From: a virus | DNA length: 46,328 nt | Direction: 5' to 3' (one strand) | IMG/VR virus record: IMGVR_UViG_3300042541_001972 | Span: 1-46,328 of that record | Shown here: positions 1-46,328 of the stretch, in pieces | Layout: every line of letters starts with the position of its first letter | How positions within the stretch are numbered: the first letter of the stretch is position 1 | The notes under the pieces: generated by a model | What the model was told of the DNA's origin: nothing | Databases searched by the model: none | What the model saw: the letters and a program-made list of their open reading frames with translations, nothing else | Made by a program: the position numbers and the translations under genes

Positions 1-1
1 C

Positions 2-277
2 GTCGTGCTAATGGCCTTCATCGCCAACGGCATGTCCGACGAACACCCCGACGCCAGAATCCTGCGCGGTGCCGTCAATGCCCTGGAAGAGCAGGCCGAG
101 GTCGAACAAGTTGATGCCCACCGTCGCAATTCGTTGATCTCAGGGCTGAACGCCGCCATGCGCTTGGTTGACGAAATACCTGAAAACTTGATTGTCGCCA
201 GCGCCCTGATCTTGGAAGAACGGCTAAAGCATGGCGACATCTACGCCGCTGAATACCGTAGGGAGTTGAAGCTGTGA
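2..277 (+). CDS. Conserved phage early protein A, 5'-truncated by window edge
   Basis: Open reading frame entering from the left edge and ending at TGA 277. It is a near copy of the complete gene at 45275-45703; the first 90 bases are identical and later bases diverge. The intact copy shows that about 50 N-terminal residues are missing here and that the internal GTG at 5 is not the start. The visible part looks helical, with a conserved stretch AHRRNSLISGLNAAMRLVDE. No recognised domain. It overlaps the next gene by 4 bases (GTGA), as in a translationally coupled early operon. Function unknown. Confidence 0.75.
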   Translation, partial: VVLMAFIANGMSDEHPDARILRGAVNALEEQAEVEQVDAHRRNSLISGLNAAMRLVDEIPENLIVASALILEERLKHGDIYAAEYRRELKL

Positions 278-762
278 TTGAAGTCCTCAAAGCCAAAACC
301 GAAGAATTGGCCGATTGCTGGCTGTGGACTGGTTCAACCACGTCGCAGGGATACCCCATAGTCAAACACGATGGCTGTTGCAAGTTGGCGCGACGGGTGA
401 TGTTTGAGCTGAATGGTGGCACCTTGGCCGCAAGACAGCCGCTGATCACCACTTGCGGCGAAAAGCTGTGCATCAACCCCGAGCATCTGAAAGCGTCAAC
501 TACATCAAAAGTAGCTAAAGCTGCTGCCAAGCGCGGGGCATGGACCGGACTTGCACGGGCTGCAAAGATTGCAAAAACCAAGCGAAAACAAGGAAAAATC
601 AACATGGAAATTGCCCAGGCCATCCGCAACAGCCCAGACCCCGCGCACGTAGAGGCCAGCCGGTACGGGATTGATAAATCGCTGGCAGTCAGGATTCGTG
701 CTGGTTTGGCTTGGAAGGACTACAGCAACCCATATGCAAGCCTGATGGGAGGTGCAGCATGA
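274..762 (+). CDS. HNH-like (degenerate) endonuclease family protein
   Basis: 162 residues from a GTG start overlapping the previous stop. Residues 15-75 follow the phage HNH_3 pattern: CWLWTG, then a GYP segment, an R-VMFELNGG helix and finally CINPEHL. The usual V-x-H-x-C-D-N-P is replaced by LITTCGEKL, so the first catalytic-box histidine appears to be a threonine; activity is therefore doubtful. The basic C-terminal half (about 80-110, many K and R) and a helix-turn-helix-like tail (about 112-145) could bind DNA. The gene is absent between the equivalent genes at 45703/45700, so it looks like an inserted homing-type gene. Role otherwise unknown. Confidence 0.55.
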   Translation: MIEVLKAKTEELADCWLWTGSTTSQGYPIVKHDGCCKLARRVMFELNGGTLAARQPLITTCGEKLCINPEHLKASTTSKVAKAAAKRGAWTGLARAAKIAKTKRKQGKINMEIAQAIRNSPDPAHVEASRYGIDKSLAVRIRAGLAWKDYSNPYASLMGGAA

Positions 763-1067
763 ATAAGCCACAAGTCCAAGTTGATGCCGAAAGGATGCTG
801 AAGGCGCTTGCTGAGTACCCCATGATGTCCACCAGAGAGATTACCCAAATGCTGAACATCAGTTCACAGCGTTGCAATAACGCCCTGAGACGGCTGGCTG
901 GTCAGCTTGACATCACGGTAATAAGTCAAAAGATTCGACGTTTCAAGTTGAAGCCCAAAGTTGCAGTGAGTGTGGTAGTTCCAACCAGAGCGATGCCCCG
1001 TGAATCGGTATTTATGAGCTCAGAGATTTACACAGGCGAAAAACCAACCCATCGGGTGAGCCTATGA
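759..1067 (+). CDS. Small winged-helix DNA-binding protein
   Basis: 102 residues. The ATG at 759 is chosen because it overlaps the upstream TGA (ATGA), the coupling used throughout this operon; an in-frame upstream extension to 711 would lie inside the previous gene. Residues about 8-60 resemble a winged helix-turn-helix (MLKALAEYPMMSTREITQML, then NISSQRCNNALRRLAGQ and a basic wing QKIRRFKLKP). Probably a transcriptional regulator. With the HNH-like gene it forms a two-gene block missing from the second copy of the cassette at 45703. Confidence 0.6.
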   Translation: MNKPQVQVDAERMLKALAEYPMMSTREITQMLNISSQRCNNALRRLAGQLDITVISQKIRRFKLKPKVAVSVVVPTRAMPRESVFMSSEIYTGEKPTHRVSL

Positions 1068-1288
1068 GCTTGGATAGCTGGATGTACCAAGACCCCATGC
1101 GCGTGCTGGAAGCCAAGCAAAACGCTGCCGAGCGCAAAGCCAAGCAATGCGGAGATTGTGTTCACGCGGTATCCGTGACCTTCAAAGGCGAGAGGGCCAT
1201 CCGCTGCACACAAAAGTGGCAGACGTACGGCCGGCGCTGTGAGCACCACGAAATCAAGAATATCAACGACAAAAAAGGGCAACTATGA
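1064..1288 (+). CDS. Small Cys-rich phage protein B (possible zinc binding)
   Basis: 74 residues with an ATGA overlap on both sides. Four cysteines in C-x2-C (CGDC) ... C (RCTQKW) ... C (GRRCEHHE), followed by two histidines, suggest a small metal-binding fold. Closely similar to the gene at 45700-45927: the central part AERKAKQCGDCVH is identical and both share the Y/L-x-DPM-x-VLEAKQNAAERKAKQ start. This strong conservation across two otherwise diverging copies argues for a real function, perhaps nucleic-acid or polymerase contact next to the late regulator. No named family recognised. Confidence 0.7.
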   Translation: MSLDSWMYQDPMRVLEAKQNAAERKAKQCGDCVHAVSVTFKGERAIRCTQKWQTYGRRCEHHEIKNINDKKGQL

Positions 1289-1866
1289 GCGCAATCATGG
1301 CAAATCAGGCAGTTTTCCAGTCCACCACGAAAGCGCTGCATGTCAGCTACATCATTCACCACTTGCCGGCGGCATCCAAAAGCCCCACGCAGATGGTGAT
1401 CGAGCGCCTGGTGAAAGAAAACCGATGGGAGGGCTTGGAAGAACCCAAGGAAAGCACGGTCAACTTCAGCGGTTTGTCGCCGTTGGAGGTTCGCGGTCAG
1501 TGTGCACAGGTGCTGGCCATGGTCAACCACTTGGGGCATCCAGTAGAAGCGGCGGCGGTCAAGGCCATCTATGGCTACCAGTCGATCAAGGCAGACGGCG
1601 TGCGCATGCTAGCTGAATACTGTGAGCCCCAGCTGGGCGCGATTCGCGGCATGGCAGCACTGGCGCTGGCATGGCATACGTTTGGCACCAAAAAGCAGCG
1701 CGAAGGGCTGACCATTGGGGACATTGCCAAGGAATACGGGCTGACCACCAAGGTCGTGAGCGACGCCAAACTGAAAATCAGCAAACAGGGCAGGGCGTTA
1801 CATGACCGCGCTGTGAGTAGTCTCGATCAGCGGTTTAAGCAAGGCGGGTTGGTGGAATGGGAGTAA
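1285..1866 (+). CDS. Putative late-gene regulator C (Q antiterminator-like by position)
   Basis: 193 residues, last gene of the rightward early operon and directly before a promoter-terminator pair at 1888-1982 that heads the late genes, the place of lambda Q. The N-terminal two thirds are helical; residues about 138-168 (LTIGDIAKEYGLTTKVVSD followed by a basic helix) form a convincing helix-turn-helix like sigma-factor region 4 or Q-type proteins. A diverged homologue begins at 45924 and runs off the right edge. I do not recognise a Q family signature, so the antitermination role is an inference from position and the helix-turn-helix. Confidence 0.6.
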   Translation: MSAIMANQAVFQSTTKALHVSYIIHHLPAASKSPTQMVIERLVKENRWEGLEEPKESTVNFSGLSPLEVRGQCAQVLAMVNHLGHPVEAAAVKAIYGYQSIKADGVRMLAEYCEPQLGAIRGMAALALAWHTFGTKKQREGLTIGDIAKEYGLTTKVVSDAKLKISKQGRALHDRAVSSLDQRFKQGGLVEWE

Positions 1867-1887
1867 AAAAAGATTTCTTACAAATCG

Positions 1888-1917
1888 TTGACATGCTGGT
1901 TTGAACTGTGCTATATT
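1888..1917 (+). promoter_or_regulatory. Strong sigma70-type promoter, putative late promoter (pR'-like)
   Basis: TTGACA at 1888-1893 and TATATT at 1912-1917 with an 18-base spacer, right after the putative late regulator and upstream of all packaging and virion genes. A perfect -35 box is uncommon elsewhere in the window. Confidence 0.7.
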
Positions 1918-1950
1918 TTGTCATCTTGGCGTAATTGCCTCTAAGAATAC

Positions 1951-1982
1951 AAAGCCTTGCGGTGTAAATCGCAGGGCTTTTT
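1951..1982 (+). terminator. Intrinsic terminator just downstream of late promoter (tR'-like)
   Basis: AAAGCCTTGCG (1951-1961) pairs with CGCAGGGCTTT (1970-1980) around an 8-base loop, with one G-T wobble, and is followed by a T run to 1982. It lies about 25 bases past the expected start site of the 1888 promoter. The promoter-terminator arrangement is that of lambda pR'-tR', where Q lets polymerase through. Confidence 0.75.
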
Positions 1983-1997
1983 GCATGGCGGGTACGT

Positions 1998-2054
1998 ATG
2001 GCGCAAACCAATCTTAAAATCCGCGTGTCGGTTGCCTGGTGGATTAAGCCGTGA
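1998..2054 (+). other. Possible remnant or leader peptide (18 codons)
   Basis: ATG at 1998 opens an 18-codon frame MAQTNLKIRVSVAWWIKP ending at TGA 2054. The IRV-VAWW-KP pattern resembles, from memory, the start of a short membrane-like protein common in phages, but the usual continuation is not found. It may be a truncated relic or chance. The rest of the 2055-2244 gap shows no gene, tRNA or clear signal that I can support. Confidence 0.25.
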
Positions 2055-2244
2055 AGGTGAAATATTTCTAATTGCGCCATCGCTGCCAATCACGCCCCGC
2101 ACATGGCCTGTCAAGGCTAGAGGCGAACACTAGCAACAGGACGAGCCTAAGCCGCTCTTGTGGCTGATAACGGCGGCATCCCCTTGATATGGAAAGCGAG
2201 TCGCCATCTCCTTGTTGGTAAGACGGTAGGCGAGGGGAACCCTG

Positions 2245-2877
2245 ATGATTGATTGCACTGTAGACGTGAGCAAAGCGATTGCCGCCGTCACAAAGCTGTC
2301 AGCAGCTGTGAGGGGCAAAGCAACCGCCAATGCCCTGAACGACACAATCAAAGCCGCGAACACGGAGGCCGCAAGGCAAATCCGCGCAGAGGGCTACAAC
2401 ATCAAAGTCTCCAAGATCAAGGAGCGCATCAAGATCAAGAAGGCGACGACCGGCATGCTGATTGCACGGTTGATCGCCATAGACAGACCTGTCAATCTCT
2501 CGGAGTATGGGGCGAAGCCCTACGGCAAAGGTGGATTGACCCGGGACGCACTTGGACGGCTGAAGTTCAAGGAGGGCGGCGGCGTCAAAGCCAAGGTCAA
2601 GCGTAAGGTCACGACAATCCCCGGTGGATTCATAGCCAACGGCAAGGCTTACATCCGTATGAGCAAGTCAGGCAAGAAGTCTGGTGGGTTCGATGCGGGT
2701 GGTGGCATCAGGTTCGGGCGCGGGTTTACCGTCAACAATGAAGATATACGCCAGTTGATAGGTCCCGGTGTCAATCAGGTATTCGCCAACAAGGTGATTC
2801 AGTCTGTGATGGCTGACAGTGCTAAGGCGCGATTCCCCAAGAGGTTTGCATATTGGATTGCACGATTCGATAAGTAA
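2245..2877 (+). CDS. Minor tail protein Z-like (GPZ family)
   Basis: 210 residues; ATG at 2245 follows GAGGGGAA at 8-9 bases. The N-terminal part matches the lambda gpZ-type pattern: repeated basic helices around KATANALNDTIKAANTEAAR, a segment INVSKIKERIKIKKAT-like, then RPVNLSEYGA. The rest is glycine and lysine rich with a C-terminal AR-FAYW tail. Such proteins help complete the tail end that joins the head. Its place, the first late gene before the terminase, is unusual: gpZ relatives normally sit among connector or tail genes. Medium certainty on family, low on exact role in a contractile tail. Confidence 0.6.
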   Translation: MIDCTVDVSKAIAAVTKLSAAVRGKATANALNDTIKAANTEAARQIRAEGYNIKVSKIKERIKIKKATTGMLIARLIAIDRPVNLSEYGAKPYGKGGLTRDALGRLKFKEGGGVKAKVKRKVTTIPGGFIANGKAYIRMSKSGKKSGGFDAGGGIRFGRGFTVNNEDIRQLIGPGVNQVFANKVIQSVMADSAKARFPKRFAYWIARFDK

Positions 2878-2934
2878 CGTAGACATCGACGCCGCGCACC
2901 ATCTTGGTGACAAAGACATCAATAAATCAATCGC

Positions 2935-3035
2935 CGACCAGAAAATTTAAGGTACTTCCCAGCACTTCTTGAACCTACGGGTTCGAGACTCGCAAATCGT
3001 TCACACTTTCTGCGAAGTTCAAAGGGTTGAAAAAA
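2935..3035 (+). other. Candidate cos / packaging region
   Basis: The 182-base gap before the small terminase gene holds two adjacent small dyads: GAACC-tac-GGGTTC (2971-2983) and CGAG-a-CTCG (2984-2992), preceded by GGTACTTCCC (2951-2960). Lambda-like phages with Nu1/GpA terminases carry cos just upstream of the small subunit, and cosN is a dyad. The position fits; the exact nick sites cannot be read from the sequence. Confidence 0.3.
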
Positions 3036-3059
3036 CCTAATTAAATCATAGAGTTACGA

Positions 3060-3683
3060 ATGGCGACAAAAACAAAGATTGCAGCCATCGTGAAAAACAA
3101 GGGCGGCGCTCCTAAAAAAGAAGTGTCGCTTGCAACATTGGCACAGCTTTGGGGACAGAGCATCCCCGCAGTTGCCAACGATTTAAAGCGTCTCGGATTG
3201 ACGATTGCTGGCGATGGCCTTGAGGCTTGCACCCGCGCAAAAATGCAGGCGCTGCGTGACACCGCGCGGGGCTATACATCTGCCAGTGGCGATGACATGC
3301 AAGCGCTGAAAGCTCGGGAAACCCAGACGCGCATTGAACTGAACGAACTGGAAATTGCAAAACAAAGCGGCCAGTTAATCAATGTCAGCCAGTTGGAGCC
3401 GATGCTCGCTGGCTTGGTTGTTGCTGCCAGAACAGAGTTTTTAGGCCGTGATGACAAACTAAAAGAGGAGATCGACCTGCTGTACTGCATTGATGTTGAC
3501 GTCGATCTCATCAAAAAGTACACAGAGGAATCACTTGAGCACATTGCCGGATACGCAACAGTCCTGTACGGATCTGATGCAGCGGATACTGAGCAAAGCC
3601 AAGCCGCCCCAGAAGATTTCGACGACGGAGTGGGCACGCAAGTTTCGCGGCCTAAGCGCGAAGTCAAGCGCAAAGCCGGGTAA
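3060..3683 (+). CDS. Terminase small subunit, Nu1-like
   Basis: 207 residues. Begins with a basic stretch, then a winged helix-turn-helix at about 20-50 (VSLATLAQLWGQSIPAVAND) for cos binding. Residues about 85-115 form a charged helix (LKARETQTRIELNELEIAKQ), then QLEPMLAGLVVAARTEFLG, the typical Nu1 layout of DNA-binding head, coiled dimer helix and C-terminal contact to the large subunit. It overlaps the large-subunit gene by 107 bases in another frame. Recognises viral DNA and loads the ATPase/nuclease for packaging. Confidence 0.85.
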   Translation: MATKTKIAAIVKNKGGAPKKEVSLATLAQLWGQSIPAVANDLKRLGLTIAGDGLEACTRAKMQALRDTARGYTSASGDDMQALKARETQTRIELNELEIAKQSGQLINVSQLEPMLAGLVVAARTEFLGRDDKLKEEIDLLYCIDVDVDLIKKYTEESLEHIAGYATVLYGSDAADTEQSQAAPEDFDDGVGTQVSRPKREVKRKAG

Positions 3684-5532
3684 GTACAACCCCGATGTAA
3701 CGCCGTGGGTTCGCGGCATGCACGAGGCGCTGGATAGCAAGCTGGTTTACAAGGTCGTTTGCATCAAGTCTGCGCAGGTTGCCTGGACTGAAGGCGTGTT
3801 GATGAACTACATCGCCAAACGGATTGATGTAGACCCATGCCCGATGATCGGCATGTTTGCCAAAGAAGATGCGGCAAAAGCGTTCGAGAGCGAGAAATTC
3901 AGCCCCATGATCGAGGCGACATCCCGATTGCGGGAAGTCATGCCAGCGTTTCAAAAGACGCGTGACAAGGAAAACCGCTGGGCCTACAAAGGTTTTGCTG
4001 GTGGTTTTTTGAAACTTGTCGGCTCGAACAGCGCGGCATCTGTCAAATCGACATCGGCACCGCTGGTGTTTATTGAAGAGCCGGATGATTGTGCTGTCAA
4101 CGTCGAAGGTTCGCAGGGCGACAGTATCACCTTGCTGGAAGAGCGTGCCAAGTCCTACGGAAACCGAAAAATTATTTTTGGTGGAACACCGACGATTGAA
4201 GGTGCCAGCCGGATTGAAAGCGCATTTTTACAGAGCGATCAGCGCGGGTTTTATGTGCCATGTCCACATTGTGGCACCGGCCAAACACTCAGTTTTGAGC
4301 ACATCCGCTGGCTGAAAGATTCCAAGAAATCGCATGATGTCTACGGATTGTCGCGGCCTGAAACAGCGTTTTATCAGTGTCCACACTGCGAAGGCGCATG
4401 GTCAGACCGTGAACGCATCCGTGCTACACGGGTTGCTGAGATCGAGGGCCACGGCTGGAAAGCGCATGCTGAGTTCTCTGGCATTGCAGGATTTGCAATC
4501 AACGAGGTGTACAGCCCGTTCCCTGGCTCAAAAATGGAAATGCTGGTTCAGAAATATCTGGCCGCACAGTTCGCCTTAAACCAAGGCGACGATACAAAAA
4601 TGAGGGGCTTTCGGAATAACACCGAAGGCAAGGCATACGCCTACAGCAGCAGCGCTCCGACAGTTCAAGACCTTGAAAAACTGGCGCTGGATTACCCGGA
4701 ATTTACAGTTCCACGCGGTGGCCTAGAGATTACGGCTGGCGTCGACGTTCAAGATGACCGGCTGGCTGTCGTGCTCAGGGCGTGGGGCGCTGGTGAAAAG
4801 AGCTGGCTTGTCTGGTGGGGTGAAATTTACGGCCAAACATCGGCCTACGGGCACGGTGCCTGGATTGAGTTTGAGCAATTTATTGCACGGGAATTCCCGT
4901 ATGCCAACGGCGGCAAGCTGAAAATCAGTGCCGGAACGATTGACTGTTCAGACGGTGGAACATCCGATGCGGTGTATTCATTTGTTCGAGCCAATAAACG
5001 ATGGACGGCTGGCAAAGGTTCGAGTAACGACCATGGCGACCGTGAGATTTATACGCCGCCACGCAACGTCGACTACAAAGGCAAGACCAAAACCAAGGCC
5101 GATAAGTACGGCGTGAAGGTCGCCATCATTGGAACGACCAAAGCCAAGGATTTGATTCTTGGCAGCGGAAAAGCCAAGGGGCGGCTCAATATGCTGTCCG
5201 GACCCGTGATGCATTGCTACAAAGAAGTGCGTTCAGATTACTTTGAACAGGTCGTTGGCAGTGAAGTCAAGGCACCGGGCAAGGTCAAGGGAAAAATGGT
5301 CTATGTCCGTAAATCGGGCATCCGCAATGAGGGTTTGGACTGCGAGGTTTATTGCCTGCATTCCGCACGATCACAGCGTTTGCATTTGCGAACCGATGCC
5401 GCCTGGCTGCGAATTGCTGAACGACTTGCCGCCGAAAGCGGTGGCGAAATTGAAGCGCCGGTTCATGTTGAAAAAGAAGTGACCAAGCCGGCACCCGCCA
5501 AAAAGAAAAAATCCTTTTGGGAAAAAGACTAA
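3577..5532 (+). CDS. Terminase large subunit, lambda GpA family
   Basis: 651 residues from ATG 3577 (lambda GpA is 641); an in-frame frame is open from 3490, but homologous starts begin with the KPPQKISTTEWA region seen at residues 9-20. The ATPase domain has the GpA-type P-loop KSAQVAWTEG at 64-73 and a Walker B-like hydrophobic run ending in EEPD near 163-171. A CPHCG...CPHCE zinc-like pair lies at about 227 and 267. The C-terminal nuclease region includes GVDVQDDRL near 388 and DCSDGG near 454. A basic KKKK tail follows. Motor and nuclease of the packaging complex. Confidence 0.92.
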   Translation: MQRILSKAKPPQKISTTEWARKFRGLSAKSSAKPGKYNPDVTPWVRGMHEALDSKLVYKVVCIKSAQVAWTEGVLMNYIAKRIDVDPCPMIGMFAKEDAAKAFESEKFSPMIEATSRLREVMPAFQKTRDKENRWAYKGFAGGFLKLVGSNSAASVKSTSAPLVFIEEPDDCAVNVEGSQGDSITLLEERAKSYGNRKIIFGGTPTIEGASRIESAFLQSDQRGFYVPCPHCGTGQTLSFEHIRWLKDSKKSHDVYGLSRPETAFYQCPHCEGAWSDRERIRATRVAEIEGHGWKAHAEFSGIAGFAINEVYSPFPGSKMEMLVQKYLAAQFALNQGDDTKMRGFRNNTEGKAYAYSSSAPTVQDLEKLALDYPEFTVPRGGLEITAGVDVQDDRLAVVLRAWGAGEKSWLVWWGEIYGQTSAYGHGAWIEFEQFIAREFPYANGGKLKISAGTIDCSDGGTSDAVYSFVRANKRWTAGKGSSNDHGDREIYTPPRNVDYKGKTKTKADKYGVKVAIIGTTKAKDLILGSGKAKGRLNMLSGPVMHCYKEVRSDYFEQVVGSEVKAPGKVKGKMVYVRKSGIRNEGLDCEVYCLHSARSQRLHLRTDAAWLRIAERLAAESGGEIEAPVHVEKEVTKPAPAKKKKSFWEKD

Positions 5533-5537
5533 AAATT

Positions 5538-5810
5538 ATGAGCGATTGCGATATTCAACCCTTTCAGCCGTGTGAACAGCGCCTTGCCGCTGCGCTATCG
5601 GCTTACCAGCGACTGATGCTGGGCGGGGCTGAAGAGGAGGTTCAGTACCGCGATCACAAGGTTAAGTACACACCCATGAACATGGCGGCACTCAAAACCT
5701 ATATTGACGAATTGCAGGCCATGTGTGGCACGGCTGACACAGTGTTGACGAACGGCCCCCGCCGTCGCGCTGCGTCCCTGTCCTTTGGAAACTGCGGCGG
5801 TAGATGTTAA
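5538..5810 (+). CDS. Head-tail joining protein, gpW family
   Basis: 90 residues, five bases after the large terminase stop; ATG 5538 gives a start comparable to lambda gpW (68 residues) plus an N-terminal extension. The hallmark is present: LAAALSAYQRLMLGGAEEEV (helix), QYRDHKVKYTPMNMAALKTY (beta hairpin and helix), then a basic GPRRRAASLSFGN tail. gpW enters the portal after packaging and prepares the head for the tail. Located terminase-gpW-portal exactly as in lambda. Confidence 0.85.
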   Translation: MSDCDIQPFQPCEQRLAAALSAYQRLMLGGAEEEVQYRDHKVKYTPMNMAALKTYIDELQAMCGTADTVLTNGPRRRAASLSFGNCGGRC

Positions 5811-5813
5811 ACA

Positions 5814-7394
5814 ATGGCAAAACGAACCTCAAAATACCATCAATTGAAACCGGTGGTCGGGGTAAGCACGCCTGCAGTTGTCGCCAGCGCCTTCAATTCA
5901 GGTAGCCGCACCGCCAAAAACGTCGCCTGTTGGACGCCGCCGCTGCAAAGCGCTGACCGTGACATGCTGCCTGAAAAGGCGCTGACCGCTGGCCGTGCGC
6001 AGGATTTGAGCCGGAACAACGGCTATGCCAAGGGCGCGATTCAGAGCAAAAAAGACCGTGTGGTCGGTAGCTATTTCAAGCTGCAACTGCGTCCACTCTA
6101 CGATTTGATTCCAGGCTTGGACATGGTGACTGCTACCAAGTGGGCCAGCACCGTCGAAAAAGCCTTTCACCTGTACGCAGATGATCCAGATTGCTGGATA
6201 GATGCGCGCCGTCAATCGACCTTCACCCAGTTGCTGCGTGAATCTGCCGGTTTGGACATGATCCATGGCGAATGCTTCTTGAGTCGTGAGTTTCGACCCA
6301 GTGAAACCGGTTACGGCACCTGTTTTCTGAGTATTGAACCCGAGCGCGTTTGCAACCCATCCGAGTTTTCGATGGATGTTGACGGCTTGCGCCAGGGCGT
6401 CTACCTTGACGGCTACGGTGCCGCGACAGATTACTCAATCCGCACTCGTCATCAGCGTGACATCGGCATGCAAAGCGTCGCGACATGGCGCAAGGTGCCA
6501 AAGTACAACGCCTACGGCCGTTTGAACATCATTCACACCTTTGAGCGCGACCGCCCGAACCAAACACGCGGTTTTAGCCCGTTCGCGTCGATCATAGGGC
6601 CACTGAAGATGTTGGACATCCTCAAGGGCACGGCACTGGAAAGCGCCATTGCATCGACGATCTACACGATGTACGTCAAATCCGACCTGAACAGCTCAGT
6701 GTTGGAGGCCATGCAAACCGACACAGCCGCTGCAGACGTTGACGGCGGCTTGATGGCGGCGTATATGAATGCGACCGAAAACCACAACAAGGGTTTGAAC
6801 CTGAGCATGGACGGCGTTCGATTGCCACACCTTGCCCCGGGTGAATCCATTGAAATGGTCGGTAGCAACAACCAAGCCGGTGCGTTCCAACCTATGGAGC
6901 AAACCAACCTGCGAGAAGTCGCGCGCGGTTACGACCTGACCTATGAAGAACTGACCGGCGATTACACCAATACGACCTATTCCAGCGCTCGGATGTCTCA
7001 GCAAGTTAGCTGGGAACACATCAAAGCCAAGCGAGAAGGCACGGTCATCAAAACTGCAAACCAAATGATGCGCGCATGGCTGGATGAAGCTGTTGCCATC
7101 GGGAAAATCACCATGCCGAAAGGCGTGGATTATTGGACACACCGCGCCGCCCTGACCAATTGCGACTGGATTGGTGCCGGCCGCATCATCGTCGATGAAG
7201 TGAAACACGCCGCTGCGCTCGAAAAGCTGATCGCTTTGGGTGTTTCCACCCTGCAAGACGCATGCGCCGAACAAGGCAAAGACTGGGAGGCCGTCATGCA
7301 ACAGCAGCGCATCGAACAAGACAAGCGCGACGAGCTGGGCATCCGGCCATCGGCTGATTCCACCTTTGTCTATCAAGAAGCACCGACACAATGA
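5814..7394 (+). CDS. Portal protein, lambda gpB family
   Basis: 526 residues, close to lambda gpB (533). Family features: the RAQDLSRNNGYAKGAIQSKKDRVVGS segment (residues about 62-87), SAGLDMIHGECFL-like core, an HTFERDRPNQTRGFSPFASII stretch near 240-262 and the YDLTYEELTGDYTNTTYSSAR block near 374-396. It forms the dodecameric ring at the packaging vertex. Overlaps the next gene by 4 bases. Confidence 0.93.
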   Translation: MAKRTSKYHQLKPVVGVSTPAVVASAFNSGSRTAKNVACWTPPLQSADRDMLPEKALTAGRAQDLSRNNGYAKGAIQSKKDRVVGSYFKLQLRPLYDLIPGLDMVTATKWASTVEKAFHLYADDPDCWIDARRQSTFTQLLRESAGLDMIHGECFLSREFRPSETGYGTCFLSIEPERVCNPSEFSMDVDGLRQGVYLDGYGAATDYSIRTRHQRDIGMQSVATWRKVPKYNAYGRLNIIHTFERDRPNQTRGFSPFASIIGPLKMLDILKGTALESAIASTIYTMYVKSDLNSSVLEAMQTDTAAADVDGGLMAAYMNATENHNKGLNLSMDGVRLPHLAPGESIEMVGSNNQAGAFQPMEQTNLREVARGYDLTYEELTGDYTNTTYSSARMSQQVSWEHIKAKREGTVIKTANQMMRAWLDEAVAIGKITMPKGVDYWTHRAALTNCDWIGAGRIIVDEVKHAAALEKLIALGVSTLQDACAEQGKDWEAVMQQQRIEQDKRDELGIRPSADSTFVYQEAPTQ

Positions 7395-8689
7395 ACAACA
7401 TAGCACACATCGTTGCACGCGCCTATAACCAGCCGCTGCTGTTAGACCCTGCCTATGCCGGGTTCATGTTCTCTTACCTGAACCGACGAATTGGATTCAA
7501 TTCCATGTTGATGGCCAGCGGGGAAGAACTAGATAAAGAAGGCATGGCAAACCTTGCGGGAAGCTACAAGCCCCGCTCCATGGTTAAACCGGTCGAAGGC
7601 GACGCTGCAAGCCTGTACTACGCTGTCACCGATGGCGTGGCCGTGCTGAGTATCGACGGTTCCTTGATGCACAAATCAGGCTACATCGGTTCCAGTTCTG
7701 GTGCCATGGGCTATGACGGAATCGCCGCCCAGATCGACAGCGCCAACCGAAACCCCAATGTACGCGGCATTTTGTTGGATGTGAATTCACCAGGCGGTGA
7801 AGTTGCAGGATGTCAGGCGTTGGCAGACAAGATCAAAGCCAGCGCAAAGCCTGTCTGGGCTATTGCCAACGAACAAGCAGCCAGCGCAGCGTATTGGATC
7901 GCCTCAAGCGCAAGCCGTTTGTTAATCACCGATACCGCAGAAGTCGGTTCTATCGGTGTTTTGACCGCCCATGCTGACTACAGCAACCAATTAGAAGCGG
8001 ACGGCATCAAGGTCACGCTGATTTTTGCCGGTGCCCACAAGGTAGACGGTAATCCGTACGAGGCACTTCCAGAAGCGGTGCGCTCTGATTTTCAAGGTCA
8101 GATCGACGCTTTGCGCCAAAAGTTTGCAAGCGCTGTAGCTGCAAATCGCGGGAAAACCATAGGTGCCGTGCTTGGAACTGAAGCGCGCATGTACCGCGGT
8201 CAGGACGCTGTGGACAACAAACTGGCTGATGCGGTCATGAGCTACGACCAGACTTTAGCCGAATTCAAGAGTTTTTTAACCGCCGGTAAAGGCAGAAAGG
8301 GAGGGTCTACCATGACCACATCAAACGCCGGGCTTACCGGCGATACCATCTCCACAGCGGAGGCTACAGCGTTGGTTGCAGCCGAATCTGTGACCGCTCG
8401 AAACGCTGGTGCCGTTGCAGAACGTGCCAGAATTTCGGCAATTCTCACTCACGCAGAGGCCGAAGGCCGTCAAGAACAGGCGCAAGTGCTGGCTTTGACT
8501 GAAGGCTTGAGCGCTGAAACCGCTGGCGCTTTGCTGGCAACCATGCCCAAAGGTACTGCATTCGCCGCCGCGCCCGCTGCCGTGACGCAAGCCGCCGGCG
8601 TAGCTGCTGAATCTGGCGAACAAAAACCAACCGAAGGTAATGCCAAATTGGTGTTGAGCGCCTTCAAAACTTTGAACGGAGGCAAGTAA
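7391..8689 (+). CDS. Head maturation protease, S49/ClpP-type, fused to scaffold (gpC-like)
   Basis: 432 residues, comparable to lambda gpC (439). The protease half carries LLDVNSPGGEV near 128-138, the nucleophile Ser165 in NEQAASAAYW and the general base Lys217 in AGAHKVDGNPYE, the SppA-like Ser/Lys dyad. From residue 308 onward the chain is an Ala/Glu-rich helical scaffold. An internal start with a strong ribosome site makes this part separately, see 8312-8689. Cleaves scaffold and itself during prohead maturation. Its ATG overlaps the portal stop (ATGA). Confidence 0.9.
   Translation: MNNIAHIVARAYNQPLLLDPAYAGFMFSYLNRRIGFNSMLMASGEELDKEGMANLAGSYKPRSMVKPVEGDAASLYYAVTDGVAVLSIDGSLMHKSGYIGSSSGAMGYDGIAAQIDSANRNPNVRGILLDVNSPGGEVAGCQALADKIKASAKPVWAIANEQAASAAYWIASSASRLLITDTAEVGSIGVLTAHADYSNQLEADGIKVTLIFAGAHKVDGNPYEALPEAVRSDFQGQIDALRQKFASAVAANRGKTIGAVLGTEARMYRGQDAVDNKLADAVMSYDQTLAEFKSFLTAGKGRKGGSTMTTSNAGLTGDTISTAEATALVAAESVTARNAGAVAERARISAILTHAEAEGRQEQAQVLALTEGLSAETAGALLATMPKGTAFAAAPAAVTQAAGVAAESGEQKPTEGNAKLVLSAFKTLNGGK
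8312..8689 (+). CDS. Nested scaffold protein, Nu3-like (internal in-frame start)
   Basis: 125 residues in the same frame as the protease gene. ATG 8312 is preceded by AAAGGGAGG at 7-9 bases, one of the best ribosome sites in the window, exactly where the protease domain ends. The product is helical and Ala/Glu rich (AEATALVAAESVTARNAGAV, ARISAILTHAEAEGRQEQAQ), as scaffold proteins are. Lambda makes Nu3 from the 3' part of gene C in the same way. Expected to be made in excess of the fused protease and removed from the prohead. Confidence 0.75.
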   Translation: MTTSNAGLTGDTISTAEATALVAAESVTARNAGAVAERARISAILTHAEAEGRQEQAQVLALTEGLSAETAGALLATMPKGTAFAAAPAAVTQAAGVAAESGEQKPTEGNAKLVLSAFKTLNGGK

Positions 8690-9060
8690 TGACTGCTGTA
8701 TTTAACGCAACCGTGGCTGTTGACCAACTGATCGTTGGTGACCACGTACAAACCAACAACACGCTGGTGACCACTGCTGTCGCGCGCGCCCGTGGTGATT
8801 TGCTCATCATCGGTGCCGGCAACGTCGCAACCCACGCCACAGACCCCGCGGTCTGGGATGCCATTGCCGTCGAAGGTATGACCGCTGCACAAGCGACATA
8901 TCACGCCGCCAACGGCATCGAAGCTGCTGTCTACACACAAGGCGAATTTGATGTTGCACTTTGCAAGATCAGCGGCGTTGTGTTGACCGGTGGCCAATAT
9001 GCCGCCGCCCGCGCCCGTGGTGCGAAATTGAACATCGAATTACGCAAAGTAGGAGCTTAA
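8689..9060 (+). CDS. Head decoration protein, lambda gpD-like
   Basis: 123 residues; its ATG shares one base with the upstream TAA. The sequence VTTAVARARGDLLIIGAGNV, the conserved AIAVEGMTAAQATYHAANGI and a C-terminal GEFDVALCKISGVVLTGGQY fit the gpD/decoration family (lambda gpD 110 residues). Trimers would clamp the expanded capsid at threefold points. Location between protease and capsid is canonical. Confidence 0.88.
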   Translation: MTAVFNATVAVDQLIVGDHVQTNNTLVTTAVARARGDLLIIGAGNVATHATDPAVWDAIAVEGMTAAQATYHAANGIEAAVYTQGEFDVALCKISGVVLTGGQYAAARARGAKLNIELRKVGA

Positions 9061-9063
9061 ACA

Positions 9064-10143
9064 ATGAGCACAATCAGCTATCAAAACATCCCCGTCAATT
9101 TGATTGACGACATCGACTTGGCACTGTTGAACGACAGTACGCCTCCACAAAGCAACTGGTTGGTTGACACCTTCTTCCAGCGTGAAGTCGTGACTGACGA
9201 AAAAGAACTGTTCATTGGTTCCTTGAACCTGAACAACCCCATCGCGCCCTACGTCAGTCCACTGGTTGAAGGCCGTCCGATCAAGCGCAATGACAGCCTG
9301 ACCGTCCGCTCTGTGCCGTTTGCCTACGTCAAACCAAAGACCGCCTTGGAACCAGCTACCGTGGTTGATTCCGCAGTGTTGGCTCAGTTGCGTGCCGGCG
9401 GCATGACCATCAGCGGCAAAATGTCCACCAGCGACGCCTTGATGATTGCCCAAACCGCAGAAGCTGCTTTGCAACGACGCGCCATCGACAACCGAGTGGC
9501 CCTGATGGCTGCTGAAGTGTTTACTACCGGCAAAATCATTGTCGTGAGCGACGATCAACCCAAGGTTGAAATCGACTACGGCCGTGACGTGTTGGCAGCT
9601 TTCACGCCAGCGATTGCCTGGACAAACGTCGCAACCGCTACGCCTGTGACAGACTTCCAGACCATGCAAGACAAGATGTTTGCACTGACTGGCAGCTACA
9701 GCGGCAAGATCGTGATGCGTACAGCCGTCTGGAATGCGCTGATCAAAACCGACCAATTCAAGGCCGCGTTCATCACGCCAAACAACGGCATTCGCAATGT
9801 GTTGGAAAACACCACGTTCAACACTGCCGAAAACCAAGCCAACTTGAAAATGAAGTTGGACAACGGCGCTGAAATCTGGACATTCGACGGCTTCTACACC
9901 GATTCCGCTGGTGCCAAGCAGTACTACCTGCCAGCCGGCTATTGCGGCATGGTGCACAGTGCGACCGGCTTGCGCGCTTTCGGCAAGATTCAGGACATCG
10001 AAGCCAACTTCCAAGGGTTCAAGTATTACCCTAAAACATGGAAGAACCCAGATCCAAGCGTGCTGTTCCTGATGACACAATCCGCCCCGATGGTCGTGCC
10101 AGGTCACGCCAACATGGTGGTTGGTGGCGTTGGTTTCGTCTAA
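9064..10143 (+). CDS. Major capsid protein, lambda gpE family
   Basis: 359 residues (lambda gpE 341). Recognisable parts are the N-terminal FFQREVVTDEKELFIGSLN, the APYVSPLVEGRPIKR loop, the KTALEPATVVDSAVLAQLRA segment and the C-terminal FYTDSAGAKQYYLPAGYCGM with a final PNMVVGG-like strand (HANMVVGGVGFV). HK97-type fold expected. Begins 3 bases after the decoration gene; strong late-gene codon use. A long antisense open frame across this gene is judged a shadow. Confidence 0.93.
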   Translation: MSTISYQNIPVNLIDDIDLALLNDSTPPQSNWLVDTFFQREVVTDEKELFIGSLNLNNPIAPYVSPLVEGRPIKRNDSLTVRSVPFAYVKPKTALEPATVVDSAVLAQLRAGGMTISGKMSTSDALMIAQTAEAALQRRAIDNRVALMAAEVFTTGKIIVVSDDQPKVEIDYGRDVLAAFTPAIAWTNVATATPVTDFQTMQDKMFALTGSYSGKIVMRTAVWNALIKTDQFKAAFITPNNGIRNVLENTTFNTAENQANLKMKLDNGAEIWTFDGFYTDSAGAKQYYLPAGYCGMVHSATGLRAFGKIQDIEANFQGFKYYPKTWKNPDPSVLFLMTQSAPMVVPGHANMVVGGVGFV

Positions 10144-10153
10144 GGAGTAGACC

Positions 10154-10321
10154 ATGTACAAAGCCAAACAATCCGTGGGTGAATTTTTACCCGGTCAAGA
10201 AGTCACTGGCTTGGAGGACTCTGATATTGAGCGCTTGCTCAGTATCGGTGCCATCGAAGAAGTGGATGACGAACCGGCTAAATCAGCCGAAAAAGCACCG
10301 GCTAAATCAGCCAAAAAGTGA
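10154..10321 (+). CDS. Small head-completion-type protein
   Basis: 55 residues starting at ATG 10154 after TAAGGAG (a good ribosome site overlapping the capsid stop). Sequence MYKAKQSVGEFLPGQEVTGL, then DSDIERLLSIGAIEEV, and a Lys/Ala-rich tail with a duplicated PAKSAEKA/PAKSAKK unit. It resembles the short proteins with a K-A-x-x-S-V-G-x-F-x-P-G-x-x-V-x-G-L start often found right after capsid genes. Role probably in capsid or connector assembly; family not named. Confidence 0.7.
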   Translation: MYKAKQSVGEFLPGQEVTGLEDSDIERLLSIGAIEEVDDEPAKSAEKAPAKSAKK

Positions 10322-10335
10322 AAAGGTAGTCAAAC

Positions 10336-10686
10336 GTGAGCTGGAGACATACCCGAAATCGGGCCATGAATAGCATCAAGCGCGCGTTTGGCGACCCGAT
10401 CATCTACCAATACGGCGAAGGCGGCACGGCCAAAATCTGTGCTGTTTTCGACAGCTACGACCAACAGGTTGGCATTGGCGCTGAAGTTGAGATAGACGGC
10501 GAACAATTCTGGTTAGGCATTGCGAAATGCGACCTGAAGCGCAAACCGAACTATCAAGACCGATTCACCTTTGACGGCGTGTTGTATGAAGTGGTCGCCC
10601 CTGTTCAGGAGCTGGCCAGCGAATGGCGGGTGCGTGCGATGCAAGTTACCGCGCCCAAGTCATTGATTCGAGCCACGATCATCTAA
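10336..10686 (+). CDS. Head-tail attachment protein, gpFII-like
   Basis: 116 residues from GTG 10336 (AAAAGGT about 8 bases upstream); ATG 10366 would give 106 residues and is a fair alternative. Residues 40-105 show the beta-rich pattern of lambda gpFII/Phage_attach: AVFDSYDQQVGIGAEVEIDG, a strand pair GIAKCDLKRKPNYQDRFTF and YEVVAPVQELASEWRVRAMQ. It would form the ring to which the tail terminator binds. Followed with a 1-base overlap by the tail terminator. Confidence 0.65.
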   Translation: MSWRHTRNRAMNSIKRAFGDPIIYQYGEGGTAKICAVFDSYDQQVGIGAEVEIDGEQFWLGIAKCDLKRKPNYQDRFTFDGVLYEVVAPVQELASEWRVRAMQVTAPKSLIRATII

Positions 10687-11342
10687 TGCATCCACGTACC
10701 ATCATTCGACACCGCGCCGGTTATGCGCTGCTTGGGGCTATCCCCGCGCTGGCTGACCGCGTGTATTTGTCACGTTCGACGGCCGTCAATGGCTCCATGA
10801 TGCCGTGTGTTTTGGTTTTTACCAAGAACGAGCGCACGGTTGACCGCAAATCGAACCATGTCCGGCTGCAAGAAGTTGATTTGGTGATAGAGGTTTTCAC
10901 ACGCCGTGAAGCTGATTCGGGGCCGTGGAAGAAATTACCCTGGATGCCCAACGCAGGCGGTCAAAGCTTTGATGCCGACGATGTTTTAGACGAAGCCTGT
11001 CAAGCGATTGAGGTCATTTTGTATGACCTTTTTTCTGGCCGCAATGTGTTGTCGGTTGGGGTGGATCCTGAAGTCTGCATATTCACCGAATCTGTCGCTG
11101 AAATTTCGACCGATATTGAATATGCCGAACAGGGCGAGGTTCCCTACGCAAAAGCCACACTGAAAATGAGCATCCAGTATGGTCACGACTTCGCTGTTGA
11201 CCCGCAAACCTGTGAGTTCTTTGGTGCGCTGGGTCATTTTGACCTGGTGGAATGCCAGCCTGATTTAGAAAACCCTGATTTGCACAACGCGCCGGATGGC
11301 ACGATCGAAGCGTCGGAGCGCGTCAACATCCGCACGGAGTAG
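10686..11342 (+). CDS. Putative tail terminator / tail completion protein
   Basis: 218 residues from ATG 10686, overlapping the previous TAA by one base. The N-terminal 110 residues (RTIIRHRAGYALLGAIPALA, RVYLSRSTAVNG, MPCVLVFTKNE, then VDLVIEVFTRREADSG) match the layout of gpU-type tail terminators: helix, strand, 'P-x-V-x-V-F/Y', strand with E-V-F. A longer C-terminal part follows with CIFTESVAEISTDIEYAEQG and repeated strands. Position between connector and sheath genes fits a ring that stops tail growth. Exact family uncertain. Confidence 0.6.
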   Translation: MHPRTIIRHRAGYALLGAIPALADRVYLSRSTAVNGSMMPCVLVFTKNERTVDRKSNHVRLQEVDLVIEVFTRREADSGPWKKLPWMPNAGGQSFDADDVLDEACQAIEVILYDLFSGRNVLSVGVDPEVCIFTESVAEISTDIEYAEQGEVPYAKATLKMSIQYGHDFAVDPQTCEFFGALGHFDLVECQPDLENPDLHNAPDGTIEASERVNIRTE

Positions 11343-11346
11343 CCCT

Positions 11347-11478
11347 ATGGCCTGTTCAAAATGCAACACACCGACCCCCCAATTTCAGAAAACAGCGCCC
11401 AAAGCGCCGGTACCACCAACACCAGCGCAGCGCCTGGTCAGCCGCACGACAAAGCCGGGATGGCCTTCGCGTGGATAG
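11347..11478 (+). CDS. Short Cys/Pro-rich reading frame overlapping the next gene
   Basis: 43 residues beginning MACSKCNTPTPQFQ at ATG 11347, with CGGAG 8-10 bases upstream, a better ribosome site than the frame at 11361 has. It runs through a C6 tract (11377-11382) and stops at TAG 11478. Either a short real gene, or the true start of the downstream membrane protein joined by a slip at the C tract. Undecided. Confidence 0.35.
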   Translation: MACSKCNTPTPQFQKTAPKAPVPPTPAQRLVSRTTKPGWPSRG

Positions 11479-11666
11479 CGGACCGCATGCCGGATTGGCT
11501 CTGGCTGCGATTCGAGAAAAAAGCACAAGCGCACTATGAGCGCATCCCCGATTGCATGACCTGCCACTACTGGGCAGCGCGTATGCGGGGCTGGTTAGAT
11601 TTTGTTTTCATCACTGCAGCTTTTGGGCTGCTTTTTTTATGCCTGAAAGGTCTTGCATGTATCTAG
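11361..11666 (+). CDS. Small membrane protein in tail operon
   Basis: 101 residues. Polar N-terminus, then MPDWLWLRFEKKAQAHYERI, a CMTCHYW pair, and one hydrophobic span near residues 79-98 (WLDFVFITAAFGLLFLCLKG). The start has no good ribosome site and lies inside the shorter frame beginning at 11347, so the true 5' end is uncertain. It overlaps the next gene by 10 bases. A membrane protein between connector and sheath is unexpected; function unknown. Confidence 0.5.
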   Translation: MQHTDPPISENSAQSAGTTNTSAAPGQPHDKAGMAFAWIADRMPDWLWLRFEKKAQAHYERIPDCMTCHYWAARMRGWLDFVFITAAFGLLFLCLKGLACI

Positions 11667-11869
11667 TCAAACCACAGCCCGGTCACACCGTGGCAGACCC
11701 AAAAAACGGGCGAAACATTCCCGCAGACGGCATCAAGGTTGCCGCTGAAACCCCGTACTTCGCACGCTTGAAACAAGTGGGCGCGGTCACCGTCGAAGAG
11801 TTCAACCCTGACAGCCAAGCGCCTGCAAGTGTGGCAACTGTCAAAAAATCAGAGAAAAAGGAGGCGTAA
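11657..11869 (+). CDS. DUF2635 family protein (Mu gp38-like position)
   Basis: 70 residues from ATG 11657 (GAAAGG 7-8 bases upstream). MYLVKPQPGHTVADPKNGRN, IPADGIKV and ETPYFARLKQVGAVTV match the DUF2635 pattern (VKPA-G--V-DP--G--LP--G-EV---PYW-R-L--GDV) found immediately before the sheath gene in Mu-like tails. Lys-rich tail. Likely a minor tail or assembly factor. Confidence 0.75.
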   Translation: MYLVKPQPGHTVADPKNGRNIPADGIKVAAETPYFARLKQVGAVTVEEFNPDSQAPASVATVKKSEKKEA

Positions 11870-11872
11870 GCC

Positions 11873-13405
11873 ATGACTATCAGCTTCAATCACATGTCGC
11901 CTCAAATCGGCGTCCCCGGTCAACACGTTGAATTCGACAACAGCCGCGCGCTGCGTGGTCTGGGTCAAATCACTTGCCGCATTCTGGTGTTCGGTCAAAA
12001 GACCCCCGCCGGTACTGCAATCGCAGACGTACCAGTTCTAGTGCAACGCGAAGACCAAGCCAACATCCTTTTTGGCGACAAGTCCATCCTGGCTGACATG
12101 ATGCGCACCTTTTTCAAGGTCAATCCAGCCTTGGAAGCGTGGGTTGTGCCTCAAGCCGACAATGGCGCTGGCGTGGCTGCGACTGGCACATTTACCCTGA
12201 CTGGCACCGCTACTGCAGACGGAACCTTCAGTGCACTGGTAGCTGGCCGTCGCTATCAGGTGGGCGTCTCTGTGGGCGATACCGCCGCCGCTGTTGCCAC
12301 TGATCTGGCTGCTGAAATCAACGCCGATACGACCGCTACCGTGACCGCCGCTGCTGTTGGTGCTGTTGTCACTGTGACCGCCGTCAACAAAGGTGAACTG
12401 GGTAACGACATCGATCTGCGCGTCAACTACTACACGCAAAACGAGGCAACCCCTGCTGGTCTGGGCGTCGCCATCGTGCAAATGTCGGGTGGTTTGACCA
12501 ATCCAGTCATTACGGCCAGCCTTGCATCTTTGGTGGGTCAGCAGTACACCGACATCGTGTTCCCGTACACCGACGATGCAAACCTTGACTTGCTCGAAGC
12601 GGATATGGCACAGCGTTGGTTGCCAATGCCCGTGGCGTCCGACCTTGGGCCCGGTCAGAACGATTCGCACGTCTGGAGCGCAAAGCGTGGTTCTGAAACC
12701 ACCCTGGCAACTTACGCGCTAAACCGCAACAGCCCACACATCACCATGCTGGCCGTCGAAGGTGGCCGCACGATCAATGCCATCTACTACGGCGGTGTGC
12801 CAAATCCGACATGGCAAGTCGCAGCCGTTTATGGCGCGGTTGGCTCCTACTACAGCTGCAACAACCCAGCGACACCGTTGCAAAACCTTGAACTGACTTG
12901 CCTGTTGCCGGCCCCAGTTCAGTGCCGCTTTGCATGGTGGGAGCGCAACCGCCTGATTCTGAATCACGGCTTTGGCACCTACAGCTACACCAGTGATGAC
13001 CGTTTCCTGTTGGAGCGTGCAACCACGATGTACACCAAGAATGCGAACAACTTCAACGACAAGTCCTATATGGACACCGAGACGCTGAAAACACTGTCGT
13101 TTTTGCGCCTTGATTTCCGTCGCTGGGTGTCTCAGACCTTCCCGCGCCATCGTTTGAGCGCAGACGAAACCAACTACGGCCGTGGTCGAAACATCGTCAC
13201 ACCGGGCTCATTCCGTCGTGACCTGATTGGTTATGCCGGTGTCTGGCACGATGCTGGCTTGATCGAGGACTTGCCACAGTTTGGCCGTGACTTGATCGTG
13301 GCAATCGACGGCTCAGACTGCAACCGCCTGAACGTCAACCTGTTCCCGAACTTGGTCAACCAGTTCCGTGTGACCGCTGCCAAGATGTCATTCATTCTCT
13401 GCTAA
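11873..13405 (+). CDS. Tail sheath protein, Mu gpL-like
   Basis: 510 residues (Mu gpL about 495). Domain signs: N-terminal SFNHMSPQIGVPGQHVEFDN, an insertion rich in Thr/Ala/Val strands at about 100-190 (surface domain), a core LVGQQYTDIVFPYTDDANLD at 223-242 and the C-terminal conserved segment with SFLRLDFRRWVSQTFPRHRL and a final AKMSFIL. It builds the contractile outer tube. The sheath defines a myovirus. A terminator follows at 13425. Confidence 0.92.
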   Translation: MTISFNHMSPQIGVPGQHVEFDNSRALRGLGQITCRILVFGQKTPAGTAIADVPVLVQREDQANILFGDKSILADMMRTFFKVNPALEAWVVPQADNGAGVAATGTFTLTGTATADGTFSALVAGRRYQVGVSVGDTAAAVATDLAAEINADTTATVTAAAVGAVVTVTAVNKGELGNDIDLRVNYYTQNEATPAGLGVAIVQMSGGLTNPVITASLASLVGQQYTDIVFPYTDDANLDLLEADMAQRWLPMPVASDLGPGQNDSHVWSAKRGSETTLATYALNRNSPHITMLAVEGGRTINAIYYGGVPNPTWQVAAVYGAVGSYYSCNNPATPLQNLELTCLLPAPVQCRFAWWERNRLILNHGFGTYSYTSDDRFLLERATTMYTKNANNFNDKSYMDTETLKTLSFLRLDFRRWVSQTFPRHRLSADETNYGRGRNIVTPGSFRRDLIGYAGVWHDAGLIEDLPQFGRDLIVAIDGSDCNRLNVNLFPNLVNQFRVTAAKMSFILC

Positions 13406-13424
13406 GTCAGAACAACCCAAACAG

Positions 13425-13445
13425 ACCCGCCTAGTGCGGGTTTTC
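13425..13445 (+). terminator. Intrinsic terminator between sheath and tube genes
   Basis: ACCCGC (13425-13430), loop CTAGT, GCGGGT (13436-13441) with a short T run. Inside an operon that must be read through, it probably sets sheath above downstream dosage or is bypassed by antitermination. Confidence 0.6.
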
Positions 13446-13464
13446 TCATTTCAGGAGTCTAAAA

Positions 13465-13824
13465 ATGGCATGTCCAAACAAAGTATTGGGGCTGGTGACC
13501 ATCGGTTTCGGTGGCGCATCCTTCGAGAGCCTGCCTGGTGCAGAGTTCAACCCGGGCGGTGAAAAGCGCAAACCGCTGACCACCGACCAAGGTCGCACCA
13601 AGTTTTCAACGGAATTGGTCAACTCGGAGGTCAAAGTCGACGTCCCTGTTGATGAAAATTTCAGCATTGACGCCTTCAGCGATTGCGGAACCCTGCAATT
13701 CGTGGGTGATACCGGTCAGGCGTGGATTGTTCGCAATGCCTTCTTGGTAGAGCGTCCAACCATCAAAGGCGGTGAAGGCAAGGCTTCGCTCACATTCAAT
13801 GGCGACCCAGCGGAAGCGACCTAA
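13465..13824 (+). CDS. Tail tube protein, Mu gpM-like
   Basis: 119 residues (Mu gpM 118). CAGGAG 8 bases before ATG 13465. Beta-rich sequence with GEKRKPLTTDQGRTKFSTEL, VKVDVPVDENFSIDAFSDCG and GKASLTFNGDP; the F-G-D-P-A-E ending is common in this family. Hexamer rings would form the inner tube that the sheath contracts around. Next gene starts one base after its stop. Confidence 0.85.
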   Translation: MACPNKVLGLVTIGFGGASFESLPGAEFNPGGEKRKPLTTDQGRTKFSTELVNSEVKVDVPVDENFSIDAFSDCGTLQFVGDTGQAWIVRNAFLVERPTIKGGEGKASLTFNGDPAEAT

Positions 13825-14298
13825 ATGTACAAACTCAGTAAAAAGGTCTTGACGCTGAAAGCTGGCGTCGAAGATTACGTTTTTGAACTGCCCATCCCTG
13901 AAGTCCTGACTTTGGGACAGGTCAAGGGCATGACGGCCAAGTTTGAAAACCCGCTGGATGCTGGTTTTGAGTTGCTGCGCATTGCCGGTGGCTTAAACAG
14001 TGCATCGTCACAAGCGGTCGTGAGTTCTGACACCGTGGGTTATTACGCGGCCATTGCACACCTGATCACACCGGCTGATTCGCACGATCTGAAACTGCCA
14101 GACAGTCCAACCAATGGCCAGATCATGCCGCTTCGCAAGATTGACCTGAACCAGACCCCCATGCTGTGGCTGTATACCGCCATCAAATCCGTGACCGGCA
14201 TGGCCGCGCCGGATGTTGATGCGATGCCCCTGCCCACGGCGATGGCCGCATTTGCTGACCTGGTGGAATTGATCTACGTCCCAAAGATTGGGAGCTAG
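13825..14298 (+). CDS. Tail assembly chaperone, Mu gp41-like (short form)
   Basis: 157 residues. LTLKAGVEDYVFELPIPEVL, a helical middle and DLNQTPMLWLYTAIKSVTGM resemble the phage tail assembly chaperone family used between tube and tape measure. The 3' end carries a canonical -1 slippery site at 14280, so a fraction of ribosomes should make the longer form ending at 14420. The short (G-like) form is predicted to be the major product and to coat the tape measure. Confidence 0.8.
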   Translation: MYKLSKKVLTLKAGVEDYVFELPIPEVLTLGQVKGMTAKFENPLDAGFELLRIAGGLNSASSQAVVSSDTVGYYAAIAHLITPADSHDLKLPDSPTNGQIMPLRKIDLNQTPMLWLYTAIKSVTGMAAPDVDAMPLPTAMAAFADLVELIYVPKIGS

Positions 14299-14420
14299 GT
14301 TGTTCGACCTTGCTGGCGCGGGGCGTTCAGCCTAGCGAAATCATCAAGATGACCTTGCTTGAAATGGAATTCTGGCTTGAACGGGTCAAAGACATTTCAG
14401 ACGCAGAAAACGAAAAATAA
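13825..14420 (+). CDS. Tail assembly chaperone, frameshifted long form (GT-like)
   Basis: A -1 shift at CCCAAAG (14280-14286) moves ribosomes from the short chaperone frame into an open frame ending at TAA 14420, adding 44 residues that start DWELGCSTLLARGVQPSEII and continue through a helical, acidic segment to ENEK. The added frame has no start codon or ribosome site of its own in the right place and ends one base before the tape-measure ATG. This matches the conserved G/GT frameshift of long-tailed phages. Coordinates span the whole fusion; reading frame changes at 14286. Confidence 0.75.
14280..14313 (+). promoter_or_regulatory. Programmed -1 frameshift site with downstream hairpin
   Basis: Slippery heptamer CCCAAAG (X-XXY-YYZ; zero frame C CCA AAG) at 14280-14286. 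Seven bases later GCtAGGT (14294-14300) can pair with ACCTtGC (14307-14313) around TGTTCG, a plausible stimulatory hairpin, and the zero-frame stop TAG (14296-14298) lies within it. Confidence 0.75.
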
Positions 14421-16418
14421 ATGGCAACCACCGTACCAGTCAATTTCACGCTGACAGCAAGCGACGCGGCAAGCACCAAACTCGCCTTGCTGAAAGCGAA
14501 AATCGAAGGCTTGACCGCGCCGGTAGACGCCATTAAATCCAAGTTTGCAGGCATGTCTCAGGCTATGAATCTGGGCGGTGTGTCTACAGCTTTGACCAAT
14601 CTCAGGGCACAGTTCGCACAGTCTGCAACGATGGTTGGCGCTGGTGGCTTGGTTGCTGCTGGTGGCGTGATGGCGCTTACAACCGCGCTGATTAAAAACT
14701 CAGTTGCGACTGCAGCGGCGATGGATGACTTGGCAGACCTTAGCCAAAAATACAAAGTCAGCCTTCCTGCTCTAGAAACATACAAGGCTCTGGGCGATGA
14801 AATCGGCGTAAGCGTTGAAGGCGTGGCTAAAGCGCATGGATTTTTGGCGCAAAAACTTGTTGAAGCATCTTCTGGCGAAAAAGGTGCGGTTGCCATGCTT
14901 AAGGGCGTTGGCATTGACAAAGTTGGTTTAAATAAATCAGCAGAGTCTGTGTTTATTGAGATTGCCGAAGTGTTCAATAAATCGAATAAAGATTCTGATG
15001 ATCTTTTAAAAATTGACTTTGCTAAAAAAGTATTTGGGAAAGCTGGAATTGATATTATTCCGCTACTTGAAGCGGGGCCGGAGGTGTTTAAAAAATCGTT
15101 AATCGATTTGCAAACAACAGGGAGAAGCTTCTCTGCTGCGCAATATGCAGCCGCAGGCGCAGCTGATTCGGCATGGAAGCGCTCCATGGGGATCATGAAG
15201 GGATTGCAGTTTGAAATCGGTTTAGCCACATTGCCAGCGGTGCATGCCTTGTCGGATGCAATCGATAAGGCTTTCCTTGGCGAAGGTCGCGGAAAACTTA
15301 TCGAAATATTCAAGCAACTGGGCGACAAACTGGCAATCCTGCTGCCTCAGATGCTCGAAAAGCTACCAAAAGTCGCTGATTCCATCGCAAACATCACCGG
15401 CAAGGTGTTGGCGTTTGGCAACTTGGTCGGATGGGAAAACCTGATGCTGGGTGGTTTTGTGATGCTGGCATCGCCATTCATCATGAGCGCTGCGGGGTTG
15501 GTTCTGGCGCTGGCCAAGGTGGGCGTGGCTGTGGGCGTTGTTGCCTTCAATGCGGCGGCGCAATTGGTGCCAGCTTTGATCGCCACCGCCTTGCAGTTCA
15601 CTAAAAATATTGCGCTGGCATGGGCATTCGGTGGGCCGCTCGGGGTATTGCGTCAACTGTTCGCCATGACTGCCATCGGTGCTGTATCGGCATCGGGTGG
15701 ATTGAGTGCGCTCAGTGTTGCTTTCATGGGTGCCATGCGTTCCGTGCTGGCGTTCAGCGCGGCCTTGCTGACGAATCCTGTGACTTGGGTGGTTCTGGCC
15801 ATCGCTGGCGCTGCGTACCTGATTTATGACAACTGGGGCGGCATCAGCAGCTTCTTTGGTGGGCTGTGGGACGGCATCGTTCAAGGCGTCGCGCCTGTGA
15901 TGTCAGTTTTAGAGGGTTTGGCTGTGCCATTTCAGGCATTGGCACCGGTTGTGACTTGGATTAAAGGCGTGTTTTCTGACTTCTTTTCGTCTGGCTCCAA
16001 GGGTGCGCAGGACTGGAGCAACGCGGGTCAATTGGCCGGCGGCATCATTGCTGGCGTATTCAAGGGCTTGCTGACACCCATCACGCTGGTGCTTGATGCG
16101 ATCTTGACCGTCAACAGTGCTTTTGACGTGTTGGCTGGCAGAAAAGCAAGCCTTGAGGTTTCTACGCTGACTAAAAACCTGTGGACTGAAGCGCCCGCAA
16201 ATCCAGTCGCAAAAGCCCAATTGGCAGCGGCTGCAAAACAAGAGGCAACCACACCAGCCGTTCAAGCGGCGGTGGCCGCACAGCAGACGCGCGTGACCTT
16301 TGATGGGCAAATCAAAATTCACGTCACATCCGACGGGAAACCGCAAGTCAAAGAAGCAACGACCGGCATGTCCGGCGTCAAGATGAATGTGTCCAACGGT
16401 TTAATGAATGTGGGCTAA
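14421..16418 (+). CDS. Tail tape measure protein
   Basis: 665 residues, begins directly after the frameshift stop. Ala/Leu/Lys-rich helical N-terminus, hydrophobic stretches at about 72-95, 341-385 and 414-473, a Trp/Gly segment (DNWGGISSFFGGLWDGIVQG) near 472-491, and a Gln/Ala-rich tail. This is the usual architecture of tape measures with membrane-like segments thought to help DNA entry. By the roughly 0.15 nm per residue rule its length suggests a tail near 100 nm, an estimate only. Confidence 0.88.
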   Translation: MATTVPVNFTLTASDAASTKLALLKAKIEGLTAPVDAIKSKFAGMSQAMNLGGVSTALTNLRAQFAQSATMVGAGGLVAAGGVMALTTALIKNSVATAAAMDDLADLSQKYKVSLPALETYKALGDEIGVSVEGVAKAHGFLAQKLVEASSGEKGAVAMLKGVGIDKVGLNKSAESVFIEIAEVFNKSNKDSDDLLKIDFAKKVFGKAGIDIIPLLEAGPEVFKKSLIDLQTTGRSFSAAQYAAAGAADSAWKRSMGIMKGLQFEIGLATLPAVHALSDAIDKAFLGEGRGKLIEIFKQLGDKLAILLPQMLEKLPKVADSIANITGKVLAFGNLVGWENLMLGGFVMLASPFIMSAAGLVLALAKVGVAVGVVAFNAAAQLVPALIATALQFTKNIALAWAFGGPLGVLRQLFAMTAIGAVSASGGLSALSVAFMGAMRSVLAFSAALLTNPVTWVVLAIAGAAYLIYDNWGGISSFFGGLWDGIVQGVAPVMSVLEGLAVPFQALAPVVTWIKGVFSDFFSSGSKGAQDWSNAGQLAGGIIAGVFKGLLTPITLVLDAILTVNSAFDVLAGRKASLEVSTLTKNLWTEAPANPVAKAQLAAAAKQEATTPAVQAAVAAQQTRVTFDGQIKIHVTSDGKPQVKEATTGMSGVKMNVSNGLMNVG

Positions 16419-16421
16419 ACA

Positions 16422-17645
16422 ATGACATGGCGTGACAATCTACGCGAAGCCAGCTTTCGCGGTGCCGTGTTCTATGTGGACACCAGCTCGGGGCAGTTTG
16501 GGCGCAGGAAACAGGTGCATGAATTCCCGCAGCGCGACAAGAATTACACCGAAGACCTTGGCCGAAAAGCGCGGATGATCGACTTCACGGGCTACGTGAT
16601 TGCCGATACTCTGAACGCATTCGACCACTGGCCAGCGCGTGATGCGGTGATTGCCGCATGCGAAGAATTTGGAGCCGGCACGCTGGTTCACCCGTATTTT
16701 GGTGAAATGGAAGGCTATCTGGATGTCACGGTAGACGAACATTCAGAAGCGGACGGCGGCAAGGCTGTATTTAAATTTCACTTTGTCGAAGGCGGTGAAT
16801 TCGAGTTTGCATCCGACATTGACACCTACGGCCGCACCAGCTACGACACTGAGCAAGTTTATGAGTCGTTGGGCTTAGAGTTCTCAAAAGAGTACCTGAC
16901 CACCGATGTGCAGGGCTTTGTTGTAGCCGATGCGCTGGCCGCGTTCAAGCAATTGGCTGGGAGCTTGGCAGGCGGTGGCATGCGCATCAGCAAACCTGAA
17001 GAATGGCGTACAGCCATGAACACGCTTGAATTTGCGGGTTCCAATGGTGCCATTTATGACGGTGCCATGATGGCCGCTGCGGTCATCACCGTGATTCGAG
17101 CGAGCGACAGTGTGGACAGCCTGCACAATTTCAGCCGTCCAACCGTGCCAGCGATTCAAACCGTGGGGCGCGCGACGCAATCGAATAATCAGGATGCCAT
17201 TGTCAACCTGGTGAAAACGGCGGCTGCGGCGCGGCGCGCGGAATTGGCTATCAATCTGTCGACTTTCAGCCAGCGTGCTGGCGTTGATTCTGTGAGCATG
17301 CGTGGTGTCCCAAAGTGGGTCAGCCGCAGCGACTTGGGGCAAGAGCGCGGCTATGTGGCTGGTGTGTTATCGGACGAACTCAAGGAATTGAGCGCCCTGA
17401 AAATCTACCCGGTCACACAAGCCAAGTTGCAGGCCGTCAAAACGTCGATTGTTCAGCACCTGACAAAGCTGGGCGAACACCTGGCACGGACAACGACCGT
17501 GAGCTACCAAACATCCATGCCAGCCGTGAGGGTGGCGTACCAGCATTACGGGTTGTTGCGTGATGACGAAATCGTGGCGCGAAACCGCATCGTCAACCCG
17601 CTATTTATCCCAATGCATTCAAACATCGAACTGTTGACACAATGA
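16422..17645 (+). CDS. Baseplate / 'DNA circularisation' protein, Mu gp43-like
   Basis: 407 residues. The first 95 residues show the DNA_circ_N signature: WRDNLREASFRGAVFYVDTS, GRRKQVHEFPQRDKNYTEDL, then GRKARMIDFTGYVIADTLNA and a G-A-G-TLVHPYFGE core. In Mu-type tails this protein links tube and baseplate hub; the family name is historical. Overlaps the next gene by 4 bases. Confidence 0.85.
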   Translation: MTWRDNLREASFRGAVFYVDTSSGQFGRRKQVHEFPQRDKNYTEDLGRKARMIDFTGYVIADTLNAFDHWPARDAVIAACEEFGAGTLVHPYFGEMEGYLDVTVDEHSEADGGKAVFKFHFVEGGEFEFASDIDTYGRTSYDTEQVYESLGLEFSKEYLTTDVQGFVVADALAAFKQLAGSLAGGGMRISKPEEWRTAMNTLEFAGSNGAIYDGAMMAAAVITVIRASDSVDSLHNFSRPTVPAIQTVGRATQSNNQDAIVNLVKTAAAARRAELAINLSTFSQRAGVDSVSMRGVPKWVSRSDLGQERGYVAGVLSDELKELSALKIYPVTQAKLQAVKTSIVQHLTKLGEHLARTTTVSYQTSMPAVRVAYQHYGLLRDDEIVARNRIVNPLFIPMHSNIELLTQ

Positions 17646-18778
17646 CCGACGACCGCGAACAAAACAAGGTCACGCTCAGAATCAATGGGACAGACTATTG
17701 GGGCTGGAAATCAGCCTCTACGCTGAATGCGCTGGAATGTATCACCAACAGCTTCAATGTCAGTGTCAGCGACCGCTGGCCAGGCATGGAAGATGCATGG
17801 ACGATCACCAAAGGCGACGCCTGCGAAGTGCTGATCGGCACTGATTTGGTGCTGACCGGCTATATCGAGAAGGTTCACGTCAAGTTTGATTCCAAATCGC
17901 ACACCATCACCGTGACAGGGCGGGGTAAAACCTGCGATCTGGTGGATTGTTCAGCGGCACCGCAAGAATGGGTCGAAGTGGACATGAACGGCATCACCGC
18001 CGAGATCATCGCGCCGTTTGGACTTGGTTTGGTCGAAGAAGTCAAAACCGACATTCTGAACAAATACGCGATTAATGTGGGTGATACCTGCCACTGTGCC
18101 ATTGAAAAAATGGCGAATATGCAGGGTGTTTTGGTGATTACCAATGAGTTGGGCGACCTGGTGATTACCCGCGCCGGCCTGTCTGGTGAAGCCGACGACA
18201 TGCTGGTTTTGGGTGGCAACCTGCTAGAAGCCGAGCTGGATGATGACGCGACGCACCTTTTCAGCGAAATCAAGGTGAAGGGGCAAGCCAACACGTCAAC
18301 TGTTGCAAAGACACAGGATCCGTATGAAACGACGGTGCTTTCCCGCACCGGTATTGCAAACGACGGGTCAGGCCATCCACCGATTGATCGGTTCAGGCCC
18401 CTGATTATCGTCACTGAAGAACAAGCACTCGAGGCTGATTGTGCTTTTCGCGCCGGCTGGGAGGCCAGCACCCGCACCGCAAAAGGCAAAAAACTTGTGT
18501 GCAAAGTGCAGGGATGGCGTCAAACGACCGGCGTGCTGTGGAAGTTAAACACGCTGGTTCGTGTGGACTGCCCATGGTCGCGAACTGAAGAACAGTGGCT
18601 GATCAGCTCAGTCAATCACAAGATTGGCGACAAAGAGGGGTCAACGACAGACCTGATCTTGTTCAAACCAGAGGCATTCCAAGTGTTGCCATCGATTCCA
18701 GCGGCCAAAGCGCCCAAGAAGCAACCGCAATTGAGCGGTGTTGCTGCAAAACAATTGAGCGGAGTGGCTAAAAAATGA
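17642..18778 (+). CDS. Baseplate hub protein, Mu gp44 (gpP)-like
   Basis: 378 residues. VTLRINGTDYWGWKSASTLN, then SFNVSVSDRWPG and an ITVTGRGKTCDLVDCSA block match gp27/gpP-type hub proteins, whose first domain mimics a tube ring. The C-terminal end has a short duplication QLSGVAAK/QLSGVAKK. It would trimerise above the spike made by the next gene, which overlaps by 4 bases. Confidence 0.85.
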   Translation: MTDDREQNKVTLRINGTDYWGWKSASTLNALECITNSFNVSVSDRWPGMEDAWTITKGDACEVLIGTDLVLTGYIEKVHVKFDSKSHTITVTGRGKTCDLVDCSAAPQEWVEVDMNGITAEIIAPFGLGLVEEVKTDILNKYAINVGDTCHCAIEKMANMQGVLVITNELGDLVITRAGLSGEADDMLVLGGNLLEAELDDDATHLFSEIKVKGQANTSTVAKTQDPYETTVLSRTGIANDGSGHPPIDRFRPLIIVTEEQALEADCAFRAGWEASTRTAKGKKLVCKVQGWRQTTGVLWKLNTLVRVDCPWSRTEEQWLISSVNHKIGDKEGSTTDLILFKPEAFQVLPSIPAAKAPKKQPQLSGVAAKQLSGVAKK

Positions 18779-19452
18779 CCCCAAGCGACTTTGCAAAATT
18801 CACGGCTGAGACGAAAACCCGCGTCAAGGGCATGATTCGCCGTCTGGTGCGCAAAGACATCTATCCAGACCTGCCAGGTCAGGAGCATCTTGTCGAAGTG
18901 CTGGAAGACGAACTACACGACAACGTGGAAACCGCCGAAAGCTACGGCCACACCGCGGTACCACCTGATGACATCGTAGAAGGCATCGCGGCTTTTCTGG
19001 GTGGAAACTCAGATCACGGCATGATTTTGGCTTGGCTGGATAAAACCTACCGGCCTACCGACTTAGGACCGGGCGAACTGTGCACCTACACCATTTGGCA
19101 GCATGAACTTCGCTTTATAGAGGGGTATCTGTATCTCAGACACCCAGACGGGCACGAAATCGAAATGAATGCCGACGAGGTGATTGTCAAACACAATTCC
19201 GGCCATCTCATCACGATGAAGCCTGGCATTGTCGAAGTCAAACACAGCGAGTTGCACAAGTTCATTTTGGAGCCTGACCGCATCGCGCGGGTAGAGGCAG
19301 ACGAATTCATAGTTGACGCGAAATTTACCGTGAATGGAAACGCCGACTTTACAGGCGCGACTGTTCGACACGGCACAAAAAACATCGGAAAAACACATAC
19401 ACATGGCGGCGTATCGGTGGGCACAGCAGACTCCGACGTACCGAACCCCTAA
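18775..19452 (+). CDS. Baseplate spike protein, Mu gp45 / P2 gpV-like
   Basis: 225 residues. N-terminal helical part, an OB-like middle, then repeated beta strands (IEMNADEVIVKHNSGHLITM, VEVKHSELHKF, ARVEADEFIVDAKFTVNGNA) typical of a triple-stranded beta helix. It ends KTHTHGGVSVGTADSDVPNP; the H-x-H near the tip is the usual metal site of phage central spikes. Pierces the outer membrane on contraction. Confidence 0.88.
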   Translation: MTPSDFAKFTAETKTRVKGMIRRLVRKDIYPDLPGQEHLVEVLEDELHDNVETAESYGHTAVPPDDIVEGIAAFLGGNSDHGMILAWLDKTYRPTDLGPGELCTYTIWQHELRFIEGYLYLRHPDGHEIEMNADEVIVKHNSGHLITMKPGIVEVKHSELHKFILEPDRIARVEADEFIVDAKFTVNGNADFTGATVRHGTKNIGKTHTHGGVSVGTADSDVPNP

Positions 19453-19455
19453 AAA

Positions 19456-19938
19456 ATGGACTTAAAACTGAACATGGGCTGCGACATGCCCTACTGTGCT
19501 GACCTGTCCGTTTTATGTGGCGACCTCGAAACCGGCAATGAAATAGTGACCGCAGCGGTCATCTGCCTGTTCACCAACCGCCGCGCGCGGGATGATGACA
19601 ACTTGCCTGATCCTGGCAGTCAGGACAAGCGGGGCTGGTGGGGTAGTGAATTACTGGGCTTCGATTTTGGCTCACGGCTTTGGCTTTTAGAGCGTTCAAG
19701 AAATACGCGGCAAGCAGTTTTATCAGCCCGTGACTACTGCAAAGAAGCGCTGCAAACGCTGGTTGATTTCAAAATTTGCAACAAATTCAGTGTTGACGTT
19801 GACGCGCATTGCCCGGACACGCTGGCACTTCACATCACTCTGTACGAACCTTGCGGAAAAGTGCAAGGCTGGCAATTTCAATACGCATGGCGCATTTCCA
19901 AGATGGAAAGCTGCGCACCCATCCCTAACCACTGCTAA
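19456..19938 (+). CDS. Baseplate wedge protein, Mu gp46-like (gpW/gp25 type)
   Basis: 160 residues. The GP46 pattern is clear: VICLFTNRRARDDDNLPDPG, DKRGWWGSELLGFDFGSRLWLLERSR, then an ALQTLVDFKICNKFSVD segment. Part of the wedge that surrounds the hub and fixes the first sheath ring. Unusually many cysteines for the family (about seven). Separated by 3 bases from both neighbours. Confidence 0.87.
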   Translation: MDLKLNMGCDMPYCADLSVLCGDLETGNEIVTAAVICLFTNRRARDDDNLPDPGSQDKRGWWGSELLGFDFGSRLWLLERSRNTRQAVLSARDYCKEALQTLVDFKICNKFSVDVDAHCPDTLALHITLYEPCGKVQGWQFQYAWRISKMESCAPIPNHC

Positions 19939-19941
19939 AAA

Positions 19942-20994
19942 ATGCCATTTTTCAGACCAACACGACAAGAGCTATTTGAGCAAGGCGCGAACGAAATCAA
20001 CGCTTTGGTTCCCAATGGCGACGCACGGCTACCGTTTGGCATTCTGAACGTCTTTGCTGTCATTTGGGCGGGGCTGACCGACGGCTTGCATCAGGTACTG
20101 GTATATTTGTCTCGCCAGTTCTTTGCGCACTTGGCAGACACGGAATACCTCGAGCTGATCGGAATTGATTACGCCATCTACCGCAAGGCAGCGGCTAAAG
20201 CAGGCGGTTATGTCACGGTCACGGGAACCGCTGGGTCAATCGTTCCTGTAGGCACAGTCCTACGACGGGTTGACGGCGTTCGCTATGTGGCGACCGGCGG
20301 TATCACCATACCTCCGCTTGGCGTGGCGACCTTGCAAGTTCTGGCTGAAAAAGTCGGTCTGATTGGTAACAGCGCAGCGGCTACGATTTTGAAGCCAACC
20401 AGCCCATTGGCAGGAGTGACAAGTATCGTCGTTTCAGTCGGTACATTGGCCGGCGGCACGGAAACGGAAACAGACGAAGAGCTGCGAGCTCGGATTCTGT
20501 ACCGCCGTCGCAATCCACCAGGTGCCGGAACCCGCTCGGATTGGAGCCGCTGGGCGCTCGAGCTTCCTGGTGCAACCCGTGTTTGGGTAACGTCGGTACC
20601 ATACGGCTACGGCACGGTTCGCGTGATGTTTGCCATGGACAACAATGGCACGATACCTTCAGCGCAGAGCTTGCTCGACATGGCCGCGCACTTGGAGCAA
20701 TACACGCCCATGGGTTCAGAGTTGTTTGTTGAACCAACCGTATTTCTACCCGTCAACTTCACGATTCACGACCTGCCCAATGGCGACCCAGCCATTCGCC
20801 AAGCGATCACCAACGAACTGACAGACCTGCTTTACCGAGAAGGTGGGCCAGGTCAAACAATCCCGATTTCACACATCACGGAGGCGATCAGCGGTGCATC
20901 TGGCGAATATGACCATGTGCTGACAGTTCCATCCGCTCCGATTGTGGTGCCATACAACGGCATCGCCGCCCTTGGCACGATTACTTGGGTTTAA
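19942..20994 (+). CDS. Baseplate J-like protein, Mu gp47-like
   Basis: 350 residues (Mu gp47 about 360). PFFRPTRQELFEQGANEINA, a LIGIDYAIYRKAAAKAGGYV core, GTAGSIVPVGTVLRRVDGVR and ETETDEELRARILYRRRNPP are signature parts of the Baseplate_J family. It connects wedge and fibre attachment proteins. Confidence 0.92.
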   Translation: MPFFRPTRQELFEQGANEINALVPNGDARLPFGILNVFAVIWAGLTDGLHQVLVYLSRQFFAHLADTEYLELIGIDYAIYRKAAAKAGGYVTVTGTAGSIVPVGTVLRRVDGVRYVATGGITIPPLGVATLQVLAEKVGLIGNSAAATILKPTSPLAGVTSIVVSVGTLAGGTETETDEELRARILYRRRNPPGAGTRSDWSRWALELPGATRVWVTSVPYGYGTVRVMFAMDNNGTIPSAQSLLDMAAHLEQYTPMGSELFVEPTVFLPVNFTIHDLPNGDPAIRQAITNELTDLLYREGGPGQTIPISHITEAISGASGEYDHVLTVPSAPIVVPYNGIAALGTITWV

Positions 20995-20997
20995 AGC

Positions 20998-21765
20998 ATG
21001 GCAAACGAAAACTGCGAAACCGTCATAGACGGTAGCGGGTGCCATCCTGTCAACGCCACGGCCGGCCGCATGTGCGGCTACTTGCCAGAGGACTATGCAG
21101 AGGCGGCGCTCAAATTAGAGCCGTTCGGGTTGGCTTGGTGCAAGGAATTCGGAACCATCAAAGCGGCAATTTACCGTGCCTTTGGTGGTTTGCTGGCCTA
21201 TGTTGACGAGCGCATCTGTGCTTTGGTTAAAGAATCTCGCCCCTGTGCGACTGATGAAATGCTCCCTGAATGGGAGGTTGAATTTGGCCTGCCAAGCGAC
21301 TGCATGCGCGGCATATATCCGACCGACATTGAGGGTCGCAAGCGTGCTGTATGCGCTGCGTACTTAGGGCAGGGTATCCAGACACTGCCACAAATGCAGG
21401 CGTTTCTAAGAAATGCGCTGGATTGTCCACATCTGGTGCTTGAAATCAACCACGACGCCGGCCTGATAAATCACGTTTGTGTCTACAACATCAGTGCGAC
21501 GGACATCAATTACGTTCACAACGTCGTCGGCGGTTACGGCGAACTTTGCGGTGTCTATGGCAGCTCCGCTGGCCAGCCGCTGCAGATTTGCGATCCAGAC
21601 CAAGTGTTTGGCCCGTATTGCTCGATTGTTTGGCACAACGTCGTGGGTGGATGGTATGGCGGTGTCGGTCAGCCCCTGATGGTTGGCCGCGAAAAGTGGC
21701 AGCTACTGATTTGTTTGATGGACAAGCATCTACCGGCACATGTGCGCTGGGAAGTTTGCAACTAA
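20998..21765 (+). CDS. Baseplate/tail protein, Mu gp48-like (DUF2313)
   Basis: 255 residues. GYLPEDYAEAALKLEPFGLA, AIYRAFGGLLAYVDERICAL, the TDEMLPEWEVEFGLPSDCM block and GRKRAVCAAYLGQGIQTLPQ match DUF2313/gp48. The C-terminal part is Cys-rich and carries two repeats of a NVVGGYGEL/NVVGGWYGGV motif. Caps the baseplate edge where tail fibres attach, which are encoded next. Confidence 0.85.
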   Translation: MANENCETVIDGSGCHPVNATAGRMCGYLPEDYAEAALKLEPFGLAWCKEFGTIKAAIYRAFGGLLAYVDERICALVKESRPCATDEMLPEWEVEFGLPSDCMRGIYPTDIEGRKRAVCAAYLGQGIQTLPQMQAFLRNALDCPHLVLEINHDAGLINHVCVYNISATDINYVHNVVGGYGELCGVYGSSAGQPLQICDPDQVFGPYCSIVWHNVVGGWYGGVGQPLMVGREKWQLLICLMDKHLPAHVRWEVCN

Positions 21766-21777
21766 GAAAGAGGAATC

Positions 21778-22539
21778 ATGGATTTAATCACGCACGTACC
21801 TGGAATCACCAATTCAGCCGCATTCACGCCGGGCGCAAATACGCCATCGCCGTGGAACACAAGCCACACTGGATTGACCGATGGCACCAGCCCAAACAAC
21901 GCCACGAAAAACATGGCGGAAATCTATAACCGATTGCTGCTTGAACGTGCGGCCATCATTCAGGATGCGGGGCTTGTAATTGACTATAACAATTGGACGC
22001 AGATGACCACTGCAATCCGATTACTTGGAGTAGGTCACGGTGGGTCATGTCCAGTGACGGGGCCGGCCAACCCGCCGACAGCTGCAGCGCCTTACACCCG
22101 CTATACATCGGTCACACCCTATTTTGAAGAGTGGGCGTGGAACGGTGTTGCATGGGGTGTGGTCTCAAAAGATTACCGATATTCAGCATTTCAGCCTAGC
22201 GTGAATATCACTGCAGGTGCAACTGTCACGCTAATTAGCGCGGTAGTTCCACGCAGCGGAAGGATCTATGCATCTGGCGTCGTCTGTGGCCTGAGTAATT
22301 CAGCAAGTCTGAATGCCCTTGTTTCAAATTTGAAGCTGACCCGATTGGGCGTCCCGACGACGCTAGCAGACAGTCAGTCAAAGGATGACGCGAACGCCAA
22401 CGGCCAATACGTGCTGACCAGGCCGCAGGCTCCCATTGACGTGTTGGCTGGGGACACTATTTCAACCATCGCTACAACAACAGGTGGCACATTGCTCAGT
22501 GCTGCGAACGGCAACGCGATCTATTACCAATACGTCTAA
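21778..22539 (+). CDS. Tail fibre / fibre-linker protein
   Basis: 253 residues; AGAAAGAGGA before ATG 21778 is a good ribosome site. The N-terminal segment resembles fibre adaptor regions (ITHVPGITNSAAFTPGANTP, ATKNMAEIYNRLLLERAAII, VIDYNNWTQMTTAIRLL). The rest is Thr/Ser/Ala-rich beta sequence. Located between the last baseplate gene and the tailspike, so it probably anchors the spike or serves as a short fibre. Confidence 0.65.
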   Translation: MDLITHVPGITNSAAFTPGANTPSPWNTSHTGLTDGTSPNNATKNMAEIYNRLLLERAAIIQDAGLVIDYNNWTQMTTAIRLLGVGHGGSCPVTGPANPPTAAAPYTRYTSVTPYFEEWAWNGVAWGVVSKDYRYSAFQPSVNITAGATVTLISAVVPRSGRIYASGVVCGLSNSASLNALVSNLKLTRLGVPTTLADSQSKDDANANGQYVLTRPQAPIDVLAGDTISTIATTTGGTLLSAANGNAIYYQYV

Positions 22540-22547
22540 GGTACAAA

Positions 22548-23750
22548 ATGGCAAAAAACGTATATGATTTCATGTCTCGCGAAGAGCGTAGTGACTTTAA
22601 CTGCGACTCAACCTTAGACCACACACCCACAATTCTCCGTGCGATGGACTCGATGCCAAAGGGCGGCATACTGGATTACCCCGCTGGAACGATCAATGTC
22701 ACCGGAGAGATCGTCACTAGCATCAGCGGGTTCACACACCGTGGCGAAGGAAAAGAAGCAACGAAGATCGTCCAAAAATCTAAGACATCTGATTCGTTCG
22801 TTTTCAACTCGACTCAGTATTCCGGCACGAAAGGGATGACCATATCCAACGCATCCAAACCAACGGGCGGTTGGGCTGTGCGGTTCCGGAAAACAGGCCA
22901 GTACGGCTGTTTTTTCTCTTTCGCTGAGGACCTTTTACTCCAAGACGGCTTTAACGGCGTCGACATAAGTTCGTCCACAGAGTCCCGCGTTAACAAAATC
23001 CACCTTCGACGCCCATATGGAACAAATGGCGTGAAGATTGGCGGAACCAACTACGGTGACAGCGGGTCGTTCCGAGCTGTTTTGGAAGACATCGTAGGCG
23101 ACACGGTGGACAACGGCAACAAGGGCATTGTTTGGTACAACCAAGACAGCTATTCATACTCGCTGGTTATCAACAAGTGTACTGGCCTGAACGGCGGAAA
23201 ACTGTTTACCCAAACCGACACAGAAAACAAACCAGACTCGGCACCCATGTGGTGCTATGCATGGGACTTCGAGGGGGACCACAACCATAACAACAGCATC
23301 GAACTGATTGCGGGCGAAGGTTTTGTTATGAGCGGGTCATGGATTGGCTCATCCATCCGGGGCGGTGGCATTGTGGTTGCGGGAAGCCACAAGGGTGAAA
23401 TTGACGTATCAACCACCCGCATCATGGGCAACTATCACAACGGGATATTGGTACAAGGTGGGCCGGTCGAAGTAAGCATTCACGACAATCAGATCGGAGC
23501 CAATAGCCAAATTGGTGCTGGGCAGTGTCACGGCGTCATCATGGGTTCAAACGCTGCACGATTCCGCATCCGAGACAACCGCATTGGAAGTCTTGCGGTG
23601 GGTGGTGCAACTCAAGGCTATGGCGTCTTCGTGATGGGCGGGGCATCGTCCGACTACCACATCACCGGCAACAGCGTGAGCGGCAACCTCTTGGGTGGCG
23701 TGATGAACGGAGCGCCAAGCCCGACCGGCGTGGTCAGCGGGAATATTTGA
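22548..23750 (+). CDS. Tailspike with right-handed beta-helix (pectate-lyase-like fold)
   Basis: 400 residues. MAKNVYDFMSREERSDF is like the short N-terminal entry of pectate_lyase_3 tailspikes; GGILDYPAGTINVTGEIVTS is the first coil, and NYHNGILVQGGPVEVSIHDN plus YHITGNSVSGNLLGGVMNG are parallel beta-helix coils with Asn ladders. No catalytic residues can be assigned. It probably binds or degrades a surface polysaccharide of the host. Terminator follows. Confidence 0.8.
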   Translation: MAKNVYDFMSREERSDFNCDSTLDHTPTILRAMDSMPKGGILDYPAGTINVTGEIVTSISGFTHRGEGKEATKIVQKSKTSDSFVFNSTQYSGTKGMTISNASKPTGGWAVRFRKTGQYGCFFSFAEDLLLQDGFNGVDISSSTESRVNKIHLRRPYGTNGVKIGGTNYGDSGSFRAVLEDIVGDTVDNGNKGIVWYNQDSYSYSLVINKCTGLNGGKLFTQTDTENKPDSAPMWCYAWDFEGDHNHNNSIELIAGEGFVMSGSWIGSSIRGGGIVVAGSHKGEIDVSTTRIMGNYHNGILVQGGPVEVSIHDNQIGANSQIGAGQCHGVIMGSNAARFRIRDNRIGSLAVGGATQGYGVFVMGGASSDYHITGNSVSGNLLGGVMNGAPSPTGVVSGNI

Positions 23751-23775
23751 TAGTAATTGCTCTGTTATTAAGCGT

Positions 23776-23795
23776 GCCCTGATGGGCTTTTTTTT
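23776..23795 (+). terminator. Intrinsic terminator after tailspike gene
   Basis: GCCC (23776-23779), loop TGAT, GGGC (23784-23787) and a run of eight T. Short stem but strong T tract. It separates the core tail operon from the accessory adhesion genes. Confidence 0.65.
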
Positions 23796-23818
23796 CGTCT
23801 ATACATAGGTAAAACCCC

Positions 23819-24169
23819 ATGACTGACTGCTGCGAATCCGCGCAAACCCACATCATAGGGAGCGCTTTTAGCCTTGTTTTGGTCGGTGGTGCGGCTCCTG
23901 AATCGCCCTTAAACGAGGGCGGCGTCCCTGTGGTGAATACCAGCGAGTGGGGCGTGGCGCTCGGACTGGTGCCCGTTTCTGGCGCCATCATCATGGTAGA
24001 CGGAACTTGGGTGAGCCCCATCGCGCCGCACAGCATGAAGTTTGAGCAAGCCGATACCAGCGTCTGGCCGCGTGGTTCGTATGGACTGCGATTGTTCTAC
24101 ACAGCTCCATTGCCAGACGGTCGCGTTTTCAAACAAGACACCGACATGATGTTGGAGGTCAAACGATGA
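23819..24169 (+). CDS. Hypothetical virion-associated protein upstream of collagen-like gene
   Basis: 116 residues from ATG 23819. Beta-rich with [35 protein letters not shown] and a final [20 protein letters not shown]; it looks like one immunoglobulin-like or fibre-tip domain. Two neighbouring cysteines at 4-5. Overlaps the collagen-like gene by 4 bases (ATGA), so the two are likely made together. No family recognised. Confidence 0.55.
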
Positions 24170-24564
24170 ACTTCGCGGCTGGCGCTTACACCGGGCCGCG
24201 CGCCGTCACCTTCACGGCTACCCATGAAAACGGCACATCTCAGGTCGTGCGGTCGGGTTCGGCTGGTACGTTGCAGGCTGTGGCTGTGCATATGGGGCTG
24301 CGGGGTGAGCCTGGGCCAGTCGGCCCAACTGGTCTTCAAGGACCGCCGGGCGTTCAAGGTGTTCAAGGTGTTCAAGGTGTTCAAGGTGTTCAAGGCCCAC
24401 AAGGCCCACAAGGCCCACAAGGCGAAAAGGGTGACGTCGGCCCCATGACTTTCGCCATCCAAACCACCGCGCCAGACTTCGGCGGACTTCCCGGCTTGTG
24501 GATACAGACCGGGCTAGGCACATCAGGAACCGATACAACTTTTTGGATTGAGGATGGACTATGA
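24166..24564 (+). CDS. Collagen-like tail protein
   Basis: 132 residues. A beta-like N-terminal domain (1-43), about 16 Gly-X-Y triplets at residues 46-90 ([16 protein letters not shown] then GVQ repeats and GPQ repeats, GEKGDVGP), and a compact C-terminal domain ending FWIEDGL. Collagen-like linkers are common in phage fibres and trimerise. The triplets come from a 9-bp tandem repeat that can change length. Coupled by ATGA to genes on both sides. Confidence 0.8.
24352..24423 (+). repeat. 9-bp tandem repeats coding for Gly-X-Y triplets
   Basis: GTTCAAGGT is repeated four times from 24352 with a fifth copy ending in C, followed by three copies of CCACAAGGC. Near-perfect DNA identity means recent slippage; array length likely varies between isolates without changing frame. 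Confidence 0.9.
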
Positions 24565-24866
24565 CTATGCGAAATGCTTTTGGCAATCTTGCCACCGACA
24601 CCACTGTTGACGAGGGCTTAACACTCCTCAGACGCATGTTGGCTTTACTCAAACCGCTCGGCGTTGTCACGGGCGCGCAGAGCAACCGCTTGTCGGTAGA
24701 TGTTCAAAACGTCGCATTGGTCGGCAGTATCACATCCATCAACACAGTCTCCGTAGTCTCAACGGTTGGCAACCAGAACAACATGGGCGGTGTGAGCGCT
24801 TTTGACCTCATGAAAGCCATGAGCCGCACCGGCTACAACACCGGCCCCCGCGCCAACATTACATAA
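24561..24866 (+). CDS. Hypothetical protein in adhesion cassette
   Basis: 101 residues, ATGA overlap with the collagen-like gene. N-terminal helix [20 protein letters not shown] followed by valine-rich strands [20 protein letters not shown]. Such short proteins next to collagen-like fibre genes are often structural; no family recognised. Confidence 0.55.
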
Positions 24867-24874
24867 GGACACCC

Positions 24875-27709
24875 ATGCCAAACAACAACAAGCAAATGGT
24901 TGATCTACCTTATTTCGAGCTTTGCAACCAAGCACCAAGCGCATCATCTTCAATCGGCTGCATGACGACCGCCGAAGAGGGTAATGACCGATATATTTAC
25001 ATGATCACGGGCGCTCTTTTTTATCGCTATGACACATTCGCGGATACCTGGCAGCAGCTAGCCTCCCCCAATATCACGCCAGCAGGGACATCATCACTGC
25101 GCTACACCCGCCGCCGTGGGTATCACGCCTATGTTTTGTCGGCCACGTCAACAACTATCACTATGGCGGCCCCTCGCGGCGCGAGCCTGAACGGCGAAAC
25201 CTTGCGTGTCTTGGCTGGTGCGGGCGCTGGGCAGGAGCGCGTTTTGTCGCTGTTGTCCGAGGCTGTGCATGACGCGGGCACATTCACAACGGCTTCTTCC
25301 TCTGGACCATCTGACAGTACAAAAAAATGGCGAATCAACCAGTGGGCAGGCTACATGCTGGCCGTCACAATGGGGCCAGCCCTCCCACAATACAAGCGCA
25401 TCGTCGCAAACGATGCAACCACGCTGTATGTGCAAGTTGTCGGCCTTGAACCACATGAACCGTGGGCTAACCAGCCCTTTGCAACTATTGCGCCCTACGC
25501 GCTGCCAGCGGTTGTCGGCGCGCAGTATCAAATTATGTCGTCCACCTTCGCTGTAAATGCATGGGCAACCTTACCCGCCGAGCGTGATTTTTGCACGGCC
25601 TTGAGCGGCGGCATTTACCTACAAAGTGGCCTCCTGGCTGCGCCGTTTCTGTCGATGCAATACTACGATGTTGCCGCCGACATATGGCAAACTAAAACCG
25701 TGCCCCAAGGGTTACAGGCCGCCGCCATTGCGCTTGATTCCGGTATTGAGCGCACAGCCAAGACTGGCGCTGTGTATGTGACAGGTACTGCCACAAGCAC
25801 AGCGCAGCGCACACTGACAGACGCCGCACTAAATCTTGAATCAGGCCGCTATGCCAATCATCGCGTGCTGATTACGGGCGGCACTGGGGCAGGGCAAAGC
25901 CGCCGAATCGTGACAAATACGGCGACCACGTTCACTGTCCCACGCAACTGGGATGTCCAGCCCAATGCAACCAGCACTTATGAGGTTTGGCCTGATTTTG
26001 ACCGGGTGTACTTCTCCGGCTCAGGCAACGCATCCATGCTCGCCTACAGCCCTGAAAATGACTTTTGGATGCAGGGGCAGTCGTTTGATGATGGCGTGAC
26101 ATCTACGATCACCTGCACATTGGCCAGTGAAATGCCCGTAGGCGTATCAACTGGTGTGCGTATTGCTGCAGGCATTCGCAGCATCAATGCCGTGCCTACT
26201 GCGGGCGGGGCAAACTATATTTTGGGCGACGTGCTGACTTGTACTGTGGGCGGCATCGGCGCACAAGTGCGGGTCACAAGCGTGGGCGCTGGTGGGTCTG
26301 TGACGGGTCTTGAGCTGCACAACGCTGGCACCGGCACGGGCTACGCAATCGGCACGGGCCGTGCCACCACGGGCAGCACCGGCACAGGTTGCACTTTTGA
26401 GATAACCACAGTTGGTGCAACCGCGCTCATCAGCACAAGCACGCTTAATAAGTTCAAGCTTGGCCATACTGTCACCTTCGCAGGATGCACCGAAGCCGCC
26501 TGGAACGCGGCCCACGTCATTATTGGCGTCAGCACGACGAGCATGTTTTCAGTCGCCGTGTCAGCAACCGCGAACATGGCATCGGCCCAAATCCAGTCAA
26601 CCACACTCATCGTGGATGCGTCAAAAAACTGGATCGTTAATGAGCACGTCGGGCGTTTGGTGCACCTCATGGTTTCCGGCACATCTCCAACGTCTCAGGT
26701 TCGATGGATTGTGTCGAACACCGCAAACACGCTGACCGTTGCCACCATCACCGCCGCCGCGAACGGCACCAGCAAATATGCTATTTACGATAGCAAAATT
26801 TTTGGCATTGACGACCAGCGAAAAGAACAGGGCATGGGCGGGTGGGGTTTTGCCACAGGCGGCAGCACGACAACATTGGTTGATTCCAACAAAAATTGGG
26901 ATATAAATGTGTGGGCCGGTTACTCATTCAAGATTGAGGCCGGTCCGGGCTATGGCTCTGGCCGCATCACGGTGATTAGCAACACCGCCAATTCACTGAC
27001 CTACGCAACTCAAACTTTTACGCCCACGGACGACACCTTCTATGAAATTGCCGACGCGTGGGGTCTTGCCACGTCGGGCGGTTTAAATACCATCACCGAT
27101 ACAACTAAAAAATGGGCATCAAACCAGTGGATCAACAAAAGAGTAAGGTTCACGGGTGGCATGCCTGGCATGTCAGTTTTTGAGAATACGGTCACGGGAA
27201 ACACGCTCAATTTATTAAGTGTTCCCATTGGCACAGGAACAACAGACGCCACCAGCACTTATGCTATTTTGAGCATTCCGCCCCGAGGCACTGGCACGGC
27301 ACTCTTGTGGGTGTGGGGCGCAACCGACCCTAAAAAGCGAGGTCGCTACATGTACTCACCTCGCGGCGGGGCCAGCACCGCCATCGATGTCTATGACATC
27401 GTGACGCAACGCTGGGCGATCGGCTGGAACTATCGCGGCAGTACCGAGCTTTTCACCACCGGATCAAGTTACACCTACAACGGCGCAGACAGCTTGTTTT
27501 TATCACGTTCCGCGGTCAACGGGCCCATCAGGATATTTCTCTACAACATCAACATCGACAGAATGGATGGGCTGGCTACGACCACCGTGCTTCAAAACGC
27601 GGTGCATATCGGAAATTATATGGAGACTGTCGACAGTCCCGATGGCTACCAATACCTCTACACGCTACAAAACTCGGGCACGCTTTTGATGCGTGCGCTT
27701 ATTTCGTAA
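24875..27709 (+). CDS. Large repeat-containing virion protein, putative receptor-binding/adhesion
   Basis: 944 residues with AGGA before ATG 24875. At least five copies of a 55-65-residue unit are visible at about 137-195, 311-372, 575-640, 664-726 and 736-800; consensus features are TxxDxxKxWxxNxWxGxxV, a Gly-rich turn, RxIxxNTAxTLTV and TSTYxI. A different Gly/Thr domain (about 434-510, AGGANYILGDVLTCTVGGIG) and another at 521-565 are inserted in the middle. The C-terminal 120 residues are Tyr/Arg rich and probably globular. Likely a long fibre or a structural protein on the particle surface. Confidence 0.65.
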   Translation: MPNNNKQMVDLPYFELCNQAPSASSSIGCMTTAEEGNDRYIYMITGALFYRYDTFADTWQQLASPNITPAGTSSLRYTRRRGYHAYVLSATSTTITMAAPRGASLNGETLRVLAGAGAGQERVLSLLSEAVHDAGTFTTASSSGPSDSTKKWRINQWAGYMLAVTMGPALPQYKRIVANDATTLYVQVVGLEPHEPWANQPFATIAPYALPAVVGAQYQIMSSTFAVNAWATLPAERDFCTALSGGIYLQSGLLAAPFLSMQYYDVAADIWQTKTVPQGLQAAAIALDSGIERTAKTGAVYVTGTATSTAQRTLTDAALNLESGRYANHRVLITGGTGAGQSRRIVTNTATTFTVPRNWDVQPNATSTYEVWPDFDRVYFSGSGNASMLAYSPENDFWMQGQSFDDGVTSTITCTLASEMPVGVSTGVRIAAGIRSINAVPTAGGANYILGDVLTCTVGGIGAQVRVTSVGAGGSVTGLELHNAGTGTGYAIGTGRATTGSTGTGCTFEITTVGATALISTSTLNKFKLGHTVTFAGCTEAAWNAAHVIIGVSTTSMFSVAVSATANMASAQIQSTTLIVDASKNWIVNEHVGRLVHLMVSGTSPTSQVRWIVSNTANTLTVATITAAANGTSKYAIYDSKIFGIDDQRKEQGMGGWGFATGGSTTTLVDSNKNWDINVWAGYSFKIEAGPGYGSGRITVISNTANSLTYATQTFTPTDDTFYEIADAWGLATSGGLNTITDTTKKWASNQWINKRVRFTGGMPGMSVFENTVTGNTLNLLSVPIGTGTTDATSTYAILSIPPRGTGTALLWVWGATDPKKRGRYMYSPRGGASTAIDVYDIVTQRWAIGWNYRGSTELFTTGSSYTYNGADSLFLSRSAVNGPIRIFLYNINIDRMDGLATTTVLQNAVHIGNYMETVDSPDGYQYLYTLQNSGTLLMRALIS

Positions 27710-27747
27710 TCGCACGTCCCTGTAATTGCACAACTGGTATTTAAAAC

Positions 27748-28005
27748 ATGACACCTGACGAACAAGAGCAATTTATTGATGCTGTGGCAGCGGCTGTGGC
27801 AGCGGCTGTGGCTGTTGATAAGGCAACAATGTACCCGCCCGAGCATGAAAGATGGGTGGAGCTTGCTATCAAAAAGCAAGCGCAATCAATAGCTTTTAGG
27901 CAATCCGTGATCGAAAAATCGCTGACCGGCTTGATCTGGGCGGCAGTCATTGGATTGGGCATTATTTTGCGCGAGTGGCTAAACGCACACGGTTTAAAAA
28001 TATGA
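27748..28005 (+). CDS. Small single-span membrane protein, holin-like
   Basis: 85 residues. An Ala/Val-rich amphipathic helix (AVAAAVAAAVAVDKA), a charged middle, then one membrane span about 58-76 (LTGLIWAAVIGLGIILREWL). A repeated GCTGTGGCAGCG in the DNA makes the Ala run. Lies first in the lysis cassette, directly before the better holin candidate, so it may be an antiholin or pinholin-type partner. Confidence 0.55.
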   Translation: MTPDEQEQFIDAVAAAVAAAVAVDKATMYPPEHERWVELAIKKQAQSIAFRQSVIEKSLTGLIWAAVIGLGIILREWLNAHGLKI

Positions 28006-28016
28006 AAGGGAATGAT

Positions 28017-28271
28017 ATGAAGCTGGTTGACAACACAAAAGAAGTCTGGAGTCACTACAGCACGTCTATGCTGCTGTTTGTGGCAGGCGCGCAGGGCGTG
28101 TGGGTGACGATGCCAGAGGCATGGCTCAAGGCCTACCCTGACTGGGTCGCCCCGATGATGTCCTATGTCACGGGTGCGGCTGCGCTGTTGGGCTTGCTGG
28201 GGAAATTTATCAAGCAAGCCCTGCCGTCTGACGCCGCCAAACCAGCGGACGCGCCTGCCCCCACCCCATGA
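28017..28271 (+). CDS. Holin
   Basis: 84 residues from ATG 28017 (AAAGGGAA 6-9 bases upstream; ATG 28002 is in frame but less well placed). Two likely spans: SMLLFVAGAQGVWVTM (17-32) and APMMSYVTGAAALLGLLGKF (44-63), then a Pro/Ala-rich tail. The VKEVW-HYST start and W-A-x-x-P-x-W motif resemble small phage holins. Overlaps the endolysin gene by 4 bases. Forms lesions that release the endolysin. Confidence 0.7.
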   Translation: MKLVDNTKEVWSHYSTSMLLFVAGAQGVWVTMPEAWLKAYPDWVAPMMSYVTGAAALLGLLGKFIKQALPSDAAKPADAPAPTP

Positions 28272-28903
28272 CCCCCTCCCAACTAGCCCAAGCCACGGGC
28301 GCACCACTTGATCGCGCCACGCGCTGGCTACCGTACATCAGCGCTGCCATGTCTGAATATGGTATCGACACGCCTGAACGAAAGGCGATGTTTTTGTCGC
28401 AGATCGGGCATGAGTCAGGCAGTCTGAAATTTGTTGAAGAAATATGGGGCCCGACAGCCGCACAAAAAAGCTATGAAGGCCGCGTCAATCTTGGCAACAC
28501 CGTGGCGGGCGACGGCTACCGCTACCGTGGGCGTGGGCTTGTGCAGACAACTGGACGCTTCAACTATCAAAAAACAGGCGATGCGCTGGGGTTGGACCTG
28601 ATCAGCTACCCCGAGCTGCTGCAGGAGCCCACCCACGCCAGCCGTAGTGCAGCGTGGTATTGGCAATCGCATGGGCTCAACCGCTTTGCCGACGCTGGCG
28701 ACAACGTGGGTTGCACCCGCCGCATCAATGGTGGCGTGAATGGCTTGGACGAGCGAAACAAGCGCTTCGCTGCGGCCAAGTTGGCGCTGGTGAACGATGC
28801 GCCAGACACCCCCGTGCAAACGTCTGCACAGCCCGTAGCCCTTGATGGTTTCGGCGCTTTTTTGTTGGGCTTGGTACAGATGTTTTTAAGGAAAAAGCCA
28901 TGA
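28268..28903 (+). CDS. Endolysin, GH19 (chitinase-like) muramidase family
   Basis: 211 residues. WLPYISAAMSEYGIDTPERK, then FLSQIGHESGSL with the catalytic Glu49, YRYRGRGLVQTTGRFNY near 81-97 and the conserved SRSAAWYWQSHGLNRFAD block are typical of phage GH19 endolysins. Odd feature: a hydrophobic C-terminal segment (DGFGAFLLGLVQMFLRKKP) that could tether it to the membrane, not usual in the family. No N-terminal signal, so holin-dependent release is expected. Confidence 0.88.
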   Translation: MTPSQLAQATGAPLDRATRWLPYISAAMSEYGIDTPERKAMFLSQIGHESGSLKFVEEIWGPTAAQKSYEGRVNLGNTVAGDGYRYRGRGLVQTTGRFNYQKTGDALGLDLISYPELLQEPTHASRSAAWYWQSHGLNRFADAGDNVGCTRRINGGVNGLDERNKRFAAAKLALVNDAPDTPVQTSAQPVALDGFGAFLLGLVQMFLRKKP

Positions 28904-29334
28904 TGATCAAAGACTTGAACGCCTTGGCTGGCCCCAGCCGCGAGGACTGGCGCTTCCCGCTCGTTTCGCGTTTTAAATCGCGTTTTAGAGACTGGATGAT
29001 CGCTTTTTGCGCGGCGGCGTTGCTGATCACAGCGGCGCTGTACGGGCTTTATTTGTACAAGGGCCCCGCGCCCGTGGTGGACACCAAGCCCGCCGTCGCA
29101 GTGGGTGCTGTCACTCCATCTGCGCCGACCATTTTGCCAACGCCAACAAAAAGGTTTACACCCAAACCAGCGCCGAAAATAGCTATCAATATTATAGCTG
29201 ATAAGGCAATAAATACGAGCGATATAGGCGAAAAACTCACTACTATGACCCCGCCAGTTATTACCAGACCCCTCACCCCTGCAGAACAGGACTTTGCCAA
29301 CCGCCTTGCACTTTTTGAAAGCAAAATACCATGA
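28900..29334 (+). CDS. Single-span membrane protein in lysis cassette
   Basis: 144 residues, ATGA overlap on both sides. Basic N-terminus, one span about 33-51 (MIAFCAAALLITAALYGLYL), then a Pro/Thr-rich periplasmic part. Residues about 93-110 (KIAINIIADKAINTSDIG) are encoded by an interspersed repeat element (29179-29228). Could be a regulator of lysis or a spanin accessory; no family recognised. Confidence 0.55.
   Translation: MMIKDLNALAGPSREDWRFPLVSRFKSRFRDWMIAFCAAALLITAALYGLYLYKGPAPVVDTKPAVAVGAVTPSAPTILPTPTKRFTPKPAPKIAINIIADKAINTSDIGEKLTTMTPPVITRPLTPAEQDFANRLALFESKIP
29179..29228 (+). repeat. Interspersed repeat element, copy 1 (inside coding sequence)
   Basis: About 50 bases with the core ATAGCTGATAAGGCAATAAA then TACG-N-GC-N-ATA. 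Related copies lie at 35431-35470 (same strand) and 38862-38911 (opposite strand). In this copy and the one at 38862 the element is translated in the same frame. Confidence 0.65.
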
Positions 29335-29813
29335 AAACACTTTTCGCCATCGTCGCCTGCATTGCAGCTTTATTGATGACCGGATGCGCGGGCATGGGGG
29401 GCAATGATGCCTATGCCGCCGCCCACAAATCCGCTGCTGACAGCCGCACAGCTGAGTCAAACAACCGCGCCAAGGCTGAGAGCGACCGCGCATTGGCTGC
29501 TGCCAGCATGGCCAAGCAGTGCAAAGAAGATGTGTGCCGCGCGCTTGGCTTCATGACTCTGATGCAATTGGGTGGCACGGCACAGGCTGCAGCGCCTACG
29601 CCTACGCCAGCGCCCGTGATTGCGCCGCCAGTCAATGAGGCGGTCGAAGTGTTCAAAGACATCACAAAAACCGCGCTGGGGCTGTATGGCATTCGCGTGG
29701 GTGGAGCGATTAGCCTCGTCAACGCCACCCGTGGCGCGGCGAACACTGACACGGCAGGCGCGGGGTTGAAGGCGCTGGATATTTATAACACGACCACAGC
29801 TACAGCAAAATGA
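29331..29813 (+). CDS. Lipoprotein in lysis region
   Basis: 160 residues. Signal peptide MKTLFAIVACIAALLMTGCA with lipobox LMTGC, so Cys19 is the predicted lipidated residue. Mature part is Ala-rich and helical (SADSRTAESNNRAKAESDRA), then a Pro/Ala linker (about 86-101) and EAVEVFKDITKTALGLYGIR. It sits directly before Rz. Since a nested Rz1 exists, this is an extra lipoprotein, perhaps helping outer-membrane disruption or acting at the lysogen surface. Confidence 0.7.
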   Translation: MKTLFAIVACIAALLMTGCAGMGGNDAYAAAHKSAADSRTAESNNRAKAESDRALAAASMAKQCKEDVCRALGFMTLMQLGGTAQAAAPTPTPAPVIAPPVNEAVEVFKDITKTALGLYGIRVGGAISLVNATRGAANTDTAGAGLKALDIYNTTTATAK

Positions 29814-30289
29814 TCGTCCAACTGCTAGCCCTGTTCAATCCGCTGAGCTGGCTGCAAAAGCTGGCCAGCATCGCCGCGTCGCTGCTGATTGTGTTTTTGC
29901 TCGGCTGGTGGTTCTGGTCTGCCCTGGGTAACCACTTCACCGAGAAGCAGGACGCCGAGTATGCGCGGGTGGAGCAGGTCGCCCGCGCCGCCAAACAACA
30001 GCGCGAAGCTGAAAATGAAGCTAAAACAAAAAAGGCTGAAAGTGAAAAAATCAAACAACTTGAAATCATTGCTGCCGATGCTGTGCGCCTGCGCGCTGCC
30101 AATAAGCGGCTGCAAAACGATCTACGTGCCGGAGCCACCGCCGAGACAGACCTCACCGCCTGCGTACAGCGAGCCCGTGCCCTCGATCACGTACAGCAGG
30201 CAGTACGAGGCTTTGCTGAACGCGTTGTCACAGCCTCAGACAAGCATGTCGCCGACAAAGTAGCGTGTACGGCGCAATGGCCGCAATGA
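29810..30289 (+). CDS. Inner-membrane spanin, Rz-like
   Basis: 159 residues, ATGA overlap with the lipoprotein gene. One N-terminal span about 18-38 (LASIAASLLIVFLLGWWFW), then a long charged coiled coil (about 45-110, KQQREAENEAKTKKAESEKI), then two cysteines at the C-terminal part. Classic Rz topology. Fuses inner and outer membranes together with Rz1, encoded in another frame inside this gene. Confidence 0.85.
   Translation: MIVQLLALFNPLSWLQKLASIAASLLIVFLLGWWFWSALGNHFTEKQDAEYARVEQVARAAKQQREAENEAKTKKAESEKIKQLEIIAADAVRLRAANKRLQNDLRAGATAETDLTACVQRARALDHVQQAVRGFAERVVTASDKHVADKVACTAQWPQ
30015..30263 (+). CDS. Outer-membrane spanin lipoprotein, Rz1-like, nested in Rz
   Basis: 82 residues in the +2 frame relative to Rz. 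Basic start MKLKQKRLKVKKSNNLKSLL, hydrophobic h-region and lipobox LPISGC with Cys33; the mature part starts KTIYVPEPPPRQTSPPAYSE and is Pro-rich, as Rz1 proteins are. ATG 30015 lies in a reasonable context (GCTGAAA upstream). Fully embedded Rz1 genes are known from lambda-type phages. Confidence 0.85.
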   Translation: MKLKQKRLKVKKSNNLKSLLPMLCACALPISGCKTIYVPEPPPRQTSPPAYSEPVPSITYSRQYEALLNALSQPQTSMSPTK

Positions 30290-30492
30290 GGGTCTGGTCT
30301 GCAAACTTGCTGGCCCCCAGCGGGGTACTGTATTCCGTGCGTTGGATCGGCACGGACGAAGAGCTACAAAGCTGGCAGGCGCTGGGCTTTGTGCCAATGA
30401 GCGCCGAAAAGGTGCTCGGCATTGATGTTTTGACCGAGGCCGCACTTGGAAAGTTGGCGTTTGCGCTGCTACCGGTCTCGGGGCGAGTGTGA
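30286..30492 (+). CDS. Hypothetical late protein, 3' end altered by mini-transposon
   Basis: 68 residues, ATG overlapping the Rz stop. Compact mixed sequence with VLYSVRWIGTDEELQSWQAL and LGIDVLTEAALGKLAFALLP. The stop TGA (30490-30492) is supplied by the inverted repeat of the element inserted at 30487/30488. Removing the element and one copy of the GCGAG duplication restores a frame ending ...SGRVLM-stop, so the original protein was 70 residues and the insertion cost only two residues. Function unknown. Confidence 0.6.
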   Translation: MRVWSANLLAPSGVLYSVRWIGTDEELQSWQALGFVPMSAEKVLGIDVLTEAALGKLAFALLPVSGRV

Positions 30493-30803
30493 ACAATTAG
30501 AAGTTATTGCGACAATACAACTCGTTTTAAGTGCTTTTATTCAGAAGTTAATGCGAAAATCTCTTCTAATTCAGGTACGTCACCAGTGAATCCTGCTCGC
30601 TCTAGCAGTTGCCATCCGAGCGCCCTTGTAGCCTCAGTTACGCGCAAAATATCTGCATCGCTGAGACTTGAACATGATGAGTAAACATCACACTCTAAAA
30701 GTCTTAGTCCACTTAACGCCGTGGCGATTTTTTTTGCTTGTTGCTTATTCATAAATAGTCGCATTAACTTCTAAACTGTCGCAATAACTTCTAATTGTTC
30801 ACA
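30488..30803. mobile_element. 316-bp mini-transposon (MITE-like, Tn7/Tn5053-type ends)
   Basis: Perfect 27-bp terminal inverted repeats at 30488-30514 and 30777-30803, beginning TGTGAACAATTAG, flanked by a 5-bp direct duplication GCGAG (30483-30487 and 30804-30808). Each end holds two copies of a 14-bp motif: AGAAGTTATTGCGA at 30499-30512 and inverted at 30779-30792, and AGAAGTTAATGCGA at 30543-30556 and inverted at 30759-30772. TGT...ACA tips, 5-bp duplication and multiple transposase-type sites at each end are the marks of Tn7/Tn5053-like elements. It carries one small reading frame and no transposase, so it must be moved in trans. Confidence 0.85.
30537..30752 (-). CDS. Small protein carried by the mini-transposon
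   Basis: 71 residues from ATG 30752; an ATG at 30764 inside the right-end repeat would add four. Helical and acidic: MNKQQAKKIATALSGLRLLE, DADILRVTEATRALGWQLLE, then GDVPELEEIFALTSE. Three cysteines near 20-27. No recognised family and no good ribosome site. It fills the element almost end to end and its stop lies before the inner left-end site, so it may be a true passenger, but a chance frame cannot be excluded. Confidence 0.5.
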   Translation of the reverse strand: MNKQQAKKIATALSGLRLLECDVYSSCSSLSDADILRVTEATRALGWQLLERAGFTGDVPELEEIFALTSE

Positions 30804-30828
30804 GCGAGTGTTGATGTAAGACTAGGGT

Positions 30829-31287
30829 TTAGTTTTTGTGTGCCCGTTCCAACCGGACGCGATAAATCCAGCCGTCGCCAGCATCGCGGCAGATCGCCCG
30901 CAGGCGCTTCAGCGCTTCTTCAAGGCCCCCCCCAGCCCCTACTGTGTCCAAGTCTGCCCGCAGTTTGTCAAGCACGGCCTGCCTTGCACCGTGATGCGTC
31001 AAGGTCGTCCAATGGGTCACCCCTGGTGCATTGGCGTGTCCTGGTGCGATTTTGGCGGGGTCACGGCGGTCAATTTGCAGCCCTTGGCCGTTGGGCGCGA
31101 GCCAACACTCCCCAGCTGGGGAGTAGCCTTGCGCCTCCAGCGCCAGCGCCCGTGCTTCGGATATGACCCCGCTCGGCCGTGGCTCCAGCCGGTACTCCAG
31201 CTGGGTGGGGTGGTGCGTGGCCAGCCCTGCGGGCATGTCAAAAGTCCAGTCGTCTGCACGCGCTTTCTTGCGCTTGGGCTTGGTCAT
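30829..31287 (-). CDS. Hypothetical cargo protein
   Basis: 152 residues, third gene of a leftward unit starting at 31804; its ATG overlaps the previous stop (ATGA). Basic start TKPKRKKARADDWTFDMPAG, a middle with WLAPNGQGLQIDRRDPAKIA and THWTTLTHHGARQAVLDKLR, basic end. No transmembrane span or recognised domain. Opposite strand to the late genes and next to attP, a usual place for genes expressed in the lysogen. Confidence 0.6.
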   Translation of the reverse strand: MTKPKRKKARADDWTFDMPAGLATHHPTQLEYRLEPRPSGVISEARALALEAQGYSPAGECWLAPNGQGLQIDRRDPAKIAPGHANAPGVTHWTTLTHHGARQAVLDKLRADLDTVGAGGGLEEALKRLRAICRDAGDGWIYRVRLERAHKN

Positions 31288-31550
31288 GCTGCGCCTGTAG
31301 CGATACGCCAGTGCTTTTGGTTGCCGCCTACGATGGCCAAAAGCTCACGGCGTATGGCCTTTGAGCTGCTGGCATCTTGGGTGGCCACCAGTCGAACGGC
31401 GCGGATGGTGCCGGCTGGTACTTTCTCTTTGTTGTGATCCCCGCCACAGCCATTGCCCTTGGCAACCAGGCGTTGAGAGGTGCTGATGAGTGCAAGGGCA
31501 GGCCGCCCCTGCACAGCGTTTTCAATAAAATTGAGGTTTGAGCTGTGCAT
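31284..31550 (-). CDS. Hypothetical cargo protein
   Basis: 88 residues; ATG 31550 has GGAGAAAAA about 6-10 bases upstream, which decides the start over an upstream open stretch. MHSSNLNFIENAVQGRPALA, a Gly-rich loop KGNGCGGDHNKEKVPAGTIR and an Arg/Lys helix SSKAIRRELLAIVGG. Function unknown. Second gene of the 31804 to 30829 unit. Confidence 0.55.
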   Translation of the reverse strand: MHSSNLNFIENAVQGRPALALISTSQRLVAKGNGCGGDHNKEKVPAGTIRAVRLVATQDASSSKAIRRELLAIVGGNQKHWRIATGAA

Positions 31551-31561
31551 GGTTTTTCTCC

Positions 31562-31804
31562 TTATTTTGCCAAAGCGACTTGCCACTGAGCCAAAAACCA
31601 GAGGCGGTTGGCTGTCACGGTGAATTCTGACTGTTCGCTGGCTGATTTGCGCACTGCCAATTCGCTGGCGTGGGCTTCGATCCAAGCTTCGCCCTTGTCA
31701 GCAACTTGATTTGCAATTTTGCAAGCGAAGTCATGGGCTTTTTGGCTGGAGGCTGAGGCAATCAACTCTTTTGCAATTGTGTCGAAGTTTTTGAATGTTG
31801 TCAT
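31562..31804 (-). CDS. Small helical protein, first gene of leader-bearing cargo unit
   Basis: 80 residues from ATG 31804 (AAGGAAC 6-10 bases upstream); an upstream in-frame ATG at 31867 would run through the leader hairpins and is rejected. Helical: MTTFKNFDTIAKELIASASS, HDFACKIANQVADKGEAWIE and ANRLWFLAQWQVALAK. The pattern is loosely reminiscent of phasin-like amphipathic helices, too weak to name. Preceded by the structured leader described at 31805-31901. Confidence 0.6.
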   Translation of the reverse strand: MTTFKNFDTIAKELIASASSQKAHDFACKIANQVADKGEAWIEAHASELAVRKSASEQSEFTVTANRLWFLAQWQVALAK

Positions 31805-31901
31805 GATGGTTCCTTTTTGAAACACCCCTTTCGGAGGGGTTACCGATGGCTGCTTGTTTGCTGCCATGTGTTTATTATATAATAAATAAAAGCCTTTGCA
31901 A
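31805..31901 (-). promoter_or_regulatory. Promoter and two-hairpin 5' leader, copy 2
   Basis: On the minus strand: -35 TTGCAA (31896-31901), 16-base spacer, -10 TATAAT (31874-31879) in an AT-rich palindrome. Then hairpin 1, GGCAGC...GCAGCC (31848-31865, one mismatch), the conserved ATCGGTA, hairpin 2 CCCCT-CCGAA-AGGGG (31825-31839), GTGTT and a ribosome site before ATG 31804. The same plan occurs upstream of the gene at 32462. Confidence 0.7.
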
Positions 31902-31920
31902 GCTATTTTAAAATTATTTT

Positions 31921-32160
31921 CTAAGTAGTTTCCCTAGGTGTTGTTTGGGGGTTGTTTTTCGCCCAATACTCAAGCGCCAAGCGCACGGCCACACTGCGTT
32001 GGTGGTGGATGCGGTCGGCAATATCTAGCTGTTCCTGGTACATGGCCAGCATGACCCGCTTGAAGCCGCCTGTGCCTGCCCCTACGGTTGGCCGCCCGCG
32101 TGGGCGTTTGGTTTTGTCGGATTCTTCGGGTGCTTTCATTTGTTCGGCTGGCATATTCAC
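31921..32160 (-). CDS. Ribbon-helix-helix-like DNA-binding protein with AT-hook
   Basis: 79 residues from GTG 32160 (ATG 32154 is two codons further). Residues about 17-26 contain an AT-hook core, KRPRGRPTV. The C-terminal part FKRVMLAMYQEQLDIADRIH, then QRSVAVRLALEYWAKN, has the strand-helix-helix pattern of small repressors. Likely binds AT-rich palindromes, of which three related copies exist nearby (31871, 32531, 32595). A 9-bp-stem hairpin lies directly before its start. Could be an autorepressor or antitoxin-like protein; no toxin partner recognised. Confidence 0.6.
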   Translation of the reverse strand: MNMPAEQMKAPEESDKTKRPRGRPTVGAGTGGFKRVMLAMYQEQLDIADRIHHQRSVAVRLALEYWAKNNPQTTPRETT

Positions 32161-32161
32161 C

Positions 32162-32183
32162 GCTGGGCGGTTGCCCGCCCAGC
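32162..32183 (-). promoter_or_regulatory. Perfect hairpin immediately before the RHH gene start
   Basis: GCTGGGCGG pairs with CCGCCCAGC around a 4-base loop. It lies between the stop of the 32462-32196 gene and the GTG/ATG start of the next gene and has no T run, so it looks more like a translation or mRNA-stability element than a terminator. Confidence 0.55.
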
Positions 32184-32195
32184 TCTCAGTTAGGT

Positions 32196-32462
32196 TTATT
32201 TACTCATAGGGCGTTGGTCGATAATAGGCCCGCGCAACTCTTCGCTCATTTGAATCAAGCCCGTAGCCAATTGGGCTATTTTATCGGCCACTTTGTCACG
32301 GGTGATGACGTCAAAAACTTCGTTCAACATGGCTAGCAATTCGTTGGGCTTGTCCATCGAATCAGCCACGCGCCCAAGGCTGGTAGACGCACCACGGAGC
32401 AAGTCCGCAGTTGTCATCACTTGTTGGCCGTGAAGGTAGTGGTTCATTTTAATCATTGACAT
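32196..32462 (-). CDS. Small helical protein, first gene of second leader-bearing unit
   Basis: 88 residues; ATG 32462 with AAGGAAC 8-12 bases upstream. Helical and polar: GQQVMTTADLLRGASTSLGR, NELLAMLNEVFDVITRDKVA, IAQLATGLIQMSEELRG. No recognised domain. Transcribed leftward into the RHH/AT-hook gene, and preceded by the same promoter and leader plan as the gene at 31804. Confidence 0.6.
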   Translation of the reverse strand: MSMIKMNHYLHGQQVMTTADLLRGASTSLGRVADSMDKPNELLAMLNEVFDVITRDKVADKIAQLATGLIQMSEELRGPIIDQRPMSK

Positions 32463-32561
32463 GATGAAAGTTCCTTAAAGAACACCCCTAGCGGAGGGGC
32501 TACCGATACACACTAATTTGTGTGCATGTATTTATTATACAACAAATAAAGACAAATACAA
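32463..32561 (-). promoter_or_regulatory. Promoter and two-hairpin 5' leader, copy 1
   Basis: On the minus strand: -35 TTGTAT (32556-32561), 16-base spacer, -10 TATAAT (32534-32539), hairpin 1 CACAC...GTGTG (32509-32524), ATCGGTA, hairpin 2 CCCCT-CCGCT-AGGGG (32485-32499), GTGTT, ribosome site and ATG 32462. Hairpin 1 differs in sequence from copy 2 but keeps the structure; hairpin 2 keeps sequence except for loop bases. Confidence 0.7.
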
Positions 32562-32594
32562 ATATTATTCAATAAATACCTTTGGCGTGTATGG

Positions 32595-32616
32595 TTATTT
32601 ATTGCATAATAAATAA
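32595..32616. promoter_or_regulatory. AT-rich palindrome, possible operator
   Basis: TTATTTATT (32595-32603) and AATAAATAA (32608-32616) flank GCAT. Read on the minus strand it aligns with the promoter sequences at 31871-31890 and 32531-32550 (TTTATTTRTTRTRYAATAAA). Candidate binding site for the RHH protein or a third, divergent promoter copy. Confidence 0.4.
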
Positions 32617-32659
32617 AAAGCTGTTATAGTTCAACAATGGGAATCCGTCCGCCGTTGGC

Positions 32660-32699
32660 GGTGGGACCATTTTCCTGACCTCACGAAAATGGTCCCACC
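32660..32699. repeat. Perfect 15-bp inverted repeat next to attP
   Basis: GGTGGGACCATTTTC (32660-32674) and GAAAATGGTCCCACC (32685-32699) around a 10-base spacer. No T run and no gene nearby. Outer bases (TTGG and CCAA, imperfectly spaced) may extend it. Confidence 0.7.
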
Positions 32700-32744
32700 A
32701 CCGACCAAGGCTGCTCAGCGCTGTGGGTGGGTCGTGGTGGGGGC

Positions 32745-32765
32745 GGTGTAATTTCGGTGTAATTT
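32745..32765. promoter_or_regulatory. Putative integrase arm-type sites, left arm
   Basis: Two direct GGTGTAATTT copies at 32745-32754 and 32756-32765, spaced by 11 bases, left of the attP core. The same pair recurs right of the core. Confidence 0.65.
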
Positions 32766-32843
32766 GTAGCATTTCACCGCTGTTTTTTGGCGCTCATTGG
32801 TGTCACTTCATTGGGAAGACCTCATGCATTTTGCTGTTCACTA

Positions 32844-32891
32844 GCATTCACACTGCAGGGGTCACAAGTTCGAAACTTGTACTGCCCACCA
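32844..32891 (+). other. attP core: 3' half of tRNA-Val(CAC)
   Basis: From the anticodon stem to CCA: anticodon loop TTCACAC with CAC at 32849-32851, stem 3' side TGCAG, variable loop GGGTC, T arm ACAAG-TTCGAAA-CTTGT, acceptor strand ACTGCCC, A, CCA at 32889-32891. No D arm or 5' acceptor strand lies upstream, and the anticodon stem shows one mismatch where homology to the host gene probably ends. This is the piece of a tRNA gene that a phage carries to restore the host tRNA on integration, not a working tRNA. Confidence 0.8.
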
Positions 32892-32940
32892 TTAAATATA
32901 TAGGTTTCTAGCTATAAATAAAGTAGCAAAATAATAGGCC

Positions 32941-32962
32941 GGTGTAATTTTTGGTGTAATTT
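32941..32962. promoter_or_regulatory. Putative integrase arm-type sites, right arm
   Basis: Two direct GGTGTAATTT copies at 32941-32950 and 32953-32962, 12 bases apart, in the same orientation as the left-arm pair. They lie between the core and the integrase gene. Confidence 0.65.
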
Positions 32963-32969
32963 TTCATAA

Positions 32970-32995
32970 AAAAGCCGCTTCACTGCGGCTTTTTT
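32970..32995 (-). terminator. Terminator at the end of the int operon
   Basis: AAAAGCCGC (32970-32978) pairs with GCGGCTTTT (32985-32993) around TTCACT, with A and T runs on either side. Suits transcripts from both directions; it ends the leftward int operon 20 bases after the int stop. Confidence 0.8.
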
Positions 32996-33013
32996 GCGTT
33001 TGTACGCGGCTAG

Positions 33014-33970
33014 TCAGCTATTGATGATTAGTTGACTCAGCTTGTCCAGCGCGGTGCGTTGCTGCTCGACCTGCAGATGGGCGTAGCGCTGGGTGGTTTG
33101 GACGTTGCTGTGGCCTAGGATTTTGCTGATGGTGTACAGGTCAACTCCCAGGCTGAGCAAGATGCTAGCGCAACTGTGGCGCAGGTCGTGAAAATGGACG
33201 TGGGGCATGCCTGCCGCCTTACGGGCGCGACGGAATGCGCTTTTGATGCCTTCGGGTTTCATGGTTAGGGGGAATTGCGCCAACCAGGGGCGCAGTGCTG
33301 GCACGATGGGGATGACGCGGCTTTTCAGGGTTTTGGTGTGGCTGGCGGGGATTTCTATGGTGTCTTGGCCAATGTGCTCGGCGCGGATTAAAAAAAGTTC
33401 ACCGCGCCTGGCACCTGTCAACAGCGCAGCCCAGATCACTGCCTTGGCCTGTGGACTGCAGTGCTGTGCAATTGATTGGACCTCTTTGGGCGACAAAAAG
33501 ACTTCGCGCTTGTTGTTCAAAGGCAGGGATTTGATGCGTAGCCCGTAGTTTTCGTCGGTCAGGTTTTGCTCCCACGCCAGCGCAAGGCCTTTTTTGAGGG
33601 TGGCCAGGCTGCGGTTGATGGTGGCTGGCGCATAGTGATTCGTCATGTCTTTGATGATGTGGGTGGCGCATTCGCGGGCTTGGCTGGCTGTATATTTGTC
33701 GGTCCAGGCACCGATGCGCTGGGCGTGGTGGGTGCTTGTTTTTTCGCTGCGCAGTTTGGCTGCGTGGTCTACGTAGAGGGCCATGACGGCGCTCATGCTG
33801 GGGTCGTGCGGAATGTTGACCTGTTTGCGGCCCAACGCCCCGCGTAGTTTGGCTTCTAGGCGCTTGGCATCACTCGCAGTTGTGCCTTTCGGGACGCGAC
33901 GGTGAAGTCGTTGGCCGCCGACCATAAGATGGATGTGCTTTTGGCCGCTGGCGTCTGTGGTGATTGACAT
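33014..33970 (-). CDS. int: Tyrosine-recombinase integrase
   Basis: 318 residues from ATG 33970; the frame is open to 34006 but the overlap with the xis-like gene favours the inner start. N-terminal arm-binding part with HIHLMVGGQRLHRRVPKGTT, a SAM-like core-binding domain (about 58-145), and the catalytic domain with Arg188 (TGARRGE), His261-x-x-Arg264 (HDLRH), His287 (LGHSN) and Tyr296 (QRYAH). Integrates at a tRNA-Val(CAC) gene through the attP at 32844-32891. Last gene of the PL operon. Confidence 0.92.
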   Translation of the reverse strand: MSITTDASGQKHIHLMVGGQRLHRRVPKGTTASDAKRLEAKLRGALGRKQVNIPHDPSMSAVMALYVDHAAKLRSEKTSTHHAQRIGAWTDKYTASQARECATHIIKDMTNHYAPATINRSLATLKKGLALAWEQNLTDENYGLRIKSLPLNNKREVFLSPKEVQSIAQHCSPQAKAVIWAALLTGARRGELFLIRAEHIGQDTIEIPASHTKTLKSRVIPIVPALRPWLAQFPLTMKPEGIKSAFRRARKAAGMPHVHFHDLRHSCASILLSLGVDLYTISKILGHSNVQTTQRYAHLQVEQQRTALDKLSQLIINS

Positions 33971-34143
33971 AGTTTGTTTTGGTTGAGCTTGAGCCACGCC
34001 CGGCATTCTGGCAGGTTGTAGCGCTTGGATTTTGCGCCCACGGGCGTGTATGGTAGCCCAATTGCTTCAAGCCGCCGCACGGTGGACTCGCTGACAGAAA
34101 GTTGAGCGCAGAGTTGTTGGCGGGTCAGGTCGATTGTGTTCAT
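33856..34143 (-). CDS. Excisionase-like MerR/HTH protein
   Basis: 95 residues. TRQQLCAQLSVSESTVRRLE, then GLPYTPVGAKSKRYNLPECRAWL, is the winged-helix pattern of Xis-like and other 'helix-turn-helix 17' proteins (HTH followed by R-Y-x-x-x-x-x-x-WL). Overlaps the integrase start by 115 bases and the next gene by 4. Likely directs excision by bending att arm DNA. Confidence 0.75.
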   Translation of the reverse strand: MNTIDLTRQQLCAQLSVSESTVRRLEAIGLPYTPVGAKSKRYNLPECRAWLKLNQNKLCQSPQTPAAKSTSILWSAANDFTVASRKAQLRVMPSA

Positions 34144-34514
34144 ACGGGCACACCTTCCTCATCCCGCTGCACGGCCTGTTTAGACTCAACCCGTGCCATC
34201 GCCATCGGCAAATAATGCCCGAGGTCGGATTCCTTCAAAACCGCGATCAGCTCGTTCAAAAGGTCGGTTTGACCAGATAACCGGAACGCCTCGCCCTGCT
34301 TGAAAAGGGCAGTTTCCACCTGTAGAAGCTCTAAACGTGCCGCGCTGCGGTCAGCCTGCAGATTCATGCGAGTCGCTATTGGCGTGGTGACACCGGTAGC
34401 GTGGCAATCACGATTGATAGCGTCCAAGTCACGGGTAATGGTCGCAATCTCAAGGTTCAGGGCTTGCGCCCGTTCCTTGAGTGCTTTGTAGGCGGGGTCG
34501 TCGCGGTAGATCAT
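34140..34514 (-). CDS. Hypothetical coiled-coil protein of the left operon
   Basis: 124 residues with ATGA overlap to the xis-like gene. Strongly helical: AYKALKERAQALNLEIATITRDLDAINRD at the N-terminus and ADRSAARLELLQVETALFKQ in the middle, consistent with an antiparallel coiled coil. Acidic and polar throughout. No family recognised. Confidence 0.6.
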   Translation of the reverse strand: MIYRDDPAYKALKERAQALNLEIATITRDLDAINRDCHATGVTTPIATRMNLQADRSAARLELLQVETALFKQGEAFRLSGQTDLLNELIAVLKESDLGHYLPMAMARVESKQAVQRDEEGVPV

Positions 34515-34521
34515 GGTGTCC

Positions 34522-34695
34522 TTAATGGCAGTTTTGGATTTCAGTCCTGGCGCGTTCGGCGGCTGCTACCCAGCAGGATTGCGCAGCTTCGCCAATGTTT
34601 TCGTACAGTGGGAAATGTTCAATAGCCCCTTTGCTTATTGCGGTGGCTCGATACGCCTCATACATGGCAGCAGCGATTTGGGCGATTGACTTCAT
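34522..34695 (-). CDS. Short hypothetical protein of the left operon
   Basis: 57 residues from ATG 34695, which overlaps the stop of the gene at 34692-35414 (ATGA) and therefore is preferred over an upstream ATG at 34749. MKSIAQIAAAMYEAYRATAI, then YENIGEAAQSCWVAAAERAR. Helical; function unknown. Confidence 0.5.
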   Translation of the reverse strand: MKSIAQIAAAMYEAYRATAISKGAIEHFPLYENIGEAAQSCWVAAAERARTEIQNCH

Positions 34696-35414
34696 GCTGT
34701 CTCGCTTTCTGTATGCTCTGCATGCCATGCCTCCCAGCCCCGCACCCATTCAGCGCACAGTTCGCCGGACATTTCGGGGCAATCTTCTTTTGGCAAGCCT
34801 TCCTGCGCGGCCAATTGACCATCGTCATAGGCTTGCTCAAGTTCAGTTTTAGGCTTGTTTTCGATAGCCAGAACGTCAATCACGTTGCCGTCCTCTGGGC
34901 GCTCCATGCCTTCGCCGTCGCTGTTCGGCTTGTACTCTTGGCCCAAGTCCATGGCGCGTTGATCGGATTCACCTTTGACGTCATCCATGCCCTGCTTGTA
35001 GACCTCGGGCGTGGCCACCACCAGCAAGCACACCTTTTTGTGGCTGTCGTACAGTCCCTGCAGCGCGTCAGCCTCGTTGCGTCGAGAAACGACGAAGGTG
35101 GCCTTGATTTCGTCTTTGATGGCAACGCCTTCAAGGCCGGCGATAACCGTGATGCGGCCGTCGCTGGCGATGGTGTGCACGGCCATGGTGATGGCATTGG
35201 CAACCGTGGCGCGCAGGCGGTCGATTACCGCGTTTTGCTTGGCTTCGCTCAGCTTCGGCCACACATCGGGCATCAGCTTCATTTCCTGCAGGCAGACTTG
35301 TAGGACGGTTAGGCCGCAAGTCTCGGCGGTCATACCCAGCAGGTCTTGGCGCTTTTCGTCCGTCGTTCTCGCTTTTGGTGCTTCTGGGACTGCGGTTGCT
35401 TTTTTCTTTGTCAT
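34692..35414 (-). CDS. Left-operon protein with RMF-like C-terminus
   Basis: 240 residues. The first 130 form a mixed domain (QDLLGMTAETCGLTVLQVCL, AVIDRLRATVANAITMAVHT, DEIKATFVVSRRNEADALQG). The last 40, AYDDGQLAAQEGLPKEDCPE then AEWVRGWEAWH, resemble ribosome modulation factor modules (A-x-x-x-G---A--G---NP-------W--GW). Located next to RecT, so it may assist recombination or link it to translation; the RMF likeness is by eye only. Confidence 0.55.
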   Translation of the reverse strand: MTKKKATAVPEAPKARTTDEKRQDLLGMTAETCGLTVLQVCLQEMKLMPDVWPKLSEAKQNAVIDRLRATVANAITMAVHTIASDGRITVIAGLEGVAIKDEIKATFVVSRRNEADALQGLYDSHKKVCLLVVATPEVYKQGMDDVKGESDQRAMDLGQEYKPNSDGEGMERPEDGNVIDVLAIENKPKTELEQAYDDGQLAAQEGLPKEDCPEMSGELCAEWVRGWEAWHAEHTESETA

Positions 35415-35430
35415 GATGAAATACTCCTAA

Positions 35431-35470
35431 ATTAGTAGCTGATAAGGTAATAAATACGCTGGCTATGGCT
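35431..35470 (+). repeat. Interspersed repeat element, copy 2 (intergenic)
   Basis: TAGCTGATAAGGTAATAAAT then ACGCTGGCTATGG, related to the copies at 29179 and 38862. It lies between RecT and the next gene of the left operon. Confidence 0.6.
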
Positions 35471-35475
35471 TGTTT

Positions 35476-36531
35476 TTAAGCTGTCATTTCCGCTTTTAAA
35501 GCGTCATATTTCTGGCTTAATTCGGTGCGCAGGGCAGGGTCGGCGATGGTGTTAATCCAGTCACCGGCTACGTCTAGGGCTTCGTGGTTCTTGGCTTTGA
35601 GCATCAAATCCAAGATTTCGGCGTAGGTCTTTTGCGGCGGTTGGTTGGCCGTGGCCGCTGGGGCAGCTATTTCGCCGGTTTCGGGGTTTGGCGCATATTC
35701 TTCGGCCTGCGGGGCCTCGTAGCGCTGCACCTCGGTCATGTTGACGTCAATCACCGAGGCGTTGTTTTGGCCTTCGCCACGCTCTGCCTGTTCGTCCAAG
35801 CCAACGGCGCGCTGCACTTCGATGGACACTGGCAGCCACTTAAACAAGCGGCGGCAAACGGTTTTTAAGGCCATCGCCACGTAGTCAGTGACCCACGGGC
35901 CGGATGTCGCGGCCTTGCTACGCGCACGGGTCGCTTCGACTTCGCTTCGGCTCATCACGTCGAACTGGATGCCGCCGTCTTTCAGCTTGGCGACTGCATA
36001 GACAAAAATCAGCTTGGCTGGGTTGTCGCGGTTTGGGTTGTTCCAGTCTGGTTTATGGGTGATATTGCTATTCAGGCCCAGCGTGACGTCGAACGTGTCG
36101 CCTTCGTACACCGCACGAGCTTCGATGCTGATGATCTGGCCGCTGCGTCGTGCCAAGTCGATCATGCCGCGATAGCCGATGATGACCTGAGCTTCGGTTG
36201 AAACTGTGACCCACTGGTTGCCCTGCTTGGCGCGTTTCTCAAACGGCAGGATGTAGACGTGACCCAGCGCGCCGCCAGGCTCTAAGCCCAGCTGGCTGCA
36301 TTGCATCACGGCACCGAGAAAGCTCATAGGGTCACATTGCTGCAACTTGGGGATGCGGCGTAGCTCGGTCATAGCGATGCGCGCCAGCCGGTCGGCGGTC
36401 ATGTGGCGGGGCAGGGCAAGGGCGATTTGAGCCTTGGTGTTCGGGTTGTTGATAAGTTCAAACAGGTCTTTTGGCTTGTCTGATTTGGTTGCGATACCGG
36501 TGGCGGCGGCTTTGAGGGCTTGTGAAGTCAT
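35476..36531 (-). CDS. RecT-family single-strand annealing protein
   Basis: 351 residues. RecT signature: FELINNPNTKAQIALALPRH, LARIAMTELRRIPKLQQCDP, SFLGAVMQCSQLGLEPGGAL, GHVYILPFEKRAK, QVIIGYRGMIDLARRSGQII and a DYVAMALKTVCRRLFKWLPV helix. The C-terminal 100 residues form an acidic linker and a helical tail. Pairs with the exonuclease encoded just upstream to repair or recombine phage DNA. Confidence 0.92.
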   Translation of the reverse strand: MTSQALKAAATGIATKSDKPKDLFELINNPNTKAQIALALPRHMTADRLARIAMTELRRIPKLQQCDPMSFLGAVMQCSQLGLEPGGALGHVYILPFEKRAKQGNQWVTVSTEAQVIIGYRGMIDLARRSGQIISIEARAVYEGDTFDVTLGLNSNITHKPDWNNPNRDNPAKLIFVYAVAKLKDGGIQFDVMSRSEVEATRARSKAATSGPWVTDYVAMALKTVCRRLFKWLPVSIEVQRAVGLDEQAERGEGQNNASVIDVNMTEVQRYEAPQAEEYAPNPETGEIAAPAATANQPPQKTYAEILDLMLKAKNHEALDVAGDWINTIADPALRTELSQKYDALKAEMTA

Positions 36532-36558
36532 GGTTTTCCTTGGTGGTTGATGAAAAAG

Positions 36559-37509
36559 TTACTTGAGAAGCAGGGGGCGCGCGCCATTGGTGACTTTGGT
36601 ATGCGCGGTGATGATTTCGGGGGAGGCTTGCAACTGTTCGGCGATGGCCTGCCAGTCTGTTTTCGTGCCGTTTTTGTTGTTTTTCCAAGTGCAGACCGGT
36701 TTGCCGTCAAATGTCAAAACAGCGGCGTCGCCCATGAAAATCTTGATTTGCGTAGCCAGTAGGTCGGCTTGGATTTCGGCGGTTTTAATCTGCCCCTTGG
36801 TGTCTTTCAGCATTTCGCAGACGGCCAAAATGTCAGGATTGGCCTCTATGGTTTTGCCCATGTCGCGCTTGTAGAGAAAGGCCACATCGTCAGCGGTCGC
36901 AAGGGCGGGGGCATTGCGGGTTTGGATGCTGTTCCAAAAGGCTATTTCACGGGTACGAATACCGGCAATGGTTTCCTCGTCGCGCTCCAAAAAGTGAATG
37001 CGTGGCTTGTCGTCAAAGCCGGTTAAGGCGGCAATCACTGCGCGACGGCGTGGCTTGATCATCAGACCGTGCATGACCTGTGCGGCGTAGTAAATCGGGA
37101 TTTGGTCAGAGTTCTCATCGCCCCAGTCTTTGACTGCAAAGGGGTTTACGGTCTTGGCTTCGCCGTTCACCTCTTCGCCGTCGATCAGCAACTCAAGGTC
37201 GATTTCAGCGGCAAGAAATGGGAATTCAGGGTCTTGATAGCGCTGGTTGCGCGCCAAAATCTGTACATCATGGCCACGGTCTTTGAGTTCGTCAACCAGC
37301 ATTTCAACAACAATAGGCTCCCAGCGGTGGCCACGGTCGAATAGCTTTTGTTTGGCCGGCGTGACGTCTTCGACAAACTCGCCGATCTTCTTTTGATACA
37401 GCATGAAGGGCGAGAGCCAGGGTGAAACCCCGAGGATTGCAGCGACGTCGCTACCACCGATGTACTTTGTGCGGTCAGGCGCGAAATTGGTCTGTTGCAG
37501 AGCTGTCAT
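36559..37509 (-). CDS. YqaJ/lambda-exonuclease-like recombination nuclease
   Basis: 316 residues. YIGGSDVAAILGVSPWLSPF, then FDRGHRWEPIVVEML, AAEIDLELL and EVNGEAKTV give the D...E-x-K catalytic core of the YqaJ viral recombinase family; YYAAQVMHGLMIKPRRRAVI follows, as is usual. Resects DNA 5' to 3' for RecT. A C-terminal helical domain begins near 215. Start ATG 37509 with GGAAG upstream. Confidence 0.9.
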   Translation of the reverse strand: MTALQQTNFAPDRTKYIGGSDVAAILGVSPWLSPFMLYQKKIGEFVEDVTPAKQKLFDRGHRWEPIVVEMLVDELKDRGHDVQILARNQRYQDPEFPFLAAEIDLELLIDGEEVNGEAKTVNPFAVKDWGDENSDQIPIYYAAQVMHGLMIKPRRRAVIAALTGFDDKPRIHFLERDEETIAGIRTREIAFWNSIQTRNAPALATADDVAFLYKRDMGKTIEANPDILAVCEMLKDTKGQIKTAEIQADLLATQIKIFMGDAAVLTFDGKPVCTWKNNKNGTKTDWQAIAEQLQASPEIITAHTKVTNGARPLLLK

Positions 37510-37530
37510 GGTGCTTCCTTGGTTAAAAAA

Positions 37531-37782
37531 TTACTGATAAAACTTGAAATAAAAGGCGGTGCCGGCTGTGATTCCCACAATCGCGCCCACGGCTGCAAGC
37601 GCAAAGCCGATCAACATGCCTTTGAGCAATTCGCGGTGCGGCGGCACGTCTGCGGCTTCGTCGGGTTCTTCGCCGACAAACTGAATCGGGAATTCGCCCC
37701 ATGCGCGTTCGGCCTGCAGCGTTTGCCCGCGTGTTTCATTGGCAGATGTCGAACTGGCTGTGGTCGTGAGCCAGGACTTCAT
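37531..37782 (-). CDS. Small C-terminally anchored membrane protein
   Basis: 83 residues with one span at about 56-78 (LIGFALAAVGAIVGITAGTA) close to the C-terminus; the polar first 50 residues would face the cytoplasm. Start overlaps the previous stop (ATGA) and follows GAGGCTCCT. Function unknown; position early in PL operon suggests a host-takeover or exclusion protein. Confidence 0.55.
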   Translation of the reverse strand: MKSWLTTTASSTSANETRGQTLQAERAWGEFPIQFVGEEPDEAADVPPHRELLKGMLIGFALAAVGAIVGITAGTAFYFKFYQ

Positions 37783-37955
37783 AGGAGCCTCAGAACACGG
37801 GTGACAACCTGCTGCAGCTTTGTTGGTGGTTTGCTGGGCTTTTGAACAAGTGCAACCTGCAAGCGCACGGCGTCTACGCTGTGGTCAATCCGGAGTTTTG
37901 GGGCGTAGAGGATGCCGATCTGTACGCCGGCTGGGGTGGTGTAGGGAGTGGTCAT
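37779..37955 (-). CDS. Short hypothetical protein, PL operon
   Basis: 58 residues from ATG 37955, which overlaps the upstream stop (ATGA). MTTPYTTPAGVQIGILYAPK, then VDAVRLQVALVQKPSKPPTK, basic C-terminus. No domain recognised. Confidence 0.5.
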   Translation of the reverse strand: MTTPYTTPAGVQIGILYAPKLRIDHSVDAVRLQVALVQKPSKPPTKLQQVVTRVLRLL

Positions 37956-38242
37956 GCTGCGACTCCTGTGTATTGCCACAGACCCAACCACTTGGCGCGC
38001 ATGCCACGAACCGTTTTGAGCGGTGGCGCTGGCTGTGTTGGGTTTTCGTAGTGGGCACCGCGACCGGCTTGGAGTTCAAGCGTCTCGGTGTTGTAGGTGT
38101 ACCAGTCGTCATCGTTGAAGCTCGAGAAGCTGACGCTTTCGGCTCCGAGTTCTTCGAGGATGCGTTTGGCTAAGATTCCGCTGGCCCGAAAATGCGCTGA
38201 TGGCGTTTGCAGGTCTTGGGCTAACTGGAATAATGGGTTCAT
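37952..38242 (-). CDS. First gene of the leftward early (PL) operon, hypothetical
   Basis: 96 residues; TTAGGAGTG precedes ATG 38242, a strong ribosome site. MNPLFQLAQDLQTPSAHFRA, LAKRILEELGAESVSFSSFN, then DDDWYTYNTETLELQAGRG and a final MRAKWLGLWQYTG. Tryptophan and acidic rich. First gene expressed from PL; could be an antitermination or anti-host protein, but nothing specific is visible. Confidence 0.6.
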   Translation of the reverse strand: MNPLFQLAQDLQTPSAHFRASGILAKRILEELGAESVSFSSFNDDDWYTYNTETLELQAGRGAHYENPTQPAPPLKTVRGMRAKWLGLWQYTGVAA

Positions 38243-38280
38243 CTTTCACTCCTAACCGCTGTTGTTTGCGGTATGAGTGA

Positions 38281-38324
38281 ATTATGCACTATGCATAACT
38301 ATAAATCAAGCAATATGCATAACT
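38281..38324 (-). promoter_or_regulatory. Leftward early promoter PL with repressor operators
   Basis: Minus strand: -35 TTGATT (38304-38309), 17-base spacer, -10 CATAAT (38281-38286). Two ATGCATAACT sites at 38291-38300 and 38315-38324 overlap or flank it; the same word occurs at the CI/Cro control region (40602-40656). Confidence 0.7.
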
Positions 38325-38346
38325 AAAACAGAAATAAATCAAAAAT

Positions 38347-38365
38347 AAACCCTAATAGGGTTTTT
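38347..38365 (+). terminator. Small hairpin with T run
   Basis: AAACCC, loop TAATA, GGGTTT then TT. Lies between PL and the terminator at 38387; may stop transcripts coming from either side. Confidence 0.4.
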
Positions 38366-38386
38366 GCTTAGAGATACAGTCGTAAA

Positions 38387-38408
38387 AAAGCCCCGATGAA
38401 GGGGCTTT
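38387..38408 (-). terminator. Terminator at the end of the CI cargo operon
   Basis: AAAGCCCC (38387-38394), loop GATGAA, GGGGCTTT (38401-38408). Directly after the nuclease gene stop at 38427 on the minus strand, with a T run in that direction (ttttacg). Confidence 0.75.
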
Positions 38409-38426
38409 ATCTAAGTGGTTGGTGTT

Positions 38427-38921
38427 TTACCGTTCGTCTTTTGGTAGTTTTCGCCATAGCCATGGGGCTGTGGGCGGCTTCGCGCTATCCAAATCACCCC
38501 ACAAGCCCACACGCTGCGCACGGGCTTGCTGTTCTAATTGTGGAAACTGTGGGTCGGTTTGGTATTTGACATAAGCCCACGCCATGCCTAGCTTTACCAT
38601 TGCAGCATTAGCATCTACGCCCCGGCATTCCACACGGGCTACAGTGCGACCATAACGGTCTTTTGTCTGTGGTTTGATGGTTGCCATGGTTTCATGGCAC
38701 AGAGCGCCTAGCGCGTCTTTTGAGCGATCCCCGAACGATTGTTTTCGCTCTGGTGCGTCAATTTCTGCTAATCGAATGGTAATTTGCTCGTATGCCCCCG
38801 CAGTTCCGCAGCGGGCTTTTAAGGTGTCGCCGTCAGTCACTGCTACAACTAGGCAATTATCCGCTATAGCCGGCGTATTTATTGCCAAAGCAGCTATGAA
38901 ATAAATAGCGAAAATGCGCAT
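38427..38921 (-). CDS. Secreted thermonuclease-like (SNase) protein
   Basis: 164 residues. Signal peptide about 1-20 (MRIFAIYFIAALAINTPAIA), largely encoded by an interspersed repeat. Mature SNase fold: AVTDGDTLKARC with Asp30/Asp32, IRLAEIDAPERK with Arg50, Asp55 and Glu58, and TKDRYGRTVARV with Arg89/Arg92, matching Staphylococcus nuclease Asp21, Arg35, Asp40, Glu43, Arg87 by motif. Would cut nucleic acid in the periplasm or outside. Last gene of the CI operon, so likely expressed by the prophage; it could degrade incoming phage DNA. Confidence 0.85.
   Translation of the reverse strand: MRIFAIYFIAALAINTPAIADNCLVVAVTDGDTLKARCGTAGAYEQITIRLAEIDAPERKQSFGDRSKDALGALCHETMATIKPQTKDRYGRTVARVECRGVDANAAMVKLGMAWAYVKYQTDPQFPQLEQQARAQRVGLWGDLDSAKPPTAPWLWRKLPKDER
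38862..38911 (-). repeat. Interspersed repeat element, copy 3 (forms a signal peptide)
   Basis: Minus strand: GCTATTTATTTCATAGCTGC then a GGCAATAAATACG core and GGCTATAG. Aligns with the element at 29179-29228. Here it codes FAIYFIAALAINTPAIA, the hydrophobic core and cleavage end of the nuclease signal. Confidence 0.6.
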
Positions 38922-39031
38922 ACATTAGGTTTTGATTTTAATTTTCGCCTTTATGGCCTCGGCTCTTGTTTTGTAGGATAGTTGATTTTCAGGTTTGGCC
39001 AGCAACGCTCCGATCCCGAAATTCTTAAGTG

Positions 39032-39223
39032 CTAAATCCTGCTTTGTCCTAGCTTCCCCCCTAAAGCAGATGATTTCAAATCATCAAAAACCATCATTTG
39101 TGCAAATTTCAATGCTTTTGCATTGACATCGGGTGCAATTTCAATTGATTTTGCAGTTTTTTCTTGGCAAGCCGTTAGCGCAATAACCATAGCAACCAAA
39201 CACAGTTTTATTATTGATTTCAT
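39032..39223 (-). CDS. Small lipoprotein, apparently cut short by a G6 frameshift
   Basis: 63 residues; ATG overlaps the previous stop. Signal MKSIIKLCLVAMVIALTACQ with lipobox LTAC (Cys19). After residue 55 the frame passes GGGGGG (about 39056-39061) and stops soon after. A one-base -1 shift there opens a further frame (EARTKQDLALKNFGIG..., basic end) that runs to TAA 38925, three bases before the nuclease ATG. The longer product would be about 104 residues. Small phage lipoproteins expressed by prophages often block receptors; here this is only an analogy. Confidence 0.65.
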   Translation of the reverse strand: MKSIIKLCLVAMVIALTACQEKTAKSIEIAPDVNAKALKFAQMMVFDDLKSSALGGKLGQSRI

Positions 39224-39858
39224 AGTTTTTTAAAGTCAGTTGGTTGAAAATTCGGACACCAATCGCAGCCATGTCGCACGCCCGCTGCCTGTATTTGGTC
39301 AACTTGGCTAGATGGGTGCTGACTAGACATTCCGGCACCGGAATAACTGGCTAAGAATCGGCAGGGGAAAATGCATTGTACGGCTGGCACCTGGATGGGT
39401 CCACGGAGAAAATCCATTATCGACACATTGAAACGCTCTTCTTGCTGTGACTGTGACTGAAACGGGTCATTAGTGACTTTGTGGCAGTGGGCGCGGTAGT
39501 CAGTTGTGCCACAACTTTCTAAATAACAAGTCAAAACGCTTTGAATCCGGTAGGGAGTTGCAATCAGTTTACCGCCCGCATAAAATGACGTCCCTTTAAT
39601 TTTTAGAAGCAAATTTGTCACTGAAAGTGCAATTGCCGCCTGATCTCTTTTTTTGCCAAACGCTGAGAAATGGTACAGTTTCCCCGCAATTTCTCGTTCT
39701 TCATATAGGTTGGCCTGCTTTGCAAAATGAACTGAAGCTGCGTAGTTCCCGCTGCGAGATTTTGGAAAAGCAACAACCAAGCAAATGCCGTTTAAGCTTG
39801 TGGTGGCCGTATTTGTTAAAAATTGACTTGTTGCTAGGTCAAAGTTCCCGTCGGACAT
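39220..39858 (-). CDS. Unknown prophage-expressed protein after CI
   Basis: 212 residues; ATG directly follows the CI stop (TAA-ATG), so it is translated from the repressor mRNA. No signal or membrane span. N-terminal half mixed alpha/beta (LNGICLVVAFPKSRSGNYAA, LYHFSAFGKKRDQAAIALSV, IKGTSFYAGGKLIATPYRIQ), C-terminal half rich in Cys and Gln (LTCYLESCGTTDYRAHCHKV, CIFPCRF, HGCDWCPNF). I recognise no family. Its placement makes it a candidate superinfection-exclusion or defence factor. Confidence 0.6.
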   Translation of the reverse strand: MSDGNFDLATSQFLTNTATTSLNGICLVVAFPKSRSGNYAASVHFAKQANLYEEREIAGKLYHFSAFGKKRDQAAIALSVTNLLLKIKGTSFYAGGKLIATPYRIQSVLTCYLESCGTTDYRAHCHKVTNDPFQSQSQQEERFNVSIMDFLRGPIQVPAVQCIFPCRFLASYSGAGMSSQHPSSQVDQIQAAGVRHGCDWCPNFQPTDFKKL

Positions 39859-40581
39859 TTACAACTTTCCCCCTAATTGCCACTCAATAGCAACGCCAAT
39901 CACCCGCTGCGCTGGGTCATCAATTTCAATGGTTGGATAACCAGAGTTGAGCGGCCTAAGAAACCAACGCCCTGAATCTGTCATCAATCGTTTGAACGTG
40001 GCTCGCTGGGTCACCACATCCTTAGCGGCAACATAATCACCAGCCTTAGGGGAGCGGTCAGGGTCAAAAATGACCACACAACCATCGGGAAACGACACGC
40101 CTGTGGGGGCAGTCATAGAGTCGCCATCAATCGTTAGCGCAAAGGCGTATTTGCTGGGGTTTGAGCGGTAAATATCGACCCTTTCGGAAGTGTCAGGGTT
40201 GTGGTCGTCAATCTCGCCCCAGCCGCCAGCGCGGATCCAGCTTATGAGTGGAACGGATATTTTTGATGTCGCGACACTGGTATTGCCATGGTCTTTAGTT
40301 GCACCATACGCGGCGCGCGGCTCTTCTGCTGTGAGAGACAGCAAAGGCGCTACAGCCGGGTAATCAACAAAATCAAACCAGCCTGTGGGTTTCCCATAAA
40401 GACGCTCTAATTTTTCGGCCAGTTTATCGCCGATTCCTCTGGTTCCATTTACCAATGCGCTGATGTGTGATTTTGGAGTTCCGCTTTCTAGTGCGACTTG
40501 TGAAGCGCCACCATGCATTACCAAGAGCGAAATCAACCGTTCTTTTCGTCTAATTTTTCGCGGACTTTCAATATTTTCCAT
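39859..40581 (-). CDS. CI-type repressor with S24 self-cleavage domain
   Basis: 240 residues from ATG 40581. N-terminal helix-turn-helix about 22-48 (VMHGGASQVALESGTPKSHI, SALVNGTRG). C-terminal LexA/CI peptidase: cleavage site Ala118-Gly119 (IRAGGW), nucleophile Ser155 (DGDSMTAP) and Lys197 (ATFKRL). Keeps PL and PR off; RecA-stimulated cleavage would induce the prophage. The -10 at 40588-40593 lies so near that its mRNA from PRM is probably leaderless. The upstream in-frame ATG at 40605 falls before the -10. Confidence 0.9.
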   Translation of the reverse strand: MENIESPRKIRRKERLISLLVMHGGASQVALESGTPKSHISALVNGTRGIGDKLAEKLERLYGKPTGWFDFVDYPAVAPLLSLTAEEPRAAYGATKDHGNTSVATSKISVPLISWIRAGGWGEIDDHNPDTSERVDIYRSNPSKYAFALTIDGDSMTAPTGVSFPDGCVVIFDPDRSPKAGDYVAAKDVVTQRATFKRLMTDSGRWFLRPLNSGYPTIEIDDPAQRVIGVAIEWQLGGKL

Positions 40582-40587
40582 TTTTTT

Positions 40588-40656
40588 AATATAAGCGACT
40601 TGCATAACTATTAGTTATGCGTTATGCTTCGCGATAAGTTCAGCAAAATGCATAAC
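40588..40656. promoter_or_regulatory. PR/PRM control region with repressor operators
   Basis: PR: TTGCAT (40600-40605), 17 bases, TATGCT (40623-40628). PRM on the minus strand: TATATT at 40588-40593 with a poor -35, as expected for a repressor-activated promoter. Operators: a perfect 19-bp palindrome GCATAACTATTAGTTATGC at 40602-40620, a half site GTTATGC at 40621-40627 and ATGCATAAC at 40648-40656. Confidence 0.75.
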
Positions 40657-40659
40657 AAA

Positions 40660-40941
40660 ATGAAACTAAACGAATTTTTAAAAACACTTCCATCTGGCGG
40701 GCAAGCTAAGTTTGCGAAGGATTGCAACATAACGCACACCTACTTATCCCAGCTCTCTAGCGAGCAAGATGGGCGCGTACCGAGCCCCGCTTTGAGTTTG
40801 GTTATTTGGCGTAAATCCAAAAAAGCAGTCACCCGCCAAGAGCTTCGCCCTAACGACTTCTGGTTGATCTGGCCTGATTTGGCGCATCTGAAGCCAACGG
40901 TCGAGGTCATCGTAAACGACAACGCAAAAGAGGAGGTGTGA
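40660..40941 (+). CDS. Cro-like / YdaS-family regulator
   Basis: 93 residues from ATG 40660, chosen because homologous proteins start MKLNEFLKTL; ATG 40648 is possible, while ATG 40624 would precede the predicted PR start site. LPSGGQAKFAKDCNITHTYL forms the helix-turn-helix; AVTRQELRPNDFWLIWPDL is the typical YdaS ending. First gene of the rightward early operon, opposite CI, so it probably plays the Cro role. Confidence 0.75.
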   Translation: MKLNEFLKTLPSGGQAKFAKDCNITHTYLSQLSSEQDGRVPSPALSLVIWRKSKKAVTRQELRPNDFWLIWPDLAHLKPTVEVIVNDNAKEEV

Positions 40942-41019
40942 AGTGTTCATGCCCTGTAGTCTATTTTTTTACCCCAAAAAGTCACCCCTAATGACCCCTA
41001 AAAAATACGGAGGCACATT

Positions 41020-41406
41020 TTGAAGCTCTTTTACGACGACGAATTCGATGCTATCGCCACAGCAATTGGTAACAGCGGAAAACCTTTTAAATTGGTAGCT
41101 GCGCACATGTTCCCTGACATGAAACCAGAGAGCGCCTACGCCAAACTCAAAGAATGCACCAATCCAACGGGCGATCAACGCCTCACTTTTGGTCAGGTCA
41201 TCCGTTTGATGCACTTTTGCGAGTGCTATGACCCCTTGCATTACGCCTGCGACGACACTTTGCACGCTAGGCCAGATCGCAAAGCGCCGGAAGACGAGGC
41301 TGTGAAGTGGATGGAAGTCATCAACTCAGCAGCTGGAACCATGGAACGTGCTATGCGTGCAATCGATCACCTTAAAGCCCGTGGCGGCATTAAGGCGGGT
41401 GCTTAA
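41020..41406 (+). CDS. CII-like regulatory protein (tentative)
   Basis: 128 residues; TTG start at 41020 preceded by ACGGAGG at 6-7 bases, which decides it. FDAIATAIGNSGKPFKLVAA, then a segment MKPESAYAKLKECTNPTGDQRLTFGQVIRLM that resembles CII/CP76-type regulators (L-x-K-x-x-P---H-LT--E-x--LM). The C-terminus is helical. Second gene after cro, as CII usually is. The family call is by eye. Confidence 0.5.
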   Translation: MKLFYDDEFDAIATAIGNSGKPFKLVAAHMFPDMKPESAYAKLKECTNPTGDQRLTFGQVIRLMHFCECYDPLHYACDDTLHARPDRKAPEDEAVKWMEVINSAAGTMERAMRAIDHLKARGGIKAGA

Positions 41407-41703
41407 ATGGCCGCTATCAATGGCTTCACCCACCGACTAAACGGCGAATCCATCCCGCCACCACGCGCAGCAGAAAAGCCCGGGCCACTCTGCATTTTGG
41501 CTTGCCGTTGGTGCTACATGCGTGCCTTTTGGATTTGGGCTGGCGTGAGTAGCCATGAGGCCGCAAAACAGGAAATTTTGAGCACTTGCGAGGTTGGCAG
41601 CCGCAAGGACTTGGACACCGACGTGCATGCTGCCGCTCGGTTCAACACCCAAATTCGCAAGCCCTTCATGGAATATCTCGAATCTGTCGAGGTGGCTCAA
41701 TGA
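41407..41703 (+). CDS. Hypothetical early protein
   Basis: 98 residues beginning one base after the previous stop. Contains GPLCILACRWCYMRAFWIWA, a Cys/Trp-rich helix, and STCEVGSRKDLDTDVHAAAR. Overlaps the methyltransferase gene by 4 bases (ATGA). Small proteins in this place often regulate replication; nothing specific seen. Confidence 0.6.
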   Translation: MAAINGFTHRLNGESIPPPRAAEKPGPLCILACRWCYMRAFWIWAGVSSHEAAKQEILSTCEVGSRKDLDTDVHAAARFNTQIRKPFMEYLESVEVAQ

Positions 41704-42920
41704 AATTCGGCAGCGTATGCAGCGGAATCGAAGCCGCAAGTCAAGCATGGCATCCCTTGGGATGGAAAGCCGCTTGGCTGTCAGAGATCGAACCTTTCCC
41801 GTGCGCAGTGCTGGCGCACCACTATCCAGAAACCCCAAACCTTGGGGATATGAATAAATTTGAAAGCTGGCCAGATGACGAACAACACGCAATTGACCTT
41901 CTTTGCGGCGGAACCCCCTGCCAATCATTCAGCATCGCAGGACTTAGAAAAGGACTGGACGATGCGCGTGGCAACCTCATGCTCACCTTTGCTGCCATTG
42001 CTGCAAAGTACCGCCCCCAATGGCTGGTTTGGGAGAACGTCCCTGGCGTCCTGTCAAGTAACGAAGGACGAGACTTTGCGAGCTTTTTGGGACTCCTCAG
42101 TGGCCAAGTCATCGAGCCGCCAAAAGAAGGATGGGGGAATTCAGGCATCATCACCGGCTACAAAAACGCCTACAGCCTTGCCTACCGAGTGCTGGACGCT
42201 CAATACTTTGGAGTGGCACAGCGCCGTCGTCGTGTGTTCGTTGTCGGGTGTCTTGGTGACAGCCGCCGTGCCGCCGCAGTACTTTTTGAGCGCCACAGCC
42301 TGCAAGGGGATTCTGCGCCGAGCCGAGAAACGAGGGAAGGAACTACCAGAGGCATTGAAATCGGCCCTTCAGGCGGTTGCTTTACCGATGTAAATCCAAC
42401 ATTGGATGCCGGGTGTAAAGATGGGCCTGTGCGTAACCAATTAGCGGGCTGCGTTGGAACTTTATGCATCGCCACGGGTCAAGGCGGTGCCGAAATCGGT
42501 GCCGAAATCGGTGCCGACATTTCGCCGACATTGAACTGCAACCACGAAGCGCCGATTCTGGCTTTTGACACAACTCAGATCACCAGCGCCCAAAACGTAA
42601 GCAATCCGAAATATGGCGACCCTTGCCATCCACTCGCAGCGCAGGCGCATGTACCCGCCATAGCCTACGGAATAGCAGGGGGCGGTGGCGACAAAGCGCA
42701 TGTACTGGCATCCATGCAAGTCCGCCGCCTGATGCCGATCGAGTGCGAGCGCCTGCAGGGCTTCCCAGACAACTACACCCAAGTCCCGCACAGGGGTAAA
42801 CCCGCCGCCGATGGGCCACGGTACAAAGCGCTGGGTAATAGCTGGGCCGTCCCCAATGTGTATTGGATTGGTGAGCGAATTCAGATGGTTGATGAATTGT
42901 TTGGAGGTGCCACCGCATGA
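41700..42920 (+). CDS. C5-cytosine DNA methyltransferase (Dcm-like)
   Basis: 406 residues from ATG 41700. Motif I FGSVCSGIEAASQAW, motif IV GGTPCQSFS with catalytic Cys74, motif VI WENVPG (Glu112), motif VIII QRRRRVF near 180, and motif X YKALGNSWAVP near 377. The variable region includes an imperfect tandem GCCGAAATCGGT repeat (42491-42518). No restriction enzyme is visible, so it most likely protects phage DNA from host restriction. Its 5' half also holds a long frame on the same strand, 41875-42393. Confidence 0.92.
   Translation: MKFGSVCSGIEAASQAWHPLGWKAAWLSEIEPFPCAVLAHHYPETPNLGDMNKFESWPDDEQHAIDLLCGGTPCQSFSIAGLRKGLDDARGNLMLTFAAIAAKYRPQWLVWENVPGVLSSNEGRDFASFLGLLSGQVIEPPKEGWGNSGIITGYKNAYSLAYRVLDAQYFGVAQRRRRVFVVGCLGDSRRAAAVLFERHSLQGDSAPSRETREGTTRGIEIGPSGGCFTDVNPTLDAGCKDGPVRNQLAGCVGTLCIATGQGGAEIGAEIGADISPTLNCNHEAPILAFDTTQITSAQNVSNPKYGDPCHPLAAQAHVPAIAYGIAGGGGDKAHVLASMQVRRLMPIECERLQGFPDNYTQVPHRGKPAADGPRYKALGNSWAVPNVYWIGERIQMVDELFGGATA
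41875..42393 (+). CDS. Overlapping second-frame protein inside the methyltransferase gene
   Basis: 172 residues read in the +1 frame relative to the methyltransferase. MTNNTQLTFFAAEPPANHSA, SQDLEKDWTMRVATSCSPLL, then PNGWFGRTSLASCQVTKDE and an ending FLSATACKGILRRAEKRGKE. From memory, near-identical blocks (SASQDxExDW, GILRRAEKRGKxLP) are annotated as separate proteins in many proteobacterial phages. The last 30 residues look like a designed helix, not a shadow. Function unknown; a conserved dual-coding gene is likely. Confidence 0.6.
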   Translation: MTNNTQLTFFAAEPPANHSASQDLEKDWTMRVATSCSPLLPLLQSTAPNGWFGRTSLASCQVTKDETLRAFWDSSVAKSSSRQKKDGGIQASSPATKTPTALPTECWTLNTLEWHSAVVVCSLSGVLVTAAVPPQYFLSATACKGILRRAEKRGKELPEALKSALQAVALPM

Positions 42921-43210
42921 GAGCGCACTCAGAAACCAGTCTTGAGGCCTATCACACCACGTCGGCGCGCACGCTTCAGGCCAGAGAGCAGCAACTGATG
43001 GCTGCATTTAAAGGGGCTGCTGACACCTTCACCCGCCAGGAACTTGTCGACGTCGTTGGCATGCCGCTGAACGCTGTTTGCGGTCGCGCCAACTCACTGG
43101 TAGCAAAAAAGGTGCTTTGTGTGCGCGGATTTGCCATCAACCCGGGCTCAGGTAAACGCCGAGAAAAGCTCGGTTTATTTATTCCTGAGCAGCTTGGACT
43201 ATTTCAATGA
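42917..43210 (+). CDS. Winged-helix early protein
   Basis: 97 residues, ATGA overlaps on both ends. Residues about 25-75 (QLMAAFKGAADTFTRQELVD, VVGMPLNAVCGRANSLVAKK) form a winged helix-turn-helix of the 'MarR-like, phage' kind; the end KLGLFIPEQLGLF resembles a clamp-binding QL-LF motif. Possibly a replication accessory protein, since it precedes the replication gene. Confidence 0.6.
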   Translation: MRAHSETSLEAYHTTSARTLQAREQQLMAAFKGAADTFTRQELVDVVGMPLNAVCGRANSLVAKKVLCVRGFAINPGSGKRREKLGLFIPEQLGLFQ

Positions 43211-44226
43211 ATTTCTACCAACGACATATTGGCGACTGGGTAACCGCAACTGCTCACTTATCAGAAGTTGAAGAGTGCATTTATTCGCGTTGCATTGACC
43301 AATATTACGCACGGGAAACCGCTTTGCCGCTTGATATTGAGCGCGTTTGTCGCTTGGTTCGAGCCTTAAGCAAAGACTCAAAAAAGGCCGTCGCGGTAAT
43401 TTTGGAAGAATTTTTTGTAAAAGGCGACGATGGCTGGCATCAAAAACGCTGTGATTTAGAGATCACTAAATTCAAAGAAGAAGAGCCACTGCGCCTGCAA
43501 AAAGAAGAAAACATCAAGGAGCGTAAGCGCCGGTTCAACGAGCGTAGGAAAACAATGTTTGACGCTCTCAGAGAGGCGAATATCGTGCCTGCTTGGGACA
43601 TCAAAATGCCTGAACTTGAGAGGCTATTTGAGCAGCATGTTACCCGTTCAAATCCTGAAACTGGAACGCAACCTAGAACGTCCAAGGAACGTCCAACGGA
43701 CAAAAACGGAACGACTAACCATACCCAAGAACCAATACCCAATAACCAATTAATTAATACAAACAATAACCCTCTCTCTAATCCTGGACCGCAAGAGGGG
43801 GGGGCAGTTGATGCAGAAAATCCAAAAACCACCCCAGCCGGTGAAATCTGCAAAGCGCTGAAATCCGCAGGACTGCAAAGCGTCAGCCCGAACCACCCCG
43901 AGTTGCTGGCGCTGATCGCCAAAGGCGTGACCCGAGAGCAATTCATCGAAGCGGCGCAGGCAGCCAACGGAAAGCGCAGCCCGTTCGCCTACATGCTCAC
44001 GGTCGTCAAAAGCCAACTGGCAGCAGCCAACGACATCGAAAAAGCACCCGGCATGCCCGATACGGCTTGGGATGAAACAGGCCGAACGATTCGCGCCAAA
44101 GCGGCCGAGTTGGGTTTTCCAGCATGGGAAGGCGACAACCCCAGCGGAACCAAACAACCCGAGCTTTTCTCGGCGTACACCGCACGGCTGCGCGAATTCA
44201 TCGAATCAAAGAAAGGCAAGTCATGA
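43207..44226 (+). CDS. DUF1376 phage replication initiator-like protein
   Basis: 339 residues. The N-terminal 90 residues match DUF1376: YQRHIGDWVTATAHLSEVEE, YSRCIDQYYARETALPLDIE, then HQKRCDLEITKF. A basic linker (KERKRRFNERRK), a low-complexity Asn/Pro/Thr region (about 155-200) and a C-terminal helical domain AGEICKALKSAGLQSVSPNH follow. The layout resembles lambda O: DNA-binding head, origin-containing linker, helicase-loader contact. The low-complexity part overlaps the iteron-like repeats at 43663-43775. Confidence 0.75.
   Translation: MNFYQRHIGDWVTATAHLSEVEECIYSRCIDQYYARETALPLDIERVCRLVRALSKDSKKAVAVILEEFFVKGDDGWHQKRCDLEITKFKEEEPLRLQKEENIKERKRRFNERRKTMFDALREANIVPAWDIKMPELERLFEQHVTRSNPETGTQPRTSKERPTDKNGTTNHTQEPIPNNQLINTNNNPLSNPGPQEGGAVDAENPKTTPAGEICKALKSAGLQSVSPNHPELLALIAKGVTREQFIEAAQAANGKRSPFAYMLTVVKSQLAAANDIEKAPGMPDTAWDETGRTIRAKAAELGFPAWEGDNPSGTKQPELFSAYTARLREFIESKKGKS
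43663..43775. other. Candidate replication origin inside the replication gene
   Basis: GGAACG or AGAACG words start at 43663, 43675, 43686 and 43708, that is at 12, 11 and 22 base steps, two of them within (A/G)GAACGTCCA. An AT-rich stretch (43738-43775, including CAATTAATTAATAC) follows. Iterons plus an AT-rich block within the initiator gene is the lambda ori pattern. Confidence 0.4.
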
Positions 44227-44612
44227 CCCGCGTCGAAACCCTGCTGAAGCTCCTGAATCACGGCGGCTTGACCTACACCCAGTTGGTGCAAACCACAGGC
44301 TGGCCAGCTTCAGAAGTTCACGAAACCGTCGCCGCCTGCAAAGCCGATAAGTCGATTGTTTTGCGACATCGAACACGCCAAGGCTTGGTCCCGATTTATG
44401 AACTTAACCCTGATGCAGCGGGTTCATTGGAGGCCATCAAAACCCTGATTCACCCGATTTTTACTGAATCGCCAGCACCAGAAGTGCCCGATGTTGGCGA
44501 AATCAAGGCGGTGATGTGTCAGGCCTGCGGCTTTGACGCAGTAGGCGCGCGACGCGGGTTTACCTCTGGTGAGTGCCGTCACAAGGGCGTTTGCAACGCC
44601 TTTTCTATTTGA
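44223..44612 (+). CDS. Winged-helix / zinc-site early protein
   Basis: 129 residues, ATGA overlap with the replication gene. LLKLLNHGGLTYTQLVQTTG, WPASEVHETVAACKADKSIV is a winged helix; the C-terminal 30 residues hold CQACGF and ECRHKGVC, a possible zinc site. May load helicase or regulate early genes. Followed by a 31-base gap. Confidence 0.6.
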   Translation: MTRVETLLKLLNHGGLTYTQLVQTTGWPASEVHETVAACKADKSIVLRHRTRQGLVPIYELNPDAAGSLEAIKTLIHPIFTESPAPEVPDVGEIKAVMCQACGFDAVGARRGFTSGECRHKGVCNAFSI

Positions 44613-44643
44613 TTTATTTGTACGTAAAAAGGATTTTTTTGTA

Positions 44644-45060
44644 ATGCTGCCAATCACCTTCACCATCCCCGGCGAGGCCGTAGCCAAGGGCAGGGCCAAA
44701 GCAGCCAGGCGCGGGAACTTCATAACCATGTACACCCCGGCCAAGACCGTGAACTACGAAAAGCAGGTCGCTGACGCCGCCAAAACCGCCATGGCCGGCC
44801 TGAATCCGTTGGATGGGCCCGTGCATCTGACCGTGCGCATTTACCGTCAAATCCCCAAAAGCTGGAGCCTGAAAAAGCAACGCGCGGCGGCGCTGGGCGA
44901 GATTTACCCGACCGCCAAGCCGGACACGTCCAACATCATCAAGGCTATTGAGGACGGCTCAAACGGGATTTTGTGGCGTGATGACAGCCAGGTGGTGGAC
45001 ACGGTCGCCAGCAAGCGGTATGGGACACCACGGGCTGAGATTGAAGTGAGGGCGCTATGA
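44644..45060 (+). CDS. rusA: RusA-family Holliday-junction resolvase
   Basis: 138 residues. FTIPGEAVAKGRAKAARRGN at the N-terminus and TAKPDTSNIIKAIEDGSNGILWRDDSQVVD with Asp94, Asp104 and Asp113/Asp114, the metal-binding aspartates of RusA (Asp70, Asp72, Asp91 in E. coli by motif). Resolves branched DNA before packaging; pairs functionally with the RecT/exonuclease of the left operon. No strong ribosome site before ATG 44644. Confidence 0.88.
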   Translation: MLPITFTIPGEAVAKGRAKAARRGNFITMYTPAKTVNYEKQVADAAKTAMAGLNPLDGPVHLTVRIYRQIPKSWSLKKQRAAALGEIYPTAKPDTSNIIKAIEDGSNGILWRDDSQVVDTVASKRYGTPRAEIEVRAL

Positions 45061-45278
45061 ACCAACTCCTGATCGCCGCATTCGGCCTCACATCCATCTA
45101 TTTCGCCATGGGCCACAACCAGACCCGACGAAAGTACGCGCCCATCATCGGTCTGTGTGGTCAGCCGTTCTGGGGCTATTTTGCCTATCAAACCCAAGGC
45201 TGGGGGCTGGCCGCGCTGGTCGTGGCTTACACACTGGTTTACATCAATGGCATCCGCGTGCAGTGGGGTCGCAAATGA
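45057..45278 (+). CDS. Small two-span membrane protein
   Basis: 73 residues with ATGA overlaps at both ends. Hydrophobic segments about 2-18 (NQLLIAAFGLTSIYFAMG) and 39-64 (WGYFAYQTQGWGLAALVVAYTLVYING). Common type of small protein in early phage operons next to rusA; function unknown. Confidence 0.6.
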   Translation: MNQLLIAAFGLTSIYFAMGHNQTRRKYAPIIGLCGQPFWGYFAYQTQGWGLAALVVAYTLVYINGIRVQWGRK

Positions 45279-45703
45279 AGCGCAAAACCCACACCGTAAA
45301 GATCAACCCCGTGCTGCGCGCGGTCATCGCCGCCAAGTGGTCAAAAGAAAAGGTTCAAGCCCAGATTCAAGCCTACATGGGCGACGATGGTTTGCAGGTT
45401 GTTCACCAAGCCGGTCGTATTTTCTTCGTCGTGCTAATGGCCTTCATCGCCAACGGCATGTCCGACGAACACCCCGACGCCAGAATCCTGCGCGGTGCCG
45501 TCAATGCCCTGGAAGAACAGGCCGAGGTCGACCAAGTTGATGCCCACCGTCGCAATTCGTTGATTTCAGGGCTGAACGCAGCCATGCGACTGGTTGACGA
45601 AATACCCGCCGATCTGATCATTTCCAGCGCCCTGATCTTGGAGCAACGGCTCAAGGCTGGACACATTCACGCAATCGAATACAGAAAGGCTTTGGGACTA
45701 TGA
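45275..45703 (+). CDS. Conserved phage early protein A' (complete copy)
   Basis: 142 residues from ATG 45275, overlapping the previous stop. Basic start MKRKTHTVKINPVLRAVIAA, KWSKEKVQAQIQAYMGDDGL, a hydrophobic helix FFVVLMAFIAN and the segment shared with the left-edge copy. Its 45427-45516 stretch is identical to bases 1-90. The frame is directly coupled to B' without the two inserted genes seen at 274-1067. Function unknown. Confidence 0.7.
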   Translation: MKRKTHTVKINPVLRAVIAAKWSKEKVQAQIQAYMGDDGLQVVHQAGRIFFVVLMAFIANGMSDEHPDARILRGAVNALEEQAEVDQVDAHRRNSLISGLNAAMRLVDEIPADLIISSALILEQRLKAGHIHAIEYRKALGL

Positions 45704-45927
45704 CCGTTTTTGATTCGCACCTCTACCGCGACCCGATGCAAGTGCTTGAAGCCAAACAGAACGCCGCCGAGCGTAAAGCGAAGCAATGCGGGGATTGTGT
45801 TCACAAGGTTTCGGTCACTTTCAAGGGCGAGACCGCCAATCGTTGCACCCAGAAGTGGCAGATTTACGGCCGGCGCTGTGACCATTACGAGCAAAAACAA
45901 AATTTAAAACCAAAAGGAGACCTATGA
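45700..45927 (+). CDS. Small Cys-rich phage protein B' (paralogue of 1064-1288)
   Basis: 75 residues, ATGA overlaps. VLEAKQNAAERKAKQCGDCV is identical to the left copy, and C-x2-C...C...C plus CDHYEQ is conserved. The ends differ. About two thirds of residues match by eye. Confidence 0.7.
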   Translation: MTVFDSHLYRDPMQVLEAKQNAAERKAKQCGDCVHKVSVTFKGETANRCTQKWQIYGRRCDHYEQKQNLKPKGDL

Positions 45928-46328
45928 GCGCAGTCATCGACGCCCCAATTTTCAACTCTGTGCAGCAAGCCTTGCATTTCAGCTTTCTCATGGAAATCCT
46001 GCCGGCCACCCAGCGCAGCGTTATGCAGGCGCTGATCGACCGGCTCATGGAGGACATGGGCATTGTTCAGGAGCGGGAACAGGGCACGATCAACTTCGGC
46101 GGCCTGAGCTCGCTGGAGATTCGCGGCCAATGCGCCATGATTCGCGGGGCCGTGGTGCATCACTTGCCGGCACCCGAGGCGCATTCCATCCATGCCCGGT
46201 ATGGGCAGCAGAACATCAAAGCGGAAGGGGTTCGAGGGATTCGGGACTATGCTGCACCCATGCTGACCACCCACGCCGACACACCGACGCTGGCGATTGC
46301 CTGGAGCATCTTCGGCACCAAGCGGCAA
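45924..46328 (+). CDS. Putative late regulator C' (3'-truncated by window edge)
   Basis: 135 residues before the edge. Homologous to the protein at 1285-1866 (shared INFGGLSSLEIRGQCA / VNFSGLSPLEVRGQCA, IKA-GVR and W-FGTK-Q), but only about 40 percent identical by eye, much more diverged than A' or B'. The helix-turn-helix part lies beyond the edge. A different allele of the late regulator, or a second copy. Confidence 0.65.
   Translation, partial: MSAVIDAPIFNSVQQALHFSFLMEILPATQRSVMQALIDRLMEDMGIVQEREQGTINFGGLSSLEIRGQCAMIRGAVVHHLPAPEAHSIHARYGQQNIKAEGVRGIRDYAAPMLTTHADTPTLAIAWSIFGTKRQ

Follow-up and report, generated by a model that had tools for sequence, protein, structure and literature searches.

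A 316-bp insert at positions 30488-30803 of a virus record (the window, that is, the whole 46,328 bases analysed) has inverted repeats at its tips and a short duplication on either side. This locus raises the question of what kind of element was inserted, from which family its ends derive and by which route it could have entered phage DNA.

Structure of the insert

Both direct reading and a repeat search showed that the two arms of the insert are complementary at 27 of 27 positions; no other perfect inverted repeat in the window reaches 22 nt (Table 1). The 14-mer AGAAGTTAWTGCGA is present in four exact copies in the window, all within the insert, two at each end and facing inwards; when up to two mismatches were allowed, five matches were obtained against 0.36 expected, a number reached in none of 100 shuffles. 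The perfect 27-bp ends, the flanking GCGAG and the two 14-bp sites per end given in a preliminary description of this DNA were exact. As the tips are perfect and the duplication is intact, these features suggest that the insertion is recent. The G+C content of the insert is 40%, compared with 54% for the window, and tnsA, tnsB, tnsC and tniQ are absent from it, an ORF of 75 codons being its sole content.

Other repeats were observed elsewhere in the window. Imperfect direct repeats occur between the ends of the record (1-277 and 45427-45703, 86%; 1085-1251 and 45724-45890, 81%), a 25-bp hairpin with 88% complementarity and a 2-nt loop lies between leftward genes at 32654-32705, and a 30-bp inverted repeat (43151-43180 and 44152-44181, 87%) encloses about 1 kb.

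Table 1. Features of the mini-element and its insertion site in the window, and the full elements with related ends
Feature	Position	Strand	Basis or remark
Interrupted last gene of the late/lysis cluster	30286..30492	+	...SGRV-stop with the insert; ...SGRVLM-stop without it
Target-site duplication, left copy GCGAG	30483..30487		Sequence
Left terminal inverted repeat, 27 nt, TGT tip	30488..30514	+	Repeat search
Left outermost putative TnsB-type site	30499-30512		Motif search; within left terminal inverted repeat
Passenger ORF	30537..30764	-	75 codons from ATG 30764, or 70 from ATG 30749; occupies the stretch between the inner sites
Left inner putative TnsB-type site	30543..30556	+	44 bp from outer site; tnsA-side architecture
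Right inner putative TnsB-type site	30759..30772	-	20 bp from outer site; lipA-side architecture
Right terminal inverted repeat, 27 nt, TGT tip	30777..30803	-	Repeat search
Right outermost putative TnsB-type site	30779-30792		Motif search; within right terminal inverted repeat
Target-site duplication, right copy GCGAG	30804..30808		Sequence
Full element, Polaromonas MAG	29151-72218		43 kb between facing ends, one contig; duplication ATTGC
Full element, Polynucleobacter	C28:139747-179842		40 kb between facing ends, one contig; duplication ACAAT

Full elements with the same ends

A scan of about 85,000 species genomes for the end pattern TGTNAANNNTNAGAAGTTAWTGCGA gave six matches in four genomes, all of them betaproteobacterial (a Polaromonas MAG, Rhodoferax sp. 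U11-2br, Polynucleobacter sp. JS-Safj-400b-B2 and an uncultured betaproteobacterium MAG); by our own estimate, about one chance match is expected for a pattern of this length. In the Polaromonas MAG and in Polynucleobacter, facing ends enclose full elements, towards one end of which tnsA, tnsB, tnsC and tniQ lie, as identified by domains of TnsA (PF08722 and PF08721), TnsB (Mu-transpos_C and rve), TnsC/TniB (E 1e-63) and TniQ (E 3e-32). The other end carries a protein of 552-595 aa that belongs to no known family. In five of the six cases, this end, which we call lipA-side, adjoins lipA (lipoyl synthase) at its 3' end, the exception being locus L039. A genus search around the Rhodoferax genome added two further genomes, with tips nearer to those of the window (TGTGAACAA-); in one of them, G478, the end lies away from lipA, indicating that full elements too can sit elsewhere. 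Within the family, TnsB is 60-69% identical across genera and 96% identical between Polynucleobacter and the MAG.

Burkholderiales were thereby seen to carry a Tn7-like family of about 40 kb, inserted where lipA has its 3' end (loci L005/L024-L026, L007/L031, L008/L027-L029, L009 and L038). The Polynucleobacter element (L027-L029) contains two tnsABC-tniQ sets, with TnsB proteins 39% identical, and two proteins of the 554-aa type, as if two elements were stacked at lipA. The main texts of PMC10293859, PMC8649781 and PMC11406308 do not name lipA as a Tn7 site, and a literature search (supplements and subscription papers lying outside it) returned neither a lipA-linked Tn7-like transposon nor a Tn7-like MITE.

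Assignment of the mini-element

In the full elements, the sites of the tnsA-side end lie at offsets 11 and 54/55, with a further site at 76/77, and those of the lipA-side end at 11 and 31, in some also at 53. The mini-element has offsets of 11/55 on the left and 11/31 on the right, and hence one end of each kind, without the third, innermost sites. The right end is 88% identical over 50 nt to the lipA-side end of the MAG (E 3e-12) and the left end 75% identical over 69 nt to the tnsA-side end of Polynucleobacter (E 3e-6), the likeness taking in the stretch between the sites. TGT tips with AGAAGTTAWTGCGA-type sites, the asymmetric spacing (43-44 bp on one side and 20 bp on the other) and a 5-bp duplication (GCGAG here, ATTGC and ACAAT in the full elements) are all shared with the lipA family. 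Insertion at the 3' end of lipA is not shared; it is a habit of the full elements and is not required of a derivative. On these sequence comparisons, the ends can be assigned with confidence to the Tn7-like family of Burkholderiales, and there is strong evidence that the mini-element arose from a full member, either losing the interior or being assembled from the two ends.

Having no tnsB, tnsC or tniQ of its own, the mini-element is not an autonomous Tn7-like transposon. The preliminary description had proposed a non-autonomous miniature with ends of the Tn7 superfamily, which is supported, and had suggested looking for a full element with the same ends and transposase genes; such elements exist and carry tnsA beside tnsB, tnsC and tniQ. 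Its wider attribution to Tn7/Tn5053-like (TnsB/TniA) elements holds for the Tn7-like half only. As the full relatives possess TnsA, the family is Tn7-like with TnsA, and membership in the Tn5053/Tn402 family, whose parents have TniA without TnsA, was rejected.

Further copies and alternative origins

Further copies were sought, a check that had also been proposed beforehand, and no second mini-element was found in the virus contigs, genome contigs or relatives searched. Candidates were examined and rejected: the IMG/VR match L004 was a chance match within a coding region, L052-L056 and L061 were other short repeats or chance, and a decayed copy at Polaromonas C23:61428, like other matches with two to three mismatches, had no partner end. 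At 13160-13440 of the virus contig L055, near the end of the stretch examined, AAGTTAGTGGGACA is repeated many times in direct and inverted orientation, possibly as a transposon end or an origin.

One further candidate, L057, was rejected as a copy because it is a tandem array without transposon tips: at 3046-3109 of this virus contig, after a primase-like gene, site-like copies of AGAAGTTAGTGCGATTATTTACT follow one another with a 23-bp period. An array of related motifs in such a position lends something to the notion that the 14-bp sites in the window are a phage replication or regulatory array, inverted by chance. However, this notion fails on the TGT tips, which L057 lacks, on the 5-bp duplication and on the matching site offsets at both ends, and the existence of tnsABC elements with the same ends speaks decisively against it; we regard it as extremely improbable.

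The mini-element is short, has terminal inverted repeats, lacks a transposase and has relatives that could supply one, all of which are features of MITEs. MITEs also occur in several copies, and the mini-element is single across everything searched; multiplication, their usual mark, therefore lacks support here. The absence of a second copy also accords with a different history, in which the phage or prophage received a full element of tens of kb whose inner part was later deleted, for instance because the genome had outgrown the capsid, and nothing ever moved as a mini-element. An insert of 40 kb could hardly be packaged by a phage of about 46 kb, so that only internal deletions would survive as virus, and a single sequence fits a mobile mini-element and a one-off deletion alike. 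However, the two 27-bp tips are identical, whereas in the full elements found the two ends differ from each other, and nothing in those elements matches the inner part of the insert. Such a one-off deletion thus appears rather improbable to us.

We consider it likely that the insert is a natural, non-autonomous, MITE-like miniature of the Burkholderiales Tn7-like family that was moved in trans by the machinery of a full relative. As it has no tns gene of its own, its movement must, we infer, have been in trans.

Insertion site and passenger ORF

The mini-element interrupts the last codons of a small gene closing a rightward lysis cluster (holin, GH19-type endolysin and Rz-like spanin), and the product of this gene matched no PHROG or Pfam family. 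The insertion point is a convergent junction with leftward genes, an integrase among them, and the leftward operon beyond the mini-element ends at 30829. When the flanks are joined at a single GCGAG, the gene reads ...GRVLM-stop and so loses only two codons by the insertion, in agreement with the empty site reconstructed in the preliminary description. The same description had placed the element with its passenger inside the late operon; in fact, the element lies at the 3' end of that operon, and the ORF is antisense to it and points the same way as the leftward operon beyond. A related phage with a single GCGAG at an empty site, also proposed as a check, was sought by neighbouring-protein and DNA searches, which found no close relative. 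No known host carries both the phage and a full element.

The passenger ORF, described beforehand as a small gene, is indeed present with 70 or 75 codons, but is no more than a candidate gene: no homologue was found in Pfam, NCBIfam, PHROGs, PADLOC, PDB, phages, IMG/VR or 399 Burkholderiales genomes, a search of plasmids gave only one weak match (E 0.02), and about 7% of shuffles yield an ORF of at least 70 codons. The ORF could represent a gene or a remnant, or have arisen by accident. As an addition to the trans-mobilised miniature preferred above, the ends may have served as the vehicle of a protein of 70-75 aa useful to the phage or its host, such as a regulator or an immunity or counter-defence factor. 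The way in which the ORF fills the space between the sites, its alignment with the leftward operon and its codon-position G+C (0.53/0.43/0.32, the pattern of genes in a low-G+C genome) point in this direction, as does a structure model with three helices. However, the confidence of that model is low (pLDDT 67), no promoter-like site was found near the ORF, and the missing homologues and the length of chance ORFs weigh on the same side; a useful cargo is therefore possible but doubtful.

A possible route into phage DNA

In Tn7, TnsB-type transposases bind arrays of sites, TnsA and TnsB cut, and TnsC with a selector picks the target (PMC10293859). By analogy, in a bacterial cell carrying a full element, the mini-element, reduced to one end from the tnsA side and one from the lipA side, with tnsA, tnsB, tnsC and tniQ lost, would be bound by TnsB at its four 14-bp sites and excised by TnsA and TnsB; TnsC and a target selector would then direct it into phage DNA, where a staggered 5-bp cut, once filled in, would leave the GCGAG duplication.

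The lipA route was rejected for this insertion, as the flanks show no likeness to lipA ends, and the phage flanks were no more lipA-like than shuffles. As the insertion lies in phage DNA that does not resemble lipA, it probably came about by a route other than lipA homing, possibly a mobile-element route. TnsE takes Tn7 and Tn6022 to mobile DNA; that of Tn6022 is very divergent, and its gene lies close to one of the ends and well away from the core genes (PMC10293859). The 554-aa protein of the full elements occupies a comparable position, and a Pseudomonas aeruginosa plasmid with tnsA/tnsB-like genes encodes, about 50 kb from them, a protein distantly related to it. A classical TnsE was rejected for the 552-595-aa protein, which had no Pfam TnsE_C match, no PDB sequence match and no usable structure model (pLDDT 32); only its position suggests that it might be related to the TnsE of Tn6022 (PMC10293859). 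A broader proposal would be that natural Tn7-like miniatures are a class of elements that board phages by the mobile-element targeting route of full Tn7-like transposons, with a small cargo gene that benefits phage or host. We think this unlikely; if it were true, phages would serve Tn7-type transposition both as targets and as vehicles.

Comparison with known systems

Research on Tn7-like transposons, among them those associated with CRISPR, asks how short their ends can be and how targets are chosen. A natural element of 316 bp with one end of each kind hints at the minimal ends that suffice in nature and places a Tn7-type insertion inside a phage, and its relatives point to a lipA-linked family not named in the main texts examined.

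The mini-element resembles Tn5053/Tn402 elements (TniA/TniB/TniQ) in its TGT tips, 5-bp duplication and repeated end sites; these, unlike its own full relatives, are without TnsA. In mini-Tn7 laboratory vectors, two Tn7 ends surround a cargo and the Tns proteins are supplied in trans. The ends-only design around a cargo is the same, but these vectors are engineered, whereas the phage mini-element is natural, belongs to another family and is much shorter. The TIMEs, Tn3-derived inverted-repeat miniature elements (PMC4133298), are likewise miniature and non-autonomous, keep the ends of a large transposon, generate a 5-bp duplication and are mobilised in trans; however, their ends are those of the Tn3 family, recognised by TnpA, and their transposition is replicative, whereas the mini-element has the repeated TnsB-type sites of a Tn7-like family. 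With Tn7 and Tn6022 of Acinetobacter, it shares TGT tips, a 5-bp duplication, several TnsB-type sites per end and a spacing that is unequal between the ends, and its full relatives likewise have tns genes and occupy the 3' end of a conserved gene. It differs from them in its length of 316 bp, in having no tns gene and in lying in phage DNA, and the target gene of its family is lipA, whereas that of Tn7 is glmS and that of Tn6022 is comM.
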